IMG/VR virus record: IMGVR_UViG_3300020159_000429
Coordinates: 18,577-82,576 of that record
Source of the DNA: a virus
DNA length: 64,000 nt
Direction: 5' to 3' (one strand)
The notes beneath the pieces are model-generated. The model saw only the letters and a program-made list of their open reading frames with translations. It was not told the origin of the DNA and searched no databases. Shown one piece after another: positions 1 to 64,000 of this stretch. The translations under genes were made by a program, and so were the position numbers. The number at the start of each line of letters is the position of its first letter. Positions within the stretch are counted from its first letter, which is position 1.

Positions 1-1
1 C

Positions 2-208
2 GAGGTTCCTGTTATTATAAAATCGTTTCAAACAGATTTTAAAGACAGTGTTCAATACATTGAAGTAACCGCATTGGACGGTAGTACTCAGTTTGTGCCA
101 ACAGTAAGTACTGTTACGGTAACAGTTAGTCCGATGTACAACAGAGAGTTAACTCGCAAATTTGATCTAAACAAATTCGCCAAAGGCGGATTACTAGGAT
201 ACCTATAA
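2..208 (+). CDS. Baseplate tail-tube cap protein, 3' end (gp48-like)
   Basis: Only the last 68 codons are in the window; the reading frame runs open from base 2 to a TAA at 206-208, which overlaps the ATG of the next gene (TAATG). The fragment is rich in beta-branched residues and ends in YNRELTRKFDLNKFAKGG followed by LLGYL. This style of ending, and the position directly before a gp53-like gene, suggest the tail-tube cap/baseplate junction protein of T4-like phages (gp48 or gp54). The family call rests on synteny and general resemblance, because the diagnostic N-terminal part is outside the window. Confidence 0.45.
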   Translation, partial: EVPVIIKSFQTDFKDSVQYIEVTALDGSTQFVPTVSTVTVTVSPMYNRELTRKFDLNKFAKGGLLGYL

Positions 209-507
209 TGGCCACATATCAAAATACTTCCCCATGGTATATAACAGAACAAAATTCTTTATATCTAGACATTTTAAAAATACGTCCAGTGCCAGCTGAC
301 ACTCGTGATACTAATTACATTATAGAAACCAAATACAAAAATCGTCCAGATTTATTATCGTACGATCTCTACGGCACACCAAAATTATGGTGGGTGTTTG
401 CTCAAAGAAATATGTCAATAATAAAAGATCCAATATATGATTTTGAACCAGGTGTTGAAATAAAAATTCCTCAACAAAATTTTTTAATATCATATCTAGG
501 AATTTAA
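208..507 (+). CDS. 53: Baseplate wedge subunit gp53-like
   Basis: A 99-aa protein whose central part reads DLLSYDLYGTPKLWWVFAQR, followed by a short segment ending in PGVEIKIP. This is the LysM-like core seen in T4 gp53 and short phage baseplate proteins. gp53 is a baseplate wedge component needed for wedges to join around the hub. It is much shorter than T4 gp53 (about 196 aa), as is usual in marine T4-like phages. The start ATG overlaps the upstream stop and the stop lies one base before the next ATG, so the genes are translationally coupled. The family call is fairly secure. Confidence 0.75.
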   Translation: MATYQNTSPWYITEQNSLYLDILKIRPVPADTRDTNYIIETKYKNRPDLLSYDLYGTPKLWWVFAQRNMSIIKDPIYDFEPGVEIKIPQQNFLISYLGI

Positions 508-508
508 T

Positions 509-2770
509 ATGACTGTTTCTATTCGAGGCCTAGCAAACAAAAACGATCAAGCTGCTATAGACATTAGCAGTGTGCGAGCTGAAAATCAAAAAACTGCGTT
601 TGGCGCCTGCGAAGATAATATTTTAAAATCTTACTCAAATGTTACCTACAGATGGACCCTAGCACCCCTCACTCCAAAACAAGTAACACAGCTTCAGACA
701 GGCATTGGTATTGGCAGTTTAAACCCTGGGCTAGCTAATATTGTAATATGTTCCGGAGGCGGTAGAGATGCTGATCGAGCAGCAACAATTTACGGATCAC
801 CAGAATATTTTATTGACAACGTTGAAATTAATACACTGGCCACTCCAACTAAAGAATCTGGCTTGTCTGGTAATCTTACCATGAACTTTGATGTAATTGA
901 ACCGTATAGTCTTGGATTGTTTATTCAAAGTTTACAAGCAGCAGCACTTAGATCAACTTACACCAACTATCTAGAGTGTACATGGTTAATGCAGGTTGAT
1001 TTTTTTGGTGTAGCTGTAAATGGGGGTCGTGAATACATTCCTGATGCGACCCGACTTTATACACAAAAATTACAACAAATATCTTTTGTTGCCACAGAAG
1101 CTGGCAGCAAATATCAAGTTAAAACTTTAGATTTTAATCTTGAAGCGTTTAATAATGTCTATGGTACATTTCCAAGTGCTGCTAATTTTCAAGGAAGTAA
1201 TGTCCAAGAAGCATTATCGAGTCTTGCTAAAGTATTAAATGATGCTCAGGCGCTGGCTGTAAAACAACAAATCATAACAATAGCAGACGAATATGAGATA
1301 GTTGTTAAAGAAGCTAACGGGATTCCTAGTATGGGCATGTTAGGTGACAGGATGAGAGTCTCAAAGTTTCCAGCAGCAACTTCAAGTGATAAATCATCCG
1401 GTTCGGCAAAAGATCCCGCTAAAAGTGCAGACGGAAGGGGAGCACCCGAATACGTTATTAGAAAGTTCACATATCCGCCGGATGACAAGAGACGCATTGT
1501 TGACATGATTAGAGAAGTAATGATTTCTTCAGAATTTATTACAACCGCTATTAAACCAGAAAATATTGATCCAGCCGACGGAATGATTAATTGGTATAGA
1601 ATTAGCGTAGTAACAGAATACAAAGGTACAAACGCTGCAAAGGCAAATGTACAAACTGACTCTGTTCAAAATAGGCCTGCATATAAATTTACCTTTGTAG
1701 TTACTCCTTACAGAGTACATCATGGTGTGGCAAAAACACCACTGGGTCCAACGCTTGGAATGGGTAATAAAGGACTTAAATCCACAATTAAAAAGCAATA
1801 CAATTATCTATATACTGGGCTAAATGACGATATAATTAAATGGGAGTTAAAGTTTGATAATACATTTTACACCTCAATACCTTTTGCTTCTACAGTTACT
1901 GAGAGAGATGTTGCAGGTGTTTTGGGAGAGCGGGCAGCAAAAGGCTCTGCAGTACCATCTAGCCAAGTCAGCAAATTAATAACCCATGCTGGGCGATTAA
2001 TGAGAGACAAACCCGGATCGTATGTAAAACCTATGGGAGGTAGTACTGTTGATTCAGCTGACATTAGAACTGCTAGAGCATTTGAACAAGCAATAATGTT
2101 AGGCACAGAAATGATAACGTTGAATATGACAATTTTAGGTGATCCCTACTACCTATCGAAATCCGGAGCATTTTTAGAACAGATTGGAGCCACCGCTCCC
2201 GGCTCTCAAATTAACAACGATAAAACAATGGCATCGGAGTCAGGAGAAGTTAGGATATTTTTAAGATTTAGGACTCCAATTGACGCTCCAACTCCGGGTG
2301 GTGCTTTGTTTATTTTTCCTGCGTCTGGGTATTCTGACAGTCCGTTTGGCGGATTATATAAAGTTAGATCAGTAAAAAGCAAATTCCACGAAGGTGTGTT
2401 TACACAGGAATTGGATTTGTTTAGAGATAGAGGACAACAGCCCGAAGAAATACTTTCTTTGAGATCTGATCCAAGTGCGGTTTTTAATTCGGCCATTGTA
2501 GTTGACCCGCGTATTAACGGATACAACGGAAACGCTGCCCAAACAACACCACTGGCGGTGGTGTTAACCCCGGATACCGACGGACCTCCTCAACAATCAA
2601 CATTTGGGCCTAAAGTTGAAATTGGCCCCGTAAATCCCGCTGCTAATCTAGCACCTGTCGCATTACCAGACTCACCAAATGGGGGAAGTCCTGTTTTCAA
2701 AACATTGCCAGATGGAAGTAAAATACGATATACTGATGAACTAAAAAATCAATTAGACAATGCTCAATAA
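509..2770 (+). CDS. Large baseplate protein, probable hub component
   Basis: A 753-aa protein without a signal peptide or membrane segment. It lies between the gp53-like and gp5-like genes, where T4-like marine phages carry a large baseplate hub protein. A central segment (about residues 350-460) has alternating beta strands and the phrase IIKWELKFDNTFYTSIPF, which resembles the tube-like domain of baseplate hub proteins such as gp27. The C-terminal 90 residues are rich in Pro, Gly and Asn and look like a flexible tail. The function is inferred mostly from position; no enzymatic motif is visible. It could instead be a hub accessory protein such as gp26. Confidence 0.5.
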   Translation: MTVSIRGLANKNDQAAIDISSVRAENQKTAFGACEDNILKSYSNVTYRWTLAPLTPKQVTQLQTGIGIGSLNPGLANIVICSGGGRDADRAATIYGSPEYFIDNVEINTLATPTKESGLSGNLTMNFDVIEPYSLGLFIQSLQAAALRSTYTNYLECTWLMQVDFFGVAVNGGREYIPDATRLYTQKLQQISFVATEAGSKYQVKTLDFNLEAFNNVYGTFPSAANFQGSNVQEALSSLAKVLNDAQALAVKQQIITIADEYEIVVKEANGIPSMGMLGDRMRVSKFPAATSSDKSSGSAKDPAKSADGRGAPEYVIRKFTYPPDDKRRIVDMIREVMISSEFITTAIKPENIDPADGMINWYRISVVTEYKGTNAAKANVQTDSVQNRPAYKFTFVVTPYRVHHGVAKTPLGPTLGMGNKGLKSTIKKQYNYLYTGLNDDIIKWELKFDNTFYTSIPFASTVTERDVAGVLGERAAKGSAVPSSQVSKLITHAGRLMRDKPGSYVKPMGGSTVDSADIRTARAFEQAIMLGTEMITLNMTILGDPYYLSKSGAFLEQIGATAPGSQINNDKTMASESGEVRIFLRFRTPIDAPTPGGALFIFPASGYSDSPFGGLYKVRSVKSKFHEGVFTQELDLFRDRGQQPEEILSLRSDPSAVFNSAIVVDPRINGYNGNAAQTTPLAVVLTPDTDGPPQQSTFGPKVEIGPVNPAANLAPVALPDSPNGGSPVFKTLPDGSKIRYTDELKNQLDNAQ

Positions 2771-2781
2771 CAAGGATATAA

Positions 2782-4410
2782 ATGTCAACAACGCATAGAC
2801 AGAGTCAAGAAAAACATCAAGCAGGATTATCGCTGGGCCCCAGACTGGCCAAAGTTGTAGGACACAACGACGGCAACGATTTTATGGGAGGCCTATTAGT
2901 ATCGTTGATCACAGCAGACCCTGCTGCAACTGGTGAAACTTCAAATGTTATTCCTGTAAAATATTGCCCGCCATTCTTTGGAGCCACCGGTGGATTGTAC
3001 AATGGCCTTAACACGGGCAACGATCAAGCCTACAATGACACACAAAAATCATATGGTATGTGTTTTGTGCCACCAGATGTTGGTGTTACTGTATTAGTGA
3101 TATTTGAACAAGAAACAGGTGAAGGATTTTGGATTGGGTGTGTACCAGATACCAACATGAATCATATGGTGCCAGCTATCGCAGCATCGGCTGCTACTGA
3201 CATATCACCAACGCAAAAAAATGATTACGGCGATATCCCACTACCTGTAGCAGAATACAATCAAGTATTAGCTGCTAAAAATAAAAAATCATCAAGCCCA
3301 GAAGAAATTAAAAAACCAGTCCACCCTATAGCAGGTTTCATGTTAGAACAAGGACTGCTGGAAGATGACATCCGTGGAAGAACAACTTCTACAATGCGTA
3401 GAAATCAAACCCCGTCAGTATTTGGGATTCTAACTCCCGGGCCTCTTGATAAACGCCCCGGTGCTAAACGAGCCACCCAAGGAACGTCAAACGATAAAAC
3501 TGATCCTTTACCAGTAAGTCGCGTTGGTGGTACCCAGTTAGTAATGGATGACGGTGATGATCGATTTATAAGAAAAACCCCAGCCAGCGAAGGTCCACCA
3601 GAATATGCCAACGCACTTAAAAAAGAAGCAGGCGATGTTCGAATCCCTATTAGTGAATACTTCCGTGTGAGAACACGCACAGGCCACCAGCTACTATTAC
3701 ATAATTCTGAAGATTTAATCTATATTGGTAACAGCAGAGGTACTGCTTGGATAGAGTTAAGCAGTGATGGAAAGATAGATATTTTTGCTGCAGACTCTGT
3801 AAGTATTCACACCCAAGGTGATTTTAATTTCCGTGCTGATAGAGATATAAATCTTGAAGCTGGAAGAAACATTAACACAAGAGCGGAAGGTGAATATAGG
3901 CAAGATATTGAAAAAGATTTTACATCGTATATCAACGGCAAAGTAACAAGCTATGTCGACGGTGATATACAAAATATTTTTAATGGCAATGTTGTAGAAA
4001 CAATAGCACAGAATTTTGAAATAAAGGTAGGTGCTGACCACAAAATCAAAGTAGCTGCTAACAGTCATTTAACAGCAGGCGTTAGTGTATTCTCCACAGC
4101 AGGAGTTGACAGTCACTTTTTAAGCGGCAGCAAACATGTAGAATACGCTGAACGTATTGAAATAAAATGTGACCCGGCAACTCCGGCATTGCCACCATCA
4201 CTAGCAGAAGCAGCAGCTAAACAAGAACGAATTTCTTTAATTGATATCGATCTTGTTGATGCTTCACAAAAGTATGTTGATACTCGATATCAATCAACCG
4301 AAACAATAAAGAGTATTATGAAAAGGGTTCCTATGCATGAGCCTTGGTATCAGCATGAAAACGTTGATCCTCAAAAATATAAGTTTGACATGACTGATCG
4401 AGATGCGTAA
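2782..4410 (+). CDS. 5: Baseplate hub spike protein gp5-like, without lysozyme domain
   Basis: A 542-aa protein. Residues about 20-145 look like the gp5/VgrG OB-fold (cell-puncturing hub) with MCFVPPDVGVTVLVIFEQ and a following GFWIGCVPD. Residues about 320-445 form short repeats with alternating D/N/G and hydrophobic residues (for example INLEAGRNINTRAEGEY), as expected for the triple-stranded beta-helix needle. No lysozyme domain lies between the two, unlike T4 gp5, so peptidoglycan cleavage must come from elsewhere. A clear AAGGA ribosome site precedes the ATG. It is co-directional with the gp25 gene 11 bp downstream. Confidence 0.8.
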   Translation: MSTTHRQSQEKHQAGLSLGPRLAKVVGHNDGNDFMGGLLVSLITADPAATGETSNVIPVKYCPPFFGATGGLYNGLNTGNDQAYNDTQKSYGMCFVPPDVGVTVLVIFEQETGEGFWIGCVPDTNMNHMVPAIAASAATDISPTQKNDYGDIPLPVAEYNQVLAAKNKKSSSPEEIKKPVHPIAGFMLEQGLLEDDIRGRTTSTMRRNQTPSVFGILTPGPLDKRPGAKRATQGTSNDKTDPLPVSRVGGTQLVMDDGDDRFIRKTPASEGPPEYANALKKEAGDVRIPISEYFRVRTRTGHQLLLHNSEDLIYIGNSRGTAWIELSSDGKIDIFAADSVSIHTQGDFNFRADRDINLEAGRNINTRAEGEYRQDIEKDFTSYINGKVTSYVDGDIQNIFNGNVVETIAQNFEIKVGADHKIKVAANSHLTAGVSVFSTAGVDSHFLSGSKHVEYAERIEIKCDPATPALPPSLAEAAAKQERISLIDIDLVDASQKYVDTRYQSTETIKSIMKRVPMHEPWYQHENVDPQKYKFDMTDRDA

Positions 4411-4421
4411 GGAGAATAATA

Positions 4422-4874
4422 ATGGCCAATAAAATTTATAATGTAACACGGATTGAATCTTCAACAGCGTCTGTTGGCGATAATAGAGTTGATGGGCTGT
4501 TTGCCTACAAGGGATTCAACAGCAGGGTTATTAAACAACGATTTAAGCTCTACGATATTGATTTAATTAAACAAGATTTATTAAATCACTTTAATATTAA
4601 AAAAGGCGAAAAATTAGAAAATCCAGATTTTGGAACTATAATTTGGTCAATGATTTACGAACCAATGGATGATGCTGCTATACGGACAGTGTCAGAAGAT
4701 GTACAACGAATTGTCAACTCTGATCCACGTACAGCAGTTGAAACTCTCAAAGTTGATGCTACTGAACAAGGGCTCAGAATAGAAGTAGGGCTGCGATATG
4801 TTGATTTTAATCAAGTAGAAATAATGTACTTGAACTTTGATAAATCTAGCGTTCCTAACAGTACTCCTAGATAA
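4422..4874 (+). CDS. 25: Baseplate wedge subunit gp25-like
   Basis: A 150-aa protein with the classic gp25/gpW signature: GEKLENPDFGTIIW at residues 62-75, then EPMDD, then DPR at 101-103 before the final beta strands. gp25 is the sheath-polymerisation nucleator of the baseplate inner ring in contractile tails and related injection systems. An AAGGAG site precedes the ATG at good spacing. It follows the spike gene and precedes gp6, the same order as in T4-like cyanophages. An N-terminal extension of about 35 residues precedes the conserved core. Confidence 0.88.
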   Translation: MANKIYNVTRIESSTASVGDNRVDGLFAYKGFNSRVIKQRFKLYDIDLIKQDLLNHFNIKKGEKLENPDFGTIIWSMIYEPMDDAAIRTVSEDVQRIVNSDPRTAVETLKVDATEQGLRIEVGLRYVDFNQVEIMYLNFDKSSVPNSTPR

Positions 4875-4894
4875 TATGCGTACATTTTTATTCA

Positions 4895-4903
4895 AATAAA
4901 TAC
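4895..4903 (+). promoter_or_regulatory. Late-promoter-like box AATAAATAC
   Basis: In the 45-bp gap before the gp6 gene lies AATAAATAC, matching 7 of 8 bases of the T4 late promoter TATAAATA. It sits 17 bp before the start codon. The same box recurs in other gaps of this window. Confidence 0.45.
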
Positions 4904-4919
4904 TGTACAGGACACGTTA

Positions 4920-7900
4920 ATGACAACTACTACTAGACAAAATAATTTAATTCTTGCCGAAGATTGGACAAGAATTTACCAGACCTTTAAAAATGCTGAC
5001 TTTAAATCCTACGATTTTGAGAATCTTCGTAGGGTTATGGTTGCTTACATTAAAGAAAACTATCCCGAAGATTTCAATGATTTTATTGAAAGTTCTGAAT
5101 TTATTGCGTTAATTGACCTAATAGCATTCCTTGGTCAAAGCCTAGCATTCCGCATTGATTTAAACAGTCGCGAAAACTTTATTGAACTAGCTGACAGAAA
5201 AGAAAGTGTTCTGCGATTAGCTAGAATGCTGGCCTACAATGCCAAGCGAAATCAATCAGCATCAGGGTTATTAAAGTTTGAAAGCGTAAGCACTACAGAG
5301 GATTTGATCGATAGTAACGGTACTAATCTAGCAAGACAATCAATCGTATGGAACGATCCTTCAAACTCGAATTGGTATGAGCAATTTATACAAGTACTAA
5401 ACGCCGCCATGATTGAAAACGTTGAGTTTGGCAAAGACCAAGCTAACAAAACTATAGATGGTATTAGAACTGAACAGTATAGATTAAATTCTTTTTCTAC
5501 AGCAGTTCCTGTGTTTTCATTTGGTAAAATTGCTGGTGGAAGAAATACTACATTTGAAATATTAAGCACGGGGATTGGTTCATCAGAATTTATTTTTGAA
5601 GAAGCTCCGCTACCGGGTCGTCAGGTAGGGTTTGTTTACAGACAAGACGGAAAAGGAACTGCGAGTATCAACACTGGTTTCTTTATGATCTTTAAACAAG
5701 GATCACTAGAGAGTGCTGAATTTTCTATAACAGCACCGACACCTAATGAAATAGTGTCAATTGCTACTCAAAATATCAATGATTCAGATGTATGGTTATA
5801 TTCGTTAGACGCATCGAGGACGTTGACTAATTATTGGACCCCAGTCGGATCTGTGGTTGGTAACAACATAGTTTACAATAGTTTAAACAGTAATCAACGA
5901 AATGTATATTCTATCATAACTCAATCTGATGATGCAATTGATCTACAATTTTCAGATGGCGTTTACGGAAATTTACCGCAAGGCGATTTTAGGGTTTATT
6001 ACCGAGTAAGCAACGGTTTCTCGTATGTAATTCCGCCCAACGACATGAAGAACATCTCAGTTAGTATACCTTATATCAATGCTAGGGGTATTCAACACAC
6101 CCTAACTATTTCGTTAGGACTAGAATACACTGTTGAAAACAGTGCTCCGTCGGAGACTATTGATTCTATTAGATCAAAAGCTCCTGCGATATATTACACA
6201 CAAAATAGAATGATCACCGGAGAGGATTATAACCTTGCTCCTTTATCATCATCTCAAGAAGTATTAAAAGTCAAAGCTATAAACAGAACCAGTAGTGGTA
6301 TTAGCAGAAGCTTTGACATTATCGATGCTTCTGGAAAATATTCTAAAATTAATGTTTTTGCTGATGACGGCCTTGTCTATAGAAAAGACGAAGAACGAAA
6401 TTATTCGTTCAAATATTCTAACAAAAATGTAGTATTAAATTTTATTAGAAATACCATACAGCCAGCATTATCGTCATTTCAAACTTATAATTTTTATCTA
6501 ACAAATTTTGATAAAATTTTTACAGCTGACGTCAATGTTAAATGGATTAAATCGACCACCGAAGAAAACGCATCAACCGGTTTCTTTGGTAATGTGTTTG
6601 ACAGTTTTCCTATTAAAGTAGGCACATATACAACAAGTAATCTGCGTTATATTGAAATTGGTGGATTGGTTAAATTTATTCCTCCGAGTGCTAGTCAAGC
6701 ATTTTATAGAGGCGAATTAGTTAACTATGATCCTGCTAACAAAGACCATAAAAAATTCGTATGGACCAAGATAGTAAAATTAGTAGGGGACGGTACTAAC
6801 GCAGGTAAAGGTAATTTAAATTCCGGCAAAGGTCCTATTACATTTAGTGAAGTGATTCCAACAGGGTCGTTACCTTCACAAGTTGTATCTAAATTTGCGT
6901 CAACTATTCCAACCGATATTGAAAATGAAATTTTAAATCTTACTTTTAGTAATGAAACATTTGGCCTACGTTACGATGTATTAGCAGGCGAGTGGACAGT
7001 TATTAGTTCAACAAACGTTGATCTAGAAAACAATTTTAATCTAGGTCAAGCAGGCGATTCGACAAATACCAACGTTGATAGCTCTTGGTTAGTTGCGTTT
7101 GTTTACGACGGTGACGAATATAGAGTACGAGTTCGCGGCACAGAATACATTTTTTCAAGCGTATCTCAAAATAGATTCTATTTTGATCGAGGAGAAAAAG
7201 TTTACGACAGTCGTGCTAGAACATTAATAAAAGATCAAATAAAAGTGTTAGGTATCAATGAGTCACCGCAGAGTTCCATTGCCACAAATATAGAACTTGC
7301 TGACGCAATACTAGCACTAAGGAATTCAAATCCGTTGTTTACAGCATCTGATGTTTTAAGTATTGTTGATAGACAACAAACATTAAAAGATAATATTTCT
7401 TTTGAAATTGCCGATTCGGTAAGATATCAAGACGGGTATAAGAGTGCTGATTCTATCAAACTTTCTTTTTACGACAGTGACGATGACGGAGTCATTGACA
7501 ATCCAGATTCTTTTGATGAGATAGTAGGCATCGACCTATTAACAAAATATATTTTCTTCCAACAGGTACAGGATGAAAATGGATTTGATGTGTTTAACTA
7601 TGTTCCAAATATTAACAATCGTTTCGTAATCAAAGACAAAGAGATTAATGTTAATGTCAACGAATACGATCACAATCAGTTGATTTATTTTTATGACCAA
7701 GGCGAAAATATCATCAAGCGTGTTGACCTAATTACTAGATCATTTATACTAGAGCCAAGCTACGTTGCTTACATAGGCAGAGATAATTTAAAGTTTCAGT
7801 ACATTCACAATGCTAGCGAAAGTCGAAGAATTGATCCTAGCGTTAGCAATATTATTGATGTATATCTATTGACAAGGTCCTACGATACTTCTTACAGACG

Positions 7901-8429
7901 ATGGTTAACTGGCGGCCTAGCAACTAAACCAGAAATACCAACATCAGAATCGTTAAACGCACAATTTGGAGCCAACCTTACATCTATTAAATCTATCAGC
8001 GATGAAATAGTATACCACCCTGTAAAATATTTTTCTTTGTTTGGTGATAAGGCCACACCAGACTTTCAGGCAGTATTTAAAGTAGTAAAAAATCCAAATC
8101 GAGTATTAAATGACAACGACCTAAAGGTGAGAATTATCAACAGCATTAATGAATTTTTCTCTGTAGAGAATTGGGACTTTGGTGATAGATTTTATACCGG
8201 TGAATTGATTACGTATATCATATCACAAAATTCTCCAGATATTAGTAATATGGTATTGGTTCCAAAACAGGAAAATCAAGCCTACGGAAGTTTGGTTGAA
8301 ATTAGAGCACAGCCAGACGAAATTTTAGTAAGTGCTGCTACTGTTGATAACATTGAGATTTTATATAATATCACAGCAACAGAACTAAATCTATTGAACA
8401 GCCAAGTTGTAACTAGGACGGGTCAGTAA
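4920..8429 (+). CDS. 6: Baseplate wedge subunit gp6-like
   Basis: A 1169-aa protein. The first 120 residues carry the gp6/gpJ signature: a helical start, ending FIESSEFIALIDLIAFLGQS, then FRIDLNSRENFI and an RLARMLAY phrase. gp6 forms the inner baseplate ring with gp7 and gp25. It is almost twice the length of T4 gp6 (660 aa), with extra beta-rich modules between about residues 550 and 950, as is typical of marine relatives. The stop codon overlaps the ATG of the giant gene downstream, which supports assembly as neighbours in the wedge. Confidence 0.82.
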   Translation: MTTTTRQNNLILAEDWTRIYQTFKNADFKSYDFENLRRVMVAYIKENYPEDFNDFIESSEFIALIDLIAFLGQSLAFRIDLNSRENFIELADRKESVLRLARMLAYNAKRNQSASGLLKFESVSTTEDLIDSNGTNLARQSIVWNDPSNSNWYEQFIQVLNAAMIENVEFGKDQANKTIDGIRTEQYRLNSFSTAVPVFSFGKIAGGRNTTFEILSTGIGSSEFIFEEAPLPGRQVGFVYRQDGKGTASINTGFFMIFKQGSLESAEFSITAPTPNEIVSIATQNINDSDVWLYSLDASRTLTNYWTPVGSVVGNNIVYNSLNSNQRNVYSIITQSDDAIDLQFSDGVYGNLPQGDFRVYYRVSNGFSYVIPPNDMKNISVSIPYINARGIQHTLTISLGLEYTVENSAPSETIDSIRSKAPAIYYTQNRMITGEDYNLAPLSSSQEVLKVKAINRTSSGISRSFDIIDASGKYSKINVFADDGLVYRKDEERNYSFKYSNKNVVLNFIRNTIQPALSSFQTYNFYLTNFDKIFTADVNVKWIKSTTEENASTGFFGNVFDSFPIKVGTYTTSNLRYIEIGGLVKFIPPSASQAFYRGELVNYDPANKDHKKFVWTKIVKLVGDGTNAGKGNLNSGKGPITFSEVIPTGSLPSQVVSKFASTIPTDIENEILNLTFSNETFGLRYDVLAGEWTVISSTNVDLENNFNLGQAGDSTNTNVDSSWLVAFVYDGDEYRVRVRGTEYIFSSVSQNRFYFDRGEKVYDSRARTLIKDQIKVLGINESPQSSIATNIELADAILALRNSNPLFTASDVLSIVDRQQTLKDNISFEIADSVRYQDGYKSADSIKLSFYDSDDDGVIDNPDSFDEIVGIDLLTKYIFFQQVQDENGFDVFNYVPNINNRFVIKDKEINVNVNEYDHNQLIYFYDQGENIIKRVDLITRSFILEPSYVAYIGRDNLKFQYIHNASESRRIDPSVSNIIDVYLLTRSYDTSYRRWLTGGLATKPEIPTSESLNAQFGANLTSIKSISDEIVYHPVKYFSLFGDKATPDFQAVFKVVKNPNRVLNDNDLKVRIINSINEFFSVENWDFGDRFYTGELITYIISQNSPDISNMVLVPKQENQAYGSLVEIRAQPDEILVSAATVDNIEILYNITATELNLLNSQVVTRTGQ

Positions 8430-11400
8430 TGTCAAATAAAATTTTTAAGAAAAGTGAGCTTCCGTTAAGAAGAACGGTTGAGTTACTTCCTGATACATTT
8501 AAAACTAGTACCAATGATAAATTTTTATCAGCTACTTTAGATGCTTTAGTACAACCAGGAACACTTGATAGATTATCAGGATTTGTTGGTAGAAAATATG
8601 GAAAGACGTACAACAGTCGAGACATCTATGTTGATGCCGAAGCTTCGTTGAGATCTGCTTATCAACTAGAACCGTCTGTTGTAGTTGAAGCTAACGGCAA
8701 AGTTAAAAAATCCTACGACTATATAGATCTTAAAAACCAATTAAAGTTTTTTAGCAATATCTCAGAAAGAGATGATATTGTAACAAACCAAAAACAATAT
8801 ACATGGAGCCCGCCTGTTGACTGGGACAAGTTTGTAAATTACAGAGAATACTACTGGTTACCAGTTGGACCTGAAACGTTATCTGTAGCAGGACAAACAG
8901 AAGAAGTAGAGTCAACATACAGAGTTAGATCCGACGGGCAAAATGAGTGGATTTTTTATCCAGACGGATTAAAGCGTAATCCACAATTGACATTGTATCG
9001 AGGCCAAACCTACAGCTTTGATGTTAATAGCCCTGGTGATCCTTTCTTTATTAGAACAGGAAATCTGTTAGGTGAACAATTAAATTATAACAAAGGGGTT
9101 ACAAACAACGGAACAGAAGTAGGCACAGTTACGTTTCAAATCCCGCTTGACGCTCCTGATTTGCTTTACTATCAAAGCGGAACAAACATTAATCGTGTGG
9201 GTAGTTTTGTTGTTGCTTCAGTTACTGACAATTCTTTTATCAATGTCGAACAAGAAGTTTTAGGAAAAATAAATTACACTAGTTCTAATAACGTAGTGTT
9301 TACCAACGGTTTAAAAATTCAGTTCATTGGAAAAGTTGAACCAGCAATTTACAAGGGCACTACATGGTTGGTCGAAGGTGTTGGCGAATCTATTAAACTA
9401 GTTAACTTTGCTGAATTAGAAATTCCACCTATTGAAGTATCGGATATAGAAATAACATTTGATGACGGAGGGTTTGACACACAACCTTTTGATGATGCTA
9501 GTTCTTATCCAACACGAAAAGATTATATCACAATAAACAAAGCAAGCAATGATAAAAATCCATGGAGCCGCTATAATAGGTGGTTCCATAGATCAGTAAT
9601 CGAATACTCAGCAGCCAAGAACGGTGTTCCTCCTGCGGTAACAGAAATTGACAGAGCAAAACGACCAATTGTAGAATTTCAACCAAATCTTCAATTGTTC
9701 AATCACGGATCAGTTTCTAAAAAATCAATAGACCTAATCGATAATTTTACATCAGATGTATTTTCAACAATTGAAGGATCAGCAGGTTACAATATTGACG
9801 GGCAGCAATTAAATGATGGCGACCGTGTGTTATTTGTTAACGATCCCGATCCGTTTGTTAAAAATAAAATTTTTGTAGTTAACTTTATCCGAGTACAAAC
9901 AAGTGCTAATATTCTTAACAGAATACAAATAAGTCTTGTCGAAGCCGAAGATTCAAATCCTGTATTTGGTGAGTCGGTGATTGTGTCAAAAGGTAGCCCT
10001 TCGAATAAAGGAAGAATGTTTCACTTTGACGGGGACAACTGGGTAAAAAGTCAGCTCAAAACAAAAATAAATCAATCACCGTTGTTTGATTTATACGACA
10101 GCGACGGTGTTTCATTCTCAGACAGCCAGCGTTATGAAACTTCTACCTTTTTTGGATCAGAACTGTTAAGCTATAAAGTAGGAACAGGGCCTGTAGATAC
10201 AGAACTTGATTTTCCTTTGAGTTATCTAAACATCAATAATTCAGGAGACATTGTTTTTGAAGTTGACTTTGAAACTGACAAGTTTGTTTACCAATCAGCT
10301 GGGCAAACAGTTGTAGGTACAACTGCATCGGGATTTTTTAAAAATACAGAATCTAACGAATTTTCAAATAGCTGGATAGATTATAATTCTACACTATATC
10401 AACCAATCGTCGAAACTACACTAGTGTCGACTAATACTAATACTATAGAATCGAAAGCATGTCTGTGGACTACAGACGCAACAGAGCACATTTTATTTTA
10501 CATTAACGGTGAAAAATTTAATGGAACATTTACTGACTCTATTGGAGTTGAGTCTAGAACATTTGTGTTTGATCAAACCTTTAACAGCGGCGATGTTGTT
10601 ACAATTAAAATCTATACAGATGCCAACCCTGATCTAGGATACTACGAGATTCCGTTACCACTAGAAAAAAATCCGTTAAATCAAAATCTAACTCAGTTTA
10701 CATTGGGTCAAGCTAATGATCATGTAAGATCAATGATTGAAGTTGACACAGGCTTCCAGGGTATATTCCCTGGATCAAGTAACATTAGAGATATTTCTAA
10801 CTACCGTCAAAACGGTCGTAGATTTATCAAACATTCGGGATTGAGTGTAGCAGCCTATCCGTTGATGTGTGACAAAGACATTAATCTAGTAAAGTCATTA
10901 AGATACGCTGCCAGTGAATATGAAAAATTTAAAAATAATTTCATTAAGCTAGCAGGCGATCTTAACTTTGATCAACGAAGTACAATTGAATTTGTTGATG
11001 TAATTTTAGAAAAAATGTCTAAGACTAATGTAATTGAATTTCCATTCTCAACATCGGACATGATTGGTAGCGGAGCATTTAGAGCAATAAATTACACAGT
11101 CGAAGATGAAGGCATAACAACTTTTGCCCTTAGTCAAAAATTTGATCTTGAAACAATATCACAACAGGCTGTGTATGTTTATGTTAATGATTTGCAATTA
11201 TTATACAAATTTGATTATGAATTTGATTCAACCTTTGGTTTTGTAAAATTATTAGTTGAATTACACGAAGGCGATCGAATTGAAATTAGAGAGTACTTAT
11301 CAACCTCGTATAACTTTATTCCTGAAACTCCTACTAAGCTAGGGCTTTATAAAAAGTTTACTCCTAGGATTTATCTTGACAATACATTTATTGAGCCAGC

Positions 11401-14400
11401 TGAAGTTATCCAAGGGCACGACGGAAGTATTATTATTGCGTTTGGAGATTTTCGAGATCAAGTGATTTTAGAATTAGAAAAAAGAATTTATAATAATATT
11501 AAAATTAATTATGATTCTTCAATTTATGACATTGACAGCCTATCTGGCGGATATCAAGCAAATGCGTTGTTTGAAATTGACGTAGTTAATGCGGTTATTG
11601 AACCAGAGTTTTTAAAATGGGCTAATAATTTAGGTATTGACATTTATAAAAATGATATATATCAAGCTGAAAATCCTTTTACTTACACCTACTTCAGAGC
11701 ATCGGACAAACAAAAACGTGTAAAATTGCCACAAGCATGGCGTGGAATATACAATTACCTATACGACACCGATAGACCGCATATTTGTCCATGGGAAATG
11801 TTAGGATTCTCTGAGCAGCCTGTTTGGTGGGAAGATGAATATGGTCCTGCTCCGTATACCAGAGGCAATTTATTATTATGGGAAGATCTAGAACAGGGAT
11901 TAATTAGACAAGGACCTACTGCTGGCATTAATTTGAGATATGCTAGACCTGGCTTGTTGACCTACTTGCCAGTCAATGATATTGGGCAGTTATTATCTCC
12001 TCAAGAAGCAACAGCAATTATTGATTATTCATTAAATCGAATCAACGAAGATTATCAATTTGGTGACCATGGTCCTGTAGAAAATGCGTGGAGACGCAGT
12101 TCGTTATATCCGTTTTCTCTAATGATAGCTGCTGCTATTTTAACACCGTTTGATTTTATTTCATCAAATTTTGACAAGACCAAAATTACTAAAAATATAT
12201 TAGGTCAATTGGTTGATAAAAATACTGGTACATTTATAAACAAAGACTCGCTAATTTATAGTTTAGAAAATTCTCCTGCCGGCGTGTTCACTTATGTACA
12301 AAATTATCTAAAATTTAATTCTATGAACTTGTCGGTACTAACTGACATTTTTAAAAATATTGATGTTAAATTAACGCATAGAATTGGCGGATTTGTTGAA
12401 AAAGATAGACAAAGATATATTTTAGAAAGTAAGAGTCCTACTTCAAAATCAGCTGCGGTGTTTATTCCGCCCGAAGATTACCAAATCATATTCAATACTA
12501 GTACGCCTGTTAAGTCGATTAGTTATTCAGGTATGGTTGTAGAAAAAGTCGATGGCGGTTTCAAACTATTTGGTTACGATAGATTAAATTCTTTCTTTAC
12601 TTGTTACGATTTTTATCAACAACTAAATGACCCAACTTTAACAGTTGGCGGTATTAGTGAAAAATATCTTGATTGGGACGCTGAAAGATTTTACGGAAAA
12701 GGCACGGTAGTGAGATATCAGTCGTTGTACTATAGATGTATAACAAATCATACATCCGGAGCAACATTTATCTCTGAAAACTTTGTACGACTTCCGACGC
12801 TGCCATTGACCGGTGCAATTGAATCAATTAAAAGAACCAAGTTTAATAAAACTTCGTTAAAACGAGTAGCCTATAATTCTGTGTTTACTACAATCCAAGA
12901 AGTGGTTGATGTTATCTTAGGCTACAGTGAATGGTTAACGGATCAAGGTCTAGTATTTGATGAGTTTAATAAAGATCTAGCATCACCCAACGATTGGGAA
13001 TTGTCAGCAAAAGAATTCATGTTCTGGACATCACACAACTGGGCAGTTGGAGCACTGATAGCACTTAGCCCTGCTGCTGCAATGTTAAAAATTGCCAATG
13101 TTGGCAGTGTGGCTGAAAATATTTTAGATAATTTTTACGATTACAATATTTTTAGAAATGACGGTACTAAAATTCCAGCATCGGATATACAAGTTTACAG
13201 AAGTTACAACGAGTTTATTTTAACTCCGTTAGATACAACCGCCGAGGGAATTTATTTTGCAAAAATAAATTTTGTACAAAAAGAACATGTTGCGGTTTTC
13301 AACGATAAAACAATGTTTGGCGATGTTATCTTTGATAAAGGACCAGGATATAGACAAGAGCGTATGAAGCTAGTTGGCTTTAGAACCACTGACTGGGACG
13401 GCGATTATACCAGCCCAGGTTTTATCTACGACGAAGCTAATATTGATCCGTGGGAATCATTTAAAGATTACAAGTTGGGTGATATTGTACAGTATAGACA
13501 ATATTATTATGTAACTAAAAAATCTCACACAGGCACATCAGAATTTGATGCCAATAACTGGGAACGATTAGATTCTTATCCTACTGCTGGATTAGTAGCA
13601 AACTTTGATTACAAAATTAATCAAATTGAAGATTATTTTGAATTAGGTTATCAAGGAATAGACGACACTGAAAAACAATTAGCAAGACATACTATTGGTT
13701 ATCAAAAGCGAAACTACCTTGAGGAACTAGCTCAGGATGAAGTTACACAATTTAGAATTTATCAAGGGTTTATTAGAGAAAAAGGAACTCAAAATTCTAT
13801 AACAAAAATATTTGACAAACTAAGCAAATTAGATCAAGATGCTATTGAGCTAAAAGAAGAGTGGGCATTTTTACTAGGTTCGTTTGGCGGGTCAGCACAA
13901 TTTAAAGAACTTGAATTATTAATAGATCAAAAAGATATTAAACTAAATCCTCAACCGATTATTATCGATAGTAGAGGATTGTCAAAAGTTAACTATCAGA
14001 ATTATATTCTAACAGCACCAAATAATTTTACTATTGGTAATGCCGATTATAAGTTTCCAACTAAAACCTATCCAGTTGCTGAATCGTCGGCTGGCTATGT
14101 TTATTCTGGCGATGTTGATTTTATTGTTAAGACACGAGACAATCTATATGCTCTTGATATTAACCAGCTAAAAGACGGTTCAACTGTTTGGGTAACATTC
14201 GATAATACTGGATGGACTGTATTGCGATACACTATTACTGATGTGATTATCGGAGCAGTTGCGGTAGTTGATACAACATCAGTGACTATGGAAACTAACA
14301 AGCCACACGGTATAAAAGTTGGTGAAATTATTGGAATTAACAATGTTAGATTCTTAGAAGGATTTTGGAAAGTTAAACTAGTTGCTCCAACAACTATAAT

Positions 14401-17400
14401 AATTGAAATTGCTGGCTATGACGAAGAGCCTGTGATTGATGAAAGTTCCTTTGCTACTATTTCAATATTTGAACCATTGCGAGTTGGTTCTTATGACAGT
14501 CTAGTATCTGACAGATTTGCGGCATATCGTGAAGGCACTAAAACATGGTTAGATGACAACGGTAGTGGAAACTGGGAAGTTTTAGAAAAACGTAGAGTTT
14601 ATAGTCCTATCTCCGTAGCAAACTACGGTGTTGCGTTTCCAACAGGAACCGGTAAAAGCGTACTGTTTATTGAAGGTAGGAATCAAACCGTATCAGCAAA
14701 TCCTGGACAGGTTGTTCCGACAGGGGAAGTTATTAGAGAATCTGCTGTTGTTGTTTACGGACAAAGTCAAGAGGGATTAATACCTTTACAAATTCTTAAT
14801 CCTAATTCTAATCTAAGATCAGTGTTCTTAGGAACATACGGCGAAGTGTTATCAGCCAGCAAAGATGGTCGATGGCTAATGGTAGGATCGCCTAAGGTTT
14901 CAAACATCCCAAGTAATTATAAAGAAACATTTAGTCCTACAGCAACATATAATCCTGGAGACACTGTCCTCTATGCTGGAAAGTTATGGCAAGCACAGAG
15001 AACTGTACTTGGGGATGGCTCAACAATAGACATAGCTAGTGATGACTGGTCTCCGGCAACCGAACATCTGGCCAACCCTCTGGGCATTGGTCTATACGAT
15101 GTTAATCAGGGATATAGACAGCAGGGTGCTTTAGAAATTTTTGAGTATGACGAAGTATTCAGTCAGTATCAATTGCGTCATACAATTATAAGTCCTCGTC
15201 CTGCTCACGGTGAGCATTTTGCGTCAACAATTACTTTGGGTAAACGTGAAGGCATTGAGGGAACTAGCGGAGATGTTACCTTAACAATATCTGCTATTGA
15301 TGAAGTTGGTGGAATTTTAGCAGTTTCAGCTCAAGGCGAAAGTGGACTTGTTGATGCTAGATTTTCAAACGTTAGTGGAATTGATATCAGTCTTCCTGGA
15401 TCAAACGCTACATTTGATGTTTTAAAATCTAACAACACCTACACTGTTTTAGTTAGAACCGGCGGAACAAGATACGCTGTCGGCGATAGAATTAAAATTA
15501 CTGGAAGTAATTTACTAGGACTAACACCGTTTAATGATTTAATTATAACCGTTACTGCCGTAACGTCAAGCGGCGAAATTGTTGGCTCTGCCACTTATAA
15601 TAATATTTCTGGTATTAACTCAATACTGCCAGCTGTAGCGGCTACTTTCCGTGTAGCAAAATCTGACACTAGATATTCAGTGACAAAAATTATTGGTGGC
15701 CAAGGCTATGCCTCAAGAAGTATTGTTAGATATTCTGGTCGTTTATATGCCTGTATTAAAGATACAAGAGTAGACTTTGGTGTTTGGGATCCTAACAGAA
15801 CTTATCAAATTGGCGATGTAGTAAAATATCCAGCAAATTCTACAGCATATTACACAGCATTAGGGTTGAACACTGGAGTATTACCTACTAATGAAACAAC
15901 TTGGGAAGTAGCAGAACCAATATTTCCAACTAATCAAGAATATTGGGAACAAGTATCAGGAGCAATTTTTGCTGAAACTGCTGTTGAATGGTCTGACTTA
16001 AATTTACAAGGCACTAGAATTAATTACACCGCCGGAACAATTATAGTTATTCCAGGCAGTCAATTGGGCGGTATCGATGGCCAACACAATATTACAATTC
16101 GTATAAATTCTGTTACTGCAGAAACAGCCATTGATAATTACTCATTTAGAGGAACTGCATCATCTGGAATTATATGGTCTGGAGTTGGCACATCGGGAGA
16201 GCGACAGTTTAACGACCTTCAGGGTGAAGATATTAGCGAACCTGGCCAAGGCGCAATTTTTGATGTAATACGTGAAAATGGAAATTATTTGGCGGTAGTT
16301 AATGTTGCTGGAACACGTTACAATGTTGGAGATCAAATACGCCTACTAGGAACTACCTTGGGCGGAGTTGAAGAATCATATTATATGCTTGTAGGAGCTC
16401 CCGGTTCAAGAGATGAATCGGGCAGATCTTATTTGTACAAGTTTGATGGAGCAGGTTGGAAACATCTTGACGATCCTAATTTTGTAGGAGTTTATACATC
16501 ATCTAAAAATTATCCAGTTGGATCTCGTGTGTGGTATAATACTTCATACTGGCAAGCAATTGAAAATGTTCCAGCATTACCTAATAATCAACCGGGCGTT
16601 GGTAGTTGGGAAGAAGTTGCTGAAATAAACGTTGGAATAATGCCAGCATCAGCAGCTTATGTTGATGACGGATCAACTATACAACAAGGGTTACTCGGTG
16701 ATGTTGAATTCTTAAATATTGGTAGTAATTTTGGAACTTCATCAGCATTTAACAAAGATGCTTCATTATTGGTAGTATCTGCTCCTAAAAACGACACTGC
16801 TGATTTTGAAAATTTTAGAGGAGTTTGGAAAAACAATATCAACTACTCTGTTGGCCAAGTAGTTAAGAAAGGAATATTTTACTACAACTGTTTAATTAAC
16901 AACGTTAATACAGCACCAGAAACAGCACAGTCAGTGTGGCAAGAAAACACAGATTCAACTCTTGGAAAAACAGGCGCAGTGTTTGTCTATGAACGCGACG
17001 AGTTTGATACATACAATTTAATTCAAACAATTGATGCCGATCAGGTAGAATTAGAAGCAGGTGATGAGTTTGGTCACAAATCAATACTTACAGAATCTGG
17101 AACTAGGCTTTTCGTCTCAGCACCAAACTTTGATTATCTAGGAAAAGATCAAGGTAGTGTTTTTATATTTGATAAAGTTGCTGGACAATTTGTATTAACA
17201 CAAAAGCTCAACGGTATTGTTATGGAGCCAGGCGAACGATTTGGTGCCAACATATCAGTATCTCCAGACGAAAAAACATTAGCAATATCAGCTGAAGGTG
17301 CTAGAACTTATAAAACAACAATTTTTGACAGCGGACAAACTGCGTTTGATAGATTTGTAACTAACTTTAGAGATTCTCAAGGTATTACAGGCAAAGTTTA

Positions 17401-20400
17401 TGTATACAACAATTTCACAGGAGCATTTGTTCTTTCAGAAATATTAGATCAAGGACTTAACACCAACGAAGACTTTGGCCAAGGCCTAGCAGTGGCTAAC
17501 AGTTCTATAATTGTTGGATCGCCGTCCTACATATCAGATGATCCTGCGTTCAACACCGTTCGTATTGGTCGCTTACAAAAGTTTGATAAAGTGCCTGGAG
17601 TTAAACCTTGGTATACTATTAGAAAACAAACTGATCAAGTTAATATCGATTTGTTAAAAACATTATCGTTGTACGATAAGTTTAACAATGTAAAGATTGC
17701 TGATATAGATATATTAGACCCGTACAAGGGAAAAATATTATCGGAAGCAGATCAACATATTAATTTTAAAACTTCGTATGATCCAGCCGTTTATTCTGTA
17801 GGCACCGATTTATCAGCAGTTGATATAGATCAATCATGGCAGTCGGATAAGGTTGGATTAATTTGGTGGGATTTATCTGCTATAAAGTGGAATCTCAGCG
17901 AACAAGATTCTCTAGCATTTAGAAATGGCAATTGGGGGTCATCGGCTGTTGGTAGCTCGGTTGATATTTACGAGTGGGTTGAGTCATCACTAAGACCAAG
18001 CGAATGGAATCAGATTACAGAAACTTCTGAAGCATTTGTTGAAGGCATCAGCGGTACTGCGTTGTACGGAGATGATTCAAATTATTCTGTGAGAGTTATA
18101 TTAGATACAACAACAGGTTTGCCGTTAAACACAATTTATTATTACTGGGTAAAGAATAAATCTACTATTCCTCCAGCCGTTAACAGAATATTCAGTGCTC
18201 AACAAATTGCTAGCTACATTTCGTCTCCAGCATCGTCGGGGTTGCCATACGCATTATTAACTTCTGAAAATACTCTAAGTTTGGTTAATACATCGTCAGT
18301 TGTTGATCAAGACGAGTTTATAATTAATATTCAATTTTACGAAGAAGAAAAAGACATCAATCTAGTACACACTGAGTATCAACTATTATCAGAAGGCGCA
18401 TTGGCACTTCCTAATACTGAGTTAGAAAATAAATGGATTGACAGTTTAATTGGTGAAGACATTGCCGGACAGGCGGTGCCTGATAGAAAATTATCTTCTA
18501 AATTAAGATACGGAATATCAGCAAGACCAAGACAAACTATGTTTGTTAATAGAAATAATGCGGTTAATCTAACAATTGAATACATCAACAATATTCTTAA
18601 GAACAAACCGTTCGCAGAAAACATTGATTATATCAATTTAAACTTAATAGATAACGCACCTTCAAACATTAAAAATCTATACGATCAAGTGTTAGAAACC
18701 GAAGCTGAGTTAAGATTCATAGCAACATCTAAAATTAAAACTGCTGTACTAAAAGCAAATATTGTTAATGGACACATTAACACAGTTGATGTCATTGACG
18801 GCGGATACGGATACAAACTTCCACCTAGCATAAAAATTGTTGGATCGGGTACTGGTGCGTCGTTACGTACAGTATTAAATCAAAATGGGTCAATTACATC
18901 AGTTACAGTAGTAAATCAAGGTAAGAAATATCTTACAGCATCGCTGATTGTTAGACCTTTTTCTGTGTTAGTTAACACAGACTCTACTGTAAATAATTTC
19001 TGGAGCATTTACTCCTTAGATGAAAAGAACAAAGAATTTTATAGATCAGCAACACAGTCGTTTGATACTACTAAATTTTGGAATAAAGTTGATTGGTGGT
19101 TACCACCGTTTAACAACACATCTAAAATTAGAAAATCAATAGCTGGACTATACGAAGAGCCAGGTTTAGAGTTAGCTCTTGGTGAATTGGTTCGTTTAGA
19201 TAACTATGGTGCCGGCGGATGGGCAGTACTTGAAAGAGTAACTGCTGATCAAGCTGATATCGCTGGCAAATATAGATTAGTGGGAAGAAAATTAGGAACT
19301 ATACAGATTATTAACAAGTTCTATAATACTGACATCGAGTCAACTGGCTACGATTTAACTCAGGCATTTGACAGTAACAAGTACGATACATCTGCCGCAA
19401 TTGAATTTAGAAATATTCTTAGAGCTGTTAAAGAGGATATTTTTGTTGACGAACTAGCGGTTGAATGGAATAAATTATTTTTTGCCTGCGTTCGATGTGT
19501 TTTCTCAGAACAATTATATGTTGATTGGGCATTTAAAACAAGTTTTGTAAATGCCACACACAATGTAGGATATTTAGAAAAGAAATTAAACTACAAAAAT
19601 GATAATTTATCTAGTTATCAATCTTATATTGAAGAAGTTAAACCTTACAGAACTAAGATTAGAAACTATGTTAGCAAATATTTTAATATTGAAAACGCAA
19701 ATCAAGTAACTACTGATTTTGATTTACCGCCGGTATGGGATGCTAATACAAATTCTGTTAAAATAATTAACAGTAATTCTTTAGAAATAGATCAATACCC
19801 TTGGAAATTATGGAAAGATAATAATCATTATTCGGTTGTTGAAATTAAACTAGTCAGTGTTGGTACAGGATACTCGTCCGTTCCTCAGATTGTGTTTGTA
19901 GGTGGCGGTGGCAGCGGTGCTACTGCTCAAGCATATATTTCTAATGGTAAAATTTCTAAGATTTTATTAACTAATCCTGGATCTGGATATACGTCTGCTC
20001 CAACAGTAAGTGTTGTTGGAGGTGTTGGCAGCAACTTACAAAATGCTGCTAAGGCAATTGCTGTAATTGGTGATTCAAAAGTTAGAACGTTTGATATGAA
20101 AATTAAATTTGATAGGATTTCTAAAACTCCTAAATTTAAATCATATAGCTTTGACGAGAAATTTAAAGAAACAGAAAATTTTGTAGCTGGCAATAAGCAA
20201 ACAGCTTATCGATTAAAATATGCTCCGTCATTAGATCAATCTACAATATCTGTGTCGGTAAACGGCGGCAGATTATTAGCAAGTCAATATTCAATTACAC
20301 TCTCAGAGGAACGTATTAACGGAGTTACAGAATTAGTTGGTAATCTTATTTTAAATGTAGCGGCTAATTTAAACGGTGTAGTATCAATTACCTATCAAAA

Positions 20401-23098
20401 GAACGATGAAATTTTAGATAGTCTTAATAGGATAGACAAATACTATACTCCAAAGGATGGTTATTTAGGAGTAGAAAAAAATCGAATTAACCCCAATGAC
20501 AATTTGAGTGAAATTGTATCAGATTATTCTCAACTTGTAACAGGTATTGATTACGGCGGCACTATTGTTCAAGGTGCTACATTTGATGTTGGAGCAGGCT
20601 GGGATGCTCTTCCATGGTTCACAGAAGGCTGGGACAGTGCTGAATTAAGCGAATCAGACTTTTATGTACTAGTTGACGGAAGCACTACATCTGTTGCGTT
20701 ACCAGAAATTCCAGCACAAGGTACTAATATCAACGTCTATGTTAAACGATCTACTACTGGTAAAACTGTTAGGTTAGATTATCACACATTTGACGAGTAT
20801 CAACTGAACAATTCAATTGAAGATGTTCCGCCGGAAAATGCTGTTATGAACACATTTATTGGAGACGGATCAACCGCGTCAATCTTATTACCACAAACAG
20901 CTAACCTTGAGTCTGGAGATTTATTAATATTCCGTCCAGATACTAGTGACGGCAGTTTAACAATTGGCGGAAGAAACAGTATTGACGCTTATATTTCTGG
21001 CGGTTCGTTATCTGGGATGTCGCCTTATTCAACCGCTACCGGAACTACAGCTGCAGAAATATTACTTGACGGCGATCGATTTATTAGCCCTGAACAAGTT
21101 CCAGCACCAGAAGAAAATGTTCCAGGTCAAGTATTAGAAACTTTAAGTTTCAAAGTATTCCATACATTAAGAAGCGGATCGGCATCGGTGTTGTCAAGAA
21201 TTTATATTGCTGACGGAACATCGGTATTGTTTAATATTGGTCAATCTATTATCAACAATTCTAATATAATTGTGTTTGTTAACAAAGTTAAAAAACTATT
21301 AAACACTGATTTTATTATTGATCCGTCGACAAATGATATTCGATTTATTGGCACCGCACCAGCCAATAATAACATTATTGAAATCTTCAGTATGGGCGGC
21401 GGCGGTCAGGGTATACTAGATTATATTGAATTTGTTGGTGACGGAAATACTCGATATTTCTTAACAGGAGCAAGTTTTAGCGAAACAACAACAATATTTG
21501 CCAGCGTTGATAATCAAGAAGTAGATGTTGGATTTATTAACAGTAGTCAGTTAACAGAAACTAAAAACAACACATTAGTTGAGTTTGGTGTTGCTCCTGC
21601 TATTGGAACAAAAATCATACTTATACCACTATCTAATGATAACAGACCGTTAATCAAAATAAATCATTTTGACATTGTGTTAGATGGTAACACAGAAGAA
21701 TATGCTATTCCAATGTTCAGCGGATTAGATATTGACCCTGCCGGGGATATGATAGTTGAACTTAACGGAGAATTGTTACGCACTGTCGAAACAACATATA
21801 AAGTGTATGATGGAAATAATAGAATACCAATTGGTTTAGATACTCCGAGAGCTCCTGGCACTGTTATCTTTACAGATCTTCGTGTGTTTATTGATAATGT
21901 TTTAAAAACATTTGGTATAGATTTTATATTCACATCTGAAGACAATACTGTAACTTTAATTAGGCCAGTTAACATTGGAGCAGTTATCCGTATTGAAGAT
22001 TCATCTGGTGGACAATATAGTATACTAGGTACATCTATTGTACTAGGACAAACTGCTGCTTTCTCTACAGGTGATACATTGTCTGTAACATGGTTTGATC
22101 GTTATACTGAATTAGACATAATCAAAGATGAGTTTACTGGCGGAAAAGTTAGCTATTCTTTACAAAGACCGCTACTGGGACTATCGTATGTTTGGGTTTA
22201 TCAGAATGGCGAACGCTTAATTCCTGATATAGATTTTTATGTAGAATTACCAAGAACTGTATATCTACGTAATCCTACTACAGATACAGATATAATTGAG
22301 ACTGTTAGTTTTGGCGATGTATTATATACCGCACCGTTATCTTTTGAAATTTTTAAAGATGTGTTGAATAGAAATCATTACAATAGATATCGAATTACTG
22401 AGTTAAATCTTTCTAAAGATTTGTATTATTACGATAATGATCTTTCTTTAAATAATGCAAGTTCGTTACCAACTCCAAGTAAAGGACAGCCTGGAATTAT
22501 AACTATCCAAGGTGAAAAAATACAGTATCTTTCTAAAGAAGGAAATATTCTTAAAAATATTAGACGCGGTATGTTTGGAACATCAATCAAATCCGTACAT
22601 TCCCAAGGTACTACAGTTGTTGATACCGGATATTTAGAATTCATGCCGTATCAAGAATCCCAAGAAAAGGAAGATTTTGTGTCTGACGGTACATCTAATT
22701 TAATTGGACCGCTATCATTTGTGCCTGAAAAAACAGTAGTTTCTAACTGGCACAGAGATACAATTCCTGAGAGTTTTGGCCGTTGTGACTATATTGAAGT
22801 CTTTGCCGGTGGCCGCCGTCTAAGAAAAGATGCTATTCAAGTTTACAATTCAACAGTTGGAGCATACAGTCCTGCTGGTGACGTAACTGTAGAAGCAGAA
22901 TTCTCTGTAGATGGAATTACAGAAAATATTAGATTGACTACCGCCGTAGCAGCTGGTACACGAATTACAGTTATTCGCAGACAGGGTAGATTGTGGTATG
23001 ATCGCGGTGATACAACCGCTACAACAGGTCAAGGATTAAGCTATAGCGACACCGCTAATGCTAAGTTCTTACAAAATAGCAGTACAAAATTAACATAA
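8429..23098 (+). CDS. Giant baseplate wedge/fibre protein (gp7 region), 4889 aa
   Basis: One uninterrupted 4889-codon frame follows gp6, the slot of T4 gp7/gp8. Residues 1-160 resemble the start of the cyanophage gp7-type wedge protein. Residues about 2135-3060 contain FG-GAP/beta-propeller-like blades, with phrases such as DEFGHKSILTESGTRLFVSA and ERFGANISVSPDEKTLAISA. At least six Trp/Tyr-rich modules of the form W-x5-Y-x2-G-D/x-V-x-Y...W (near 1411, 1673, 2168, 2451, 2687 and 2798) resemble chitin/cellulose-binding CBM5/12 modules. Gly-rich GxGY...P repeats occur near 3460 and 3810. The last 750 residues hold DGS/T-type fibre repeats and end in a GQPGIITIQGEKIQY module. It is probably a wedge component extended into a host-surface-contacting structure. 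The modules are read by eye. Confidence 0.7.
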   Translation: MSNKIFKKSELPLRRTVELLPDTFKTSTNDKFLSATLDALVQPGTLDRLSGFVGRKYGKTYNSRDIYVDAEASLRSAYQLEPSVVVEANGKVKKSYDYIDLKNQLKFFSNISERDDIVTNQKQYTWSPPVDWDKFVNYREYYWLPVGPETLSVAGQTEEVESTYRVRSDGQNEWIFYPDGLKRNPQLTLYRGQTYSFDVNSPGDPFFIRTGNLLGEQLNYNKGVTNNGTEVGTVTFQIPLDAPDLLYYQSGTNINRVGSFVVASVTDNSFINVEQEVLGKINYTSSNNVVFTNGLKIQFIGKVEPAIYKGTTWLVEGVGESIKLVNFAELEIPPIEVSDIEITFDDGGFDTQPFDDASSYPTRKDYITINKASNDKNPWSRYNRWFHRSVIEYSAAKNGVPPAVTEIDRAKRPIVEFQPNLQLFNHGSVSKKSIDLIDNFTSDVFSTIEGSAGYNIDGQQLNDGDRVLFVNDPDPFVKNKIFVVNFIRVQTSANILNRIQISLVEAEDSNPVFGESVIVSKGSPSNKGRMFHFDGDNWVKSQLKTKINQSPLFDLYDSDGVSFSDSQRYETSTFFGSELLSYKVGTGPVDTELDFPLSYLNINNSGDIVFEVDFETDKFVYQSAGQTVVGTTASGFFKNTESNEFSNSWIDYNSTLYQPIVETTLVSTNTNTIESKACLWTTDATEHILFYINGEKFNGTFTDSIGVESRTFVFDQTFNSGDVVTIKIYTDANPDLGYYEIPLPLEKNPLNQNLTQFTLGQANDHVRSMIEVDTGFQGIFPGSSNIRDISNYRQNGRRFIKHSGLSVAAYPLMCDKDINLVKSLRYAASEYEKFKNNFIKLAGDLNFDQRSTIEFVDVILEKMSKTNVIEFPFSTSDMIGSGAFRAINYTVEDEGITTFALSQKFDLETISQQAVYVYVNDLQLLYKFDYEFDSTFGFVKLLVELHEGDRIEIREYLSTSYNFIPETPTKLGLYKKFTPRIYLDNTFIEPAEVIQGHDGSIIIAFGDFRDQVILELEKRIYNNIKINYDSSIYDIDSLSGGYQANALFEIDVVNAVIEPEFLKWANNLGIDIYKNDIYQAENPFTYTYFRASDKQKRVKLPQAWRGIYNYLYDTDRPHICPWEMLGFSEQPVWWEDEYGPAPYTRGNLLLWEDLEQGLIRQGPTAGINLRYARPGLLTYLPVNDIGQLLSPQEATAIIDYSLNRINEDYQFGDHGPVENAWRRSSLYPFSLMIAAAILTPFDFISSNFDKTKITKNILGQLVDKNTGTFINKDSLIYSLENSPAGVFTYVQNYLKFNSMNLSVLTDIFKNIDVKLTHRIGGFVEKDRQRYILESKSPTSKSAAVFIPPEDYQIIFNTSTPVKSISYSGMVVEKVDGGFKLFGYDRLNSFFTCYDFYQQLNDPTLTVGGISEKYLDWDAERFYGKGTVVRYQSLYYRCITNHTSGATFISENFVRLPTLPLTGAIESIKRTKFNKTSLKRVAYNSVFTTIQEVVDVILGYSEWLTDQGLVFDEFNKDLASPNDWELSAKEFMFWTSHNWAVGALIALSPAAAMLKIANVGSVAENILDNFYDYNIFRNDGTKIPASDIQVYRSYNEFILTPLDTTAEGIYFAKINFVQKEHVAVFNDKTMFGDVIFDKGPGYRQERMKLVGFRTTDWDGDYTSPGFIYDEANIDPWESFKDYKLGDIVQYRQYYYVTKKSHTGTSEFDANNWERLDSYPTAGLVANFDYKINQIEDYFELGYQGIDDTEKQLARHTIGYQKRNYLEELAQDEVTQFRIYQGFIREKGTQNSITKIFDKLSKLDQDAIELKEEWAFLLGSFGGSAQFKELELLIDQKDIKLNPQPIIIDSRGLSKVNYQNYILTAPNNFTIGNADYKFPTKTYPVAESSAGYVYSGDVDFIVKTRDNLYALDINQLKDGSTVWVTFDNTGWTVLRYTITDVIIGAVAVVDTTSVTMETNKPHGIKVGEIIGINNVRFLEGFWKVKLVAPTTIIIEIAGYDEEPVIDESSFATISIFEPLRVGSYDSLVSDRFAAYREGTKTWLDDNGSGNWEVLEKRRVYSPISVANYGVAFPTGTGKSVLFIEGRNQTVSANPGQVVPTGEVIRESAVVVYGQSQEGLIPLQILNPNSNLRSVFLGTYGEVLSASKDGRWLMVGSPKVSNIPSNYKETFSPTATYNPGDTVLYAGKLWQAQRTVLGDGSTIDIASDDWSPATEHLANPLGIGLYDVNQGYRQQGALEIFEYDEVFSQYQLRHTIISPRPAHGEHFASTITLGKREGIEGTSGDVTLTISAIDEVGGILAVSAQGESGLVDARFSNVSGIDISLPGSNATFDVLKSNNTYTVLVRTGGTRYAVGDRIKITGSNLLGLTPFNDLIITVTAVTSSGEIVGSATYNNISGINSILPAVAATFRVAKSDTRYSVTKIIGGQGYASRSIVRYSGRLYACIKDTRVDFGVWDPNRTYQIGDVVKYPANSTAYYTALGLNTGVLPTNETTWEVAEPIFPTNQEYWEQVSGAIFAETAVEWSDLNLQGTRINYTAGTIIVIPGSQLGGIDGQHNITIRINSVTAETAIDNYSFRGTASSGIIWSGVGTSGERQFNDLQGEDISEPGQGAIFDVIRENGNYLAVVNVAGTRYNVGDQIRLLGTTLGGVEESYYMLVGAPGSRDESGRSYLYKFDGAGWKHLDDPNFVGVYTSSKNYPVGSRVWYNTSYWQAIENVPALPNNQPGVGSWEEVAEINVGIMPASAAYVDDGSTIQQGLLGDVEFLNIGSNFGTSSAFNKDASLLVVSAPKNDTADFENFRGVWKNNINYSVGQVVKKGIFYYNCLINNVNTAPETAQSVWQENTDSTLGKTGAVFVYERDEFDTYNLIQTIDADQVELEAGDEFGHKSILTESGTRLFVSAPNFDYLGKDQGSVFIFDKVAGQFVLTQKLNGIVMEPGERFGANISVSPDEKTLAISAEGARTYKTTIFDSGQTAFDRFVTNFRDSQGITGKVYVYNNFTGAFVLSEILDQGLNTNEDFGQGLAVANSSIIVGSPSYISDDPAFNTVRIGRLQKFDKVPGVKPWYTIRKQTDQVNIDLLKTLSLYDKFNNVKIADIDILDPYKGKILSEADQHINFKTSYDPAVYSVGTDLSAVDIDQSWQSDKVGLIWWDLSAIKWNLSEQDSLAFRNGNWGSSAVGSSVDIYEWVESSLRPSEWNQITETSEAFVEGISGTALYGDDSNYSVRVILDTTTGLPLNTIYYYWVKNKSTIPPAVNRIFSAQQIASYISSPASSGLPYALLTSENTLSLVNTSSVVDQDEFIINIQFYEEEKDINLVHTEYQLLSEGALALPNTELENKWIDSLIGEDIAGQAVPDRKLSSKLRYGISARPRQTMFVNRNNAVNLTIEYINNILKNKPFAENIDYINLNLIDNAPSNIKNLYDQVLETEAELRFIATSKIKTAVLKANIVNGHINTVDVIDGGYGYKLPPSIKIVGSGTGASLRTVLNQNGSITSVTVVNQGKKYLTASLIVRPFSVLVNTDSTVNNFWSIYSLDEKNKEFYRSATQSFDTTKFWNKVDWWLPPFNNTSKIRKSIAGLYEEPGLELALGELVRLDNYGAGGWAVLERVTADQADIAGKYRLVGRKLGTIQIINKFYNTDIESTGYDLTQAFDSNKYDTSAAIEFRNILRAVKEDIFVDELAVEWNKLFFACVRCVFSEQLYVDWAFKTSFVNATHNVGYLEKKLNYKNDNLSSYQSYIEEVKPYRTKIRNYVSKYFNIENANQVTTDFDLPPVWDANTNSVKIINSNSLEIDQYPWKLWKDNNHYSVVEIKLVSVGTGYSSVPQIVFVGGGGSGATAQAYISNGKISKILLTNPGSGYTSAPTVSVVGGVGSNLQNAAKAIAVIGDSKVRTFDMKIKFDRISKTPKFKSYSFDEKFKETENFVAGNKQTAYRLKYAPSLDQSTISVSVNGGRLLASQYSITLSEERINGVTELVGNLILNVAANLNGVVSITYQKNDEILDSLNRIDKYYTPKDGYLGVEKNRINPNDNLSEIVSDYSQLVTGIDYGGTIVQGATFDVGAGWDALPWFTEGWDSAELSESDFYVLVDGSTTSVALPEIPAQGTNINVYVKRSTTGKTVRLDYHTFDEYQLNNSIEDVPPENAVMNTFIGDGSTASILLPQTANLESGDLLIFRPDTSDGSLTIGGRNSIDAYISGGSLSGMSPYSTATGTTAAEILLDGDRFISPEQVPAPEENVPGQVLETLSFKVFHTLRSGSASVLSRIYIADGTSVLFNIGQSIINNSNIIVFVNKVKKLLNTDFIIDPSTNDIRFIGTAPANNNIIEIFSMGGGGQGILDYIEFVGDGNTRYFLTGASFSETTTIFASVDNQEVDVGFINSSQLTETKNNTLVEFGVAPAIGTKIILIPLSNDNRPLIKINHFDIVLDGNTEEYAIPMFSGLDIDPAGDMIVELNGELLRTVETTYKVYDGNNRIPIGLDTPRAPGTVIFTDLRVFIDNVLKTFGIDFIFTSEDNTVTLIRPVNIGAVIRIEDSSGGQYSILGTSIVLGQTAAFSTGDTLSVTWFDRYTELDIIKDEFTGGKVSYSLQRPLLGLSYVWVYQNGERLIPDIDFYVELPRTVYLRNPTTDTDIIETVSFGDVLYTAPLSFEIFKDVLNRNHYNRYRITELNLSKDLYYYDNDLSLNNASSLPTPSKGQPGIITIQGEKIQYLSKEGNILKNIRRGMFGTSIKSVHSQGTTVVDTGYLEFMPYQESQEKEDFVSDGTSNLIGPLSFVPEKTVVSNWHRDTIPESFGRCDYIEVFAGGRRLRKDAIQVYNSTVGAYSPAGDVTVEAEFSVDGITENIRLTTAVAAGTRITVIRRQGRLWYDRGDTTATTGQGLSYSDTANAKFLQNSSTKLT

Positions 23099-23105
23099 TA
23101 AATAC
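23097..23105 (+). promoter_or_regulatory. Late-promoter-like box AATAAATAC
   Basis: This box lies at the stop codon of the giant gene and only 5 bp before the first ATG of the next gene. A transcript starting at the normal distance would be nearly leaderless, or would use the internal ATG at 23135. Part of the match comes from the overlapping TAATAAA stop region. Confidence 0.35.
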
Positions 23106-23110
23106 ATGAT

Positions 23111-23773
23111 ATGAATAAAGATGAGTCTAAAACTATGCTAGAACAACCTACACAGCAACAAATTACTGAAAAGAAACCCGACGAAAAAGGTGGGTTTCAC
23201 GTTGAGGGTCATATAAAGATATTTGATCCAGAAACCAACGAAGTCTTAATTGACAAAAGAAATGCTATTCACTACGAAAATATGTCGGTAGCAATGGCAC
23301 AAAGTTTATCAAATCAAGGACAGGGATGGATCTCAGCAATGGTATTTGGTAATGGCGGAACGGTTGTAGATCCTACAGGATTAATCACGTACCTTACACC
23401 AAACACCAACGGCACAAACTCTAGTCTTTATTCGCAAACATACAGTAAAGTAGTAGATCAAAATTCTGCTACTAATAACGACCCAATTAGAAATAAGATG
23501 GAAATTAGGCACATAACTGGAGCAACTTATACAGATATTGTTGTTAGTTGCTTACTAGATTACGGAGAGCCAAGTTCACAGGAAGCATTTGATAATTCTG
23601 TTGATATGGCAGGCGAGTTCGTATTTGATGAACTTGGCCTCAAAGCCGCTGGCACAGACAAATTATTAACACACGTTATTTTTCACCCTGTACAGAAGTC
23701 ATTAAACAGACTTATTCAGATTGATTACACAATTAGAATACAGAGCTTAACTGGTTTTACTGAGGTACAATAA
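23111..23773 (+). CDS. Baseplate/tail structural protein (gp8 position)
   Basis: A 220-aa soluble protein with a charged, Gln/Lys-rich N-terminus (residues 1-28) and a beta-rich body containing GHIKIFDPETNEVLIDKRNA and MVFGNGGTVVDP. The sequence style matches small structural proteins found after the gp7-type gene in marine T4-like phages, where gp8 lies in T4. No motif proves the gp8 identity. The first ATG lacks a ribosome site and is 5 bp from a late-promoter-like box; the Met at residue 9 (23135) is an alternative start. The stop overlaps the next ATG (TAATG), so it is coupled to the first tail-fibre gene. Confidence 0.5.
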   Translation: MNKDESKTMLEQPTQQQITEKKPDEKGGFHVEGHIKIFDPETNEVLIDKRNAIHYENMSVAMAQSLSNQGQGWISAMVFGNGGTVVDPTGLITYLTPNTNGTNSSLYSQTYSKVVDQNSATNNDPIRNKMEIRHITGATYTDIVVSCLLDYGEPSSQEAFDNSVDMAGEFVFDELGLKAAGTDKLLTHVIFHPVQKSLNRLIQIDYTIRIQSLTGFTEVQ

Positions 23774-25966
23774 TGGCATATAACGTAAATTTTACCGACA
23801 GCACATTACATCCAGAACCGTTGTCGGTTCCTGATAATTTTCCTAATACATCAACTAGCCTTTCTTTGCCTGGTAGAAACCAAACTGGATATGGTAAATC
23901 GATTGCTGAAAACTTTATTCATCTTTTAGAAAATTTTGCCAGCGGAACACCTCCATCATCAGCAGAGTCGATAGTTGGGCAACTTTGGTTTAATTCTGAT
24001 GAAAATAAACTTTATGTATTTGACGGAATTGATTATAAAACCCAGCAACATCAGTACAGGAGTTAACGAGCCAGATGGTGTTAGTCTAGGCGATTTATGG
24101 GTTAACTCAAGTACTCAACAATTATATTTGTGGTCTGGTACTAACTGGGTTTTAATTGGACCTCAGTTTAGTGAAGGTACTAAATCGGGCCCATTAGTTG
24201 AAACAATTTTAGATATTGATAACGTTGAGCGTACTGTAATTATATTATATACAAAAGATGTACCAGTTTCGATTGTTAGTAAAGATAATTTTATTCCTAA
24301 AGTAGTAATACAAGGATTTCCTTCAATTGGCGCTGGTATCAACATAACATCTAGAACTGATATTTCTGAGGCAGTTGTAGCTCCGAGATTAGTGGGAGTA
24401 GCAAGAGCAGCAGATGGTCTAGTTGTAGGTACAGATGAAATACCGTCGTCTAGTTTTATCAGAACAGACACAACTGGTACTATTCAGGCACAGTTTAACG
24501 TTCGAGACGATGCTGGTTTGTTTGTAGGAACCAACGGAAATATTAATCTAGGTGTTAAATCATCTAGCGGAATTCTTTATAATTCTACTCCAGGTGCTGC
24601 TATTGACTTACAGACAACACGAACAGGTGCTGCTGGATTGCCAACGACTGTTGTTAGAATTGTTGAAGAGCGTGTTGGTATTAACAATACCAATCCTCAA
24701 CAACCTCTAGATGTAGGCGGAAATGTCAAAGTAGCTGGCGAGTTCATTAACACATCTGAACAACAATCTTCAAATCTAAGTAATGGTGCTATACAAACAG
24801 CTGGCGGATTAGCTGTTGCTAAAAATGTAAACATTGGCGGAGACCTATCTGTACTAAATGGTAACATTTTTTCTAAATCAATTAAACCATTAACAACATC
24901 AGAAACTATTGGTGATACTGCTAATAGATACAGTACCATTTATGCTAATACTATTGATGCTTCAACAATCAAAGGCAACTTGAGTGGTAACATTGCTGGT
25001 AACGCACAAACCGCTACTTCTTTACAATCTGCTACTAATTTTAAATTAGAAGGCGACGTATCAAGTAACGTTGTTGTTTTCAACGGTACAGGCAACTTAA
25101 CAAAAACGTTTGTAACAACATTAACTTCGGATATTATTTCAACTAAATCAGCATTGGGTAATGTTAGGGATACTGACGAACTGCTAGTTTATCGAAGCAC
25201 ACTGGGTCTAAGAAAAATGACCCGAGAAACATTTATCGACGATGCCGGAGTACCAATTGGAGCAGTATTGCCTTATGCTGGACCTATTGCTCCGGTGGGA
25301 TATGTACTGTGCGACGGATCCGAATACGAAGCTTATCGATATAGAGATCTATATGATGTGATTGGATCTAATGTCAATTACAAAAACTTAGGAAGAACAG
25401 CAAACCTTGATCTTAAAGGATCAGACAAAGGAGCAACGTTCCGCGTGCCAGATCTAAGAGGAAGATTTGTCTTAGGCAAGCAGGACATGAATGCAGGCAC
25501 TACTATTCCATTTCCGGGCGGTAATAATAGTCCTGATGCAAGTATTCCATTATCTGAAGTTGGCGGCAACAGAGTGTTAGACACATCATCAGCAAACAAT
25601 TTAGGACGTGCTGGCGGTGCTGATCAGTATACGCTACAAACAGCTAACGTTCCTGATCACGAACATGATATGTATGGTAGAAGTTCTGCTAATTCACGGG
25701 CAACACAATATTATGCTATTACAGAATCGCCAGTATCTAATTTAGACTATCAACCAGGCGGTGCTGTATCAAATATAAGAATAGATGGTGGCACTGTAGC
25801 AAACGGTGCTCAAGCAATGGCATCGTCTGGATTAGTTAAAGTCACAGATGAAAATAAAAGAAGACCAGGATTTGCTGATTCGCAAACCGGCAAGCCTTTC
25901 ACAGTAATGAATCCGTTTATCACGTTGAACTACATTATTAGAAGTGGAAGACCAAACAATGACTAA
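23773..25966 (+). CDS. Tail fibre/collar protein, paralogue 1, frameshifted
   Basis: Two frames together make one 730-aa fibre protein. The first frame (23773-24066) carries the shared N-terminal module (IAENFIHLLENFA, GQLWFNSDENKLYVFDG). It then runs out of homology at an A4C3 run (24037-24043). In the +1 frame the paralogous sequence resumes as SNISTG...GDLWVNSSTQQLYLWSG. Deleting one A restores the full frame, and the total length is 3n+1. The C-terminal part (about residues 490-730) is a phage tail-collar domain (IPVGAVLPYAGP-like start, GYVLCDGSEY, FRVPDLRGRF, a final MNPFITLNYIIR), as in T4 gp12-type short fibres. The shift may be an assembly error, a real mutation or programmed +1 frameshifting. 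Confidence 0.75.
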
Positions 25967-25978
25967 TGGAGCGAGTTA

Positions 25979-28048
25979 ATGGCGTATACCGTAAATAAAA
26001 CAGATGGGTCAATAGTAGCCACTGTATCTGATGGACAAATTGATCAGGGCTCAACAGACTTAACACTAATTGGTAAAAATTTTAGTGGGTTTGGTGATTA
26101 CCTTAATGAAAATTTTATCCATCTGCTAGAAAACTTTGCCGGACAATCACAACCTGGTCAACCTATTGTTGGACAATTATGGTTTGACACTTCAGAAAAT
26201 AGAATTAAAGTATATTCCGGCAGCGAATGGAAATCAGTAGGCACATCGTCATTATCAGTATCTAGGCCGTTAGACATTAGTACTGGTGACTTTTGGTACA
26301 ATACTTCAACTGCTCAATTGTTTTTCTTTGATGGAACTAGAGATGTACTAGTAGCACCTCTATATAGTTCCGCTCAGGGATTCAGTGGTGTTAAGGTTGA
26401 ATCTGTTGAAGACTCGGATAGACGAAATAAAGTTATTACAGGAATTTATTCCGGTGGAATTTTAATGGGCTACTATAGTGCTCAAGAATTTCAATTAAGA
26501 AACCCAATTACTGACTACAATACTGTTAATCAAAATTTAGAAGTTATTCCTAACACTTTAATAAAAATAGGTTTTAACATAGCAGACCCGGCATATAAAT
26601 GGCAGGGTACAACAGTTAATTCAGATAGGTTAGGTGATGTTGATGCTATTTCTTATGTTCGAAAAGATCTGCCTACTGTACTAACAGAGTCAGTGACCAT
26701 TCAACGAAATGATGGTTTATTCTTCGGCACCGGACCGCAGGGTCAGTTGGGTGTTGAAAACTTTAGAGATGTTACTCTACGAAATACAACAGAAGACGGT
26801 AAGATAACGTTAAGGTCAACACGAGCAGGCAGTTTATTAAATTATATTGTTATAACACCTAACTCTTCTGGTACAGATCTAATACAAATTGCTCCAACAA
26901 ATCCTTTAAGTTTAACAACTATTGGCGGTAGTTTAGAAATTACTGGAAACTTAACTGTGTTAGGTAACCTTGTTAGTGTTGATGTTTCAACTCTACAGGT
27001 TGAAGATAAAAATATCGAATTAGGAAAAAAATCCGACGGATCAAATATTACTGATGCTCAAGCATATAATGGTGGTGTTGTTTTAAAAGGAACAACTGAC
27101 CACTACATGATATGGAACCAAGCAGAGTCAACAGTAGCCGATGAACAAGATTGGGACTTTAGTGAAAACATTGATATTCCAGCTACTAGATCTTATAAGA
27201 TTGGCGGGGTTGAAGTTCTTAGAAGCAACGGAGTAACTATTGAGTTGACCTCGGCAGTTACCATAGCCCCAGGTCTTATTAGCTTTGGTTCTCAAACCAG
27301 TCTTACTGCTGACAACATTATTATTGATGACAATAGAATTTCTAACAATGCTAGAAACACCAATTATGTAAACGGTGATCCTCCTAACCCAACAAACATA
27401 GTAATTGAACCATTGGGCGACGTGGAGTTTTTGGGAACCCCATCTCCTAGACTATTAGGAATAAGAACTACTGGTGAAGGTGCCATTAATCAAGTACAAG
27501 AAAGTTACACTTATCTTAATGCGGTTGATCCTTACGAATTACAAGAAGCTACATCTAAAAAATATGTTACTAACTTAGTTAGAACAAGAAGTATTCCGTT
27601 GACGTTAGATATTACAAAAAATACAAACAGCGGCCAGGGTACACAAGCAGAACAGCCATTAACTAACGCAGAAATTATTGCGTTAGTTACAGAAATATGT
27701 CCACCAGATGAATACGAAGAAAATACACTCTGCCGTATAGCAACAACTCGATACTATCAAGAAGATATTCAGCAACAAACATTTACCATCAACTATTCTA
27801 CATTGTATGAGGTAGACGGATCAGAAACACCCGGCGGCGTTGAAACACCACACGGTGTTGTATTAGACATAGAAAATCCAGTAGTCATTCCACAAAAAGC
27901 ACCACCGTTGCTATTTGTAAGACGAGGATTAATTGTTTTAAGATTAGAAAATATTTCTTCAACATTAACATGGGTAGTGTTTACTGCGTTGTCTGAAGAT
28001 CCGTCACCGTACCAAATTCCGTATAGTTCATACGGCACACGATTATAA
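25979..28048 (+). CDS. Tail fibre protein, paralogue 2
   Basis: A 689-aa fibre protein. Residues 1-125 are the shared N-terminal attachment module (DLTLIGKNFSGFGDYLNENF, then GQLWFDTSENRIKVYSG and GDFWYNTSTAQLFFFDG). The middle is beta-rich and contains LEITGNLTVLGNLVSVD, a phrase common in trimeric fibre shafts. The C-terminal 150 residues have an acidic, beta-rich tip with no recognised enzyme motif. A GGAG-type ribosome site lies before the ATG. It is intact, unlike its upstream paralogue, and is the second of five in tandem. It probably forms or caps a host-recognition fibre. Confidence 0.72.
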   Translation: MAYTVNKTDGSIVATVSDGQIDQGSTDLTLIGKNFSGFGDYLNENFIHLLENFAGQSQPGQPIVGQLWFDTSENRIKVYSGSEWKSVGTSSLSVSRPLDISTGDFWYNTSTAQLFFFDGTRDVLVAPLYSSAQGFSGVKVESVEDSDRRNKVITGIYSGGILMGYYSAQEFQLRNPITDYNTVNQNLEVIPNTLIKIGFNIADPAYKWQGTTVNSDRLGDVDAISYVRKDLPTVLTESVTIQRNDGLFFGTGPQGQLGVENFRDVTLRNTTEDGKITLRSTRAGSLLNYIVITPNSSGTDLIQIAPTNPLSLTTIGGSLEITGNLTVLGNLVSVDVSTLQVEDKNIELGKKSDGSNITDAQAYNGGVVLKGTTDHYMIWNQAESTVADEQDWDFSENIDIPATRSYKIGGVEVLRSNGVTIELTSAVTIAPGLISFGSQTSLTADNIIIDDNRISNNARNTNYVNGDPPNPTNIVIEPLGDVEFLGTPSPRLLGIRTTGEGAINQVQESYTYLNAVDPYELQEATSKKYVTNLVRTRSIPLTLDITKNTNSGQGTQAEQPLTNAEIIALVTEICPPDEYEENTLCRIATTRYYQEDIQQQTFTINYSTLYEVDGSETPGGVETPHGVVLDIENPVVIPQKAPPLLFVRRGLIVLRLENISSTLTWVVFTALSEDPSPYQIPYSSYGTRL

Positions 28049-28063
28049 TAATGGAAGAGCGAA

Positions 28064-29686
28064 ATGCCATATCAAATTAACAAATTTAGCGGAGACCGAC
28101 TAGTAATACTAGAAGATGGTACACTAGACTCTACTACGAACCTCAATCTAGTAGGCAAAAATTTTGCCGGCTACGGCGAAACACAAAATGAAAACTTTGT
28201 GTGGATGCTAGAAAATTTTGCCGGTGGGATCGCTCCTGGAAAACCGTTATCGGGCCAACTGTGGTATGATTCTATTACAAAAAGAATTAACGTTTACACA
28301 GGTTCTTCTTGGAATGTAGTAGGCGGAACAAAAATTTCTAGTACAGAACCTCTTGATCCAGCCCCAGGCGACGGGTGGTATGAATCTGACAGCGGTAAAT
28401 TTTATGTATATGACGGAACTGATTTTCAATTTGTAGGTCCGGAAACTGTAGTAGGGTTTGGAAATACTCGACACATGTCAACTACGGTAATTGATTCTGT
28501 TGGAAACCCTGTACCAGTTATTCAAACAGTAATCAATGACGCAATAATATCTATTACTACTGACAGAGCATTTACACCGTTAACTCTTATTACTGGATTT
28601 ACATCATTTGTTAAAGGCGTCAATCTTTCAACATCATCAACAATTAACGGCAGCATCACCGGAAATGCTGGTTCAGCAAATCAACTATCAACAATAAGAA
28701 ATATCAACGGTGTTGGATTTAACGGCAGCTCAAATATTACAATTACAGCAGCAACACCAGAAGATTTAATAGCCGGCAATTATATAACAGGTTCTACGTT
28801 TGATGGGTCAGCACCAGTTACGTGGAATGTTAATGCGTCATCAAATAATATTCAAAATACTGTAGTTGCTCGCGACAGTTCTGGAAATTTTGCTGCTAAT
28901 ACTGTAGTAGCTAATCTCACAGGCAATACTATTGGAACACACACTGGCCCAGTTGTTGGCGGAGTGACTGGCAACGTTCTTGGCAATGTTACTGGCAATG
29001 TACTTGGCAATGTTACAGGTGATGTTGTTGGCAATCTTACAGGTTCGGTAATAGGTAATGTTCAAGGAAATATCAAAGGTAGTTTAGTTGCCAGTGATAA
29101 CTCTGTTGCCTACGACGGTGTAACAAAAATATTTACAGGAACATTCACTGGTAACGCTACGTCGGCTACTAGACTTCAAAATGAAATATTAATTAATAAT
29201 GTTCCGTTTACTGGCCAGTCTAGCATAACTGTGTTTGACAATACAAAATTTCCTACAACTGGCGGGGAACTAACTGGTCCGTTAGTGTTAGCAAATGACC
29301 CCACAACAGGATTAGGTGCTGCTACAAAACAATATGTTGACTCTCGTGATCAAATAATTAAGTCTGAAGTTATCGCATTATTTCCAACAAACTATGTTAT
29401 TACCTACGGTAACACTCAGTACAGTCAAGCAGGATTTACTAATCAAGTAGGTTCGTTTAATTTTGGTGCAAACTTTTTTGACGTTTTTCCTCCTATGGGA
29501 AAAACAATAGGAGACCTTGAAGCATTTATTCCTAGTATTGCTGTTATTCACTACGCAGGTCGAGTTGACGGAAACGATTCGATGGTTTGTACTTGGAGCA
29601 ATTTAGGCGATAGGATTAGAGTTTATGTACAGAATACAGAACAACGATCAACCCCAGCTGCCAACTGGTTAGCTATTTGGAGATAA
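28064..29686 (+). CDS. Tail fibre protein, paralogue 3, with GNVxG repeats
   Basis: A 540-aa fibre protein. Residues 1-125 are the shared module (NLVGKNFAGYGETQNENFVW, GQLWYDSITKRINVYTG). A segment with GNAGSANQLS and GNATSATRL phrases is typical of phage fibre shafts. Residues 287-340 are a run of GNVxG/GNVTG units that probably fold as a narrow triple beta-helix. The C-terminal 110 residues, after TKQYVDSRDQIIK, form a small aromatic-rich globular tip ending in WLAIWR, a likely receptor-binding head. The next gene encodes an assembly chaperone-like protein, suggesting that this is the fibre it serves. Confidence 0.72.
   Translation: MPYQINKFSGDRLVILEDGTLDSTTNLNLVGKNFAGYGETQNENFVWMLENFAGGIAPGKPLSGQLWYDSITKRINVYTGSSWNVVGGTKISSTEPLDPAPGDGWYESDSGKFYVYDGTDFQFVGPETVVGFGNTRHMSTTVIDSVGNPVPVIQTVINDAIISITTDRAFTPLTLITGFTSFVKGVNLSTSSTINGSITGNAGSANQLSTIRNINGVGFNGSSNITITAATPEDLIAGNYITGSTFDGSAPVTWNVNASSNNIQNTVVARDSSGNFAANTVVANLTGNTIGTHTGPVVGGVTGNVLGNVTGNVLGNVTGDVVGNLTGSVIGNVQGNIKGSLVASDNSVAYDGVTKIFTGTFTGNATSATRLQNEILINNVPFTGQSSITVFDNTKFPTTGGELTGPLVLANDPTTGLGAATKQYVDSRDQIIKSEVIALFPTNYVITYGNTQYSQAGFTNQVGSFNFGANFFDVFPPMGKTIGDLEAFIPSIAVIHYAGRVDGNDSMVCTWSNLGDRIRVYVQNTEQRSTPAANWLAIWR
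28922..29085 (+). repeat. In-frame ~12-nt tandem repeat encoding GNVxG/GNVTG units
   Basis: About 13 degenerate 12-nt units of the form GGCAATGTTACT encode repeating GN(V/L)xG tetrads inside paralogue 3. The units vary mainly at third positions. The tract could change length by slippage without breaking the frame. Confidence 0.7.
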
Positions 29687-29687
29687 C

Positions 29688-30047
29688 ATGTACTACGTTT
29701 GTATAGAAAATAATCAAATCACAACAATATTAAATTATCAGCCTAATGTTCCTGATACTGTTTTAGTGACTGAAATTACCAATGAACAATATGATCAACT
29801 TGTTAACAACACACATTTTTTTAATGTGGCAACAAACGCAGTTGAGTCGTTGACTAATGAACAAATACTTGCTAAGTCAACGTTTGATCAAAACAGTGTA
29901 CATAGAGAATTTTTAAACACTACTGATTGGCAAGTACTAAGACACATAAGACAAAAGGCATTGGCGGTGCCCACAACATTAACAGACGCCGAATATTTAG
30001 AATTAGAACAGCAAAGACAAACTGCTGCTGACAGCATAACAGAATAA
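29688..30047 (+). CDS. Tail-fibre assembly chaperone-like protein
   Basis: A 119-aa protein. The C-terminal half (residues 72-119) reads STFDQNSVHREFLNTTDWQV then RHIRQKALAVP...LTDAEYLELEQQRQ. This matches the layout of the phage tail assembly chaperone domain: a helix with (T/S)DW and an RQ-containing second helix. Such proteins help fold or trimerise the distal fibre. It starts 1 bp after the stop of paralogue 3, and no strong ribosome site is seen, which suggests coupled translation. The N-terminal half is beta-rich and resembles the first part of other fibre chaperones. Confidence 0.6.
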   Translation: MYYVCIENNQITTILNYQPNVPDTVLVTEITNEQYDQLVNNTHFFNVATNAVESLTNEQILAKSTFDQNSVHREFLNTTDWQVLRHIRQKALAVPTTLTDAEYLELEQQRQTAADSITE

Positions 30048-30059
30048 TAGGAGCAAGTA

Positions 30060-31841
30060 ATGCCATACCAGATTGATAGATATAACGGGTCGTTCTTTAT
30101 AGAGGTACCCGATCAAACGGTCGATAGTTCTAGCTGCGACTTGAAATTAATTGGCAAAAACTATGCCGGGTATGGTGAAGTCACTAACGAAAATATACTA
30201 TACTTATTAGAAAACTTTAGAGGATTTAGTGCTCCGAGAAGACCGCTCACTGGTCAAATATGGTACGATGAGTTATCTAACAAGATTAAATTCTATGACG
30301 ACACCCAACAATGGAAGACAGTCTCAGTAACAGACGTAGCATTGTTAGCACCTACAGGGTTATCTGTAAAAGACAAAGGTAATCTATGGTATAACGATAC
30401 ACTAAAACAATTGAATGTGTGGGACGGTGCTGACTATGTTATTATTGGACCTGAGCTAGCTGTAGGGTTTGGGAAAACTAAACTCAGTTCAACTACCATT
30501 CGTGATAATGGAAACGTTGAACATGCTCTCATAGAAGTTTATAATAACGAAAAAGTTGTAGCAACAATTAGCTCGACCGAATTTGATATTGGTGTTATTG
30601 ACACTATTGCCGGCTTTACAAGAATTAAACAAGGCTTTACATTAGTTGACACACCGTCTACTGGAGTAACAACTTCTGGTTACAAATATTGGGGTACTGC
30701 AAGCAACACAGAAAAATTTAGTGGATTTACTACCGCTGATTTTGTAATGCGAGGGATGAACGGATCAACATTTGGCGATACTGGTGTAACACTAGGTGAT
30801 GACAGTGATTTAAAAATATTTGTTGAAGACTTTAATAAAGTAGTAATATCAAGCCAATTAAATGGTCCTTTAAAAATTCGTGTTAAAAATGGAAATATCA
30901 ACAATGATGTTGCTATTTTTACAGAAGCTGGTATGGAGCCTAACACTACTGAAATATATAATTTAGGCTCAAATAGTAAAAAGTGGAATGAGATACACTC
31001 TAAAGATGTATTCGGTAATGTACGAGGAACTCTACAAGGTGATTTGCTGGCAGAAGATGATCAAGTAATGTTTGACGCTAGTCTTAAAGAATTTTACGGA
31101 ACACACGTAGGCACTCAACAAGGCGATATTAGAGCAGCAGATAATTCTCTTTGCTTTGATTCTTCTGCCAGAGCATTTATTGGTGCCCAAGGAACATTTA
31201 CTAACATTACTACAGATTTATTGACATTGATAGACAAAGTAATTGGAGACCTTAAAGGTGATATCTATGCCAGCGATGATACTATTGCTTACAACGCAGG
31301 CACAAAAACCTTTACCGGCACATTAACAGGCAATGCTGCTACTGCGTCTAAATTCCAGTCTCCAAAATTTATCAACGGTGTTCCGTTCGATGGATCAGAG
31401 AATATCAATGTAGTTGACGAAACAAGAGTTGCTAAGACTGGCGGTGTTATGTCAGGTTATTTGACTTTAGTTGATGACCCAATTAATGAAAAACATGCTG
31501 CTACTAAAAAATACGTTGACGATCAAATTGCCAATAAAACGTTATATTTTAGTTTAGATACCAAGGGGCTATCAATAATAGGCGCTGGTGTTGGATCAGT
31601 TGCTGGATTATTAAATCAACTAGCACCACCATTAAATTTCCGTGTCGGTACAATGGCACATATTGCCAGCACAATACAGAATGTTTCAACATCTACTTCT
31701 ATATCTAGAGGAGGTTGGATTAGCGTGTCATTTGTAAGCAATGTGTCAGTAACAACTACAGTTGACAATCCGTCACGCAATAACTCATTAATTTACAGAG
31801 TTAATTCTATTCAATCGAGTTGGGAATATGTCTCAGGTTAA
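30060..31841 (+). CDS. Tail fibre protein, paralogue 4
   Basis: A 593-aa fibre protein with the shared module at residues 1-125 (DLKLIGKNYAGYGEVTNENI, GQIWYDELSNKIKFYDD, GNLWYNDTLKQLNVWDG). The middle contains the phrase NLGSNSKKWNEIHSKDVFGN, which also recurs in paralogue 5 as YNLGYAGKKWNKIFAEHLFG; this is a shaft module common in marine phage fibres. The tip after residue 480 (KHAATKKYVDDQIANKTLYF) differs from the other paralogues. A good AGGAG ribosome site is present. The stop overlaps the start of the oxygenase gene by 14 bp. Confidence 0.72.
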   Translation: MPYQIDRYNGSFFIEVPDQTVDSSSCDLKLIGKNYAGYGEVTNENILYLLENFRGFSAPRRPLTGQIWYDELSNKIKFYDDTQQWKTVSVTDVALLAPTGLSVKDKGNLWYNDTLKQLNVWDGADYVIIGPELAVGFGKTKLSSTTIRDNGNVEHALIEVYNNEKVVATISSTEFDIGVIDTIAGFTRIKQGFTLVDTPSTGVTTSGYKYWGTASNTEKFSGFTTADFVMRGMNGSTFGDTGVTLGDDSDLKIFVEDFNKVVISSQLNGPLKIRVKNGNINNDVAIFTEAGMEPNTTEIYNLGSNSKKWNEIHSKDVFGNVRGTLQGDLLAEDDQVMFDASLKEFYGTHVGTQQGDIRAADNSLCFDSSARAFIGAQGTFTNITTDLLTLIDKVIGDLKGDIYASDDTIAYNAGTKTFTGTLTGNAATASKFQSPKFINGVPFDGSENINVVDETRVAKTGGVMSGYLTLVDDPINEKHAATKKYVDDQIANKTLYFSLDTKGLSIIGAGVGSVAGLLNQLAPPLNFRVGTMAHIASTIQNVSTSTSISRGGWISVSFVSNVSVTTTVDNPSRNNSLIYRVNSIQSSWEYVSG

Positions 31842-32325
31842 ACTAGTTAAAAACTATCTTACTAATGTAGACGAGATTATTACTCTGGCTGAAAAGCATA
31901 GAGATAAATTTTCTAGTCGAACCGATAATGACACTCACAACTTTAAAACCACCTACGGTAACAGCAAATTAAAAAGCCTATTTTATTTTAATATGGATGA
32001 CGAATTAAAGGCTGCTATCACTAAGACAATTCCAGACGATCCTAGATTTATTACCAGCATGACTATCAACAGATATGACCCGGGTGATTATCTACTAAGA
32101 CACAAGGATAGCATTGGCGGATATTGGAAATTTAAATTAATATTCTTACAAAGTGAAAACCCGCATTTCAAATATTTTGACGATAGCGGCACTGAACACA
32201 TTGTAGAAGAAGAGCCCGGAGCATACGTTGATATGCCCATTCACTTCGAACACGAAGTTACAGAAATTGGACTTAACGAACAGTCTAAATACAGTTTAGT
32301 TTTAGCATGGGGAAGGATAGGATAA
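31828..32325 (+). CDS. 2-oxoglutarate/Fe(II)-dependent oxygenase, prolyl-hydroxylase-like
   Basis: A 165-aa protein with the double-stranded beta-helix metal triad: H92-x-D94 in LLRHKDSIGG and a distal H142 in HFEHEVTEIG. K154 in SKYSLVLAWG sits where the 2-oxoglutarate carboxylate is normally bound by Arg or Lys. The short length and NRYDPGDYLLRHKD phrase match the 2OG-Fe(II) oxygenases common in marine T4-like phages. Its substrate is unknown. It overlaps the end of fibre paralogue 4 and lies between fibre genes, so hydroxylation of fibre residues is one possibility; nucleic-acid or host protein oxidation is another. Confidence 0.78.
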   Translation: MSQVKLVKNYLTNVDEIITLAEKHRDKFSSRTDNDTHNFKTTYGNSKLKSLFYFNMDDELKAAITKTIPDDPRFITSMTINRYDPGDYLLRHKDSIGGYWKFKLIFLQSENPHFKYFDDSGTEHIVEEEPGAYVDMPIHFEHEVTEIGLNEQSKYSLVLAWGRIG

Positions 32326-32795
32326 TGTCTAAGAAATCAAGAGATTTATTGTTTATAAAAAGCACCGGTGTGTTAATTGGTGAAATAACACCAGAAACAG
32401 ATACTCAAACCTTAAACCTGGACAACTTTGTTGTTAAAACAGTTGACCTAGATGAGGATATTGGTGACTATTGGTACGGTGATTACACTACTGGCGAAGT
32501 AAGATCAAGGGCAGACAAGCCTGTAATTACAGAATCGTATGTAAAGTATAATACTAATGTGTCTATTTTAAATGAATATCCAATACACAAACAATTGAAT
32601 ATTTTAATAGACCTATTAGCCAACAGTGATCTGCCTAAAACTGCTGAATTTACTGCTATGGTTGAGTTTTTAAATTCGTCTAAAGCTAATCACCGAGAAC
32701 AGATCCAGGCATATTCAACAAATCCTAATGCTTACACCTTTGTTTCTGAAGCTGAAGAAAAAGAAATTATAGCAAAAAAGCAGAATTTTGAATAA
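32325..32795 (+). CDS. Hypothetical protein between oxygenase and fibre gene
   Basis: A 156-aa soluble protein when started at the ATG whose A is the last base of the upstream stop (TAATG), with GGAAGGATAGG as ribosome site; an earlier ATG 18 bp upstream is less likely. The N-terminal half is beta-rich and acidic (VDLDEDIGDYWYGDY), the C-terminal half helical with a Lys/Glu-rich end. Two halves of this type (a small beta domain and a helical tail) resemble fibre-assembly accessory proteins, but no family is recognised. Position within the fibre cluster is the only functional hint. Confidence 0.55.
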   Translation: MSKKSRDLLFIKSTGVLIGEITPETDTQTLNLDNFVVKTVDLDEDIGDYWYGDYTTGEVRSRADKPVITESYVKYNTNVSILNEYPIHKQLNILIDLLANSDLPKTAEFTAMVEFLNSSKANHREQIQAYSTNPNAYTFVSEAEEKEIIAKKQNFE

Positions 32796-32804
32796 TAAAA
32801 TACG

Positions 32805-32813
32805 ATAAATACA
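32805..32813 (+). promoter_or_regulatory. Late-promoter-like box GATAAATAC
   Basis: GATAAATAC lies in the 37-bp gap before fibre paralogue 5, about 20 bp upstream of the ATG, with an ATTGGA element between them. It matches 7 of 8 bases of the T4 late promoter. Confidence 0.45.
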
Positions 32814-32832
32814 GAGAATTGGACGAACAACT

Positions 32833-34629
32833 ATGACATACCGCGTAGACAGATATAACGGAACGTTTTTAACAAATGTTTCAGACGGAACCATTGACAG
32901 TACCACAGACCTTAAGTTTGTTGGTAGAAATTATACTGGCTACGGTGAAGTACAAAACGAAAACTTTTTACATCTATTAGAAAATTTTGCCAATACTGTG
33001 CCACCAACAAAACCAATTAGTGGCCAAGTGTGGTACGATTCTGTTAATAAAAAATTAAAATTCTATGACGGTACTAAATTTAAAGTAGCTAACGGTGCTG
33101 AGATTGCGTCTAGTCCTCCGCCGGGTCTAACTGCTGGTGATTTTTGGTTTGACACTAATACCAATCAGCTATCAGCATGGAACGGATCAAGTTTTGTTCT
33201 TATCGGGCCACAAAGTGCTCCGGGATTCGGAACATCGCAAATTGTAACTCAGGTTGTAAAAGATTCTAATAATACTAGCCATGTAATTTTACGTGCGGTA
33301 GTTGGCGGAGTTACTACTGCTATTTTTAATAATGATGACGATTTTACTTTATCGACCTCAAATAACATTGCTGGATTTTCAGAATCAGGGCGTCAAGTTA
33401 AAAAAGGTATTACTTTAAATTCTGTAAGTTCGACTGGAGTAAGCACAGGTCAAGTATTTTGGGGAACTGCTAGTGACGCTCAAAAACTTGGCGGTGTTTC
33501 GCCAGCTAACTATATTCGTTCAGATATTGAAGGCGGTTTTAATAACACAATTGGATTCCAGGCTGGGTTAACAGTTGGAACTAGTATTAGAAAAGATTTA
33601 AAAATTTATGTAAACTCCTCAGTTGGTCAACAACCAATCATTGAAAATCAAATTAACGGTCAGATATTAGTTAGAATCAGTAATGGCGCATCAAATATTG
33701 ACAAAGATGACATGATGATTTTCTCCAGACAAATTTATGATGTAGCTGATCAAGATTCAGAATTCTGTATTTTACCAGGAGCAACGTCAAAATACAATCT
33801 CGGATATGCTGGTAAAAAATGGAATAAAATATTTGCTGAACATCTGTTTGGCGATGTTGAAGGCGATGTTATTGGAAATTCAACAGGTGTTCACAAGGGT
33901 AGTGTTAGGGATAACTCAAACGTTATTTCTTTTGATGCTGACACAAGAACATTCTTTGGAAAATTTGAAGGCGAATTTGCCGGTCCTATTGTAGGACAAG
34001 CATCGTCTGCTATTTCTGCTACACGGTTACAAGTTGGTTTAAACATTTATAATCCTAGTGATTTAGCATTGCCCGGATCAGCATCGATCCCGATTAGAAC
34101 AGCTAACGGAACAATCAGTGCTGTGTTGTTTAATGGTCAATCTGTAGATACACAGTCAATAGAAGGACGCTTGCCATCAGTTGAAAAAGATCCAGATACT
34201 GTTGTACTAAGAACAGTCGGTGGTGACATCAATGCTAGATTCTTTAACGGTACTTCAACAAGCTCTAGATATGCTGACTTAGCAGAAAAATATCTAGCTG
34301 ATAGGGAATACGCTGTGGGTACAGTAGTAGCTATTGGTGGTGAAGCAGAAGTTACTGAAGTACAATTTGGTGTTAGAGCTATTGGTGTTGTTTCGGAAAA
34401 CCCAGCATTCAGAATGAACGAAGATTTAGAAAACGGAACATATATAGCATTAAAGGGAAGAGTTCCTGTTAAGGTAATTGGAGCTGTTAGGAAGGGTGAT
34501 AGGCTAGTAGCAGCAAGCAATGGCTGTGCTATCAGAGCCAGTTTTCATCAACATCCGGATGTGTTTGCCATAGCCTTAGAAACATCAGACAACATAGAAA
34601 TCAAATTAATAGAAGCACTAGTGCTATAA
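32833..34629 (+). CDS. Tail fibre protein, paralogue 5, with processing-type C-terminus
   Basis: A 598-aa fibre protein. Residues 1-125 are the shared module (LKFVGRNYTGYGEVQNENFL, GQVWYDSVNKKLKFYDG, GDFWFDTNTNQLSAWNG). The shaft includes the YNLGYAGKKWNKIFAEHLFG module shared with paralogue 4. The final 115 residues begin YADLAEKYLADREYAVGTVV and include GVRAIGVVSENPAF and LKGRVPVKVIG. This beta-barrel domain is common at the end of marine phage fibre proteins and resembles domains of the G2-peptidase/self-processing type; activity here is not shown. It has its own late-promoter-like box. Confidence 0.7.
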   Translation: MTYRVDRYNGTFLTNVSDGTIDSTTDLKFVGRNYTGYGEVQNENFLHLLENFANTVPPTKPISGQVWYDSVNKKLKFYDGTKFKVANGAEIASSPPPGLTAGDFWFDTNTNQLSAWNGSSFVLIGPQSAPGFGTSQIVTQVVKDSNNTSHVILRAVVGGVTTAIFNNDDDFTLSTSNNIAGFSESGRQVKKGITLNSVSSTGVSTGQVFWGTASDAQKLGGVSPANYIRSDIEGGFNNTIGFQAGLTVGTSIRKDLKIYVNSSVGQQPIIENQINGQILVRISNGASNIDKDDMMIFSRQIYDVADQDSEFCILPGATSKYNLGYAGKKWNKIFAEHLFGDVEGDVIGNSTGVHKGSVRDNSNVISFDADTRTFFGKFEGEFAGPIVGQASSAISATRLQVGLNIYNPSDLALPGSASIPIRTANGTISAVLFNGQSVDTQSIEGRLPSVEKDPDTVVLRTVGGDINARFFNGTSTSSRYADLAEKYLADREYAVGTVVAIGGEAEVTEVQFGVRAIGVVSENPAFRMNEDLENGTYIALKGRVPVKVIGAVRKGDRLVAASNGCAIRASFHQHPDVFAIALETSDNIEIKLIEALVL

Positions 34630-34639
34630 GGAAATAAGA

Positions 34640-35866
34640 ATGCCAACAATTACACCAGGAGTAACCCCAATATCATTTAGTGACTGGGATAATTTATATA
34701 ATACGCTGTTAACTATTATAGGACCAATCGCAGTTGATAATACTGGAAAACCTTTGTCTAGTTCTAAGGGTAACGGATACGGTTTAACTTCGGCTTTTTT
34801 AAATTCTGCCCCTTATCCTTTTACAAAAACAATCACATCAATAAGTAGAGCTAACCCTGCAGTAGTATCAACAGGTTCGGTTAACCATGGGTTTCAAAAC
34901 GGGGATATTGTTTATCTTTCAGGATTGCCAGGTGCGTGGGCTAGTTCTAGTCTAGAAGGCCAATATTTTGAAGTAGCTAATCGAACTAACACTACGTTTG
35001 CCTTAAAAGATACGTTTCTAGCAACGTTTGGAACACCATTTGCTGGAACAGGTACGGTCACACAACCAATTGTTCATAAAAGTCAATTTGACAGGATTAA
35101 ACTAGACTTAGACGCAGTGTATACACATATATTTGCTACAAATTCAAGCACGACTGGGCCAACTAGAAACACAACAATTCAAGGATCTGTTTACAATCAA
35201 TATTATACAGCAATTGATCAAGCACTGGCAAATAAGTTAGTGATAAAAACTTACGACGAAGTACTAGCAGCATCTAGAACACAAACATCAACATGGGGTG
35301 ATGGGGCCGCAGGACTTGATGCCGAGTTTACAATCACTTGGCCAGATGAATTAAAGTTTTTTCAATACTGGAATACCGGAAGCATGATTCGATTTGGTCT
35401 AACTATCACTGATCCGCAAACATCCGGCCAGCAAGCTGCCAAAGAGGCTAGCTGGGTACAAGTAGCAACTGATAATTTTCCAATGTATTACCCTGGGTTT
35501 ACTAAAGCTATAATGGGTTATAATTCAACTACGTTTGCTCCTGGTAGAACGACAGACACCAACAATTTTACAGATGAAGGTGCGTTTACATCATCAACAG
35601 TGGGGTTCTCACAGATCTACGATAAAAGACCTACAAGTGGTACATACAATACCAACTACATAAGAATGGAACATTTTAGAACAGTAGGTAACCCGGCTCA
35701 AATTCAATTTAGACTAAACTTACAAGATCAAGTAAACAACGCATTTACTGGTGGCGTGACCGCTAATGTTACGTTCACTGTCAGTTTAATATACACAAAA
35801 ACACCAATTCCTCTAAGTTGGGATCCATCCACACAAATTACTGTCAGTTTCACAAATAACCTCTAA
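34640..35866 (+). CDS. Putative virion structural protein
   Basis: A 408-aa protein, last of the fibre cluster. Residues about 70-140 hold a small domain with NHGFQNGDIVYLSG and EGQYFEVANRTNTTFALKD, a beta-barrel insert often repeated in phage tail proteins; a related stretch occurs in the giant protein near residue 1960 (PHGIKVGEIIGINN). The C-terminal half is beta-rich with many aromatic residues and ends in an Ig-like strand pattern. No catalytic motif is seen. It has an AAGGAAA ribosome site and is followed by the hairpin at 35872. A fibre-associated adhesin is plausible but unproven. Confidence 0.5.
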   Translation: MPTITPGVTPISFSDWDNLYNTLLTIIGPIAVDNTGKPLSSSKGNGYGLTSAFLNSAPYPFTKTITSISRANPAVVSTGSVNHGFQNGDIVYLSGLPGAWASSSLEGQYFEVANRTNTTFALKDTFLATFGTPFAGTGTVTQPIVHKSQFDRIKLDLDAVYTHIFATNSSTTGPTRNTTIQGSVYNQYYTAIDQALANKLVIKTYDEVLAASRTQTSTWGDGAAGLDAEFTITWPDELKFFQYWNTGSMIRFGLTITDPQTSGQQAAKEASWVQVATDNFPMYYPGFTKAIMGYNSTTFAPGRTTDTNNFTDEGAFTSSTVGFSQIYDKRPTSGTYNTNYIRMEHFRTVGNPAQIQFRLNLQDQVNNAFTGGVTANVTFTVSLIYTKTPIPLSWDPSTQITVSFTNNL

Positions 35867-35871
35867 TCTAG

Positions 35872-35902
35872 TTAGCTCGGCATATATAACATGTCGAGCT
35901 AA
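35872..35902 (+). terminator. Hairpin between the fibre module and the glycosyltransferase cassette
   Basis: TTAGCTCG at 35872-35879 pairs exactly with CGAGCTAA at 35895-35902. The stem extends by GCAT/ATGT with one G-U pair, leaving a 7-nt loop. There is no following U-run, so it is an atypical terminator. Its right arm ends 3 nt before the next ATG and could instead hinder ribosome access. Confidence 0.55.
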
Positions 35903-35905
35903 ACT

Positions 35906-36226
35906 ATGGAAAAATCTCTTGAAACTATAATTAAAAAATCTGACAGGCTGTTAGCTGTCAAGATGAAACGTCAATCCCTCAAAGAAAAATTTGACGCAAA
36001 CATTACATTTGGCCTAAATGGTGGTATTTTTAAAATAGACCAATCACTGATATCATTTGTTAATACAATTATATCACTAGGTAAAACTCAAAATGTTGTA
36101 TTACTTGATGTAAATCAAACACCAATCGTAATCGAGGATCTTAATTGTTTCCTACAACAAATTGTAGATCAGTATTTTATGTCTTTGGGTGCGTATCACG
36201 CAGGATATCAAGATCTTAAAAAATGA
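35906..36226 (+). CDS. Hypothetical protein
   Basis: A 106-aa protein of unknown family. It has a basic helical N-terminus (residues 1-30), a short beta segment (ANITFGLNGGIFKID) and a longer helical C-terminal half. No membrane segment or catalytic motif is visible. It follows directly after the hairpin and its stop overlaps the ATG of the next glycosyltransferase-like gene (ATGA), so it belongs to that operon. It may be a small structural or partner protein; nothing in the sequence decides this. Confidence 0.5.
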   Translation: MEKSLETIIKKSDRLLAVKMKRQSLKEKFDANITFGLNGGIFKIDQSLISFVNTIISLGKTQNVVLLDVNQTPIVIEDLNCFLQQIVDQYFMSLGAYHAGYQDLKK

Positions 36227-36996
36227 ATAACGGTGTAGTAATTTTTGGTCACAATTCCAAAGATATTGATTATGTAAAATTAGCTGACATATCTGCTAGA
36301 CTTGTTGTGGCTAATTTAAAAGTTCCTGTTACTTTAATCACTGATAGTGTGTCATTATCAAACACAACAACATCTCTTAAAAACATTGACAATTTAGTTG
36401 TACTTGATCGACCATCTACTAATAATACTCGGGTGCTGTTAGGATCAACGACAGAGTTTATTAATACCAATCGATATGTTGCTTATCAATATACCCCCTA
36501 CGATAAAACACTACTAATTGATTCTGATCTATTGATCCTATCTAATAAATTAAGTGCCTACTGGAATTCGACTCGAGAGTTTTTGATTACTGGAAGTATG
36601 ACAGTGTTAGATGGCACGTTGTCAGACAGAGAAAAAAAATTATCACCAACAACAATTCCGATGAGATGGGCAACCGCTATTATGTTTTCTAAAACAGAGT
36701 ATGTTGAGACTATATTTAAAACAGTCAAATATATCCAAGATAATTGGTTTTATTTTATAGACCTATATAACATGCCTCCTTGTAGTTTTAGAAACGATTA
36801 TGCGTTTACTATTGCTAATCACATTGTTAACGGGTTTGTTCCTACAGATAATTTTCTTCCAACACCCCTAATGGCATTAGAACATCAGTCTTTAGAAAAA
36901 CTCGATGTTGATCACGCAGTAATAGACAGTACTATTATACAATCCGATATTCATGTAATGAACAAATACAGTATATTAGGAGTTGAGTTTGAATAA
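36223..36996 (+). CDS. GT-A-type glycosyltransferase-like protein
   Basis: A 257-aa protein. Residues 1-45 form an alpha/beta start ending in VPVTLITDS. A DxD motif (D100-S-D102) follows the hydrophobic strand in YDKTLLIDSDLLIL, as in the GT8-like nucleotide-sugar transferase fold, where it binds metal and the sugar nucleotide. Residue pairs RWATAIMFSK further on resemble the acceptor-side region of that fold. It overlaps the upstream gene by 4 bp and is followed by another GT-A protein, forming a sugar-transfer cassette next to the fibre genes. The sugar and acceptor are not predictable. Confidence 0.68.
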   Translation: MNNGVVIFGHNSKDIDYVKLADISARLVVANLKVPVTLITDSVSLSNTTTSLKNIDNLVVLDRPSTNNTRVLLGSTTEFINTNRYVAYQYTPYDKTLLIDSDLLILSNKLSAYWNSTREFLITGSMTVLDGTLSDREKKLSPTTIPMRWATAIMFSKTEYVETIFKTVKYIQDNWFYFIDLYNMPPCSFRNDYAFTIANHIVNGFVPTDNFLPTPLMALEHQSLEKLDVDHAVIDSTIIQSDIHVMNKYSILGVEFE

Positions 36997-37843
36997 TGAT
37001 TTTGGATATCTAATAGTAATATCAAAGAGTACAGCTCATCGGTACGACCTGATGGCAATATTACTAGCACAATCTATTAAGCATACTCAAAAGAGCGGAT
37101 ACGATAAAGTTGCTGTAGTTACCGATGACAAAGAAAAATTGTCTTGGTTACAGGGCATGCCTTATTTTGATCAAGTAATTTTTTGGGACAACAAAAATTA
37201 TTGGGATGGCCGATCATGGATGGATGAATTATCTCCATGGAAATATACTGTATGTCTTGATGCCGACATGATATTTTTTAGAGATACTAGTCATTGGGTT
37301 GACTACTTTATTCAACACTCGTATCTTTATATTGCTAATACTGTATTACAGTACAACGGCGAGGTACTCAACAATACATTTTGCCGAGGTACATTTATAG
37401 CAAATAAACTTCCGTCGTTATATTCTGCTTATACGTTTTTTGACAAGTCAGATAAATCAAAAGAATTTTTTGAACTAGGCAGACAAATACTATTAAATCC
37501 TATAGAATTTAAAAATTGCTTTTTATCAAAACATATTCCCAACGTGATTGGTACTGATGAAGCTTTTGCTCTAGCAGCAAAGATATTAGATATAGACAAC
37601 GATATTGCTTACCCGTTGACATTTCCAAGATTTACACATTTAAAATCTATTCTTCAAACAGGGGTAAATGGCGGATCGATTCCTTTAGAGCTTGGCTATT
37701 ATTTTGATGACAGTAATTTTAAAATTGGAGTCTTTAATCAAACAGAACTGCTTCATTATGCCGATAAAGATTTAGATATTGGGATGTTAATTGACCTCTA
37801 TCAAAAAAAGTTTATGAAATTAATAAAGGCACACGATGAATAG
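36989..37843 (+). CDS. GT-A-type glycosyltransferase-like protein
   Basis: A 284-aa protein with a DxD motif (D91-A-D93) in TVCLDADMIFF after an alpha/beta N-terminus (KVAVVTDD). A GTDEAFALAAKIL phrase near the C-terminus corresponds to the acceptor-loop region of GT8-like enzymes. The start is taken as TTG at 36989, 6 nt after AGGAG (36978-36982); TTG at 36983 would abut the ribosome site. No ATG fits before the conserved region. It overlaps the previous gene by 8 bp in another frame. It is likely a nucleotide-sugar transferase; the donor and acceptor are unknown. Confidence 0.7.
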   Translation: MNNDFGYLIVISKSTAHRYDLMAILLAQSIKHTQKSGYDKVAVVTDDKEKLSWLQGMPYFDQVIFWDNKNYWDGRSWMDELSPWKYTVCLDADMIFFRDTSHWVDYFIQHSYLYIANTVLQYNGEVLNNTFCRGTFIANKLPSLYSAYTFFDKSDKSKEFFELGRQILLNPIEFKNCFLSKHIPNVIGTDEAFALAAKILDIDNDIAYPLTFPRFTHLKSILQTGVNGGSIPLELGYYFDDSNFKIGVFNQTELLHYADKDLDIGMLIDLYQKKFMKLIKAHDE

Positions 37844-38408
37844 TCTCTGGATAGTCTTTGAAAAAGCTACGGGACAAATTATAAAAATGTCTCCAACTAA
37901 AATTGATAACAATTTGGATACTCGATGTTCAATCAATGTTCCGGACGAAATGCTATTTGAACTGGTTACTAATAATTCTATTGACAGATTATACACTGAT
38001 TTTAAAGCATCTTTAGATGGATATAAATTAGTTCTAAACGATAATCGTGAAACAATAGTAGATAAACATTATAATAAAGTAGTAGCAATACCGTATATAC
38101 ATCGATCACACACTATCGAAACAGATTTGAGATTAGAAATTACTAGTGTAGATAATAAGCCTGTACTAAAAGTATCTTTTGTTGGAAATCCCTTGTTACG
38201 ATCAAACAGATATAGAAATAAAGAATTAATTCATTTAACAGCTAAAAATGATATAAACAAACATTATCAATCTTTTGAAATTGATTTGACTAAAATTGAT
38301 AATGAAGTATTATTTGATATCGATCGATGCGATTACAGATTATTGTTTTCAAATCAAATTAGTTTTTATCATAGAAAAAAATTAAACACAGTTTACACAA
38401 TCACATGA
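37836..38408 (+). CDS. Hypothetical protein in glycosyltransferase cassette
   Basis: A 190-aa soluble protein of unknown family that overlaps its neighbours by 8 and 4 bp, so it is co-translated with the transferases. It has a mixed beta/alpha N-terminal half and a beta-rich second half with many charged residues (LRLEITSVDNKPVLKVSF). The N-terminus (SLWIVFEKATGQIIKMSP) resembles the small beta modules of fibre accessory proteins. No catalytic motif is visible. A virion or accessory role is possible. Confidence 0.5.
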   Translation: MNSLWIVFEKATGQIIKMSPTKIDNNLDTRCSINVPDEMLFELVTNNSIDRLYTDFKASLDGYKLVLNDNRETIVDKHYNKVVAIPYIHRSHTIETDLRLEITSVDNKPVLKVSFVGNPLLRSNRYRNKELIHLTAKNDINKHYQSFEIDLTKIDNEVLFDIDRCDYRLLFSNQISFYHRKKLNTVYTIT

Positions 38409-39322
38409 AAACATCTAACATTGACTTAATTTTTATTTCGTATGACGAGCCCAACGCAGATTTAAATTATGCTGACTTGTTAAACAAAGCACCTTGGGCT
38501 AAACGTGTACACGGAGTCAAAGGCAGCGATCAGGCACACAAGGCTGCTGCTGAACTATCTAATACTGATTGGTTTATAACAGTTGATGGGGATAATATTG
38601 TTGATGAAAAGTTTTTTAATATTGAAATAACAGAGTCTCCGGGTATTGCGGTCTATGGATGGTCTGGTGAAAACGTTGTTAATAATCTACGATATGGCAA
38701 CGGCGGATTAAAAATTTGGAACAAAGAATTTGTTCTTAATATGCGTACACACGAAGCAGCAGAAAGTAACAGAGCTCAAGTTGATTTTTGCTGGGAAGCA
38801 GGATACTTAAATCATCCAACGGTGTTTAGTAAAACAATTATTAATTCTACACCTTTCCAAGCATGGAGAGCAGGATTTCGCGAAGGCGTAAAGATGCTGC
38901 TCAAAGACGGAGTTAAAGTAGAGAATGCTCCTGTATTAAATGAAATTTATTGGCACAACATACATCGATTAAAAATTTGGTCTTGTGTAGGAGCTCATGT
39001 TGACAACGGAATATATGCCATGCTTGGTGCTAGGACAGGTAGTTATATGTCCTATTGTACGGATTGGGATTATGTACAAGTTCGAGACTTTGAACAACTA
39101 CAATTAATTTATAATGAAACAGCTAGCCCTATTGAAGGACATGCTGATAAAATTTTAGAACAACTAGATTTTTATGCGTTTGAGTTAAAAGCTGGAATAG
39201 GGTTAGAGTTAGCTACCTTTAATACATCACAAAGCAAATACATTACAGACATGTATGCTGAAACAGTAGCATTAGGACAAACTTATTACAATAAGGATCC
39301 AGTATGGAAAAGTTCTTTTTAA
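38405..39322 (+). CDS. Glycosyltransferase-like protein, tandem copy 1
   Basis: A 305-aa protein. It begins with a strand and loop, IDLIFISYDEPNADLNY, then GSDQAHKAAAEL and a DxD-like D61-G-D63 in WFITVDGDNIVD, the layout of a GT-A nucleotide-sugar transferase. Further conserved phrases are YGNGGLKIWNKEF and STPFQAWRAGFREGVKM. The following gene is a shorter, diverged copy with the same phrases, so the pair arose by duplication. It lies in the cassette downstream of the fibre genes and overlaps both neighbours. The sugar, the acceptor and whether the enzyme is active are not known. Confidence 0.65.
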   Translation: MKTSNIDLIFISYDEPNADLNYADLLNKAPWAKRVHGVKGSDQAHKAAAELSNTDWFITVDGDNIVDEKFFNIEITESPGIAVYGWSGENVVNNLRYGNGGLKIWNKEFVLNMRTHEAAESNRAQVDFCWEAGYLNHPTVFSKTIINSTPFQAWRAGFREGVKMLLKDGVKVENAPVLNEIYWHNIHRLKIWSCVGAHVDNGIYAMLGARTGSYMSYCTDWDYVQVRDFEQLQLIYNETASPIEGHADKILEQLDFYAFELKAGIGLELATFNTSQSKYITDMYAETVALGQTYYNKDPVWKSSF

Positions 39323-39984
39323 GCTACGACGATCCTAATCTTAAAGAAAACTTTTTATTTGCTAAAACAAAAATAGCAGATTTAAATTTGTTTGAGACCA
39401 CATTAAATATTGCTGATTCGCATCGTGCCTGCGGTAATCGGTCTTTGACAAATATGTTTATGGTCATTGACTCTGATGCGTTATTATTAGATAATTTTAA
39501 AATTTCTCAGGTATATAACAGCATTATTGACAAGAATAAAATGTATATTTTTTCAGCACGTAATCCTATTAATGATTTAGAGTACGGCCACGGTGCTATT
39601 AAAATATTCCAAAAGAAGTATTTTACTGATCAAGAAGTCATTGATTTTTCTACAAGTTTTTTTGGAAAGATAGAACATGTTCAATTAACATTAAATGTAC
39701 ATCGCTTTAATTCAAGTCCGTTTCATACTTGGCGTACCGCATTTAGAGAATGTGTAAAATTATCTGCTGCTACTATCAAAAATAGAAATAAGTATGATGA
39801 TGAATACAGATTATCTGTATGGTGTGAGAAAGCAAACGGTAATGATTTTTCTCAAGAATGTATAGACGGTGCTAAAGCAGGCAGAGACTATGGCACTAAA
39901 TTTAAAAATGATTTCGACATCTTAAAGCAAATCAACAACTTTGAGTTTTTAAAGGAACAACATGTTTTGGCAACAAGATCCTAA
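39304..39984 (+). CDS. Glycosyltransferase-like protein, tandem copy 2 (diverged, shorter)
   Basis: A 226-aa diverged paralogue of the preceding protein. Matching landmarks occur in the same order: FLSYDDPNL for FISYDEPNA, D56-S-D58 for D61-G-D63, YGHGAIKIFQKKYF for YGNGGLKIWNKEF, and SSPFHTWRTAFRECVKL for STPFQAWRAGFREGVKM. It lacks the last ~60 residues of copy 1. The DxD-like site is kept, so it may still be active. It overlaps copy 1 by 19 bp and the radical SAM gene by 23 bp. Confidence 0.62.
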   Translation: MEKFFLSYDDPNLKENFLFAKTKIADLNLFETTLNIADSHRACGNRSLTNMFMVIDSDALLLDNFKISQVYNSIIDKNKMYIFSARNPINDLEYGHGAIKIFQKKYFTDQEVIDFSTSFFGKIEHVQLTLNVHRFNSSPFHTWRTAFRECVKLSAATIKNRNKYDDEYRLSVWCEKANGNDFSQECIDGAKAGRDYGTKFKNDFDILKQINNFEFLKEQHVLATRS

Positions 39985-41359
39985 TAAAAAATATATTAAA
40001 ATAGCTAACCGATTAGATAAAACTGGAAAAGGGTTTTGTCTAGCTAAATGGTACATGGTTACTATTCATTTACATACCGGCGATAACCATAGTTGCTATC
40101 ATCCGTCTATGCACAGAGTGAGTGTTGAGGAAATAAAAGAAAATCCAGCAGCACTACACAATAGCAAATATAAAAAACAACAGCGTAAAGCAATGCTAGA
40201 AGGCGAACGACCTTCTGAGTGTAGTTATTGTTGGGCATTGGAAGATGTAAATCAAATTAGTGATCGACATTTAAGAAGTTGGGAGTTTGAAAGTACTAGA
40301 CCTAGTATCGACACTGTGACTACCCTTCCGTGGGATGCCGATGTTTATCCTCGGTACATGGAATTAAGTTTTGGATCAGAATGTCAAATGAAATGTATGT
40401 ATTGTGCTCCAACAATCAGTAGTGCGTGGGAAGCAGAAATTAAAAGACACGGAGAGTACCCTTTAGAATTTCTGCCTAATCGCAGACAGTATGCTATTAA
40501 TCCTAAAGGCCGCACTGTATACAAAGAAGATGATAATCCCTACATAGAAGCATTTTGGAAATGGTTTCCCGAATGCTATACACATTTAGATACATTACGA
40601 ATAACTGGTGGCGAGCCACTGCTTAGTACTAACTTTGTAACGATGCTTGATTATATTGAAGCAAATCCAAGACCAGATCTTAAGTTTGCCATCAATAGCA
40701 ATATGAGTGTTCCTCAGAGAAATCTAGATAAGTTTATAGAGAGAGCCAAATCACTTAAAGCAAATAAAAAAGTAAGAGAGATAATTCTATACACTAGTGT
40801 AGATACTTGGGGTGATCAAGCAGAATATATTCGCAATGGTCTAGATTTAGAACGTTGGGAGTTTAATGTTCATAGATACCTTAACGAAGTACCTGACAGT
40901 AAACTAGGGTTAATGATTACTGTAAACTTTTTAAGTATCTTTAATTTTGAAAAATTATTAGATAAAATATTAGAATTGCGAAAAAGATACAACACTCGAT
41001 TCAACAAAAGAATTCAATTTGATACACCCTACTTGCTAGAGCCGCCGCATCTAAGTTTACAAATAGCTGACAATACACATATTGCTCGTTTATACAAAGC
41101 CATTGCTTATATGAAAACTCTAGTAAAAAATTCAGATTATACAAAATTTGATAATACAGAATATTCTAAATTTGAACGAGTTGCTAAATGGGCAGAAGAT
41201 AATAGATATTCTGGAGAACTATTAACAATAATAAGAAAAGATTTTGTAACTTTTATTGATGAACATGATAAGAGAAGAGGAACGAGTTTTTTAACTACGT
41301 TCCCCGAAATGGCAACTACTGTTGCTGAATGGAATACTAGTGATTCACAAAGTCGTTAG
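39962..41359 (+). CDS. Radical SAM enzyme, twitch/SPASM type
   Basis: A 465-aa protein. The radical SAM cluster motif C141-x3-C145-x2-C148 (ECQMKCMYC) follows strand MELSFGS, and GGEP at 216-219 binds the SAM methionine. Upstream Cys residues C45, C87 and C90 (SCYHP, CSYCWALED) form an N-terminal metal-ligand region like that of phage twitch-type radical SAM proteins. The barrel continues to about residue 370, followed by a helical C-terminus. It closes the glycosyltransferase cassette. Members of this superfamily modify sugars, peptides or tRNA, so the substrate is open; a fibre protein or a sugar precursor would fit the location. The 3' end overlaps convergent thyX by 23 bp. Confidence 0.82.
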   Translation: MFWQQDPNKKYIKIANRLDKTGKGFCLAKWYMVTIHLHTGDNHSCYHPSMHRVSVEEIKENPAALHNSKYKKQQRKAMLEGERPSECSYCWALEDVNQISDRHLRSWEFESTRPSIDTVTTLPWDADVYPRYMELSFGSECQMKCMYCAPTISSAWEAEIKRHGEYPLEFLPNRRQYAINPKGRTVYKEDDNPYIEAFWKWFPECYTHLDTLRITGGEPLLSTNFVTMLDYIEANPRPDLKFAINSNMSVPQRNLDKFIERAKSLKANKKVREIILYTSVDTWGDQAEYIRNGLDLERWEFNVHRYLNEVPDSKLGLMITVNFLSIFNFEKLLDKILELRKRYNTRFNKRIQFDTPYLLEPPHLSLQIADNTHIARLYKAIAYMKTLVKNSDYTKFDNTEYSKFERVAKWAEDNRYSGELLTIIRKDFVTFIDEHDKRRGTSFLTTFPEMATTVAEWNTSDSQSR

Positions 41360-42020
41360 TAAGAGGAAATATTTCAGCAATTACTTTAGCACATGCAATA
41401 GCAACTTCTTGATGTTCGAGTTGTGTGCCATTTGCTGAACGCAATTCAATAAAATGAATCCATGAACGTAATGTACCATTCATATATAAACGACTTTCTG
41501 TGAGACCTTCGGGTAGTACAGCCCGGGCTTGTTCTTTAGCAATGCCGACATCGATGGCCCATTTATAGGTTTCTTTAACTAAATCAATAACATCCTGTTG
41601 TCGGCGATTCCATTCATGAATAAGAAATTCATCGTCTTCATCTTGTACATCAATCTCTATGCTGTTTTGTCTATTTTTAGGGTCTTGTAACCGTGCTTCT
41701 CTAAGTACAAATGACAAGTCTTTAGTAGGGTCAGCATATCGCTGACTGAATTCTTGGAAGCTGAAACTACGATGTCTAAGGATCTGTCGTGCAATATCTC
41801 TTGTGGTTGTAATTTCGCAACAGGCTGACACCATTTCGAGTGGACTCCAGTGTTGGTGTTTGACCAAGTATCGGATGAGTTTTTCTGATGTGTCTGTGTT
41901 GAGTTGGTTGGAAGGGTTGGACACACGGGCGCAATACGCAATGAGTTCCTGTGCATCGTCGATGCCCATATCTCTATATTCACCTGTTGGTTGGGAATAT
42001 GATAAAAGTTTAACATTCAT
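41337..42020 (-). CDS. thyX: FAD-dependent thymidylate synthase ThyX
   Basis: A 227-aa protein with the ThyX signature RHRSFSFQEFSQRY at residues 82-95, plus SRLYMNGTLRSWIHFIELR near the C-terminus. ThyX makes dTMP from dUMP using methylene-tetrahydrofolate and FAD, supplying thymidine for an AT-rich phage genome. The length is normal for the family. Its ATG overlaps the upstream stop. A sigma70-like promoter lies about 20-55 bp upstream, inside the end of that gene, so thyX can be transcribed early and on its own. The 3' end overlaps the convergent radical SAM gene. Confidence 0.95.
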   Translation of the reverse strand: MNVKLLSYSQPTGEYRDMGIDDAQELIAYCARVSNPSNQLNTDTSEKLIRYLVKHQHWSPLEMVSACCEITTTRDIARQILRHRSFSFQEFSQRYADPTKDLSFVLREARLQDPKNRQNSIEIDVQDEDDEFLIHEWNRRQQDVIDLVKETYKWAIDVGIAKEQARAVLPEGLTESRLYMNGTLRSWIHFIELRSANGTQLEHQEVAIACAKVIAEIFPLTNDFVNH

Positions 42021-42331
42021 TGGTTACCTAATATATTTTTAGTTAATTTTATAATATCTTGTTTAAGTTTGTCAATATCAACTTGAAAGTTAACAGTGGC
42101 AATCTCATCTTGAAAATCTCTGATGCTTAACGCAAGTCGTTCGATGATGTCGTCCTCGTCAACTAAGTCTAGCTGATCCGGGAGATCAATTTCCCAAACT
42201 CTACCGTCATGAAAGGTTAGCTCAACACCGTGAATATACTTAATGGGCATCGAGCTCATGTATATCTCGTTGAATACTTCAGGCCATTCTTTTATAACAT
42301 CTTTTGGTGGCTTGAAGTATTTTTTAGGCAC
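42017..42331 (-). CDS. Conserved phage hypothetical protein
   Basis: A 104-aa protein with a conserved-looking start (MPKKYFKPPKDVIKEWPEVF), a beta pair (VELTFHDGRVWEIDLP) and an acidic helical second half (DLVDEDDIIERLAL). It resembles small unknown proteins widely shared by marine T4-like phages; no function is known to me. It overlaps its neighbours by 4-8 bp, and its 3' end contains the thyX promoter. Confidence 0.6.
   Translation of the reverse strand: MPKKYFKPPKDVIKEWPEVFNEIYMSSMPIKYIHGVELTFHDGRVWEIDLPDQLDLVDEDDIIERLALSIRDFQDEIATVNFQVDIDKLKQDIIKLTKNILGNQ
42048..42075 (-). promoter_or_regulatory. Sigma70-like promoter for thyX
   Basis: On the minus strand TTGACA (42070-42075), a 16-nt spacer and TATAAA (42048-42053) predict a start near 42041, about 20 nt before the thyX ATG. 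The element lies inside the preceding coding region. This arrangement resembles early promoters of T4-like phages read by unmodified host polymerase. Confidence 0.55.
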
Positions 42332-42932
42332 TAGCTTCTTCTGATACCTTTGTTGTCTTTTTCTTAGGCGGATCTAGCAAATCGGCTTCTTTACGTAATC
42401 TAGCAGCTTCTTTATACATAGCATCTGCTTGACTGCGATATGATTTAGCAAGATCAGTATCACTTAATACTTCGTTTGATGTTGCTGTTACCGGATCGGA
42501 TAAATCAGTAACTTTAGCAATGTCCTTAACTTCAGATTTGCTGCCACTTGACAACGCAAGGTCTTCAACTTTAACACCACGCTGTTCGGCAATAAGTTTA
42601 TTCAACTCATCTAACCCAATGACGTAATTTGGTGTAGGTGTTATTTCGACATCTTTAGTAGGCACTCGAACTAAATTTCTATTCTGGTGCAATACTGCTA
42701 GCATTGGTTTACCATCAGGGAAATACCGTGTACCGAGAATCTCGCCAAACTCGAATGAATCTTGTGCTTGCGGACTTTCAACTAGATCGATAATAGCGTT
42801 ATGATAACTATCATTTAATCCTGCTGTACCAACTACTAGACAATGCTCTGGATCATTTGGAAGCGTTTTAAAAACTACAAGAAGTTTATTCTTATTAGTT
42901 TTCATACGCCCCACATGTTTAATATTAGCCAT
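42324..42932 (-). CDS. Conserved phage hypothetical protein
   Basis: A 202-aa protein. Residues 1-125 form a beta/alpha domain (IKHVGRMKTNKNKLLVVFK, EFGEILGTRYFPDGKPML, NLVRVPTKDVEITPTPNY). Residues 125-202 are helical, Lys/Ala-rich and probably partly disordered (ADAMYKEAARLRKEADLLDP). It resembles an unknown protein common in marine T4-like phages. The modular pattern suggests a scaffold or adapter, but no motif supports a specific role. It overlaps both neighbours by 8 bp. Confidence 0.58.
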   Translation of the reverse strand: MANIKHVGRMKTNKNKLLVVFKTLPNDPEHCLVVGTAGLNDSYHNAIIDLVESPQAQDSFEFGEILGTRYFPDGKPMLAVLHQNRNLVRVPTKDVEITPTPNYVIGLDELNKLIAEQRGVKVEDLALSSGSKSEVKDIAKVTDLSDPVTATSNEVLSDTDLAKSYRSQADAMYKEAARLRKEADLLDPPKKKTTKVSEEASA

Positions 42933-43155
42933 TTTCTTTTTGTCCCTCTTGTTTAGGTGTTACACTTTCAAGGAATGTTGCTAGTCTATTATAGATCTTA
43001 CCAACGGATTCCATTTCTGCTGCCTTAAACGCACCACGTTGTGTAGCAACATCAACGATAGTGCGTAACGCACCGAGGTCGTTAATGGTTAACTCGGGTG
43101 ATTTAGTTTCTGGTGCTGCTTGTTGAGTCTGTTCTGCTTTCATTTCTTCTGCCAT
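42925..43155 (-). CDS. Conserved phage hypothetical protein
   Basis: A 76-aa protein: a Gln/Glu-rich disordered start (residues 1-20) followed by two predicted helices (LGALRTIVDVATQRGAFKAA, VGKIYNRLATFLESV). Proteins of this type recur beside the 202-aa gene in marine T4-like phages. It overlaps the following gene by 8 bp. Function unknown. Confidence 0.55.
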   Translation of the reverse strand: MAEEMKAEQTQQAAPETKSPELTINDLGALRTIVDVATQRGAFKAAEMESVGKIYNRLATFLESVTPKQEGQKENG

Positions 43156-43404
43156 TTATATTCTCCTAAAATGCGGGCAAGCTAACATAAAAAACGTTAG
43201 TTCTTTATCATCTTCAAAACCTAAAAGAGCAGTATGACTATCCGAACTAGGAATTAGAAAATACCGTCCCTTCAATTTATATTTTATCCAGTCTTCGAGA
43301 TCTGTATTGTAAAACTGGTGCGTTACCTTGATCTTAGCAAAATGCGGCGGAATCCAAGACACCGAACGTTTCTTTAACACATCCAAAGGATTTAAATTCA
43401 TCAT
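43156..43404 (-). CDS. Hypothetical protein
   Basis: An 82-aa basic protein with a strand-rich middle (FAKIKVTHQFYNTDLEDWI, GRYFLIPSS) and a hydrophobic end (KELTFFMLACPHFRRI). Two adjacent ATG codons occur at 43404 and 43401. It starts 2 nt after a GTAAATAC box, so a transcript from that box would be leaderless. It abuts the next gene. Function unknown. Confidence 0.5.
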   Translation of the reverse strand: MMNLNPLDVLKKRSVSWIPPHFAKIKVTHQFYNTDLEDWIKYKLKGRYFLIPSSDSHTALLGFEDDKELTFFMLACPHFRRI

Positions 43405-43434
43405 AGTATTTACGGTAACAGTGATTTGTGAAGT

Positions 43435-43824
43435 TTATTCTTGGCTCATACGTTTGCTGAGTGCTTTACCATATCCAAATTTTCTTATATCACCTGAAAA
43501 TAGATAAAGTTCAAACGCTGCTTTTTCGGTTATGACTGTAATATCTTTCTTAGTAATATAATACGGACTTTCGATAAAGTTGTCAAGCCATATTAGTATT
43601 TGTGGAGTTATTGTGATTTCTTTTGGAAATTTGATAGTGTATGTTTTTAGTTTGGCATAGTCGCTGATATAATCTATACCTTCTTCAGTTAATCGAAGTC
43701 CGCCTGAGTCTTTACTTCGATTATTCCACCACCAAACACTTTTTTTAGATTTTATAATGTCGTCTGTTACAAGTTCTTCAGTGGCTTTTAGAAGTAGTCT
43801 TGTATAAACATCTTTGGTTTTCAT
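43435..43824 (-). CDS. Hypothetical protein
   Basis: A 129-aa protein. The N-terminal half is basic and Trp-rich (KKSVWWWNNRSKDSGGLRLT) with EEGIDYISDYAKLKTYTIKF; the C-terminal half is helical with YGKALSKRMSQE at the end. The LRLTEEG phrase resembles a winged-helix turn, but this is not strong enough to name a DNA-binding domain. A sigma70-like promoter for downstream genes lies inside it. It overlaps the upstream gene by 4 bp. Confidence 0.52.
   Translation of the reverse strand: MKTKDVYTRLLLKATEELVTDDIIKSKKSVWWWNNRSKDSGGLRLTEEGIDYISDYAKLKTYTIKFPKEITITPQILIWLDNFIESPYYITKKDITVITEKAAFELYLFSGDIRKFGYGKALSKRMSQE
43558..43586 (-). promoter_or_regulatory. Sigma70-like promoter inside a coding region
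   Basis: On the minus strand TTGACA (43581-43586), a 17-nt spacer and TATTAT (43558-43563) give a near-consensus promoter that would serve the genes starting at 43404 and 43155. It is internal to the 129-aa gene, so it may also be chance. Confidence 0.4.
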
Positions 43825-44114
43825 TTTGGTGACTTAATAATTTCGCCTTGTGTCAGTTTGACAACTTCGAAGTCAGTAGTCTTAAATAATTTGTTTAACT
43901 TTTTAGCTAAATTGTATGCGTGGCCTGGATTACTAAATGATACTTTTTTGTATTTAGGCCCGGGATAACTTGAAATCAAACTGCCGCTCTTAAGATTGAA
44001 TGGTTGCCCTTTATAAAAAACTGCCCAAATGGCATCAGACTCTAAAATCTGTTCCACTTTAAAGTTTTCTTTATTGGCGTATTCTAGCAATACTTTAGGT
44101 TTCGGTCTACTCAT
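43821..44114 (-). CDS. Hypothetical protein
   Basis: A 97-aa basic protein with mixed alpha/beta character (KVLLEYANKENFKVEQILES, AYNLAKKLNKLF). It has its own late-type box 28 bp upstream and couples to the next gene by a 4-bp overlap. No family is recognised. Confidence 0.5.
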   Translation of the reverse strand: MSRPKPKVLLEYANKENFKVEQILESDAIWAVFYKGQPFNLKSGSLISSYPGPKYKKVSFSNPGHAYNLAKKLNKLFKTTDFEVVKLTQGEIIKSPK

Positions 44115-44141
44115 GAAATTCTCTATTATAATACACGCATA

Positions 44142-44149
44142 TATTTATG
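44142..44149 (-). promoter_or_regulatory. Late-promoter-like box CATAAATA
   Basis: In the 38-bp gap upstream of the gene at 44114, CATAAATA matches 7 of 8 bases of the T4 late consensus. It is part of an AT-rich inverted repeat (GCATAAATATATGC). Confidence 0.45.
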
Positions 44150-44152
44150 CCA

Positions 44153-44401
44153 CTAGAACGTTCCCCCATCCATCTGTACTGAAATTTGTTGTTGTTCGCC
44201 AGTCAATTTATCCAATCTACTATGGATTTCTGATATTTGTTTACCTAACTTTGTGGTCATTAGGCTAAGATCTGTTGTTAGTTCACGAGCTTCTTGAATT
44301 GTTAATCTAATCTCTTTTTGATTGGTTTTTTCAGCGGCAACGACCCTTTGGAGCAGTCTTTCAACACTTGGCAATTGAATTGATGTTTTATCTTGAGACA
44401 T
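44153..44401 (-). CDS. Hypothetical coiled-coil protein
   Basis: An 82-aa protein that is almost wholly helical (residues 12-75) with a heptad-like pattern (LLQRVVAAEKTNQKEIRLTI, IHSRLDKLTGEQQQISV). It probably forms a short coiled coil. It overlaps the upstream gene by 14 bp. Function unknown. Confidence 0.52.
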   Translation of the reverse strand: MSQDKTSIQLPSVERLLQRVVAAEKTNQKEIRLTIQEARELTTDLSLMTTKLGKQISEIHSRLDKLTGEQQQISVQMDGGTF

Positions 44402-44864
44402 TTGATAACCTTTGACGCATTTCTAATTCGGTCTTAAACGGGCCTTGATATTCATATCGTTCTAATGTAATTTTTTTAGGACAAAAACTTTTTACCCAAC
44501 CTTTGTCAAATTTAATTACATAATATCCTGCACAATACAAACTCTTTGAATCTTCGCTTTTAGTAAACAGCGGAAGTTTCTTTTGAATATCGTACATGGC
44601 GTTATGCGGCTCGGCGCTCGTAGGATAACCGTGAACTTCTAATGGATTAGCATTATCGGCTTCCTTAACAATTTTTACAATGAAAAAATCTTTACCAAAT
44701 TGATCAGTTAGGCTTTTTCGTGTGTCATAAATTCTAACACCTTTTTCATTGCTCATTATAAATTTATTATCTTCGTTTTTTCGAAGTGTAGCAAATTTGG
44801 TTCCGTCTTTTTCAACAATCCAAAATTTATTGTCAATAATTGGTTTAGCATGTAAGTCTGTCAT
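44388..44864 (-). CDS. Conserved phage hypothetical protein
   Basis: A 158-aa protein. It starts with a beta-rich domain (FWIVEKDGTKFATLRKN, GVRIYDTRKSLTDQFG), has a Cys-containing hydrophobic centre (LYCAGYYVIKFDKGWVKSFC) and ends with a helix. It looks like an unknown protein that commonly follows the exonuclease gene in marine T4-like phages. It overlaps the exonuclease stop by 4 bp, so the two are probably made together. No catalytic motif is visible. Confidence 0.58.
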   Translation of the reverse strand: MTDLHAKPIIDNKFWIVEKDGTKFATLRKNEDNKFIMSNEKGVRIYDTRKSLTDQFGKDFFIVKIVKEADNANPLEVHGYPTSAEPHNAMYDIQKKLPLFTKSEDSKSLYCAGYYVIKFDKGWVKSFCPKKITLERYEYQGPFKTELEMRQRLSNVSR

Positions 44865-45847
44865 GGTGTATATCTCGCATTTAATGGTTCGGCATAGCTT
44901 TGTGCTTGATCAGAAATTTTCTTTAGATCATATAAGTTACAAAATTTTATTAATCTAATGCCAACTTGATCAATACGTTTATTTGCTGTAATGGCAGTAG
45001 AAATTGTTTCGTTAATAATAGTTCGAATATCTTCAGGTTGTTGAGTAAGATCGATCAGCTGACGATTGCGTTCATAATCTTCTAAGACACGATGTTCTTG
45101 TCCTTCGTGGTCAGTCCATCTCTGAAGCATGAGATTGTTCCACGAATATCCTTTGCTTTTACGATCTTCGAACGCTTCACTAAGACCCACTTTTTTGCTT
45201 GTGCCTTTAGTACGTACACCCGGATACGCTGAGAAGACATTATCACTGGTATCACCACGCATACATTTTTCAAACAAGAGCCATTCTGGGTCAGGTGCTG
45301 ATTTTGGCTCTTGCGTTTTCTTGTCAATGATTGGTTTGCCTTTGTCATCAAAATACCCTTCGTGAGTTATAGTACACTCTTGAACACCGTTATACTGTTT
45401 CACGTTAGGCGCAATCAGTTGTACAAAGTCAGTGTCTGTGGAAATAATTACGTGATTGTCGTTTGGATGTGCTTGAATAAATCCAGCAATTAAATCATCT
45501 GCTTCTAACTGCGGATTTTGTAGTACTGTACAATTAGTTTTTTCTGTAACGAAATCTTTAAATGTATCAAACGCTTCCCAGAACAATTTATCTTCTTCTT
45601 GCTCGCTGGCAGTTAATGCAGCACGAGCATCGGCTCTATTGCGTTTGTATGGTGCGTAGTAGTCCTTACGCCACGAGCGACCTTCTAAACAGAAGATAAC
45701 GTGTTTCCCATCAAAGTCTTTCCATGCTTTTTTAATGCTGTTAAGAGTAATGTGAAAAGCCATGCCTAACTTAATGTCAGCATCGCCTCGAATAACGTGT
45801 CTAGCACGAAAGAATGTGTTAGCAGTATCAACTAAAATATATGTCAT
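44861..45847 (-). CDS. rnh: 5'-3' exonuclease / RNase H of the FEN-1 (PIN-like) family
   Basis: A 328-aa protein with the acidic metal-binding residues of T4 RNase H-type flap nucleases: D7 in ILVDTANTFF, R60-K61 and YAPYKRNR (the helical arch start), E115-D117-D118 in QLEADD, D138-x-D140 in STDTDF, and D199-D202 in MRGDTSDN. It removes RNA primers and 5' flaps during lagging-strand synthesis. The length is close to T4 Rnh (305 aa). It starts in a 4-bp overlap with the upstream gene. The annotation is secure for the fold; RNA versus flap preference is not visible. Confidence 0.88.
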   Translation of the reverse strand: MTYILVDTANTFFRARHVIRGDADIKLGMAFHITLNSIKKAWKDFDGKHVIFCLEGRSWRKDYYAPYKRNRADARAALTASEQEEDKLFWEAFDTFKDFVTEKTNCTVLQNPQLEADDLIAGFIQAHPNDNHVIISTDTDFVQLIAPNVKQYNGVQECTITHEGYFDDKGKPIIDKKTQEPKSAPDPEWLLFEKCMRGDTSDNVFSAYPGVRTKGTSKKVGLSEAFEDRKSKGYSWNNLMLQRWTDHEGQEHRVLEDYERNRQLIDLTQQPEDIRTIINETISTAITANKRIDQVGIRLIKFCNLYDLKKISDQAQSYAEPLNARYTP

Positions 45848-46272
45848 GAAACTTCGCTTTTGCCTTTTGCTATCGGTACTACATTAATATATCCCGCCGG
45901 TCTGTTAGTATCGAGACCTTCGTCAGTTAACATCTGTCGAACAATGTCTCTAAACCAGCGATCAACGATCTCTTCTTCTGGATCACCTTCAAATCCAAAA
46001 CCCTCTTGTCTTAATTTTAACACAAAAAGTTCATTCCAGTCAAGTTCAAAGAAACCGTTACGAATATTTTCTTTATTCACATGAGTTTCAAGTACACTAA
46101 CCCACGGCTCACCTTTGGCGGTGGCCCGTTCTTTTGGAGTCATCTTAGCCTGTGCTTCTTCTTCTTGGGCTTTAACTGTTTCGGCTACTGCTTTGTCTCT
46201 GGCTATTTGTAATGCTTCTTTTTCGGCTTGCAGTTTGTCAATACCAAATAACTTTTTAATAATTTGTTTCAT
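45844..46272 (-). CDS. Conserved phage hypothetical protein
   Basis: A 142-aa protein using the ATG at 46272, which overlaps the queE stop (TAATG) and has GGGGA as ribosome site; a GTG at 46284 is less likely. The N-terminal 50 residues are a charged, Ala/Glu-rich helix. The C-terminal half (GEPWVSVLETHVNKENIRNG, ELDWNELFVLKLRQEGFGFE) is mixed and well conserved in style with unknown marine phage proteins. No catalytic motif. It sits between queE and the exonuclease. Confidence 0.57.
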   Translation of the reverse strand: MKQIIKKLFGIDKLQAEKEALQIARDKAVAETVKAQEEEAQAKMTPKERATAKGEPWVSVLETHVNKENIRNGFFELDWNELFVLKLRQEGFGFEGDPEEEIVDRWFRDIVRQMLTDEGLDTNRPAGYINVVPIAKGKSEVS

Positions 46273-47135
46273 TAAGTTCCCCACTCATTTTTAAATAACG
46301 GCACTTGTAAACGATCGCTGTAGCGCAAGCCATTCTTCATAGCTAAGTCTGCTACTGTGCGATTGTTCAATGCGTAAACACTTTCAACACCGCCTACTGG
46401 CATTAGATAAACATGGCCTTTGAATCCTGCCGCACGATAAGCAGCAATGGCACATTCTGCGTCAGCAAAGTCTTGTTCTGTAGCAATTACAAATTTCAAA
46501 TACGCTGTACCAAAATTTTCGTATTCACAAACTACTTCTGGAAGAATAGCTTCTTCCCACTTCTCGCCTGAACATGGAAGTTTAGCACTCACACTAAATG
46601 TAACTTCTCTAGCAAACTCCATATTAGGCATTTGCCATTCGATTAAAAATTCTTTAAAATCTTCTGTTAGTTTTTGAGTACCATTTGTTTCAAATGTAAT
46701 CTCTTTCAAGCCTGCCATTTTAGGATGACGCAACAAATCTGGATAAGCACGTTGCCAACCAAGCAATGGCTCGCCACCTGTAATTACAAGGTGTTCGTCT
46801 TTCCACTCTCTATGCGGAATAATTTCCGTGATTCTGTCGGCGATTGCGTCTGAAGTGAGCATTGGACTAAGATCTTTAAAAGCAGGATGCCAGCTAGCGT
46901 AACTATCACAGCCCGTAGAAACCAAAGGAAGTTCTTCATATTTTTGAAACGATTCAATGTTTGCGTGTGTATATGCGATATCGTCAGCTTCTTTGCTTAG
47001 TTCGCCTCTAGGCATACCAAAGCCAGCACATTTAAAGTTACAACCAAATGTACGTAGAAACACAGAAGGAACACCCATGTAGCGACCTTCACCTTGTATG
47101 CTGTAAAACAGCTCTGCAATTTTAATTTTGCTCAT
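46272..47135 (-). CDS. queE: 7-carboxy-7-deazaguanine synthase (QueE), radical SAM
   Basis: A 287-aa protein starting IKIAELFYSIQGEGRYMGVP, the QueE signature. The Fe-S motif reads C32-x3-C36-x2-F39; the usual third Cys is replaced and C76 in STGCDSY may take its place, an arrangement I associate with phage QueE. GGEP occurs in LVITGGEPLLGW. QueE converts 6-carboxytetrahydropterin to 7-carboxy-7-deazaguanine (CDG). With folE, the QueD-like gene and the DpdA-like gene it makes a partial 7-deazaguanine pathway. It overlaps the mazG-like gene by 14 bp. Confidence 0.9.
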   Translation of the reverse strand: MSKIKIAELFYSIQGEGRYMGVPSVFLRTFGCNFKCAGFGMPRGELSKEADDIAYTHANIESFQKYEELPLVSTGCDSYASWHPAFKDLSPMLTSDAIADRITEIIPHREWKDEHLVITGGEPLLGWQRAYPDLLRHPKMAGLKEITFETNGTQKLTEDFKEFLIEWQMPNMEFAREVTFSVSAKLPCSGEKWEEAILPEVVCEYENFGTAYLKFVIATEQDFADAECAIAAYRAAGFKGHVYLMPVGGVESVYALNNRTVADLAMKNGLRYSDRLQVPLFKNEWGT

Positions 47136-47400
47136 AGATGTTTGACCATTGTTTTAATTTTTCTTTTTTAGCTTCGGCAGCTTTTTCAATATTAGTCCAA
47201 GACACGATATCCATGTCTTGTAATATTTCAATCATTGCGTATAAATCACCGAGTTCTTCTTCTAGATGTTCTCTATTAGTTTTAGGTTTCCCTGGCTTAT
47301 AATTGTCTAAGCCAAAACGGCTAATTTTACTTACTGCTTGGATTACCTCTGCACATTCTTCTTGTAGAATGTCCATTGCTTCTTTTGTTTGATTGTTCAT
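47122..47400 (-). CDS. MazG-like nucleotide pyrophosphohydrolase
   Basis: A 92-aa protein with the all-alpha NTP pyrophosphatase pattern: E14-E15-x2-E18 in LQEECAEVIQA and, after about 30 residues, E48/E49-L-G-D52 in EEELGDLYAM. These acidic residues bind Mg2+. Marine phages often carry such single-domain MazG-like enzymes, thought to remove altered or excess nucleoside triphosphates. A strong sigma70-type promoter ends so close that a transcript would start about at the first ATG; the Met at residue 9 (47376), after AAAAGAAG, may be the true start. It leads the queE group. Confidence 0.82.
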   Translation of the reverse strand: MNNQTKEAMDILQEECAEVIQAVSKISRFGLDNYKPGKPKTNREHLEEELGDLYAMIEILQDMDIVSWTNIEKAAEAKKEKLKQWSNIYEQN

Positions 47401-47405
47401 ACTAT

Positions 47406-47435
47406 ATTATACACTATCTTTACTATCAGTGTCAA
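47406..47435 (-). promoter_or_regulatory. Consensus sigma70 promoter for the mazG-queE group
   Basis: On the minus strand TTGACA (47430-47435), an 18-nt spacer and TATAAT (47406-47411) match both boxes of the bacterial consensus exactly. The start is predicted near 47399. This is the best promoter in the window and overlaps the end of the AbrB-like gene. Confidence 0.75.
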
Positions 47436-47574
47436 CCTTTTTAGATATTGTCCAAGACCCGTCTTTATTATCAGTCCAAACTAACACATCACCTTCTTTC
47501 CAACCGTTTGCTGATAACACTTCTTCCGGTAACGTTAGCATACCGTCATCGTCAACTGTTAAAACCCATTTCAT
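47407..47574 (-). CDS. AbrB/MazE-type small DNA-binding protein
   Basis: A 55-aa protein from ATG 47574, preceded by AAGGAAA at 8 nt; an upstream ATG would add 9 basic residues. The sequence WVLTVDDDGMLTLPEEVL followed by GWKEGDVLVWTDN is the swapped-hairpin AbrB pattern (beta, L-P-x-E, G-W-x-x-G-D). Such proteins bind DNA as transcriptional regulators or as antitoxins; no toxin gene lies beside it. It overlaps the SGNH gene upstream by 23 bp and its 3' end holds the mazG promoter, so autoregulation or local control is possible. Confidence 0.68.
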   Translation of the reverse strand: MKWVLTVDDDGMLTLPEEVLSANGWKEGDVLVWTDNKDGSWTISKKVDTDSKDSV

Positions 47575-48154
47575 ATATTTTTTCCTTGATTGTTTTAGCA
47601 ACGTGTTGGTTGCCGTCTTCGGTGTAATGATTTACAAGACCTTTATTTGATAACCAGTGGTACGTAAAGTTTAAATGATTACGCTCAGTCGCATAAAATG
47701 AACTTGTTGGGGTGTGATCAATCGCTAGATACGGAATACCAATTGACCTTGATATTTCCTCTCGCATCAATCTATAGATATCAACTTGATATTGCTCGTC
47801 GTAGTGATGCTTGAACCAATTGAATGCTGTTACTATGCTTTCATCCTTTTGATCGTAATTTGCTTCAATGTCTGTAAAAATTAAATCGCAGCTTGAGTGA
47901 AGTGGTGTATTGTGAATAGAATTAAGTGTATGAACTCTAAAAGGACTAGTATGATTAACAATTACTAAATCAAACTTATTTAAATTTTGACTTTTTATCT
48001 GTTTTAGAATTTTGTATTCACCGACCCCGGCTTGTGATATATTGGTTATTTTAAATTCTGATTTAAGCAATTCGGGCCAACCCGACGGACTGTCAGGCCA
48101 TTTGGCAGAAAAACTATCACCAGCAAGTAAAATTTTTAAATTGTTTTTAGCCAT
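47552..48154 (-). CDS. SGNH/GDSL-type hydrolase, copy A
   Basis: A 200-aa protein with the SGNH block I (LLAGDSFSAKW, G12-D-S14) and a C-terminal D180-x3-H184 in EDGNQHVAKTI, which gives a Ser-His-Asp triad. A Gly-rich block II is seen in ISQAGVGEYKIL. SGNH hydrolases remove acyl groups from polysaccharides or lipids. It has no signal peptide, so it acts inside the cell or as part of the virion. It overlaps a second SGNH-like gene upstream by 19 bp. The substrate is unknown; acetylated sugars are an attractive idea. Confidence 0.68.
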   Translation of the reverse strand: MAKNNLKILLAGDSFSAKWPDSPSGWPELLKSEFKITNISQAGVGEYKILKQIKSQNLNKFDLVIVNHTSPFRVHTLNSIHNTPLHSSCDLIFTDIEANYDQKDESIVTAFNWFKHHYDEQYQVDIYRLMREEISRSIGIPYLAIDHTPTSSFYATERNHLNFTYHWLSNKGLVNHYTEDGNQHVAKTIKEKIYEMGFNS

Positions 48155-48954
48155 GGTATGTATTTGGTAGCAATAAGTTCGTGAAACGCTTGATTGTAAT
48201 GTTCTTTGTCATCGAGATAAAATCGTTGATGATCGATAAACTTTTGTTTAAAAAACGATTCAATGGTTAAAGGAGCAACAACTGTAGATTTTAATTTTGT
48301 ATAGAAATCAAATTTATCAGGAAATGAAACTCTATCGGTCATATTAAACAAATAAAGTTTACATCCGTGATCTTCGCACATTCGATCCATCACAAGTACA
48401 TCTTTAAAAAAATCTCTTTGTTCTAGATGAGTATTTAGGTCAAAGAATACCTTAACATCCATGAATGTATCTTTTCTAAGATCGGGTTTTATTAAACCGT
48501 TTTGATAATCAAAATTAATGTCAGCCATACGACCAAAATCTTCGTATGTTGGTTTGTTTAATAATTGAAAACGATCGTCTTTGAATATTTGATCGTAATA
48601 CAGATCGACGAGTGGGTTATCTTTATCTTGTTTTAGCGTAAAGTAATCAGCGGGTAATATATCGGTTGATAGAGTTTCATTAAACGCCAAAACAAATCTG
48701 TTAAAACTAGCAAGTAACACAAATACTTCGTCTGTGTCAGGATGTTTATCCAGCATTGTTCGTAGCCAATCTGGATAAACTCTGTTACACACCCCAGGTA
48801 ACGCATATACAGAAGATGGTTTATTAAAATGATTAGCATAACATTCAGCATAGTTATTATCATTCCACATACTGTAACTACCATATCCTACTTTGCCAGG
48901 AGTAGTTACATATCCACAGGTATGGCTATCGCCTAAAAATAATGCTCTACTCAT
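48136..48954 (-). CDS. SGNH/GDSL-type hydrolase-like protein, copy B
   Basis: A 272-aa protein with block I LFLGDSHTCGY (G8-D-S10) and D249-x2-H252 in LDDKEHYNQAFH, the C-terminal catalytic pair of SGNH hydrolases. The central part is longer than in copy A and includes VYALPGVCNRVYPDW and VFVLLASFNRFV in the places of blocks II and III. No signal peptide is seen. Two neighbouring SGNH proteins suggest two related substrates or a heteromeric enzyme. It follows a small membrane protein and overlaps copy A. Activity is not proven. Confidence 0.62.
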   Translation of the reverse strand: MSRALFLGDSHTCGYVTTPGKVGYGSYSMWNDNNYAECYANHFNKPSSVYALPGVCNRVYPDWLRTMLDKHPDTDEVFVLLASFNRFVLAFNETLSTDILPADYFTLKQDKDNPLVDLYYDQIFKDDRFQLLNKPTYEDFGRMADINFDYQNGLIKPDLRKDTFMDVKVFFDLNTHLEQRDFFKDVLVMDRMCEDHGCKLYLFNMTDRVSFPDKFDFYTKLKSTVVAPLTIESFFKQKFIDHQRFYLDDKEHYNQAFHELIATKYIPWLKTI

Positions 48955-49163
48955 GTGACAAACCGACTGTTGTTTTTTTGATTTTCAAAATTCCGTTGCT
49001 CTCGTTGTAAATTTCTACATTCTTCCCTTACTGCTGGAGGAAAGTCTGGACTAATTTCTGATATTCTACAATCATATACGTGATGACCTTTACCGTAATC
49101 TGTAAAGACAAGAATAAAAATACAAAAAAGCAAAGCTATGATTATTATAATTCTGTCTATCAT
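48951..49163 (-). CDS. Small membrane-anchored protein
   Basis: A 70-aa protein with one N-terminal hydrophobic segment (residues 4-20) and a periplasmic-type tail with two Cys (DYGKGHHVYDCRISEISPDF, REECRNL). The GKGxHxYDCRxxEISPD phrase recurs in small unknown proteins of marine phages. The function is unknown. It overlaps its neighbours by 4 bp on each side. Confidence 0.6.
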   Translation of the reverse strand: MIDRIIIIIALLFCIFILVFTDYGKGHHVYDCRISEISPDFPPAVREECRNLQREQRNFENQKNNSRFVT

Positions 49164-49354
49164 AGAGACTCACTAATCATTAGTCTACACATAAATGCAT
49201 CTTTTTCGTTTTTAAAAACAAATCTCATATGATGCTCACTTGGATGCGAACTATAGCGATCGCCGGGCAAGCCAAAGTGTTCAACTACTTTGGCACATAT
49301 TTCATTCCACCAAGTGTTAGATTGCTGTTCCCAAGGAACTAGTATTTCATTCAC
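49160..49354 (-). CDS. Conserved small hypothetical protein
   Basis: A 64-aa protein with WNEICAKVVEHFGLPGDRYS and HHMRFVFKNEKDAFMCRLMI; a small alpha/beta fold is likely. It overlaps both neighbours (4 and 8 bp). Function unknown; it resembles small proteins of marine T4-like phages. Confidence 0.55.
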   Translation of the reverse strand: MNEILVPWEQQSNTWWNEICAKVVEHFGLPGDRYSSHPSEHHMRFVFKNEKDAFMCRLMISESL

Positions 49355-49550
49355 TGAAATATTTCTCCATTACTTCTAATTTGTCCACATACTCGGCAAT
49401 TTGAGCAACTTCTTTCTCAATAGCATCCATTAGATCAGTGTGATCGTGAATGGCCATAGGATTAGCTAACATAATATCAACATTCATTTTATGTTTTAGA
49501 ATATGTGCTTCGAAATGTTGCTTTAGTGTTTCAACAATTTGCTTTTTCAT
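49347..49550 (-). CDS. Conserved small hypothetical protein
   Basis: A 67-aa acidic helical protein (KQIVETLKQHFEAHILKHKM, VAQIAEYVDKLEVMEKYF). It overlaps the HIT gene upstream by 4 bp. No function is recognised. Confidence 0.55.
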   Translation of the reverse strand: MKKQIVETLKQHFEAHILKHKMNVDIMLANPMAIHDHTDLMDAIEKEVAQIAEYVDKLEVMEKYFSE

Positions 49551-49939
49551 TTTGATTTCCTATAGTTTCCCTTTTCGGGTATTACGTGACGCACCCCTCC
49601 TGTGGGGTCTTCCATATCTCCCTTGCGCCTAGGGATAAGATGTACATGTGGCCAATCTACTGTTTGACCAGCAGCTTGCCCGTAATTAAATCCAACGTTA
49701 AACCCGTCCCACACGCCCTGCTCTACCTGCGATTTACCATACCGCACAGCATCTTCAAATGCGTCCATTAGTATAGCCACAGTGTTATATTTAGGCACGT
49801 ACAACACATGTCCTTCAGTGACTGGATATTTGTCAGCAAACACCTTAACATGAAAGTCTTCAGTGATCATATTATTCCACGGTGCTGAAGTTGAATCTTC
49901 AATACAGGGCGGTTGGGTGTGTATAACTGTTTGATTCAT
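49547..49939 (-). CDS. HIT-family protein
   Basis: A 130-aa protein with the histidine-triad region GQTVDWPHVHLIPRR; the two catalytic-site histidines H98 and H100 are kept, while the first position of the triad is W96. TEGHVLYVPK is the preceding HIT strand. HIT enzymes hydrolyse nucleotide-phosphate linkages such as dinucleoside polyphosphates. It is a usual member of the nucleotide-metabolism segment of marine T4-like phages. It overlaps both neighbours by 4 bp. The substrate is unknown. Confidence 0.8.
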   Translation of the reverse strand: MNQTVIHTQPPCIEDSTSAPWNNMITEDFHVKVFADKYPVTEGHVLYVPKYNTVAILMDAFEDAVRYGKSQVEQGVWDGFNVGFNYGQAAGQTVDWPHVHLIPRRKGDMEDPTGGVRHVIPEKGNYRKSK

Positions 49940-50163
49940 CGTTGAAATTCCTTGCGTTCTTGAGGTAGATCAATTTCACGAACTACAAACTCTCGACCAC
50001 CTAGACTGCCTCTATATGCTTTTGTGCGTTCTATATATGCTAACCGAAGTTTAATTGTTTGAAATGCTACTTCTAAGAATGCTTTTGGTTTATATCCAAG
50101 CACGTGCATATCAAAATCTTTTCCTGCGTCTGTACAGTGAACTTTAATTTTAGCATCGATCAT
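49936..50163 (-). CDS. Conserved small hypothetical protein
   Basis: A 75-aa basic protein with beta-alpha-beta character (AKIKVHCTDAGKDFDMHVLG, FQTIKLRLAYIERTKAYRGS). It lies in a 4-bp overlap chain between the HIT and phosphoribosyltransferase genes. Function unknown. Confidence 0.55.
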   Translation of the reverse strand: MIDAKIKVHCTDAGKDFDMHVLGYKPKAFLEVAFQTIKLRLAYIERTKAYRGSLGGREFVVREIDLPQERKEFQR

Positions 50164-50732
50164 TTAGTCCACCACTCTTCAAAGGGGAATTCAATCCATA
50201 TAGGAGTTTCTGCTTTGTTAATTTCCTCGCCTACATAATCCATAGGAACCTCTGCTTTACTAGCGAGGTTATCGAATACAGTGGCAAATCGAACATTGCT
50301 GTTCCAAATATTATTCCATTCGGGATCTTCAGGAAAACATCCACTAGGCCAATCTTTCAATATCCAATTTATTGTAGCACCGGTATCGTTGATATCATCA
50401 ACAATTAATATTTGCTTGGCTGTGTCGTTTTCAAATAAAGACATAGGATTGCCTTCATAGAAGTCAACTTCGTTGTGGGGATTTCCAAAAGCATCTTCAG
50501 CCATCCACAGATTGCTTTCTGTAGCATGTTCGCCGCCGTTATCTCTAAGACTGACTTTTAGAGTTTCGCATGGTATATTGAAATATTGACTGATCATAAC
50601 AGCAGGAAGCAGTCCACCTCGGGTAATGCCAACAACATAATCAGGACGCCACTCGCTGTTTACGATGTCCCTACAGATGTTTGCTACTAGTCCTTGAAAT
50701 TCATTCCAAGATACTTTACGCTTTGCTATCAT
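50160..50732 (-). CDS. Phosphoribosyltransferase-like protein
   Basis: A 190-aa protein with the PRPP-binding loop ILIVDDINDTGATI (residues 108-121) and an N-terminal GITRGGLLPA phosphate loop. These define type I phosphoribosyltransferases of the hypoxanthine/xanthine/orotate group, which join PRPP to a base. A base-salvage role in nucleotide supply fits the neighbourhood; the base is not predictable. It overlaps the cupin gene by 17 bp. Confidence 0.82.
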   Translation of the reverse strand: MIAKRKVSWNEFQGLVANICRDIVNSEWRPDYVVGITRGGLLPAVMISQYFNIPCETLKVSLRDNGGEHATESNLWMAEDAFGNPHNEVDFYEGNPMSLFENDTAKQILIVDDINDTGATINWILKDWPSGCFPEDPEWNNIWNSNVRFATVFDNLASKAEVPMDYVGEEINKAETPIWIEFPFEEWWTK

Positions 50733-51189
50733 TATTGCTCCTACGCATTGACATATACTGTTCGTTTTGAATCCATTTATTGTTGACTAAAAATCCCCAA
50801 TCTCTTTTTTGAGGGCCCGGCATGAATAATGTCCAGGCAGTAACCCCGTGTTTTAATTCAATGCGATGATAAGAATTAGCAGAACAAATGCGAAAATGGC
50901 CGGGTCTACGCCATTTACGAATCTCGCAACTCTTTGTACCGTCTGTGTTAAATTGTGGAATCCATTCATAGTAACCGCCTTTTAAAATTAATGTAGCATA
51001 AGGCCATGGATGATCGTGTATATCATCCGGATCACCTTTTAAGAATTTATGTAGGAAAATGTTAAACGGAAATAAATTTCTATCTTTTAGAAATAGATAG
51101 TAACGTTCTAAGTACGGTTCGTTATCAACGCGATCCATTATTAAACGTTTACGTCCTGCCCTTTCTAAAAGATCAAGAAACCATTTCAT
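50716..51189 (-). CDS. Cupin-fold protein
   Basis: A 157-aa protein from ATG 51189, which overlaps the upstream stop (ATGA) and has AAAGGA at good spacing; a longer frame is not needed. The metal site of a cupin is visible: H58-x-H60 in DIHDHPWPYATLILKGGYYE, E75 in YYEW, and H108 in SANSYHRIEL. Such proteins are dioxygenases, isomerases or binding proteins. It lies next to folE in a nucleotide segment. The reaction is unknown. Confidence 0.68.
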   Translation of the reverse strand: MKWFLDLLERAGRKRLIMDRVDNEPYLERYYLFLKDRNLFPFNIFLHKFLKGDPDDIHDHPWPYATLILKGGYYEWIPQFNTDGTKSCEIRKWRRPGHFRICSANSYHRIELKHGVTAWTLFMPGPQKRDWGFLVNNKWIQNEQYMSMRRSNNDSKA

Positions 51190-51401
51190 ACACGATCCTT
51201 TAACCATTCGTCTACTTTGGCTTCTGCTTCTTCTTGGGTGACAGCATAAGCATAAATCCAATAACATTCATCCTTGCCTTTAATATCAAATGGCACAGGC
51301 CCGTTAAACAATATACCGTCTTCTAACATACGTTTAACTTCAAACTTTTGTAAATTTTTAGCACGATTAATTAAATCGTTAGCCATGTCTACTGAATTCA
51401 T
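51186..51401 (-). CDS. Conserved small hypothetical protein
   Basis: A 71-aa protein: helix, short beta segment (GILFNGPVPFDIKGKDECYW), and a C-terminal Glu-rich helix (AVTQEEAEAKVDEWLKDRV). It sits in a 4-bp overlap chain between folE and the cupin gene. Function unknown; similar small proteins are frequent in marine T4-like phages. Confidence 0.55.
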   Translation of the reverse strand: MNSVDMANDLINRAKNLQKFEVKRMLEDGILFNGPVPFDIKGKDECYWIYAYAVTQEEAEAKVDEWLKDRV

Positions 51402-52162
51402 CTTGGGGCAAACTCCTGTTGTAATTTGATATTATCAAAAAACTCTTTCTTAGTATTAGGGTCAGTTTTAAATGCTCCTGTTAATACTGTAGTCTGAGTT
51501 AATGAACTGTGTGCCATAATGCCGCGATTCTCACAGCATCCGTGCGTGGCCTGTATGTACACTGCTACATTTTTGGAGTCTGTTGCTTTGCTGATTTCCC
51601 TAGCAATGTCATTACAAAGTTCCTCCTGGAGAGTACCTCGACGGGCACACCACTGAGCGATCCTTGTATACTTGCTAAGTCCGATGAGTTTCTGAGCCGC
51701 AATAATACCAATATAAGCAACGCCAACAACGGGTTGGTGATGATGGCTACACATACTGCGAAGCTCGCTACGAACAACCAGCATACCTTCGTAACGGCCC
51801 TCTGTATCGTTTGGAAATGCTGTTGCGTCTGGTGCTGATTCATAACGTCCTGCCATTATTTCATTAAAGTACATCTTGGCAAGTCTACGTGCTGTGCCTT
51901 GACTATTAGGATCATTTTCACGATCAATAAGCAAACTATCTAGCACTTGTTCAAACGCCGGAGTTGCTTCGTTGATTAGTTTTTCTATGTCACCATCGTG
52001 TAGATAATCACTAATGTTATCGCCAGCCCAGAACCGCTTGCCTTCACGTTTCATTTTAAAGCGAAGATGATCGCCTAGGTATGCTTCTTTATAATCTTTG
52101 TTATCATCGCCTTGTTGTTCTGCTCCGGTAATGATATTATTGTATGTTCTTGATTCTGTCAA
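51398..52162 (-). CDS. folE: GTP cyclohydrolase I (FolE)
   Basis: A 254-aa protein with the GTP cyclohydrolase I zinc site: C138 and H140/H141 in RSMCSHHHQPVVGVAYIG, and C209/C210 in THGCCENRG. KLIGLSKYTRIAQWCARR binds the substrate. It makes dihydroneopterin triphosphate from GTP, the first step to folate and to 7-deazaguanines. The start is taken as TTG at 52162 after GGAG (8 nt); no ATG fits the conserved N-terminus. It probably feeds the QueD-like and QueE enzymes, but supplying folate for ThyX is an alternative. Confidence 0.93.
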   Translation of the reverse strand: MTESRTYNNIITGAEQQGDDNKDYKEAYLGDHLRFKMKREGKRFWAGDNISDYLHDGDIEKLINEATPAFEQVLDSLLIDRENDPNSQGTARRLAKMYFNEIMAGRYESAPDATAFPNDTEGRYEGMLVVRSELRSMCSHHHQPVVGVAYIGIIAAQKLIGLSKYTRIAQWCARRGTLQEELCNDIAREISKATDSKNVAVYIQATHGCCENRGIMAHSSLTQTTVLTGAFKTDPNTKKEFFDNIKLQQEFAPR

Positions 52163-52203
52163 TTAATATTCTCCGAGTTAATGACGTGGATGTCACATGT
52201 GTA

Positions 52204-53307
52204 TTATTTTAACATCTTTAATAGATTATCGCAACTGAAAAAGTTATCTGTTAAGATATCTACCTGTTTATTTAGGCTAGGTATACGAGTTCTGTAATTT
52301 TCCATATGTTCTATAATTGTTTTACAGATGTCTGGACGATATACAGTATAGGCATCAAACGATTCAGTCCATTTGCTAGGATATTTAAATATGTCTAAAG
52401 CCATTTCGCTATAGCTTAGTCTATCAGGCACCATTGGGATAGCATCTACAATAGCACCTTCATACCAACTGATACCGAGCGTTTCTTGTAGATTAGCACT
52501 GAACACCATTTTAGCTTCGCCTAGTAAATTATGATATTCGTTTTTAGTCAGTTGTTGATCTTGACAAACAACAAATTCGTACTGTGGCAGATGTTCTTTT
52601 AAGTCACGGAATATTTCAACCTGCTTTTCTGGAGCAATACGATGTGGGAACAAAATAAGATCACGCTTGGGCATGTTCTTATACATGAGCAAAGTATTAG
52701 TCATATACTCCATAGGCCACCCTGTACGCACAAACTTAGGATACTCGCCTGAAAGTATTTCTTTAAGTTCTTCTTCGTACCACGGATTTTCTACAGTATG
52801 CCCGTTGTTCAGTAGTTCTCTATTAAACATTTCTATATGGAACTCTGTAGCAAAGTAGTTGTGATCAAAAGCAGAAAAGAATGATTTTTCTGCGTTACGA
52901 ACCCAAGGTTTGTTACCAACTAGTCGACCTAAGAAGTCTTGAGGATCATAACTGCCGGCATGCCATAGACCGTGTGTTGTTACTGGAATGCCCAGCAACT
53001 CACTCATGTACTTTAGATTTATAATGCCCGGATGCCAAGCGTCAGTAAAAATAAAGTGGTCGCCAGGATGAACGGATCCATCACAAAACAACCGACCCAT
53101 CTGCTCAACCTGGCTAGCCTTGTATATATTGGTGCCACCAAAATTAAGAAAAGCACCAGGAGTAGTGGCTGTAGGAATATCCGTAGGGCCAGAGATAATT
53201 TGAACATCGTGTCCTGCCTTTCGTAAGAGATTAGGTACATGAGTCTTCCACTGACCCGTGTACCTTGTTTCTACTGCTTCTAGATCAACGAGAAAAATTC
53301 TGCTCAT
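52204..53307 (-). CDS. GT-B-type glycosyltransferase
   Basis: A 367-aa protein from ATG 53307 (MSRIFLVDLEAVETRYTGQW); a GTG 27 bp upstream is less likely. Two Rossmann-like halves are seen. The N-terminal half contains RKAGHDVQIISGP and THGLWHAGSYDP; the C-terminal half contains LILFPHRIAPEKQVEIF, EFVVCQDQQL and ETLGISWYEGAIVDAIPMVP. This last phrase is the E-x7-E nucleotide-sugar region of GT4-like enzymes. It lies between folE and the QueD-like gene, where a DNA- or base-modifying role is possible; a polysaccharide or protein acceptor is the alternative. It overlaps the upstream gene by 23 bp. Confidence 0.72.
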   Translation of the reverse strand: MSRIFLVDLEAVETRYTGQWKTHVPNLLRKAGHDVQIISGPTDIPTATTPGAFLNFGGTNIYKASQVEQMGRLFCDGSVHPGDHFIFTDAWHPGIINLKYMSELLGIPVTTHGLWHAGSYDPQDFLGRLVGNKPWVRNAEKSFFSAFDHNYFATEFHIEMFNRELLNNGHTVENPWYEEELKEILSGEYPKFVRTGWPMEYMTNTLLMYKNMPKRDLILFPHRIAPEKQVEIFRDLKEHLPQYEFVVCQDQQLTKNEYHNLLGEAKMVFSANLQETLGISWYEGAIVDAIPMVPDRLSYSEMALDIFKYPSKWTESFDAYTVYRPDICKTIIEHMENYRTRIPSLNKQVDILTDNFFSCDNLLKMLK

Positions 53308-53503
53308 TGCGTCGATGTTGTGGTTTGTATCCACGATTGTTGTCCCAACGTCGTTGTGGGCGTTGGCTGTTTAAGAATGAACGATAATTTTCATTTTCCT
53401 TATCGTACAAGTGGGTGGGATTAAATTCTCGCAGCTCAATGCGGCAAAAATCTAAGTAACGGTCGAGATCGTCGAAAATTTTCTCAACTTGCTGTTTCAT
53501 CAT
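53285..53503 (-). CDS. Conserved small hypothetical protein, basic C-terminus
   Basis: A 72-aa protein taken from ATG 53503 (or the adjacent ATG at 53500), both preceded by GGAACACC. The start region is helical (QQVEKIFDDLDRYLDFCRIE) and the last 35 residues are Arg/Asn-rich (SQRPQRRWDNNRGYKPQHRR), a possible nucleic-acid-binding tail. A longer frame reaches into the queD-like gene and is not used. Function unknown. Confidence 0.5.
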   Translation of the reverse strand: MMKQQVEKIFDDLDRYLDFCRIELREFNPTHLYDKENENYRSFLNSQRPQRRWDNNRGYKPQHRRNEQNFSR

Positions 53504-53516
53504 GGTGTTCCTTAAT

Positions 53517-53915
53517 TTAGTATTTGATGAATGAACCATTTTCTCCATCTTCGGAGACCTCAATCCAAACCTCACGGCCTGGATATTTTTGTGAAATAGT
53601 GTCGTACAGTTCGTCCGACATCATTTCGCAACTTTTGTGATCTAGCGACAAAACACCTTGTGTGCTAGAATACAGTTGTTCAAGCCATCGCTTGAATTGT
53701 ATGAATTCCACATCTCTATCATTGTGGGTGACACTAAGCCATACCCTAAAATGGAAAATGTGACGATGAGGATTAGCCAAAAACGAAACATCATATTGAT
53801 CTCCTGTTGCTAGGTTAGGATCTGTTGCGGCTGCTGGATATTTGTGAATACCTTCTTTTCGGAAAGTAACCCAAATCATTTTAAGTGGACGAATGTCTTG
53901 TTTGATAGTTGTCAT
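53517..53915 (-). CDS. QueD-like 6-carboxytetrahydropterin synthase family protein
   Basis: A 132-aa protein with the T-fold pattern of QueD/6-pyruvoyl-tetrahydropterin synthase: a His (H24 in EGIHKYPAA), the H50-x-H52 pair with H55 in NPHRHIFHF, then FIQFKRWL, LDHKSCEMMSDELYDTI and a final VWIEVSEDGENG containing the substrate-binding Glu. These correspond to the three zinc ligands and the pterin pocket. The catalytic Cys of classical QueD, expected between the first His and the H-x-H pair, is not visible. With folE and queE it would supply CDG. The family call is reasonable, the activity inferred. Confidence 0.68.
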   Translation of the reverse strand: MTTIKQDIRPLKMIWVTFRKEGIHKYPAAATDPNLATGDQYDVSFLANPHRHIFHFRVWLSVTHNDRDVEFIQFKRWLEQLYSSTQGVLSLDHKSCEMMSDELYDTISQKYPGREVWIEVSEDGENGSFIKY

Positions 53916-54139
53916 ACTTCGGATAGCACCTTACAAAGATTATTAATTTCTTCTCTAGTCATATTATAACTGTATGTGCTAGAAAAATCAACCTCACCGT
54001 CTTTATTTAGGCTTTCTTGAATAAAATTTACAGCAATCAGACCTTCGGGTGCTATAGACTCCCATGATTCAACTTTAACCCTATAACTAAGGTTTTCTTT
54101 AACAACGGCTGATTTAATTTTTAAGGTTGGGTGTTTCAT
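53912..54139 (-). CDS. Hypothetical protein
   Basis: A 75-aa protein with a beta-rich start (LKIKSAVVKENLSYRVKVES) and a helical end (MTREEINNLCKVLSEV). It is in a 4-bp overlap chain with the queD-like gene. Family unknown. Confidence 0.5.
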   Translation of the reverse strand: MKHPTLKIKSAVVKENLSYRVKVESWESIAPEGLIAVNFIQESLNKDGEVDFSSTYSYNMTREEINNLCKVLSEV

Positions 54140-54516
54140 CTTAAACTCTCTATGGTAATAATTTTTCCAAGTTCCTCGCCAAGATCTTTGTCTTCGGTAA
54201 CTACGTATAGGCTGTGACGATTCTCATCGCTCTTGCGGTCGTACTTAGTAGTTTCGATAATAGTGCCACCGCTAGCACTATAGATGTTTAATCGGAATCC
54301 TTGAGAATGCAAGTCCGGACTGCTGCTATCTTCAACAACATAACATTCATCGGGTTGATCGTCATTCATCAGCCACTGCCGAATTCTTTGTTTAATGGTT
54401 AATTTCATTGGTTTATCTTCAACTATATATTTTGCACGTTTAATTTGATTAGCACCAGTAATTCTAGGAGGTCTTCTAGACTTTGCTGTTGATGCTACTG
54501 CGTATCCACCACTCAT
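54136..54516 (-). CDS. Hypothetical protein
   Basis: A 126-aa protein with an Arg/Lys-rich disordered start (STAKSRRPPRITGANQIKRA), a helical segment (LTIKQRIRQWLMNDD) and a beta-rich C-terminal domain (RLNIYSASGGTIIETTKYD, HSLYVVTEDKDLGEELGKII). An internal Met at residue 37 could be an alternative start. It overlaps its neighbours by 4 bp. It resembles unknown proteins of marine T4-like phages; no function is known. Confidence 0.5.
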   Translation of the reverse strand: MSGGYAVASTAKSRRPPRITGANQIKRAKYIVEDKPMKLTIKQRIRQWLMNDDQPDECYVVEDSSSPDLHSQGFRLNIYSASGGTIIETTKYDRKSDENRHSLYVVTEDKDLGEELGKIITIESLR

Positions 54517-55097
54517 TGTAATACCTCAAAATGTTTTTGGAATGTATCACGACTGCCTGATATATTGCGAATTTTTTTCATAGCCTTATTTGTAATACGA
54601 AATTTATAAGAGTTGTGATGACCATAACCGTCAAATACCACCCATCCGTTTTTAGATTTAATTTCTTTATTTCGACATCCTGCTATTAGTTGTTCTCTAC
54701 AATCTAAATAACCTTCTTCGAGATTTTGTTGAATAAGATCAATTTCCATATCAACTAGTTTAGCATCAATTACTTCATTAAAGTCTGGATCATATGTTAT
54801 TTGATTTGGATTTAAAGACTTACGATAAAAACTAGTTTCTTTCCAGTTTCCATTATTAATAATTTTATCGATAGTATTAGAACCAATAGAGTGGTTTGCG
54901 TTACTTCGTAACTTTCTAACCTTATTATCACATCCGTATTCAGGGAGGTCAAGTAACCCTTGTTTATCAACAGTGTGTCCTTTTTGTATCATTAGGTCGT
55001 CAATAAAGTGGCCTACGGTTGCATCATTACTTGCCTGCGGAACTTTCGTTCCGAGTTCAATATTATTTTTAATGATTTTTACTCGAGGACTTTTCAT
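54513..55097 (-). CDS. PD-(D/E)XK nuclease-like protein (tentative)
   Basis: A 194-aa protein. Residues 28-75 read VGHFIDDLMIQKGHTVDKQG, LLDLPEYGCDNKVRK and SNANHSIGSNT. An early acidic helix residue (D33), D50, and D57-x-K59 (CDNKV) fit the metal-binding core of PD-(D/E)XK nucleases of the restriction/MutH type. The C-terminal 60 residues hold a GYGHHNSYKFRITNK beta segment and a basic helix. No methyltransferase is next to it. It may be a nuclease acting on host or rival DNA, or a structure-specific enzyme; the catalytic assignment is by eye only. Confidence 0.42.
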   Translation of the reverse strand: MKSPRVKIIKNNIELGTKVPQASNDATVGHFIDDLMIQKGHTVDKQGLLDLPEYGCDNKVRKLRSNANHSIGSNTIDKIINNGNWKETSFYRKSLNPNQITYDPDFNEVIDAKLVDMEIDLIQQNLEEGYLDCREQLIAGCRNKEIKSKNGWVVFDGYGHHNSYKFRITNKAMKKIRNISGSRDTFQKHFEVLQ

Positions 55098-55627
55098 TTG
55101 ATGATCTCATCTTTGCCATATTGATCCCAATTAGTGAAGCGATCTCTTCCTAATAGGTCCTGTAGGTTATGACACCACACACCAGGATTAGTTGCATTAA
55201 AGTCTTTGTCGTCTATCTTCAGCGTAGCGTTATAGCCTAGTTGATTAATATAAGGTAATTTTACACTAATCTGTGGAATAAATCTACGCTTTTCGGTAAG
55301 ACCGCTTTCAAGCAATCCTTCCGATTCGCTGACATCAAAATCTAGTGTACACCAGAATTCATGTTCGCTATCTAGGCAAACGTAGATCATGTTTTCCCAA
55401 GGACGCCATGTTTCGGCATCATTAATGCCGAGAGTTTTAAAACTTTGATTAGCACCAAAGTAAATGTGTTCGCATTTGTGATTTCGAGCCAATTCTATAA
55501 TCACATACGGATCATGTACCCCTACTACAAATAGAGTCTTCATGCCATGAGCAGGTGTATGTTCGATCTCAATTCCGGTAAAGAAAGTAATACTATCTTT
55601 AACTCCGTCGGTATAATTACGTTTCAT
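55094..55627 (-). CDS. Conserved phage protein of unknown function
   Basis: A 177-aa protein. It contains KDSITFFTGIEIEHTPAHG, a VVGVHDPYVIIELARNH strand-helix, CEHIYFGANQSF, and a C-terminal block with FIPQISVKLPYINQLGYN and DFNATNPGVWCHNL. It looks like a strongly conserved protein of marine T4-like phages, which suggests an essential role, but no catalytic motif is recognised. The NATNPGVWCH end could form a metal or nucleotide site. It is in a 4-bp overlap chain. Confidence 0.6.
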   Translation of the reverse strand: MKRNYTDGVKDSITFFTGIEIEHTPAHGMKTLFVVGVHDPYVIIELARNHKCEHIYFGANQSFKTLGINDAETWRPWENMIYVCLDSEHEFWCTLDFDVSESEGLLESGLTEKRRFIPQISVKLPYINQLGYNATLKIDDKDFNATNPGVWCHNLQDLLGRDRFTNWDQYGKDEIIK

Positions 55628-56067
55628 TCTTCAAATCCTGATGATTTCATTTCGATAGTGCGTAGTTTTTCTTGCCGTTCTGCTTCATGTTTGTCACAAA
55701 GTGTACGGATCCATCCGCCACTACGGCGTGTACCAGCGTCACCACATTCCTCGCATAATTGGTCAGTTACATTTTCAGCAAAGCTAACAGCACCGCTAAT
55801 ATAGTCATCACCGCCTTGATAGTAAAACCGTAGTGTACCAAACTTTTCTTTGATCTGTTCAATAACAACCTGCGGAATTGGATTACCTTGTTTTTCACGC
55901 CAATCGATATGGTGTTGAATAGTTCCGCATAATTGTTCTAGCAGAGGCCACCAACCTTTACCGCAGGCAAATCCGCCGTACTTGTTGGCAAACATCTTTG
56001 GAAATTTTTCTTCCATTCGCCTGCTAAAACTTTCGTAATCTTTAAATTCTTGATCTTGAGTGTTCAT
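55624..56067 (-). CDS. Zinc-ribbon-like conserved protein
   Basis: A 147-aa protein with a Trp-rich helical first half (FACGKGWWPLLEQLCGTIQH) and IKEKFGTLRFYYQGGDDY, then a four-ligand zinc site C105-x2-C108...C124-x2-H127 (CEECGDAGTRR...LCDKH). Proteins of this layout occur in many phages, and the function is unknown to me. It overlaps the next gene by 4 bp. Confidence 0.62.
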   Translation of the reverse strand: MNTQDQEFKDYESFSRRMEEKFPKMFANKYGGFACGKGWWPLLEQLCGTIQHHIDWREKQGNPIPQVVIEQIKEKFGTLRFYYQGGDDYISGAVSFAENVTDQLCEECGDAGTRRSGGWIRTLCDKHEAERQEKLRTIEMKSSGFEE

Positions 56068-56294
56068 TACCAGGTACTTACATCAGTAATATCAACGGTA
56101 GTATCGATGTCCTTATCACTATCGTTGAATAGATTGAATTTAACAACAACAGTAGAACCAATTCCGCTGCTATTGCTTTCCTCGAGAGTGAACCACTCTA
56201 CTTCTTTGAAGTGATCCGCCATCTTAGCAAGTTTTTTAATTTGTTCTTGATTAAGAGCAAATTGAGTTGGTTGATACTTTTCTTTTTTAGACAT
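56067..56294 (-). CDS. Conserved small hypothetical protein
   Basis: A 75-aa protein with a helical start (QFALNQEQIKKLAKMADHFK) and a beta-rich, acidic second half (WFTLEESNSSGIGSTVVVKF). A near-consensus sigma70 promoter lies about 40-70 bp upstream, inside the preceding gene. Function unknown. Confidence 0.55.
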   Translation of the reverse strand: MSKKEKYQPTQFALNQEQIKKLAKMADHFKEVEWFTLEESNSSGIGSTVVVKFNLFNDSDKDIDTTVDITDVSTW

Positions 56295-56487
56295 TGCTTT
56301 GTTTAATAGTTTTGTGATTCAATTGTTTATGTTTAAGTATAACAATTTTATCCTTAACTGTCAACTTTTGCTTTTTCAATTCAACCAATCTTTGATCGGT
56401 AAAATTACCAGTTTTTTCTAATGTTTCAATCTGTTTATCGAGTGCTCGATGTGCTTCTTCCAAATGTTTAATTCTTTGTTCGTACAT
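56287..56487 (-). CDS. DUF465-like short coiled-coil protein
   Basis: A 66-aa protein made almost entirely of a helical hairpin: LEEAHRALDKQIETLEK, then RLVELKKQKLTVKDKIVILK. The pattern E-x2-H-x3-D-x2-I followed by LKKQKLxxKD is that of the small DUF465/YdcH-type proteins. The role is unknown. An early-type promoter for the next gene is embedded in it. Confidence 0.62.
   Translation of the reverse strand: MYEQRIKHLEEAHRALDKQIETLEKTGNFTDQRLVELKKQKLTVKDKIVILKHKQLNHKTIKQSNV
56336..56364 (-). promoter_or_regulatory. Sigma70-like promoter
   Basis: On the minus strand TTGACA (56359-56364), a 17-nt spacer and TATACT (56336-56341) predict a start near 56329, about 35 nt before the ATG at 56294. 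It lies inside the DUF465-like gene and would drive the block from 56294 down. Confidence 0.6.
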
Positions 56488-56497
56488 AAAATTTTCC

Positions 56498-58108
56498 TCA
56501 TTCAGCTACAAGACTATTTAGGTCATCATCGTCGGGATTTGAAAAATCAATTTCGTTTGACTTTTTGCCATCTTCAAAATCAAATAAATTACCAAATGTA
56601 TTTGCTGCAGGACCACCCTGTAGTCGAGCACCTTCTAATGATTTCAAGAACTGCCCAGCAGTTTCGATCATGTCAAATGCTTCTGTTTTATTTTTGGTAT
56701 TAAACAGTTCTTCAACAAAAGCAGCAAAATATAGAATTCTATTAGGAACCCAATCGCTAAATTCAATTTCTTTCTTGCCTTCAACGCTTTTTGTTCTCCA
56801 GTCTGGTTTGAATCTAGCACACTCAATGTCCATTAACTGTTGAGCACGTTGTACCGCAACAATATGACATTCAACATTATGGCCCATCATTAAAGCATAA
56901 GCAAAACTATCCCACGATGTCTTGTTTGGAATCTTGCCTAGTTTATTAAGTTTAGGCACAACATTATAATGTGTTGGATCTAAGTGATTAAATTTAACAT
57001 CACCTAGTTCTTCATTAGTCTTACGAACACCATAGTCGTAATATGCAATATCGCCCATAACAAGTCTAGAACCAAACTCGCTTTCAAACGGAAACGGAAT
57101 ATCTGACTTAGCAAGTGCTTTATTGTCCGGAGCCTTGTCCATGATCACTGACCAACGCTTGTTAGTGTGAACAGCATTGGTATACACAAGTCCGTGGGCA
57201 GTAGCAATAAACGGACTAGCACAGTCAAAGCTGATTGTAATTTCTGGATTGATATGTTTGCGAATCTGTCTTTGGATCAACGTTAAGTAGCATGACCAAT
57301 CTAACTGAGCAGTTCCTAAAAAGTGCATCCAGTTCTTGCCTTCTAACAATCCGTCTTCACGTAAAGTCATTAGACGCTTTAGTGTAATATCCATCTTACA
57401 CATGTTAGCACCACCCATGGCCCATCCTTCTGCTTCCTTGCCGGCATATTTGCCTTTAGGATCGCTAAACTCTTTGACACCATCGTACCACTTCTCGGCT
57501 GTGTCCCAATCTGAACCTTGTAACACATTAAGCCATTTAGTAGCACCTAAGCGATTCATTAGGAAATAGTCGTTGTTATAACGAGTCTTATCCAAACAAT
57601 CTTCAAATGTTTTTAATCCAGTCTTTGGACTATGAATGTGATCACATGCCCAAGTCGGAACGTCTAACATCATTGACCAGTCAGCAGTTAACTCTAACCA
57701 TTCAAGAATCTTTTGACGAGTTTTAGTAGCTTCTGGTCCTTCAAAGTTTAACCAATCAAACTTAAGGACACCCTTACCAATCTGATAACCACCAGAGTCA
57801 CCTAAGATCATTGTCTTTGAACGATCACGATCTTGAATCATCGATTCTTGTGTAAGACTTTTTTGTAGATCAAGTTGTGCGTGACCTGCCGAATACAAAC
57901 CATACTTATAATAGAAGTAGCCTTGTTCGGGATTTAAAAAGTTCATACCTTCAATACCACGATCAAATCCCGCAGGAATACGATCGTCTGGAACAAACTT
58001 TTCTAAACGTTGTTTAGCAATGTATGTGCTGTAGAAACTACTGATCGCAGGCAAATAGACTGCGTAGTCTTTTTGTAATGGTGTTAGGTCAACTGGTTGT
58101 TTGTTCAT
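56498..58108 (-). CDS. dpdA: DpdA-like 7-deazaguanine transglycosylase (TGT superfamily)
   Basis: A 536-aa protein with the TIM-barrel signature of queuine/archaeosine transglycosylases: DSGGYQ at 104-109 (GDSGGYQIGKG), D149 in MMLDVP, VLQG at 195-198, GWAMGGANM at 228-236, HFLGTA near 262, and the nucleophile-type Asp in SFDCASPF (D295). The CxCxxC zinc motif of tRNA enzymes is not visible. It is longer than bacterial Tgt (about 375 aa). Phage members of this group (DpdA) exchange guanine in DNA for a 7-deazaguanine. NLFDFE at 507-512 matches the LFDFE end of the phage polymerase, suggesting clamp binding. The tRNA alternative cannot be excluded. Confidence 0.75.
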   Translation of the reverse strand: MNKQPVDLTPLQKDYAVYLPAISSFYSTYIAKQRLEKFVPDDRIPAGFDRGIEGMNFLNPEQGYFYYKYGLYSAGHAQLDLQKSLTQESMIQDRDRSKTMILGDSGGYQIGKGVLKFDWLNFEGPEATKTRQKILEWLELTADWSMMLDVPTWACDHIHSPKTGLKTFEDCLDKTRYNNDYFLMNRLGATKWLNVLQGSDWDTAEKWYDGVKEFSDPKGKYAGKEAEGWAMGGANMCKMDITLKRLMTLREDGLLEGKNWMHFLGTAQLDWSCYLTLIQRQIRKHINPEITISFDCASPFIATAHGLVYTNAVHTNKRWSVIMDKAPDNKALAKSDIPFPFESEFGSRLVMGDIAYYDYGVRKTNEELGDVKFNHLDPTHYNVVPKLNKLGKIPNKTSWDSFAYALMMGHNVECHIVAVQRAQQLMDIECARFKPDWRTKSVEGKKEIEFSDWVPNRILYFAAFVEELFNTKNKTEAFDMIETAGQFLKSLEGARLQGGPAANTFGNLFDFEDGKKSNEIDFSNPDDDDLNSLVAE

Positions 58109-58457
58109 AATCTCTCGCTAAATGTGCTGTCAGTTCTAATCTTGTTTTTGCCTGTTCTAAATGATCTAGTGCTATACGAACCGCTTCGTTGCTAGAAGCT
58201 AGTTTGTACCATTTATCTTCTTCATCACGCTTCTTACGTGCCCACTGTACTATGTCTAATATATCTTGATCTAAACTTACAGTAGCATAACTGGTAGATA
58301 ATTGTTGCCAACTGCTACCGTTAAACACTTCTATCTCTGTACCGTTAACACGCATCATTCCAGTCATTGGATTATTAGAGTTTGGGCCAACATACGGTAG
58401 GGCGGTGTTGCCACCACCAACCGTAATGCCTGTGGTGCCCATTAGTCCTTTAATCAT
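58089..58457 (-). CDS. Conserved phage hypothetical protein
   Basis: A 122-aa protein. The start (MIKGLMGTTGITVGGGNTAL, then a beta segment with VNGTEIEVFNGSSWQQL) is like a short fibre-type beta domain; the C-terminal half is helical (ILDIVQWARKKRDEEDKWYK, LDHLEQAKTRLELTAHLA). This combination is common in marine T4-like phages. It lies between the DpdA-like gene (20-bp overlap) and the clamp gene. The function is unknown; the WARKKRDEE helix could contact nucleic acid or a partner. Confidence 0.58.
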   Translation of the reverse strand: MIKGLMGTTGITVGGGNTALPYVGPNSNNPMTGMMRVNGTEIEVFNGSSWQQLSTSYATVSLDQDILDIVQWARKKRDEEDKWYKLASSNEAVRIALDHLEQAKTRLELTAHLARDYEQTTS

Positions 58458-58459
58458 AT

Positions 58460-59197
58460 TTAGGCAGCTTGTGCTGGAATGATATATTTGTAAGTAGCAA
58501 GTCCGCTGTCGAGTGTAATCTGAATAGCACCTTCGTTTGACAACGACATCTTGGTGTTGTTGACATCGGCAATCTTAAGGATACTTAAGATTGGCATTAC
58601 AGGCCATGTCCACCCGCGATCTAGTTTTCCACTAACACCCATAGCAAACACAAACTCTCCGCCGTGTGTTGAAGCATCGCCAAAGATAAACTTTAAATTG
58701 CCGTTATCAGTTTTTGCTAAGAATGTTGGGTGTTCGCTGTGAGCACCTGCTTGGAAGTTAAAACGCTGAACAGAAGCTACACTTGGTTCAATCTCTACGT
58801 CCCACTTAACACCACGGAACTTAACAGTCTTCATCTTTTCGTTGATGATTTCTGTGTTCATAAAACGATAGTCGTTTTTAAAGTCGCCGTCTTTGTTTTC
58901 AAAGTGAATACCTACTGGCAGTGTTTCACCATTGCGTTCTGCTTTAGTAATACTGATCTTAGCATCTTCTTTGTATTCAGCACCGTCTAGCAAGTATTTC
59001 AACTTGTTTAACTGCGGCATACCAAACACACCAATCATGTCTGCGTAAGGAGCAGCAGCTTCAGCCTCCATAATAACTGAGCGGTCGTCTGCCATTGAGT
59101 TAATAGTTGTACCTTGTTCTGTGCCTGTGACTTTAACAGTTGTAAGGAAGCCTAAGTTTTGCGTATGCGATACGATATCTTGTAAAATGTCTTTCAT
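58460..59197 (-). CDS. 45: Sliding clamp (gp45/PCNA-like)
   Basis: A 245-aa protein with the two-domain clamp pattern of T4 gp45 (228 aa). Visible landmarks are the N-terminal DIVSHTQNLGFLTTVKVTGT, a central MNTEIINEKMKTVKFRGVKW strand/loop, and IEPSVASVQRFNFQAGA followed by GNLKFIFGDASTHGGEFVFA. It forms a ring that tethers the polymerase and, in T4, activates late transcription. A CTAAATA box lies about 30 bp upstream. Just downstream lie the DpdA-like gene, which has a probable clamp-binding peptide, and just upstream lies the polymerase gene. Confidence 0.88.
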   Translation of the reverse strand: MKDILQDIVSHTQNLGFLTTVKVTGTEQGTTINSMADDRSVIMEAEAAAPYADMIGVFGMPQLNKLKYLLDGAEYKEDAKISITKAERNGETLPVGIHFENKDGDFKNDYRFMNTEIINEKMKTVKFRGVKWDVEIEPSVASVQRFNFQAGAHSEHPTFLAKTDNGNLKFIFGDASTHGGEFVFAMGVSGKLDRGWTWPVMPILSILKIADVNNTKMSLSNEGAIQITLDSGLATYKYIIPAQAA

Positions 59198-59226
59198 TTA
59201 GAGTTTCTCCATGTATAGTAAGATTA

Positions 59227-59233
59227 TATTTAG
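59227..59233 (-). promoter_or_regulatory. CTAAATA late-type box before the clamp gene
   Basis: In the 61-bp gap between polymerase and clamp genes, CTAAATA lies 30 bp upstream of the clamp ATG, followed by TATAATC. CTAAATA is the late-promoter form described for marine T4-like phages. The rest of the gap is AT-rich with no other feature seen. Confidence 0.5.
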
Positions 59234-59258
59234 ATTGTGAATAAAAAGCAAATTTATT

Positions 59259-61925
59259 TTACTCAAAATCAAATAATTTGTTGAAGTTGTTGTCACTTCG
59301 AGTTGAACCAATGTCCCATTCTAGGACGCCAATTAAGTTTTCTAGCTTTTCATCAATGACTGCGTTTTCCATCTCAGCATCGTTAAAAGGTAAATCCTTA
59401 AACCATTGTGGTAGTCTAAGTTCATCTACAGGATATGCCACTGAGGTATAGCCCATTGGATTGTCTTTGACCTTACAGACAATAACTTTCGCACCATCTG
59501 TAACAGCCATTGAGTACTTGTCATCGTTCATACGCTTGAGAGTGTTCCAGTTCAAACTAGCACGAACGTGTCCAGGCATGTTGGTCTTGCCTGCTTTCTT
59601 TTCTTTAGATTGATATTCAGTGATATTGTTAGCACGTTTGGGACTACCTTTCTCCCAACCAGGACGAGTTTTAAACTCTGTACGAAAGTCGGTGATATAC
59701 TCAAGGATTTTTTCCTCAGGTACACCGTTCAAGACTTTTTCTAACACCTGACTTAAGAAGTCTTGAATAACAACAGGAGTATCCGAACGCTTCAAATCTA
59801 ATCCCATAGCTTTGATTTTACCCGGTTTGCCATCAACATCAGTGCGTTTGCCTTCTTTATCGTAATAAAGGATAGCATAACGCTTTTTAGTCATGAACAA
59901 GCCTTTACTAGCAACAAACTCTCGGCCAGCTCGAATAACTTCACCGCGTGACTTTGGACAATGAAACTTATCCTGCATCATTTTAGGAAAGCTGGCATTA
60001 ACTTCATCAGCAATTTGATCATAAAGCTGTACTACAGTTTCTTTAGTCCACGGAAGTTGTCCTGACTCAATCTCTTTCTTTAGTACAGGATACGCAGAGA
60101 AGTAACACGAGTCTGTATCACCGTAGATAACAGCTTTACCTCTATAGTCATATTCGCCTGTGGCAATTTCGTTAATTTTACTAGCCATGTGTTTAACAAT
60201 TTGACGACCACTTAGCGTAGTTGACTGACCAATCCGATTGTCAAAGAATCTACAACCAGGATTAAGAATAGCACCATATAGACTGTTTAGGTTAATCTTC
60301 TTAACTAGCTGACGTTTATCCCAGTATTCTTCTTCAATCTTGTTGCCGCTGGCAATACATTCTTTAAGTTTGGCCTGCATTTCTTTACGTTCAGCATACC
60401 AACGTTTTAGTAGACCAGGAATGATACCTTCTTTCTCATAGGTAAAGATTGTGCCGTTGGCACTGATCATCCACGGCTGATTACTATCAAAGATTAAATC
60501 ATTAATTTGAGCACCGGATAATGTATCACTACCGCCGTTTTCCCAGTCAATGATGATTTCTTTAGAAACGTTACGTTCCATTACTAGTTCGTATTCTAAA
60601 CTGCCAAATACGCCTTCCCAGGCAGCGGCAAACGACTTGCCCTTGCCCATTTCTTGATCAATATAATTTTTAGTATATTCGGGACGTAGTTGTCCCACGA
60701 TAGTTTCGGGTCCCATGTTTAGGGCACGAATTGCTGACGGATACAGGGAGTTAATGTCCACAGAGCCAATCCATTCGTGGATGCCTTTCTTTGGATAAGC
60801 AACATACGCACCTGCTGCTGGTTCACTGCCTGGTTCACGTTTAATTCGATTAGGAACAACAAATCCTCTGCGATGTGCTTCGTTGATAATAGCTTGCTCT
60901 GTTACAGCAACAGCACCCATAGTAGTTGCCAACAATACTGTGTTTTCATGAGCAATTTTATTAGCTAGATCTAAAAATTTAAGTTTTTTATCTAATTCGT
61001 CTAACAGAGTTGTATCGTTCCTGTTATATTCGATAAACTTTTTAAAGTCTTTGTTATATAATTGATCTAATGTGCCTTCGTATTGAGTTTTAGTTTTAGA
61101 TAACTCATATTCGGCAATGGCATCTAAACGATAAGTGTGTCGTTCTTCGTAGGTATACTTTCTATACAGTTCTAAATAGTCTAGGTGTACACGGCCAATG
61201 AGATCATATGTAACAGCAGCCTTGCCGTACTTTTCATATTCTCGCTTTTTCGGGTATTGATTCCATAGGCAGAATCTACGTGTATCATCTTTACTAAGAG
61301 CTTTAGTAATCCTGTTAGTTGTATACGGAATATCAAAGCCTTCTGAGTTCCACCCACTTAAAATATCAGCATCTTGAATAATATTTAAAAAGTTATCCAG
61401 CAACTCAGCTTCTGTTTCAAACAGATATGTGTTGGGAAATTCAGCAACAGCCGCCGTTGCTTCGGCCATTGTCATGGTCTTTGGCGGAACAGCTAGACAG
61501 ATAAGTGTATCTAACCATTGTAGGTGAACAGCAATAGCGGTGATTGGCATAAACGCATCATCTGGTGCCGCATAGCCACGTTCTGGATCAAAGTCTACCT
61601 CAATGTCAAAGAACGCTACGTTTAATTTAGGAGCGTCTTGATTTAGATAGTTGTCTTCTAAACAACGATAGATGGGATTGATATCTGATTCATACAGTTT
61701 AATCCCGCTGTGTATTTTTAGTTCTTTGTGTAAGTCTTTGAGATTCTTACAAGTTATGCGACTAAGAGGATCACCGTTAGTGCTTACATATTTGCCCTTA
61801 GGGTCTTGAAAGTAAAAGATGTGTCGAGCAGGATAATCTTTGTAATGTCTATTACCTTTATCGTCACGTTCGACGATATGAATAGTATCCTGATCGCGTT
61901 CATAGAATGCGTCAACGTAGCTCAT
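59259..61925 (-). CDS. 43: DNA polymerase, family B (gp43-like)
   Basis: An 888-aa protein from ATG 61925 (MSYVDAFYERDQDTIHIVER), with GAGGAAAA at proper spacing; an upstream ATG would add 10 residues. The 3'-5' exonuclease site is FFDIEVDF (D107, E109), motif A is DINSLYPSAIRAL near residue 390, motif B KKINLNSLYGAILN, and motif C YGDTDSCYF near 600. The C-terminus ends FNKLFDFE, the LFD-type peptide by which T4 and RB69 polymerases bind the sliding clamp. It replicates the phage genome and is close in length to T4 gp43 (898 aa). Confidence 0.95.
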   Translation of the reverse strand: MSYVDAFYERDQDTIHIVERDDKGNRHYKDYPARHIFYFQDPKGKYVSTNGDPLSRITCKNLKDLHKELKIHSGIKLYESDINPIYRCLEDNYLNQDAPKLNVAFFDIEVDFDPERGYAAPDDAFMPITAIAVHLQWLDTLICLAVPPKTMTMAEATAAVAEFPNTYLFETEAELLDNFLNIIQDADILSGWNSEGFDIPYTTNRITKALSKDDTRRFCLWNQYPKKREYEKYGKAAVTYDLIGRVHLDYLELYRKYTYEERHTYRLDAIAEYELSKTKTQYEGTLDQLYNKDFKKFIEYNRNDTTLLDELDKKLKFLDLANKIAHENTVLLATTMGAVAVTEQAIINEAHRRGFVVPNRIKREPGSEPAAGAYVAYPKKGIHEWIGSVDINSLYPSAIRALNMGPETIVGQLRPEYTKNYIDQEMGKGKSFAAAWEGVFGSLEYELVMERNVSKEIIIDWENGGSDTLSGAQINDLIFDSNQPWMISANGTIFTYEKEGIIPGLLKRWYAERKEMQAKLKECIASGNKIEEEYWDKRQLVKKINLNSLYGAILNPGCRFFDNRIGQSTTLSGRQIVKHMASKINEIATGEYDYRGKAVIYGDTDSCYFSAYPVLKKEIESGQLPWTKETVVQLYDQIADEVNASFPKMMQDKFHCPKSRGEVIRAGREFVASKGLFMTKKRYAILYYDKEGKRTDVDGKPGKIKAMGLDLKRSDTPVVIQDFLSQVLEKVLNGVPEEKILEYITDFRTEFKTRPGWEKGSPKRANNITEYQSKEKKAGKTNMPGHVRASLNWNTLKRMNDDKYSMAVTDGAKVIVCKVKDNPMGYTSVAYPVDELRLPQWFKDLPFNDAEMENAVIDEKLENLIGVLEWDIGSTRSDNNFNKLFDFE

Positions 61926-61992
61926 ATATTTTCCTCTGCCATTTTCGGCTGGCAAACCAAAATGATCATTTGTGGCTGATCAAACCTTTCTC

Positions 61993-62283
61993 TTAGATAT
62001 TTATTAAACGTATTAATGCTACTACGTCTATAGTGACAATTAGCAAATAATTTGCTACCATTCCTGCACTGCGTCTTGTCCAAGCTGCCCAACCAAATAT
62101 TGTACATTGAATAATAAACAATGGATACAAAATTAAAAAAGGGGGATTAGGTAGAGTGGCACCCATCCATATAGTACAACAGATACTCATGAACCAAGCA
62201 GCAATTTCTAAAATAAATCTCAATGGCCATTCACGATAATCTGCCTTAGCCCAGTTATATGTTTTTTGAAAAAACTCTATCAT
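61993..62283 (-). CDS. Small multi-pass membrane protein
   Basis: A 96-aa protein with three hydrophobic segments (about residues 22-43, 47-67 and 74-95) and a conserved-looking amphipathic start (YNWAKADYREWPLRF). Polar breaks, WAAWTRRSAGM, lie between the second and third segments. It resembles a small membrane protein common in marine T4-like phages; the function is unknown. It overlaps dsbA by 4 bp, and its 3' end holds a late-type box for the polymerase gene. Confidence 0.65.
   Translation of the reverse strand: MIEFFQKTYNWAKADYREWPLRFILEIAAWFMSICCTIWMGATLPNPPFLILYPLFIIQCTIFGWAAWTRRSAGMVANYLLIVTIDVVALIRLINI
61997..62005 (-). promoter_or_regulatory. Late-promoter-like box AATAAATAT before polymerase
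   Basis: AATAAATAT on the minus strand overlaps the end of the membrane-protein gene, about 70 bp upstream of the polymerase ATG. It matches 7 of 8 late-consensus bases; chance is possible in this AT-rich DNA. Confidence 0.35.
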
Positions 62284-62540
62284 TCAGGTAGATTCTTAGT
62301 AACACCAAGGATACCTTCAATTTCTTCCCACTCTGCTTCGTGATCTTTCCAATTATCTTTACGAGCAATTTTAATTGCTTTGTTAATCCAACTTGGTTTG
62401 ATTTGTAATTCTTCTGCTACTGCTTTGACTGTTTCTTTAAGACCTTCGTTGAGATCTTCAATTTCACGAAGTACATTGCCACCTTCGTTGATTAGTCTTT
62501 CTAATTTTGCCTTTTCTTCAGGACCGTACATTTTAGCCAT
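62280..62540 (-). CDS. dsbA: DsbA-like double-stranded DNA-binding / late transcription protein
   Basis: An 86-aa helical protein (MYGPEEKAKLERLINEGGNV, KAVAEELQIKPSWINKAIKI, KDHEAEWEEIEGIL). Size and helix pattern, with a central helix-turn-helix-like LQIKPSWINKAIKIA, match the DsbA protein of T4 (89 aa), which binds late promoters and helps late transcription. It has its own early-type promoter overlapping a terminator, so it can be made soon after infection. It overlaps the membrane gene downstream by 4 bp. Confidence 0.72.
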   Translation of the reverse strand: MAKMYGPEEKAKLERLINEGGNVLREIEDLNEGLKETVKAVAEELQIKPSWINKAIKIARKDNWKDHEAEWEEIEGILGVTKNLPE

Positions 62541-62566
62541 TAATATAACTCCAAGTAATAGTGTAT

Positions 62567-62595
62567 ATTATATAGCCAACAAAAAAGCCAGTCAA
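62567..62595 (-). promoter_or_regulatory. Sigma70-like promoter of dsbA, overlapping a terminator
   Basis: On the minus strand TTGACT (62590-62595), a 17-nt spacer and TATAAT (62567-62572) predict a start near 62560, about 20 nt before the dsbA ATG. The -35 box is inside the stem of the terminator hairpin of the upstream gene. Confidence 0.62.
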
Positions 62596-62611
62596 TGGTT
62601 GACTGGCTTTT
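62583..62611 (-). terminator. Rho-independent terminator
   Basis: A perfect 13-bp stem (AAAAGCCAGTCAA / TTGACTGGCTTTT) with a 3-nt loop lies 19 bp after the Lys-rich gene. On the minus strand it is followed by a run of T (six in the stem end), giving a strong intrinsic terminator; the A/T symmetry lets it work on both strands. Confidence 0.88.
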
Positions 62612-62629
62612 GTTTACCAAACGAATCAA

Positions 62630-63613
62630 TTATTCGGTGATAACTTTATGTAGTCCCCACTCACCGCCCATTCTTTCATAGGTAGCAGCAGCAAATGCCT
62701 GTGCTTGAACTGACTCGTTGAATCTGCTTTTGCCAACACGTTCTGCCCAAGACCACAGAGCTTTGTCCATTGGATCAATTTGGAATTGACCGTGACTTTC
62801 TTTAACAATCTTAAGAGCATTACTAAAAGTCAGTGACTCTTTAACTGATTCTTTCTTACCAAAATACTTAGCTTGCTTGTCGCTCATGCCTTTCTTAGCA
62901 GCAGGTTTGTTACCTGCTTTCTTATCAGCAGCAGCTTTTGTTATTGGCTCTTTCGTGTTTTTGTCATCATCAATGTCTGGATGGTCGGGCATAGCCCCTT
63001 CCTTGACTTTTTTGCTAGAAAGCTTTTCTGTTTCACGGCGTGCTTTGTCACTCAAGTTAGTAACTTTTCCGCGACCATCTTTATTAGCAGCAGATTTTTT
63101 CCATTCGCCTTCGTCTTTCCAACTTGTAACTTTACCATCTTCATCTTTTTCTTCAGTTCGTTCTTCCTTGACCAACTTACCGTCAACGTATTTCTTTACG
63201 GAACCAGGATTTTTCTTTGCGTATTCTTTAGAAGCTTTAGATTGTTCTTTGTCTTTGGCTTTTTGTGCTTGACGCTCAGCACCGGTCATTGCTGTCTTAG
63301 AAACTTTCTTCTTTGGCTCTTCTTGATGATCTTCACCATCATACGTATCTTTCTTGGTATGCTTGATGCCAGTAGCAGTTTTAGTAATGGTGCCGCCTTT
63401 GGCAGTTTTCTTTGTATCGCCTACTTTCATCTCTTCGGCAATTTCTTCTTCTTTCTTTTTCTTAGCTTCGGAAAGGTATGTAGTACGTCCGCTTAGAACA
63501 CGTAGTTGTGCATCTTCATTTAGCTGTACAGCTTGTTCTAGCTTTGGTGCGTCGACACCCTTAGGTGGAGCAGAAAAACTGTCCAATTTATTGAGTATAG
63601 ATTTAAAATCCAT
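62630..63613 (-). CDS. Lys/Glu-rich low-complexity protein
   Basis: A 327-aa protein from ATG 63613, preceded by AAGGATAAG; a longer frame enters the neighbour. Residues about 45-250 are very rich in Lys, Glu, Asp, Thr and Ser with little hydrophobic content, so this part is probably disordered. The last 50 residues form a small ordered domain (DPMDKALWSWAERVGKSRFN, AQAFAAATYERMGGEW). Such polyelectrolyte proteins can be scaffold, internal-head or DNA-associated proteins of phage, but no family is recognised. A strong terminator follows it. Confidence 0.52.
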   Translation of the reverse strand: MDFKSILNKLDSFSAPPKGVDAPKLEQAVQLNEDAQLRVLSGRTTYLSEAKKKKEEEIAEEMKVGDTKKTAKGGTITKTATGIKHTKKDTYDGEDHQEEPKKKVSKTAMTGAERQAQKAKDKEQSKASKEYAKKNPGSVKKYVDGKLVKEERTEEKDEDGKVTSWKDEGEWKKSAANKDGRGKVTNLSDKARRETEKLSSKKVKEGAMPDHPDIDDDKNTKEPITKAAADKKAGNKPAAKKGMSDKQAKYFGKKESVKESLTFSNALKIVKESHGQFQIDPMDKALWSWAERVGKSRFNESVQAQAFAAATYERMGGEWGLHKVITE

Positions 63614-63617
63614 GTTC

Positions 63618-63956
63618 TTATCCTTGTGTCTTAAATTGTTTCCACTGAGTATTGAGGCTTTCTGCCACTTCAACAGTGAGTGCTTCGTCGGGTTTATCAT
63701 CTAAAGAAACATCGTTGTTATCTTTAGGTTGTTCGAATTTTTTCTGATATTCCATGTAATGTGCTACAGAATCTAAGTAATCGGATGCTTTGGTAATTTT
63801 AGCAGCGACCCACCCTTCTAAGTTATCACCTGGTTGAATCATATGGAAGATCTTAATAGCATACTCAGCAGCTTTGTAAAGCTCTGCTCTAGCCATAGAA
63901 GCTTCGTGGTCTTGAGGACCCAAATCTTGATCTTCGTTAACTGATTTTTTATTCAT
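63618..63956 (-). CDS. Conserved hypothetical protein
   Basis: A 112-aa protein, acidic and mostly helical, with a core ARAELYKAAEYAIKIFHMIQ and GWVAAKITKASDYLDSVAHY. The helical pair with LYxxAxYA and KASDYLDxVxHYM looks like a small packing or structural domain found in phage proteins. It has no membrane segment. It precedes the Lys-rich gene by 4 bp, and a late-type box lies just upstream. The function is unknown. Confidence 0.55.
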   Translation of the reverse strand: MNKKSVNEDQDLGPQDHEASMARAELYKAAEYAIKIFHMIQPGDNLEGWVAAKITKASDYLDSVAHYMEYQKKFEQPKDNNDVSLDDKPDEALTVEVAESLNTQWKQFKTQG

Positions 63957-63960
63957 ATAT

Positions 63961-63969
63961 CTATTTATC
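63961..63969 (-). promoter_or_regulatory. Late-promoter-like box GATAAATAG
   Basis: GATAAATAG on the minus strand lies only 4 bp before the ATG at 63956, as seen before the gene at 23111. It matches 7 of 8 late-consensus bases. A TTGACA (63973-63978) further upstream lacks a well-spaced -10 box. Confidence 0.4.
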
Positions 63970-64000
63970 TTTTTGTCAAAGAGCCGCCCGAAAGCAGATT

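Follow-up and report, generated by a model that had tools for sequence, protein, structure and literature searches.

A candidate sliding-clamp-binding peptide in the C-terminal tail of phage DpdA-like DNA transglycosylases

The locus and its genes

The window analysed here is a stretch of 64,000 nucleotides from the IMG/VR virus record IMGVR_UViG_3300020159_000429, in which the genes for a DNA polymerase, a sliding clamp and a DpdA-like DNA transglycosylase (P0001) are found close together (Table 1). As described in the initial annotation, the clamp is the next-but-one gene upstream of dpdA, with a small ORF in between. This arrangement is widespread, since 148 of 158 relatives have the clamp gene upstream of dpdA at a distance of no more than 700 nt. 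The intervening 122-aa ORF has homologues in 72 related loci and gave no family match in Pfam or PHROGs. The clamp, modelled as a monomer with a pLDDT of 93.4, has PCNA as its top PDB fold matches (E about 1e-11), and its family corresponds to phrog_12062, with one member that has a further match to phrog_223 (DNA polymerase processivity factor). By analogy with T4/RB69, the tail of the polymerase would bind this clamp.

Table 1. Coordinates of the features discussed for the window
Feature	Position	Strand	Remarks
DpdA-like DNA transglycosylase gene (P0001)	56498..58108	(-)	536 aa; TGT-fold body and disordered C-terminal tail
P0001 tail, residues 496-536	56501..56623	(-)	Predicted disordered: pLDDT <50 for 496-527 and 529-536
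Proposed clamp-binding peptide NTFGNLFDFE, P0001 residues 503-512 (NLFDFE = 507-512)	56573..56602	(-)	
122-aa ORF between clamp and dpdA, function not assigned	58089..58457	(-)	20-bp overlap with dpdA start
Sliding clamp gene	58460..59197	(-)	245 aa; PCNA fold of predicted structure
Family B DNA polymerase	59259..61955	(-)	898 aa from TTG; PF00136, PF03104; phrog_262
Polymerase C-terminal peptide DNNFNKLFDFE	59262..59294	(-)	
GTP cyclohydrolase I (FolE)	51398..52162	(-)	First step of 7-deazaguanine synthesis; PF01227, E 4e-41
QueE-like radical SAM enzyme (7-carboxy-7-deazaguanine synthase)	46272..47135	(-)	phrog_2076; TIGR03365 and others below curated cut-offs
Conserved 376-aa gene, function not assigned	52204..53334		Counterpart in 92 related loci

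The base inserted by this phage would be a 7-deazaguanine. FolE is encoded in all nine of the related records, QueD in six of the nine and QueC clearly in one of the nine (a Vibrio phage), and a QueE-like enzyme is found in the window and in PA5oct. Most jumbo-type records with FolE and dpdA (G000-G005, PA5oct, Phosso) have no QueC, the preQ0 synthase, or only a doubtful one, so that either another 7-deazaguanine may be inserted or QueC may come from the host. The 376-aa gene, for which no family match above cut-off was obtained, is possibly part of the modification pathway; in PA5oct its homologue comes directly after dpdA, and in Phosso, where dpdA is unlinked, it is found close to the polymerase-clamp pair.

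In PA5oct, a Hef-like homing endonuclease interrupts the polymerase gene (L081:1605-6831), which has intein-like sequence where it is broken, and similar intein-like ends (EVKPTDIL...) are present in the polymerases of loci L132, L141 and L160.

A transglycosylase family of its own

The AlphaFold model of P0001 (mean pLDDT 88) matches tRNA-guanine transglycosylases (TGT) exclusively among PDB folds (39/39 matches at E<=0.001), the best of them with an E value of 1.6e-6 and a TM score of about 0.5 by target length. In an alignment of 55 diverse homologues, D104 (in GDSGG[FY]Q) and D295 (in [ST][FY]D) are invariant, and we take them to be the TGT catalytic aspartate pair, the former in the DSGG motif and the latter in the nucleophile region. 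Searches with P0001 resulted in no match in Pfam, NCBIfam or PADLOC and no solid match in PHROGs. No sequence similarity to the DpdA of phage 9g was detectable, and the DpdA2 of Vibrio phage nt-1 reached the profile of the P0001 family with an E value of 0.013 in a search of three sequences. Since the described DpdA and DpdA2 families are unmatched by P0001, we call it DpdA-like and treat it as a separate family; on the evidence of its predicted structure, it is a TGT-fold enzyme of the DpdA kind. Its relatives were found by alignment scans, whereas scans with one protein at a time, using the Vibrio or the PA5oct homologue, gave none.

P0001 probably swaps guanine in DNA for a protective modified base. 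It shares with the 9g/CAjan DpdAs and nt-1 DpdA2 the TGT superfamily, a DSG/DSGG motif with a second aspartate, and the linkage to FolE, QueD and QueE, and those enzymes introduce 7-deazaguanines into the DNA of phages (Hutinet et al. 2019, PMC6884629). It has no detectable family-level sequence match to them, however, and nt-1 DpdA2 lacks the tail motif described below.

A tail peptide shared with the polymerase

The initial annotation had pointed out that NLFDFE, located 24 residues before the end of P0001, matches KLFDFE at the end of the polymerase. Both peptides are where they were reported, the polymerase terminating in NNFNKLFDFE, and the likeness spans ten residues (NTFGNLFDFE in P0001), with N-x-F-x-x-L-F-x-F-E in common. 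Judged by sequence comparison, this likeness is more than chance. When the 65 called genes of the window were scored with a matrix built from polymerase C-termini only, the DpdA tail ranked first and the polymerase second, with scores of 25 and 24, respectively, against 7 for the third gene. The same matrix, whose training set contained no PA5oct sequences, placed DpdA first and the polymerase fragment second among the 441 genes of PA5oct, and no shuffled proteome attained either score. In the 331-kb contig of locus L057, the polymerase was first and DpdA second.

Comparison with shuffled tails extended this to 26 gene families from related loci: at p<0.01 the peptide was found in 42/46 polymerases and 27/57 DpdAs (42/57 of the latter at p<0.05), and in one single member of the remaining 24 families taken together. 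By these pattern scans, only the polymerase and DpdA carry the tail peptide. A baseplate wedge-like protein (PA5oct 61207-65166 and its homologues) also has such a peptide near its C-terminus; we infer a chance hit here, given the structural nature of the protein and the lack of LF at this place in its homologue in the window (4920-8429).

Across about 160 relatives of P0001, the NLFDFE-type peptide is the best-conserved part of the tail. Eighty close relatives keep N-x-F-x-x-LF-x-[FIV]-[ED] or one of its variants as a core, and around this core, in these as in about 78 distant relatives, the linker and the acidic end differ both in length and in sequence. F509 is the sole nearly invariant position near the C-terminus in the 55 diverse sequences. 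A match to [FYM]xx[LFI]F is present within the final 75 residues in 42/57 non-redundant DpdAs, compared with 2/285 windows from DpdA bodies and 57/952 tails of other phage proteins. Seventeen of the 57 tails fail the statistical pattern test; some of them have readable variants, such as NKGLFDW (L131) and YHSLFDH (L107), and those of L091 and Phosso are seemingly motif-free. In the alignment of homologues, where the initial annotation had proposed looking for conservation, the peptide is kept down to about 30% identity, so that this check did not refute the proposed link.

The two peptides also resemble each other within single phages. In Vibrio phage 2.275.O, about 30% identical, the polymerase ends in NNTDLFDW and DpdA in NNNDLFGW, both at the very C-terminus. 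The respective endings of polymerase and DpdA are ETMQQFFEF and EEVMNEFFEF in L088, and EALQAFFEF and EEVLNEFFEF in L094. By automated classes, FF-type DpdAs accompany 3/6 FF polymerases as opposed to 2/65 LF polymerases (p=0.003, a value that ignores descent); by eye, five of the six FF polymerases have an FF DpdA, and FF arose three times on the tree. The co-variation of LF and FF types, resting on these three events, is only suggestive.

Could the peptide be a functionless copy of the polymerase gene, acquired by recombination, or a chance likeness? The two genes are close to each other, and their peptide-coding stretches share 22 of 33 bases in the window. Such copying or coincidence would have to account for the conservation of the peptide over deep divergence, and for its being kept in L083, L088, L094, L118 and L155, where it has shifted to the very C-terminus of DpdA. 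In other phages, 11-17 of 24 bases are alike and the codons differ; this partial nucleotide likeness with different codons indicates that recent copying is not the explanation. An unrelated DpdA family, moreover, has its own conserved C-terminal motif, and we regard this alternative as very unlikely.

A second DpdA family with a different tail and a different clamp

That unrelated family is represented by the DpdA of phage 9g, an enzyme experimentally proven to modify DNA (PMC6884629). Phage 9g has dpdA (L220:3007-3960), clamp and polymerase in the same arrangement, and its DpdA has the tail RLQDLFDE. Among the 9g-type DpdAs (phrog_887), the C-terminal L-F is invariant in 15 phages, down to 29% identity. 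In the 14 further phages, with hosts in Escherichia, Pseudomonas, Providencia, Acinetobacter, Klebsiella, Vibrio, Stenotrophomonas, Burkholderia, Microcystis, Rhizobium and Streptococcus, the protein terminates in LF, typically as QELF, and as LFV in BcepGomr; the 25 residues before this end are poorly conserved. From 54 non-redundant IMG/VR relatives, 45 end exactly in LF and three in LY, giving the consensus QELF-COOH, and most of the remainder show QDLF-like residues among their final ten. As a background, 7/952 unrelated phage proteins end in LF, and every ORF found with this ending in the 9g-type loci was dpdA.

The 9g-type family is represented by L220 (9g itself), L228-L241 and L242-L317, and the clamp gene directly follows dpdA in 66 of 78 loci. 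Its products belong to phrog_947 (processivity factor), and the profile matches structurally characterized bacterial beta clamps. The consensus for binding to bacterial beta clamps is QL(S/D)LF (PMC9690074), which QELF-COOH resembles. Since LFxF goes with a PCNA-fold clamp and QELF-COOH with a beta clamp, the class of the tail motif changes with the class of the clamp. The 9g-type family, unrelated to that of P0001 in detectable sequence, would thus represent an independent second case, and provides the strongest new evidence for the clamp link. The paper characterizing the 9g/CAjan-type DpdA (PMC6884629) mentions neither a clamp link nor the LF tail together with clamp adjacency.

These observations also bear on the partner of the peptide. 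As clamp binding by the window's polymerase tail is taken from T4/RB69 only, the common peptide might instead bind another replisome protein, such as the single-strand binding protein, the clamp loader or the helicase. Yet dpdA adjoins the clamp gene in two unrelated DpdA families, with motif classes that follow the clamp classes, which makes a different target improbable.

The 9g-type polymerases, whether annotated as family A or B, have a conserved N-terminal MRxDAxGxFWED (L228, L229, L230, L232, L234, L235, L237-L239 and L241), which may be their own clamp-binding site.

Proposed recruitment by the clamp

Taken together, the DpdA-clamp link is strongly supported by sequence comparison, with the synteny and motif lines being correlative. 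Computation established the peptide and how well it is conserved, the protein folds, the neighbouring genes, and the existence of an independent DpdA family whose motif suits a beta clamp. The best reading, to which we give a probability of roughly 80%, is that DpdA is recruited by the clamp. According to it, NTFGNLFDFE in the disordered tail of P0001 would be a short linear motif for sliding-clamp binding that mimics the C-terminal end of the polymerase from the same phage and fits into the pocket used by that polymerase on the phage-encoded PCNA-fold clamp. The clamp ring would then hold the base-exchange enzyme on newly replicated duplex phage DNA, where guanines would be swapped for 7-deazaguanine soon after synthesis, before restriction enzymes act. 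Physical binding, use of the same pocket, a processive or replication-coupled modification and the identity of the base are what we infer.

The initial annotation had proposed a tether to the replisome that follows the fork. The tether to the clamp is well backed by the comparisons; following the fork and using clamps behind it were not separated by them. The DpdA peptide could bind clamps left on finished DNA, in which case modification would be clamp-dependent but post-replicative rather than coupled to the fork. Clamps do persist behind the fork, where T4 gp33 and gp55 use them in late transcription (PMC7892883, PMC9690074). In addition, the substrate that DpdA needs is duplex DNA with guanine already in place, and the DpdA peptide and the polymerase would be rivals for one and the same site. 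As the sequence evidence is equal for both timings, we consider post-replicative use quite possible, at a little under even odds.

A shared motif, and hence a likely shared site, would also be expected if the tail served to inhibit the polymerase or displace it from the clamp, as a form of regulatory competition instead of recruitment for catalysis. The clamp trimer offers three sites for such an encounter. However, the body that bears the motif has the whole TGT fold and keeps its catalytic aspartates, and motifs of this type usually serve simple recruitment, so that a regulatory role of this sort is very unlikely.

As for recruitment by the clamp, it seems likely to be a general and repeatedly evolved solution, found in at least two DpdA lineages, in which the motif would fit the phage's own clamp, the genes adjoin and modification would be coupled to replication.

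Relation to known clamp clients

The idea of a phage DNA-modifying enzyme bound to the clamp is not new. T4 alpha-glucosyltransferase, the precedent, binds the gp45 clamp (Sommer et al. 2004, as cited in PMC13216743, where a pull-down confirms it). Like P0001, whose contact is deduced from its tail, it is a phage DNA-modifying enzyme placed at a phage clamp with a proposed coupling to replication. Contrary to P0001, it glucosylates hydroxymethylcytosine without base exchange and has a different fold. In T4, expression rather than contact with gp45 sets the share of alpha-glucosyltransferase in glucosylation (2026 paper, PMC13216743); therefore, such clamp contacts can matter little.

Clamp-binding motifs have been described for gp43, gp33, gp55 and ligase of T4/RB69 (PMC7892883) and as the eukaryotic PIP box (PMC9690074). 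Similarly to these, the DpdA motif is short and hydrophobic, lies on a flexible linker close to, or right at, the C-terminus and is common to the polymerase. It differs from them in that the client is a DNA transglycosylase and the consensus is NTFxxLFxF[ED] or QELF-COOH. A clamp also brings a DNA base-modifying enzyme to new DNA in the case of DNMT1 and PCNA, although this is cellular maintenance methylation, neither viral nor involving base exchange.

A DpdA-clamp link was not found in the literature searched, where most subscription papers were outside coverage. Within that same literature, what is new here is the extension to DNA transglycosylases, by two separate solutions, with base exchange as a second chemistry beside the T4 precedent. 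The insertion of 7-deazaguanine by DpdA may thereby be coupled to replication. A clamp tether bears on how and when DpdA reaches phage DNA and on how the wrong DNA escapes modification, and would explain how a slow base-exchange enzyme could modify the genome, as it replicates, early enough to pre-empt restriction. It is directly testable in the E. coli phages 9g and CAjan, and a matching tail motif plus a neighbouring clamp gene provides a search rule for further cases.

DpdAs without the clamp-type tail

A clamp-binding tail common to every DpdA is ruled out, as nt-1 DpdA2 and the actinophage DpdAs do not have this feature. The DpdA2 of Vibrio phage nt-1 has no such tail and its gene lies about 26 kb away, in a phage that has gp45 and proven dPreQ0 (PMC6884629). 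Since this enzyme works without a clamp-type tail, not every DpdA depends on recruitment by the clamp. The actinophage DpdAs (Typha, Hedgerow, Finch) are encoded next to parB instead of a clamp gene and have no LF tail. Their loci (L318, L319, L320) show parB-like neighbour genes and unrelated C-terminal extensions of DpdA, and ParB may be an alternative recruiter. The LFxF peptide is likewise absent from the DpdA of L084, whose gene is not beside a clamp gene, and from that of Phosso, in which about 170 kb separate dpdA from the polymerase-clamp pair and the polymerase ends in TTFNDLFTF. The actinophage, L084 and Phosso cases, with dpdA away from a clamp gene and no clamp-type motif, act as controls in favour of the clamp link.

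The DpdA of Edwardsiella phage ZHS ends in KQSLW, with the clamp gene 1.4 kb downstream. Distant relatives on bacterial and archaeal MAG contigs (L326-L333, L336), which are probably viral, mostly have a clamp-like gene within about 1.5 kb, and their tails vary, with short hydrophobic ends such as GLGLI, GFGL, KRGLI and RKLFI.
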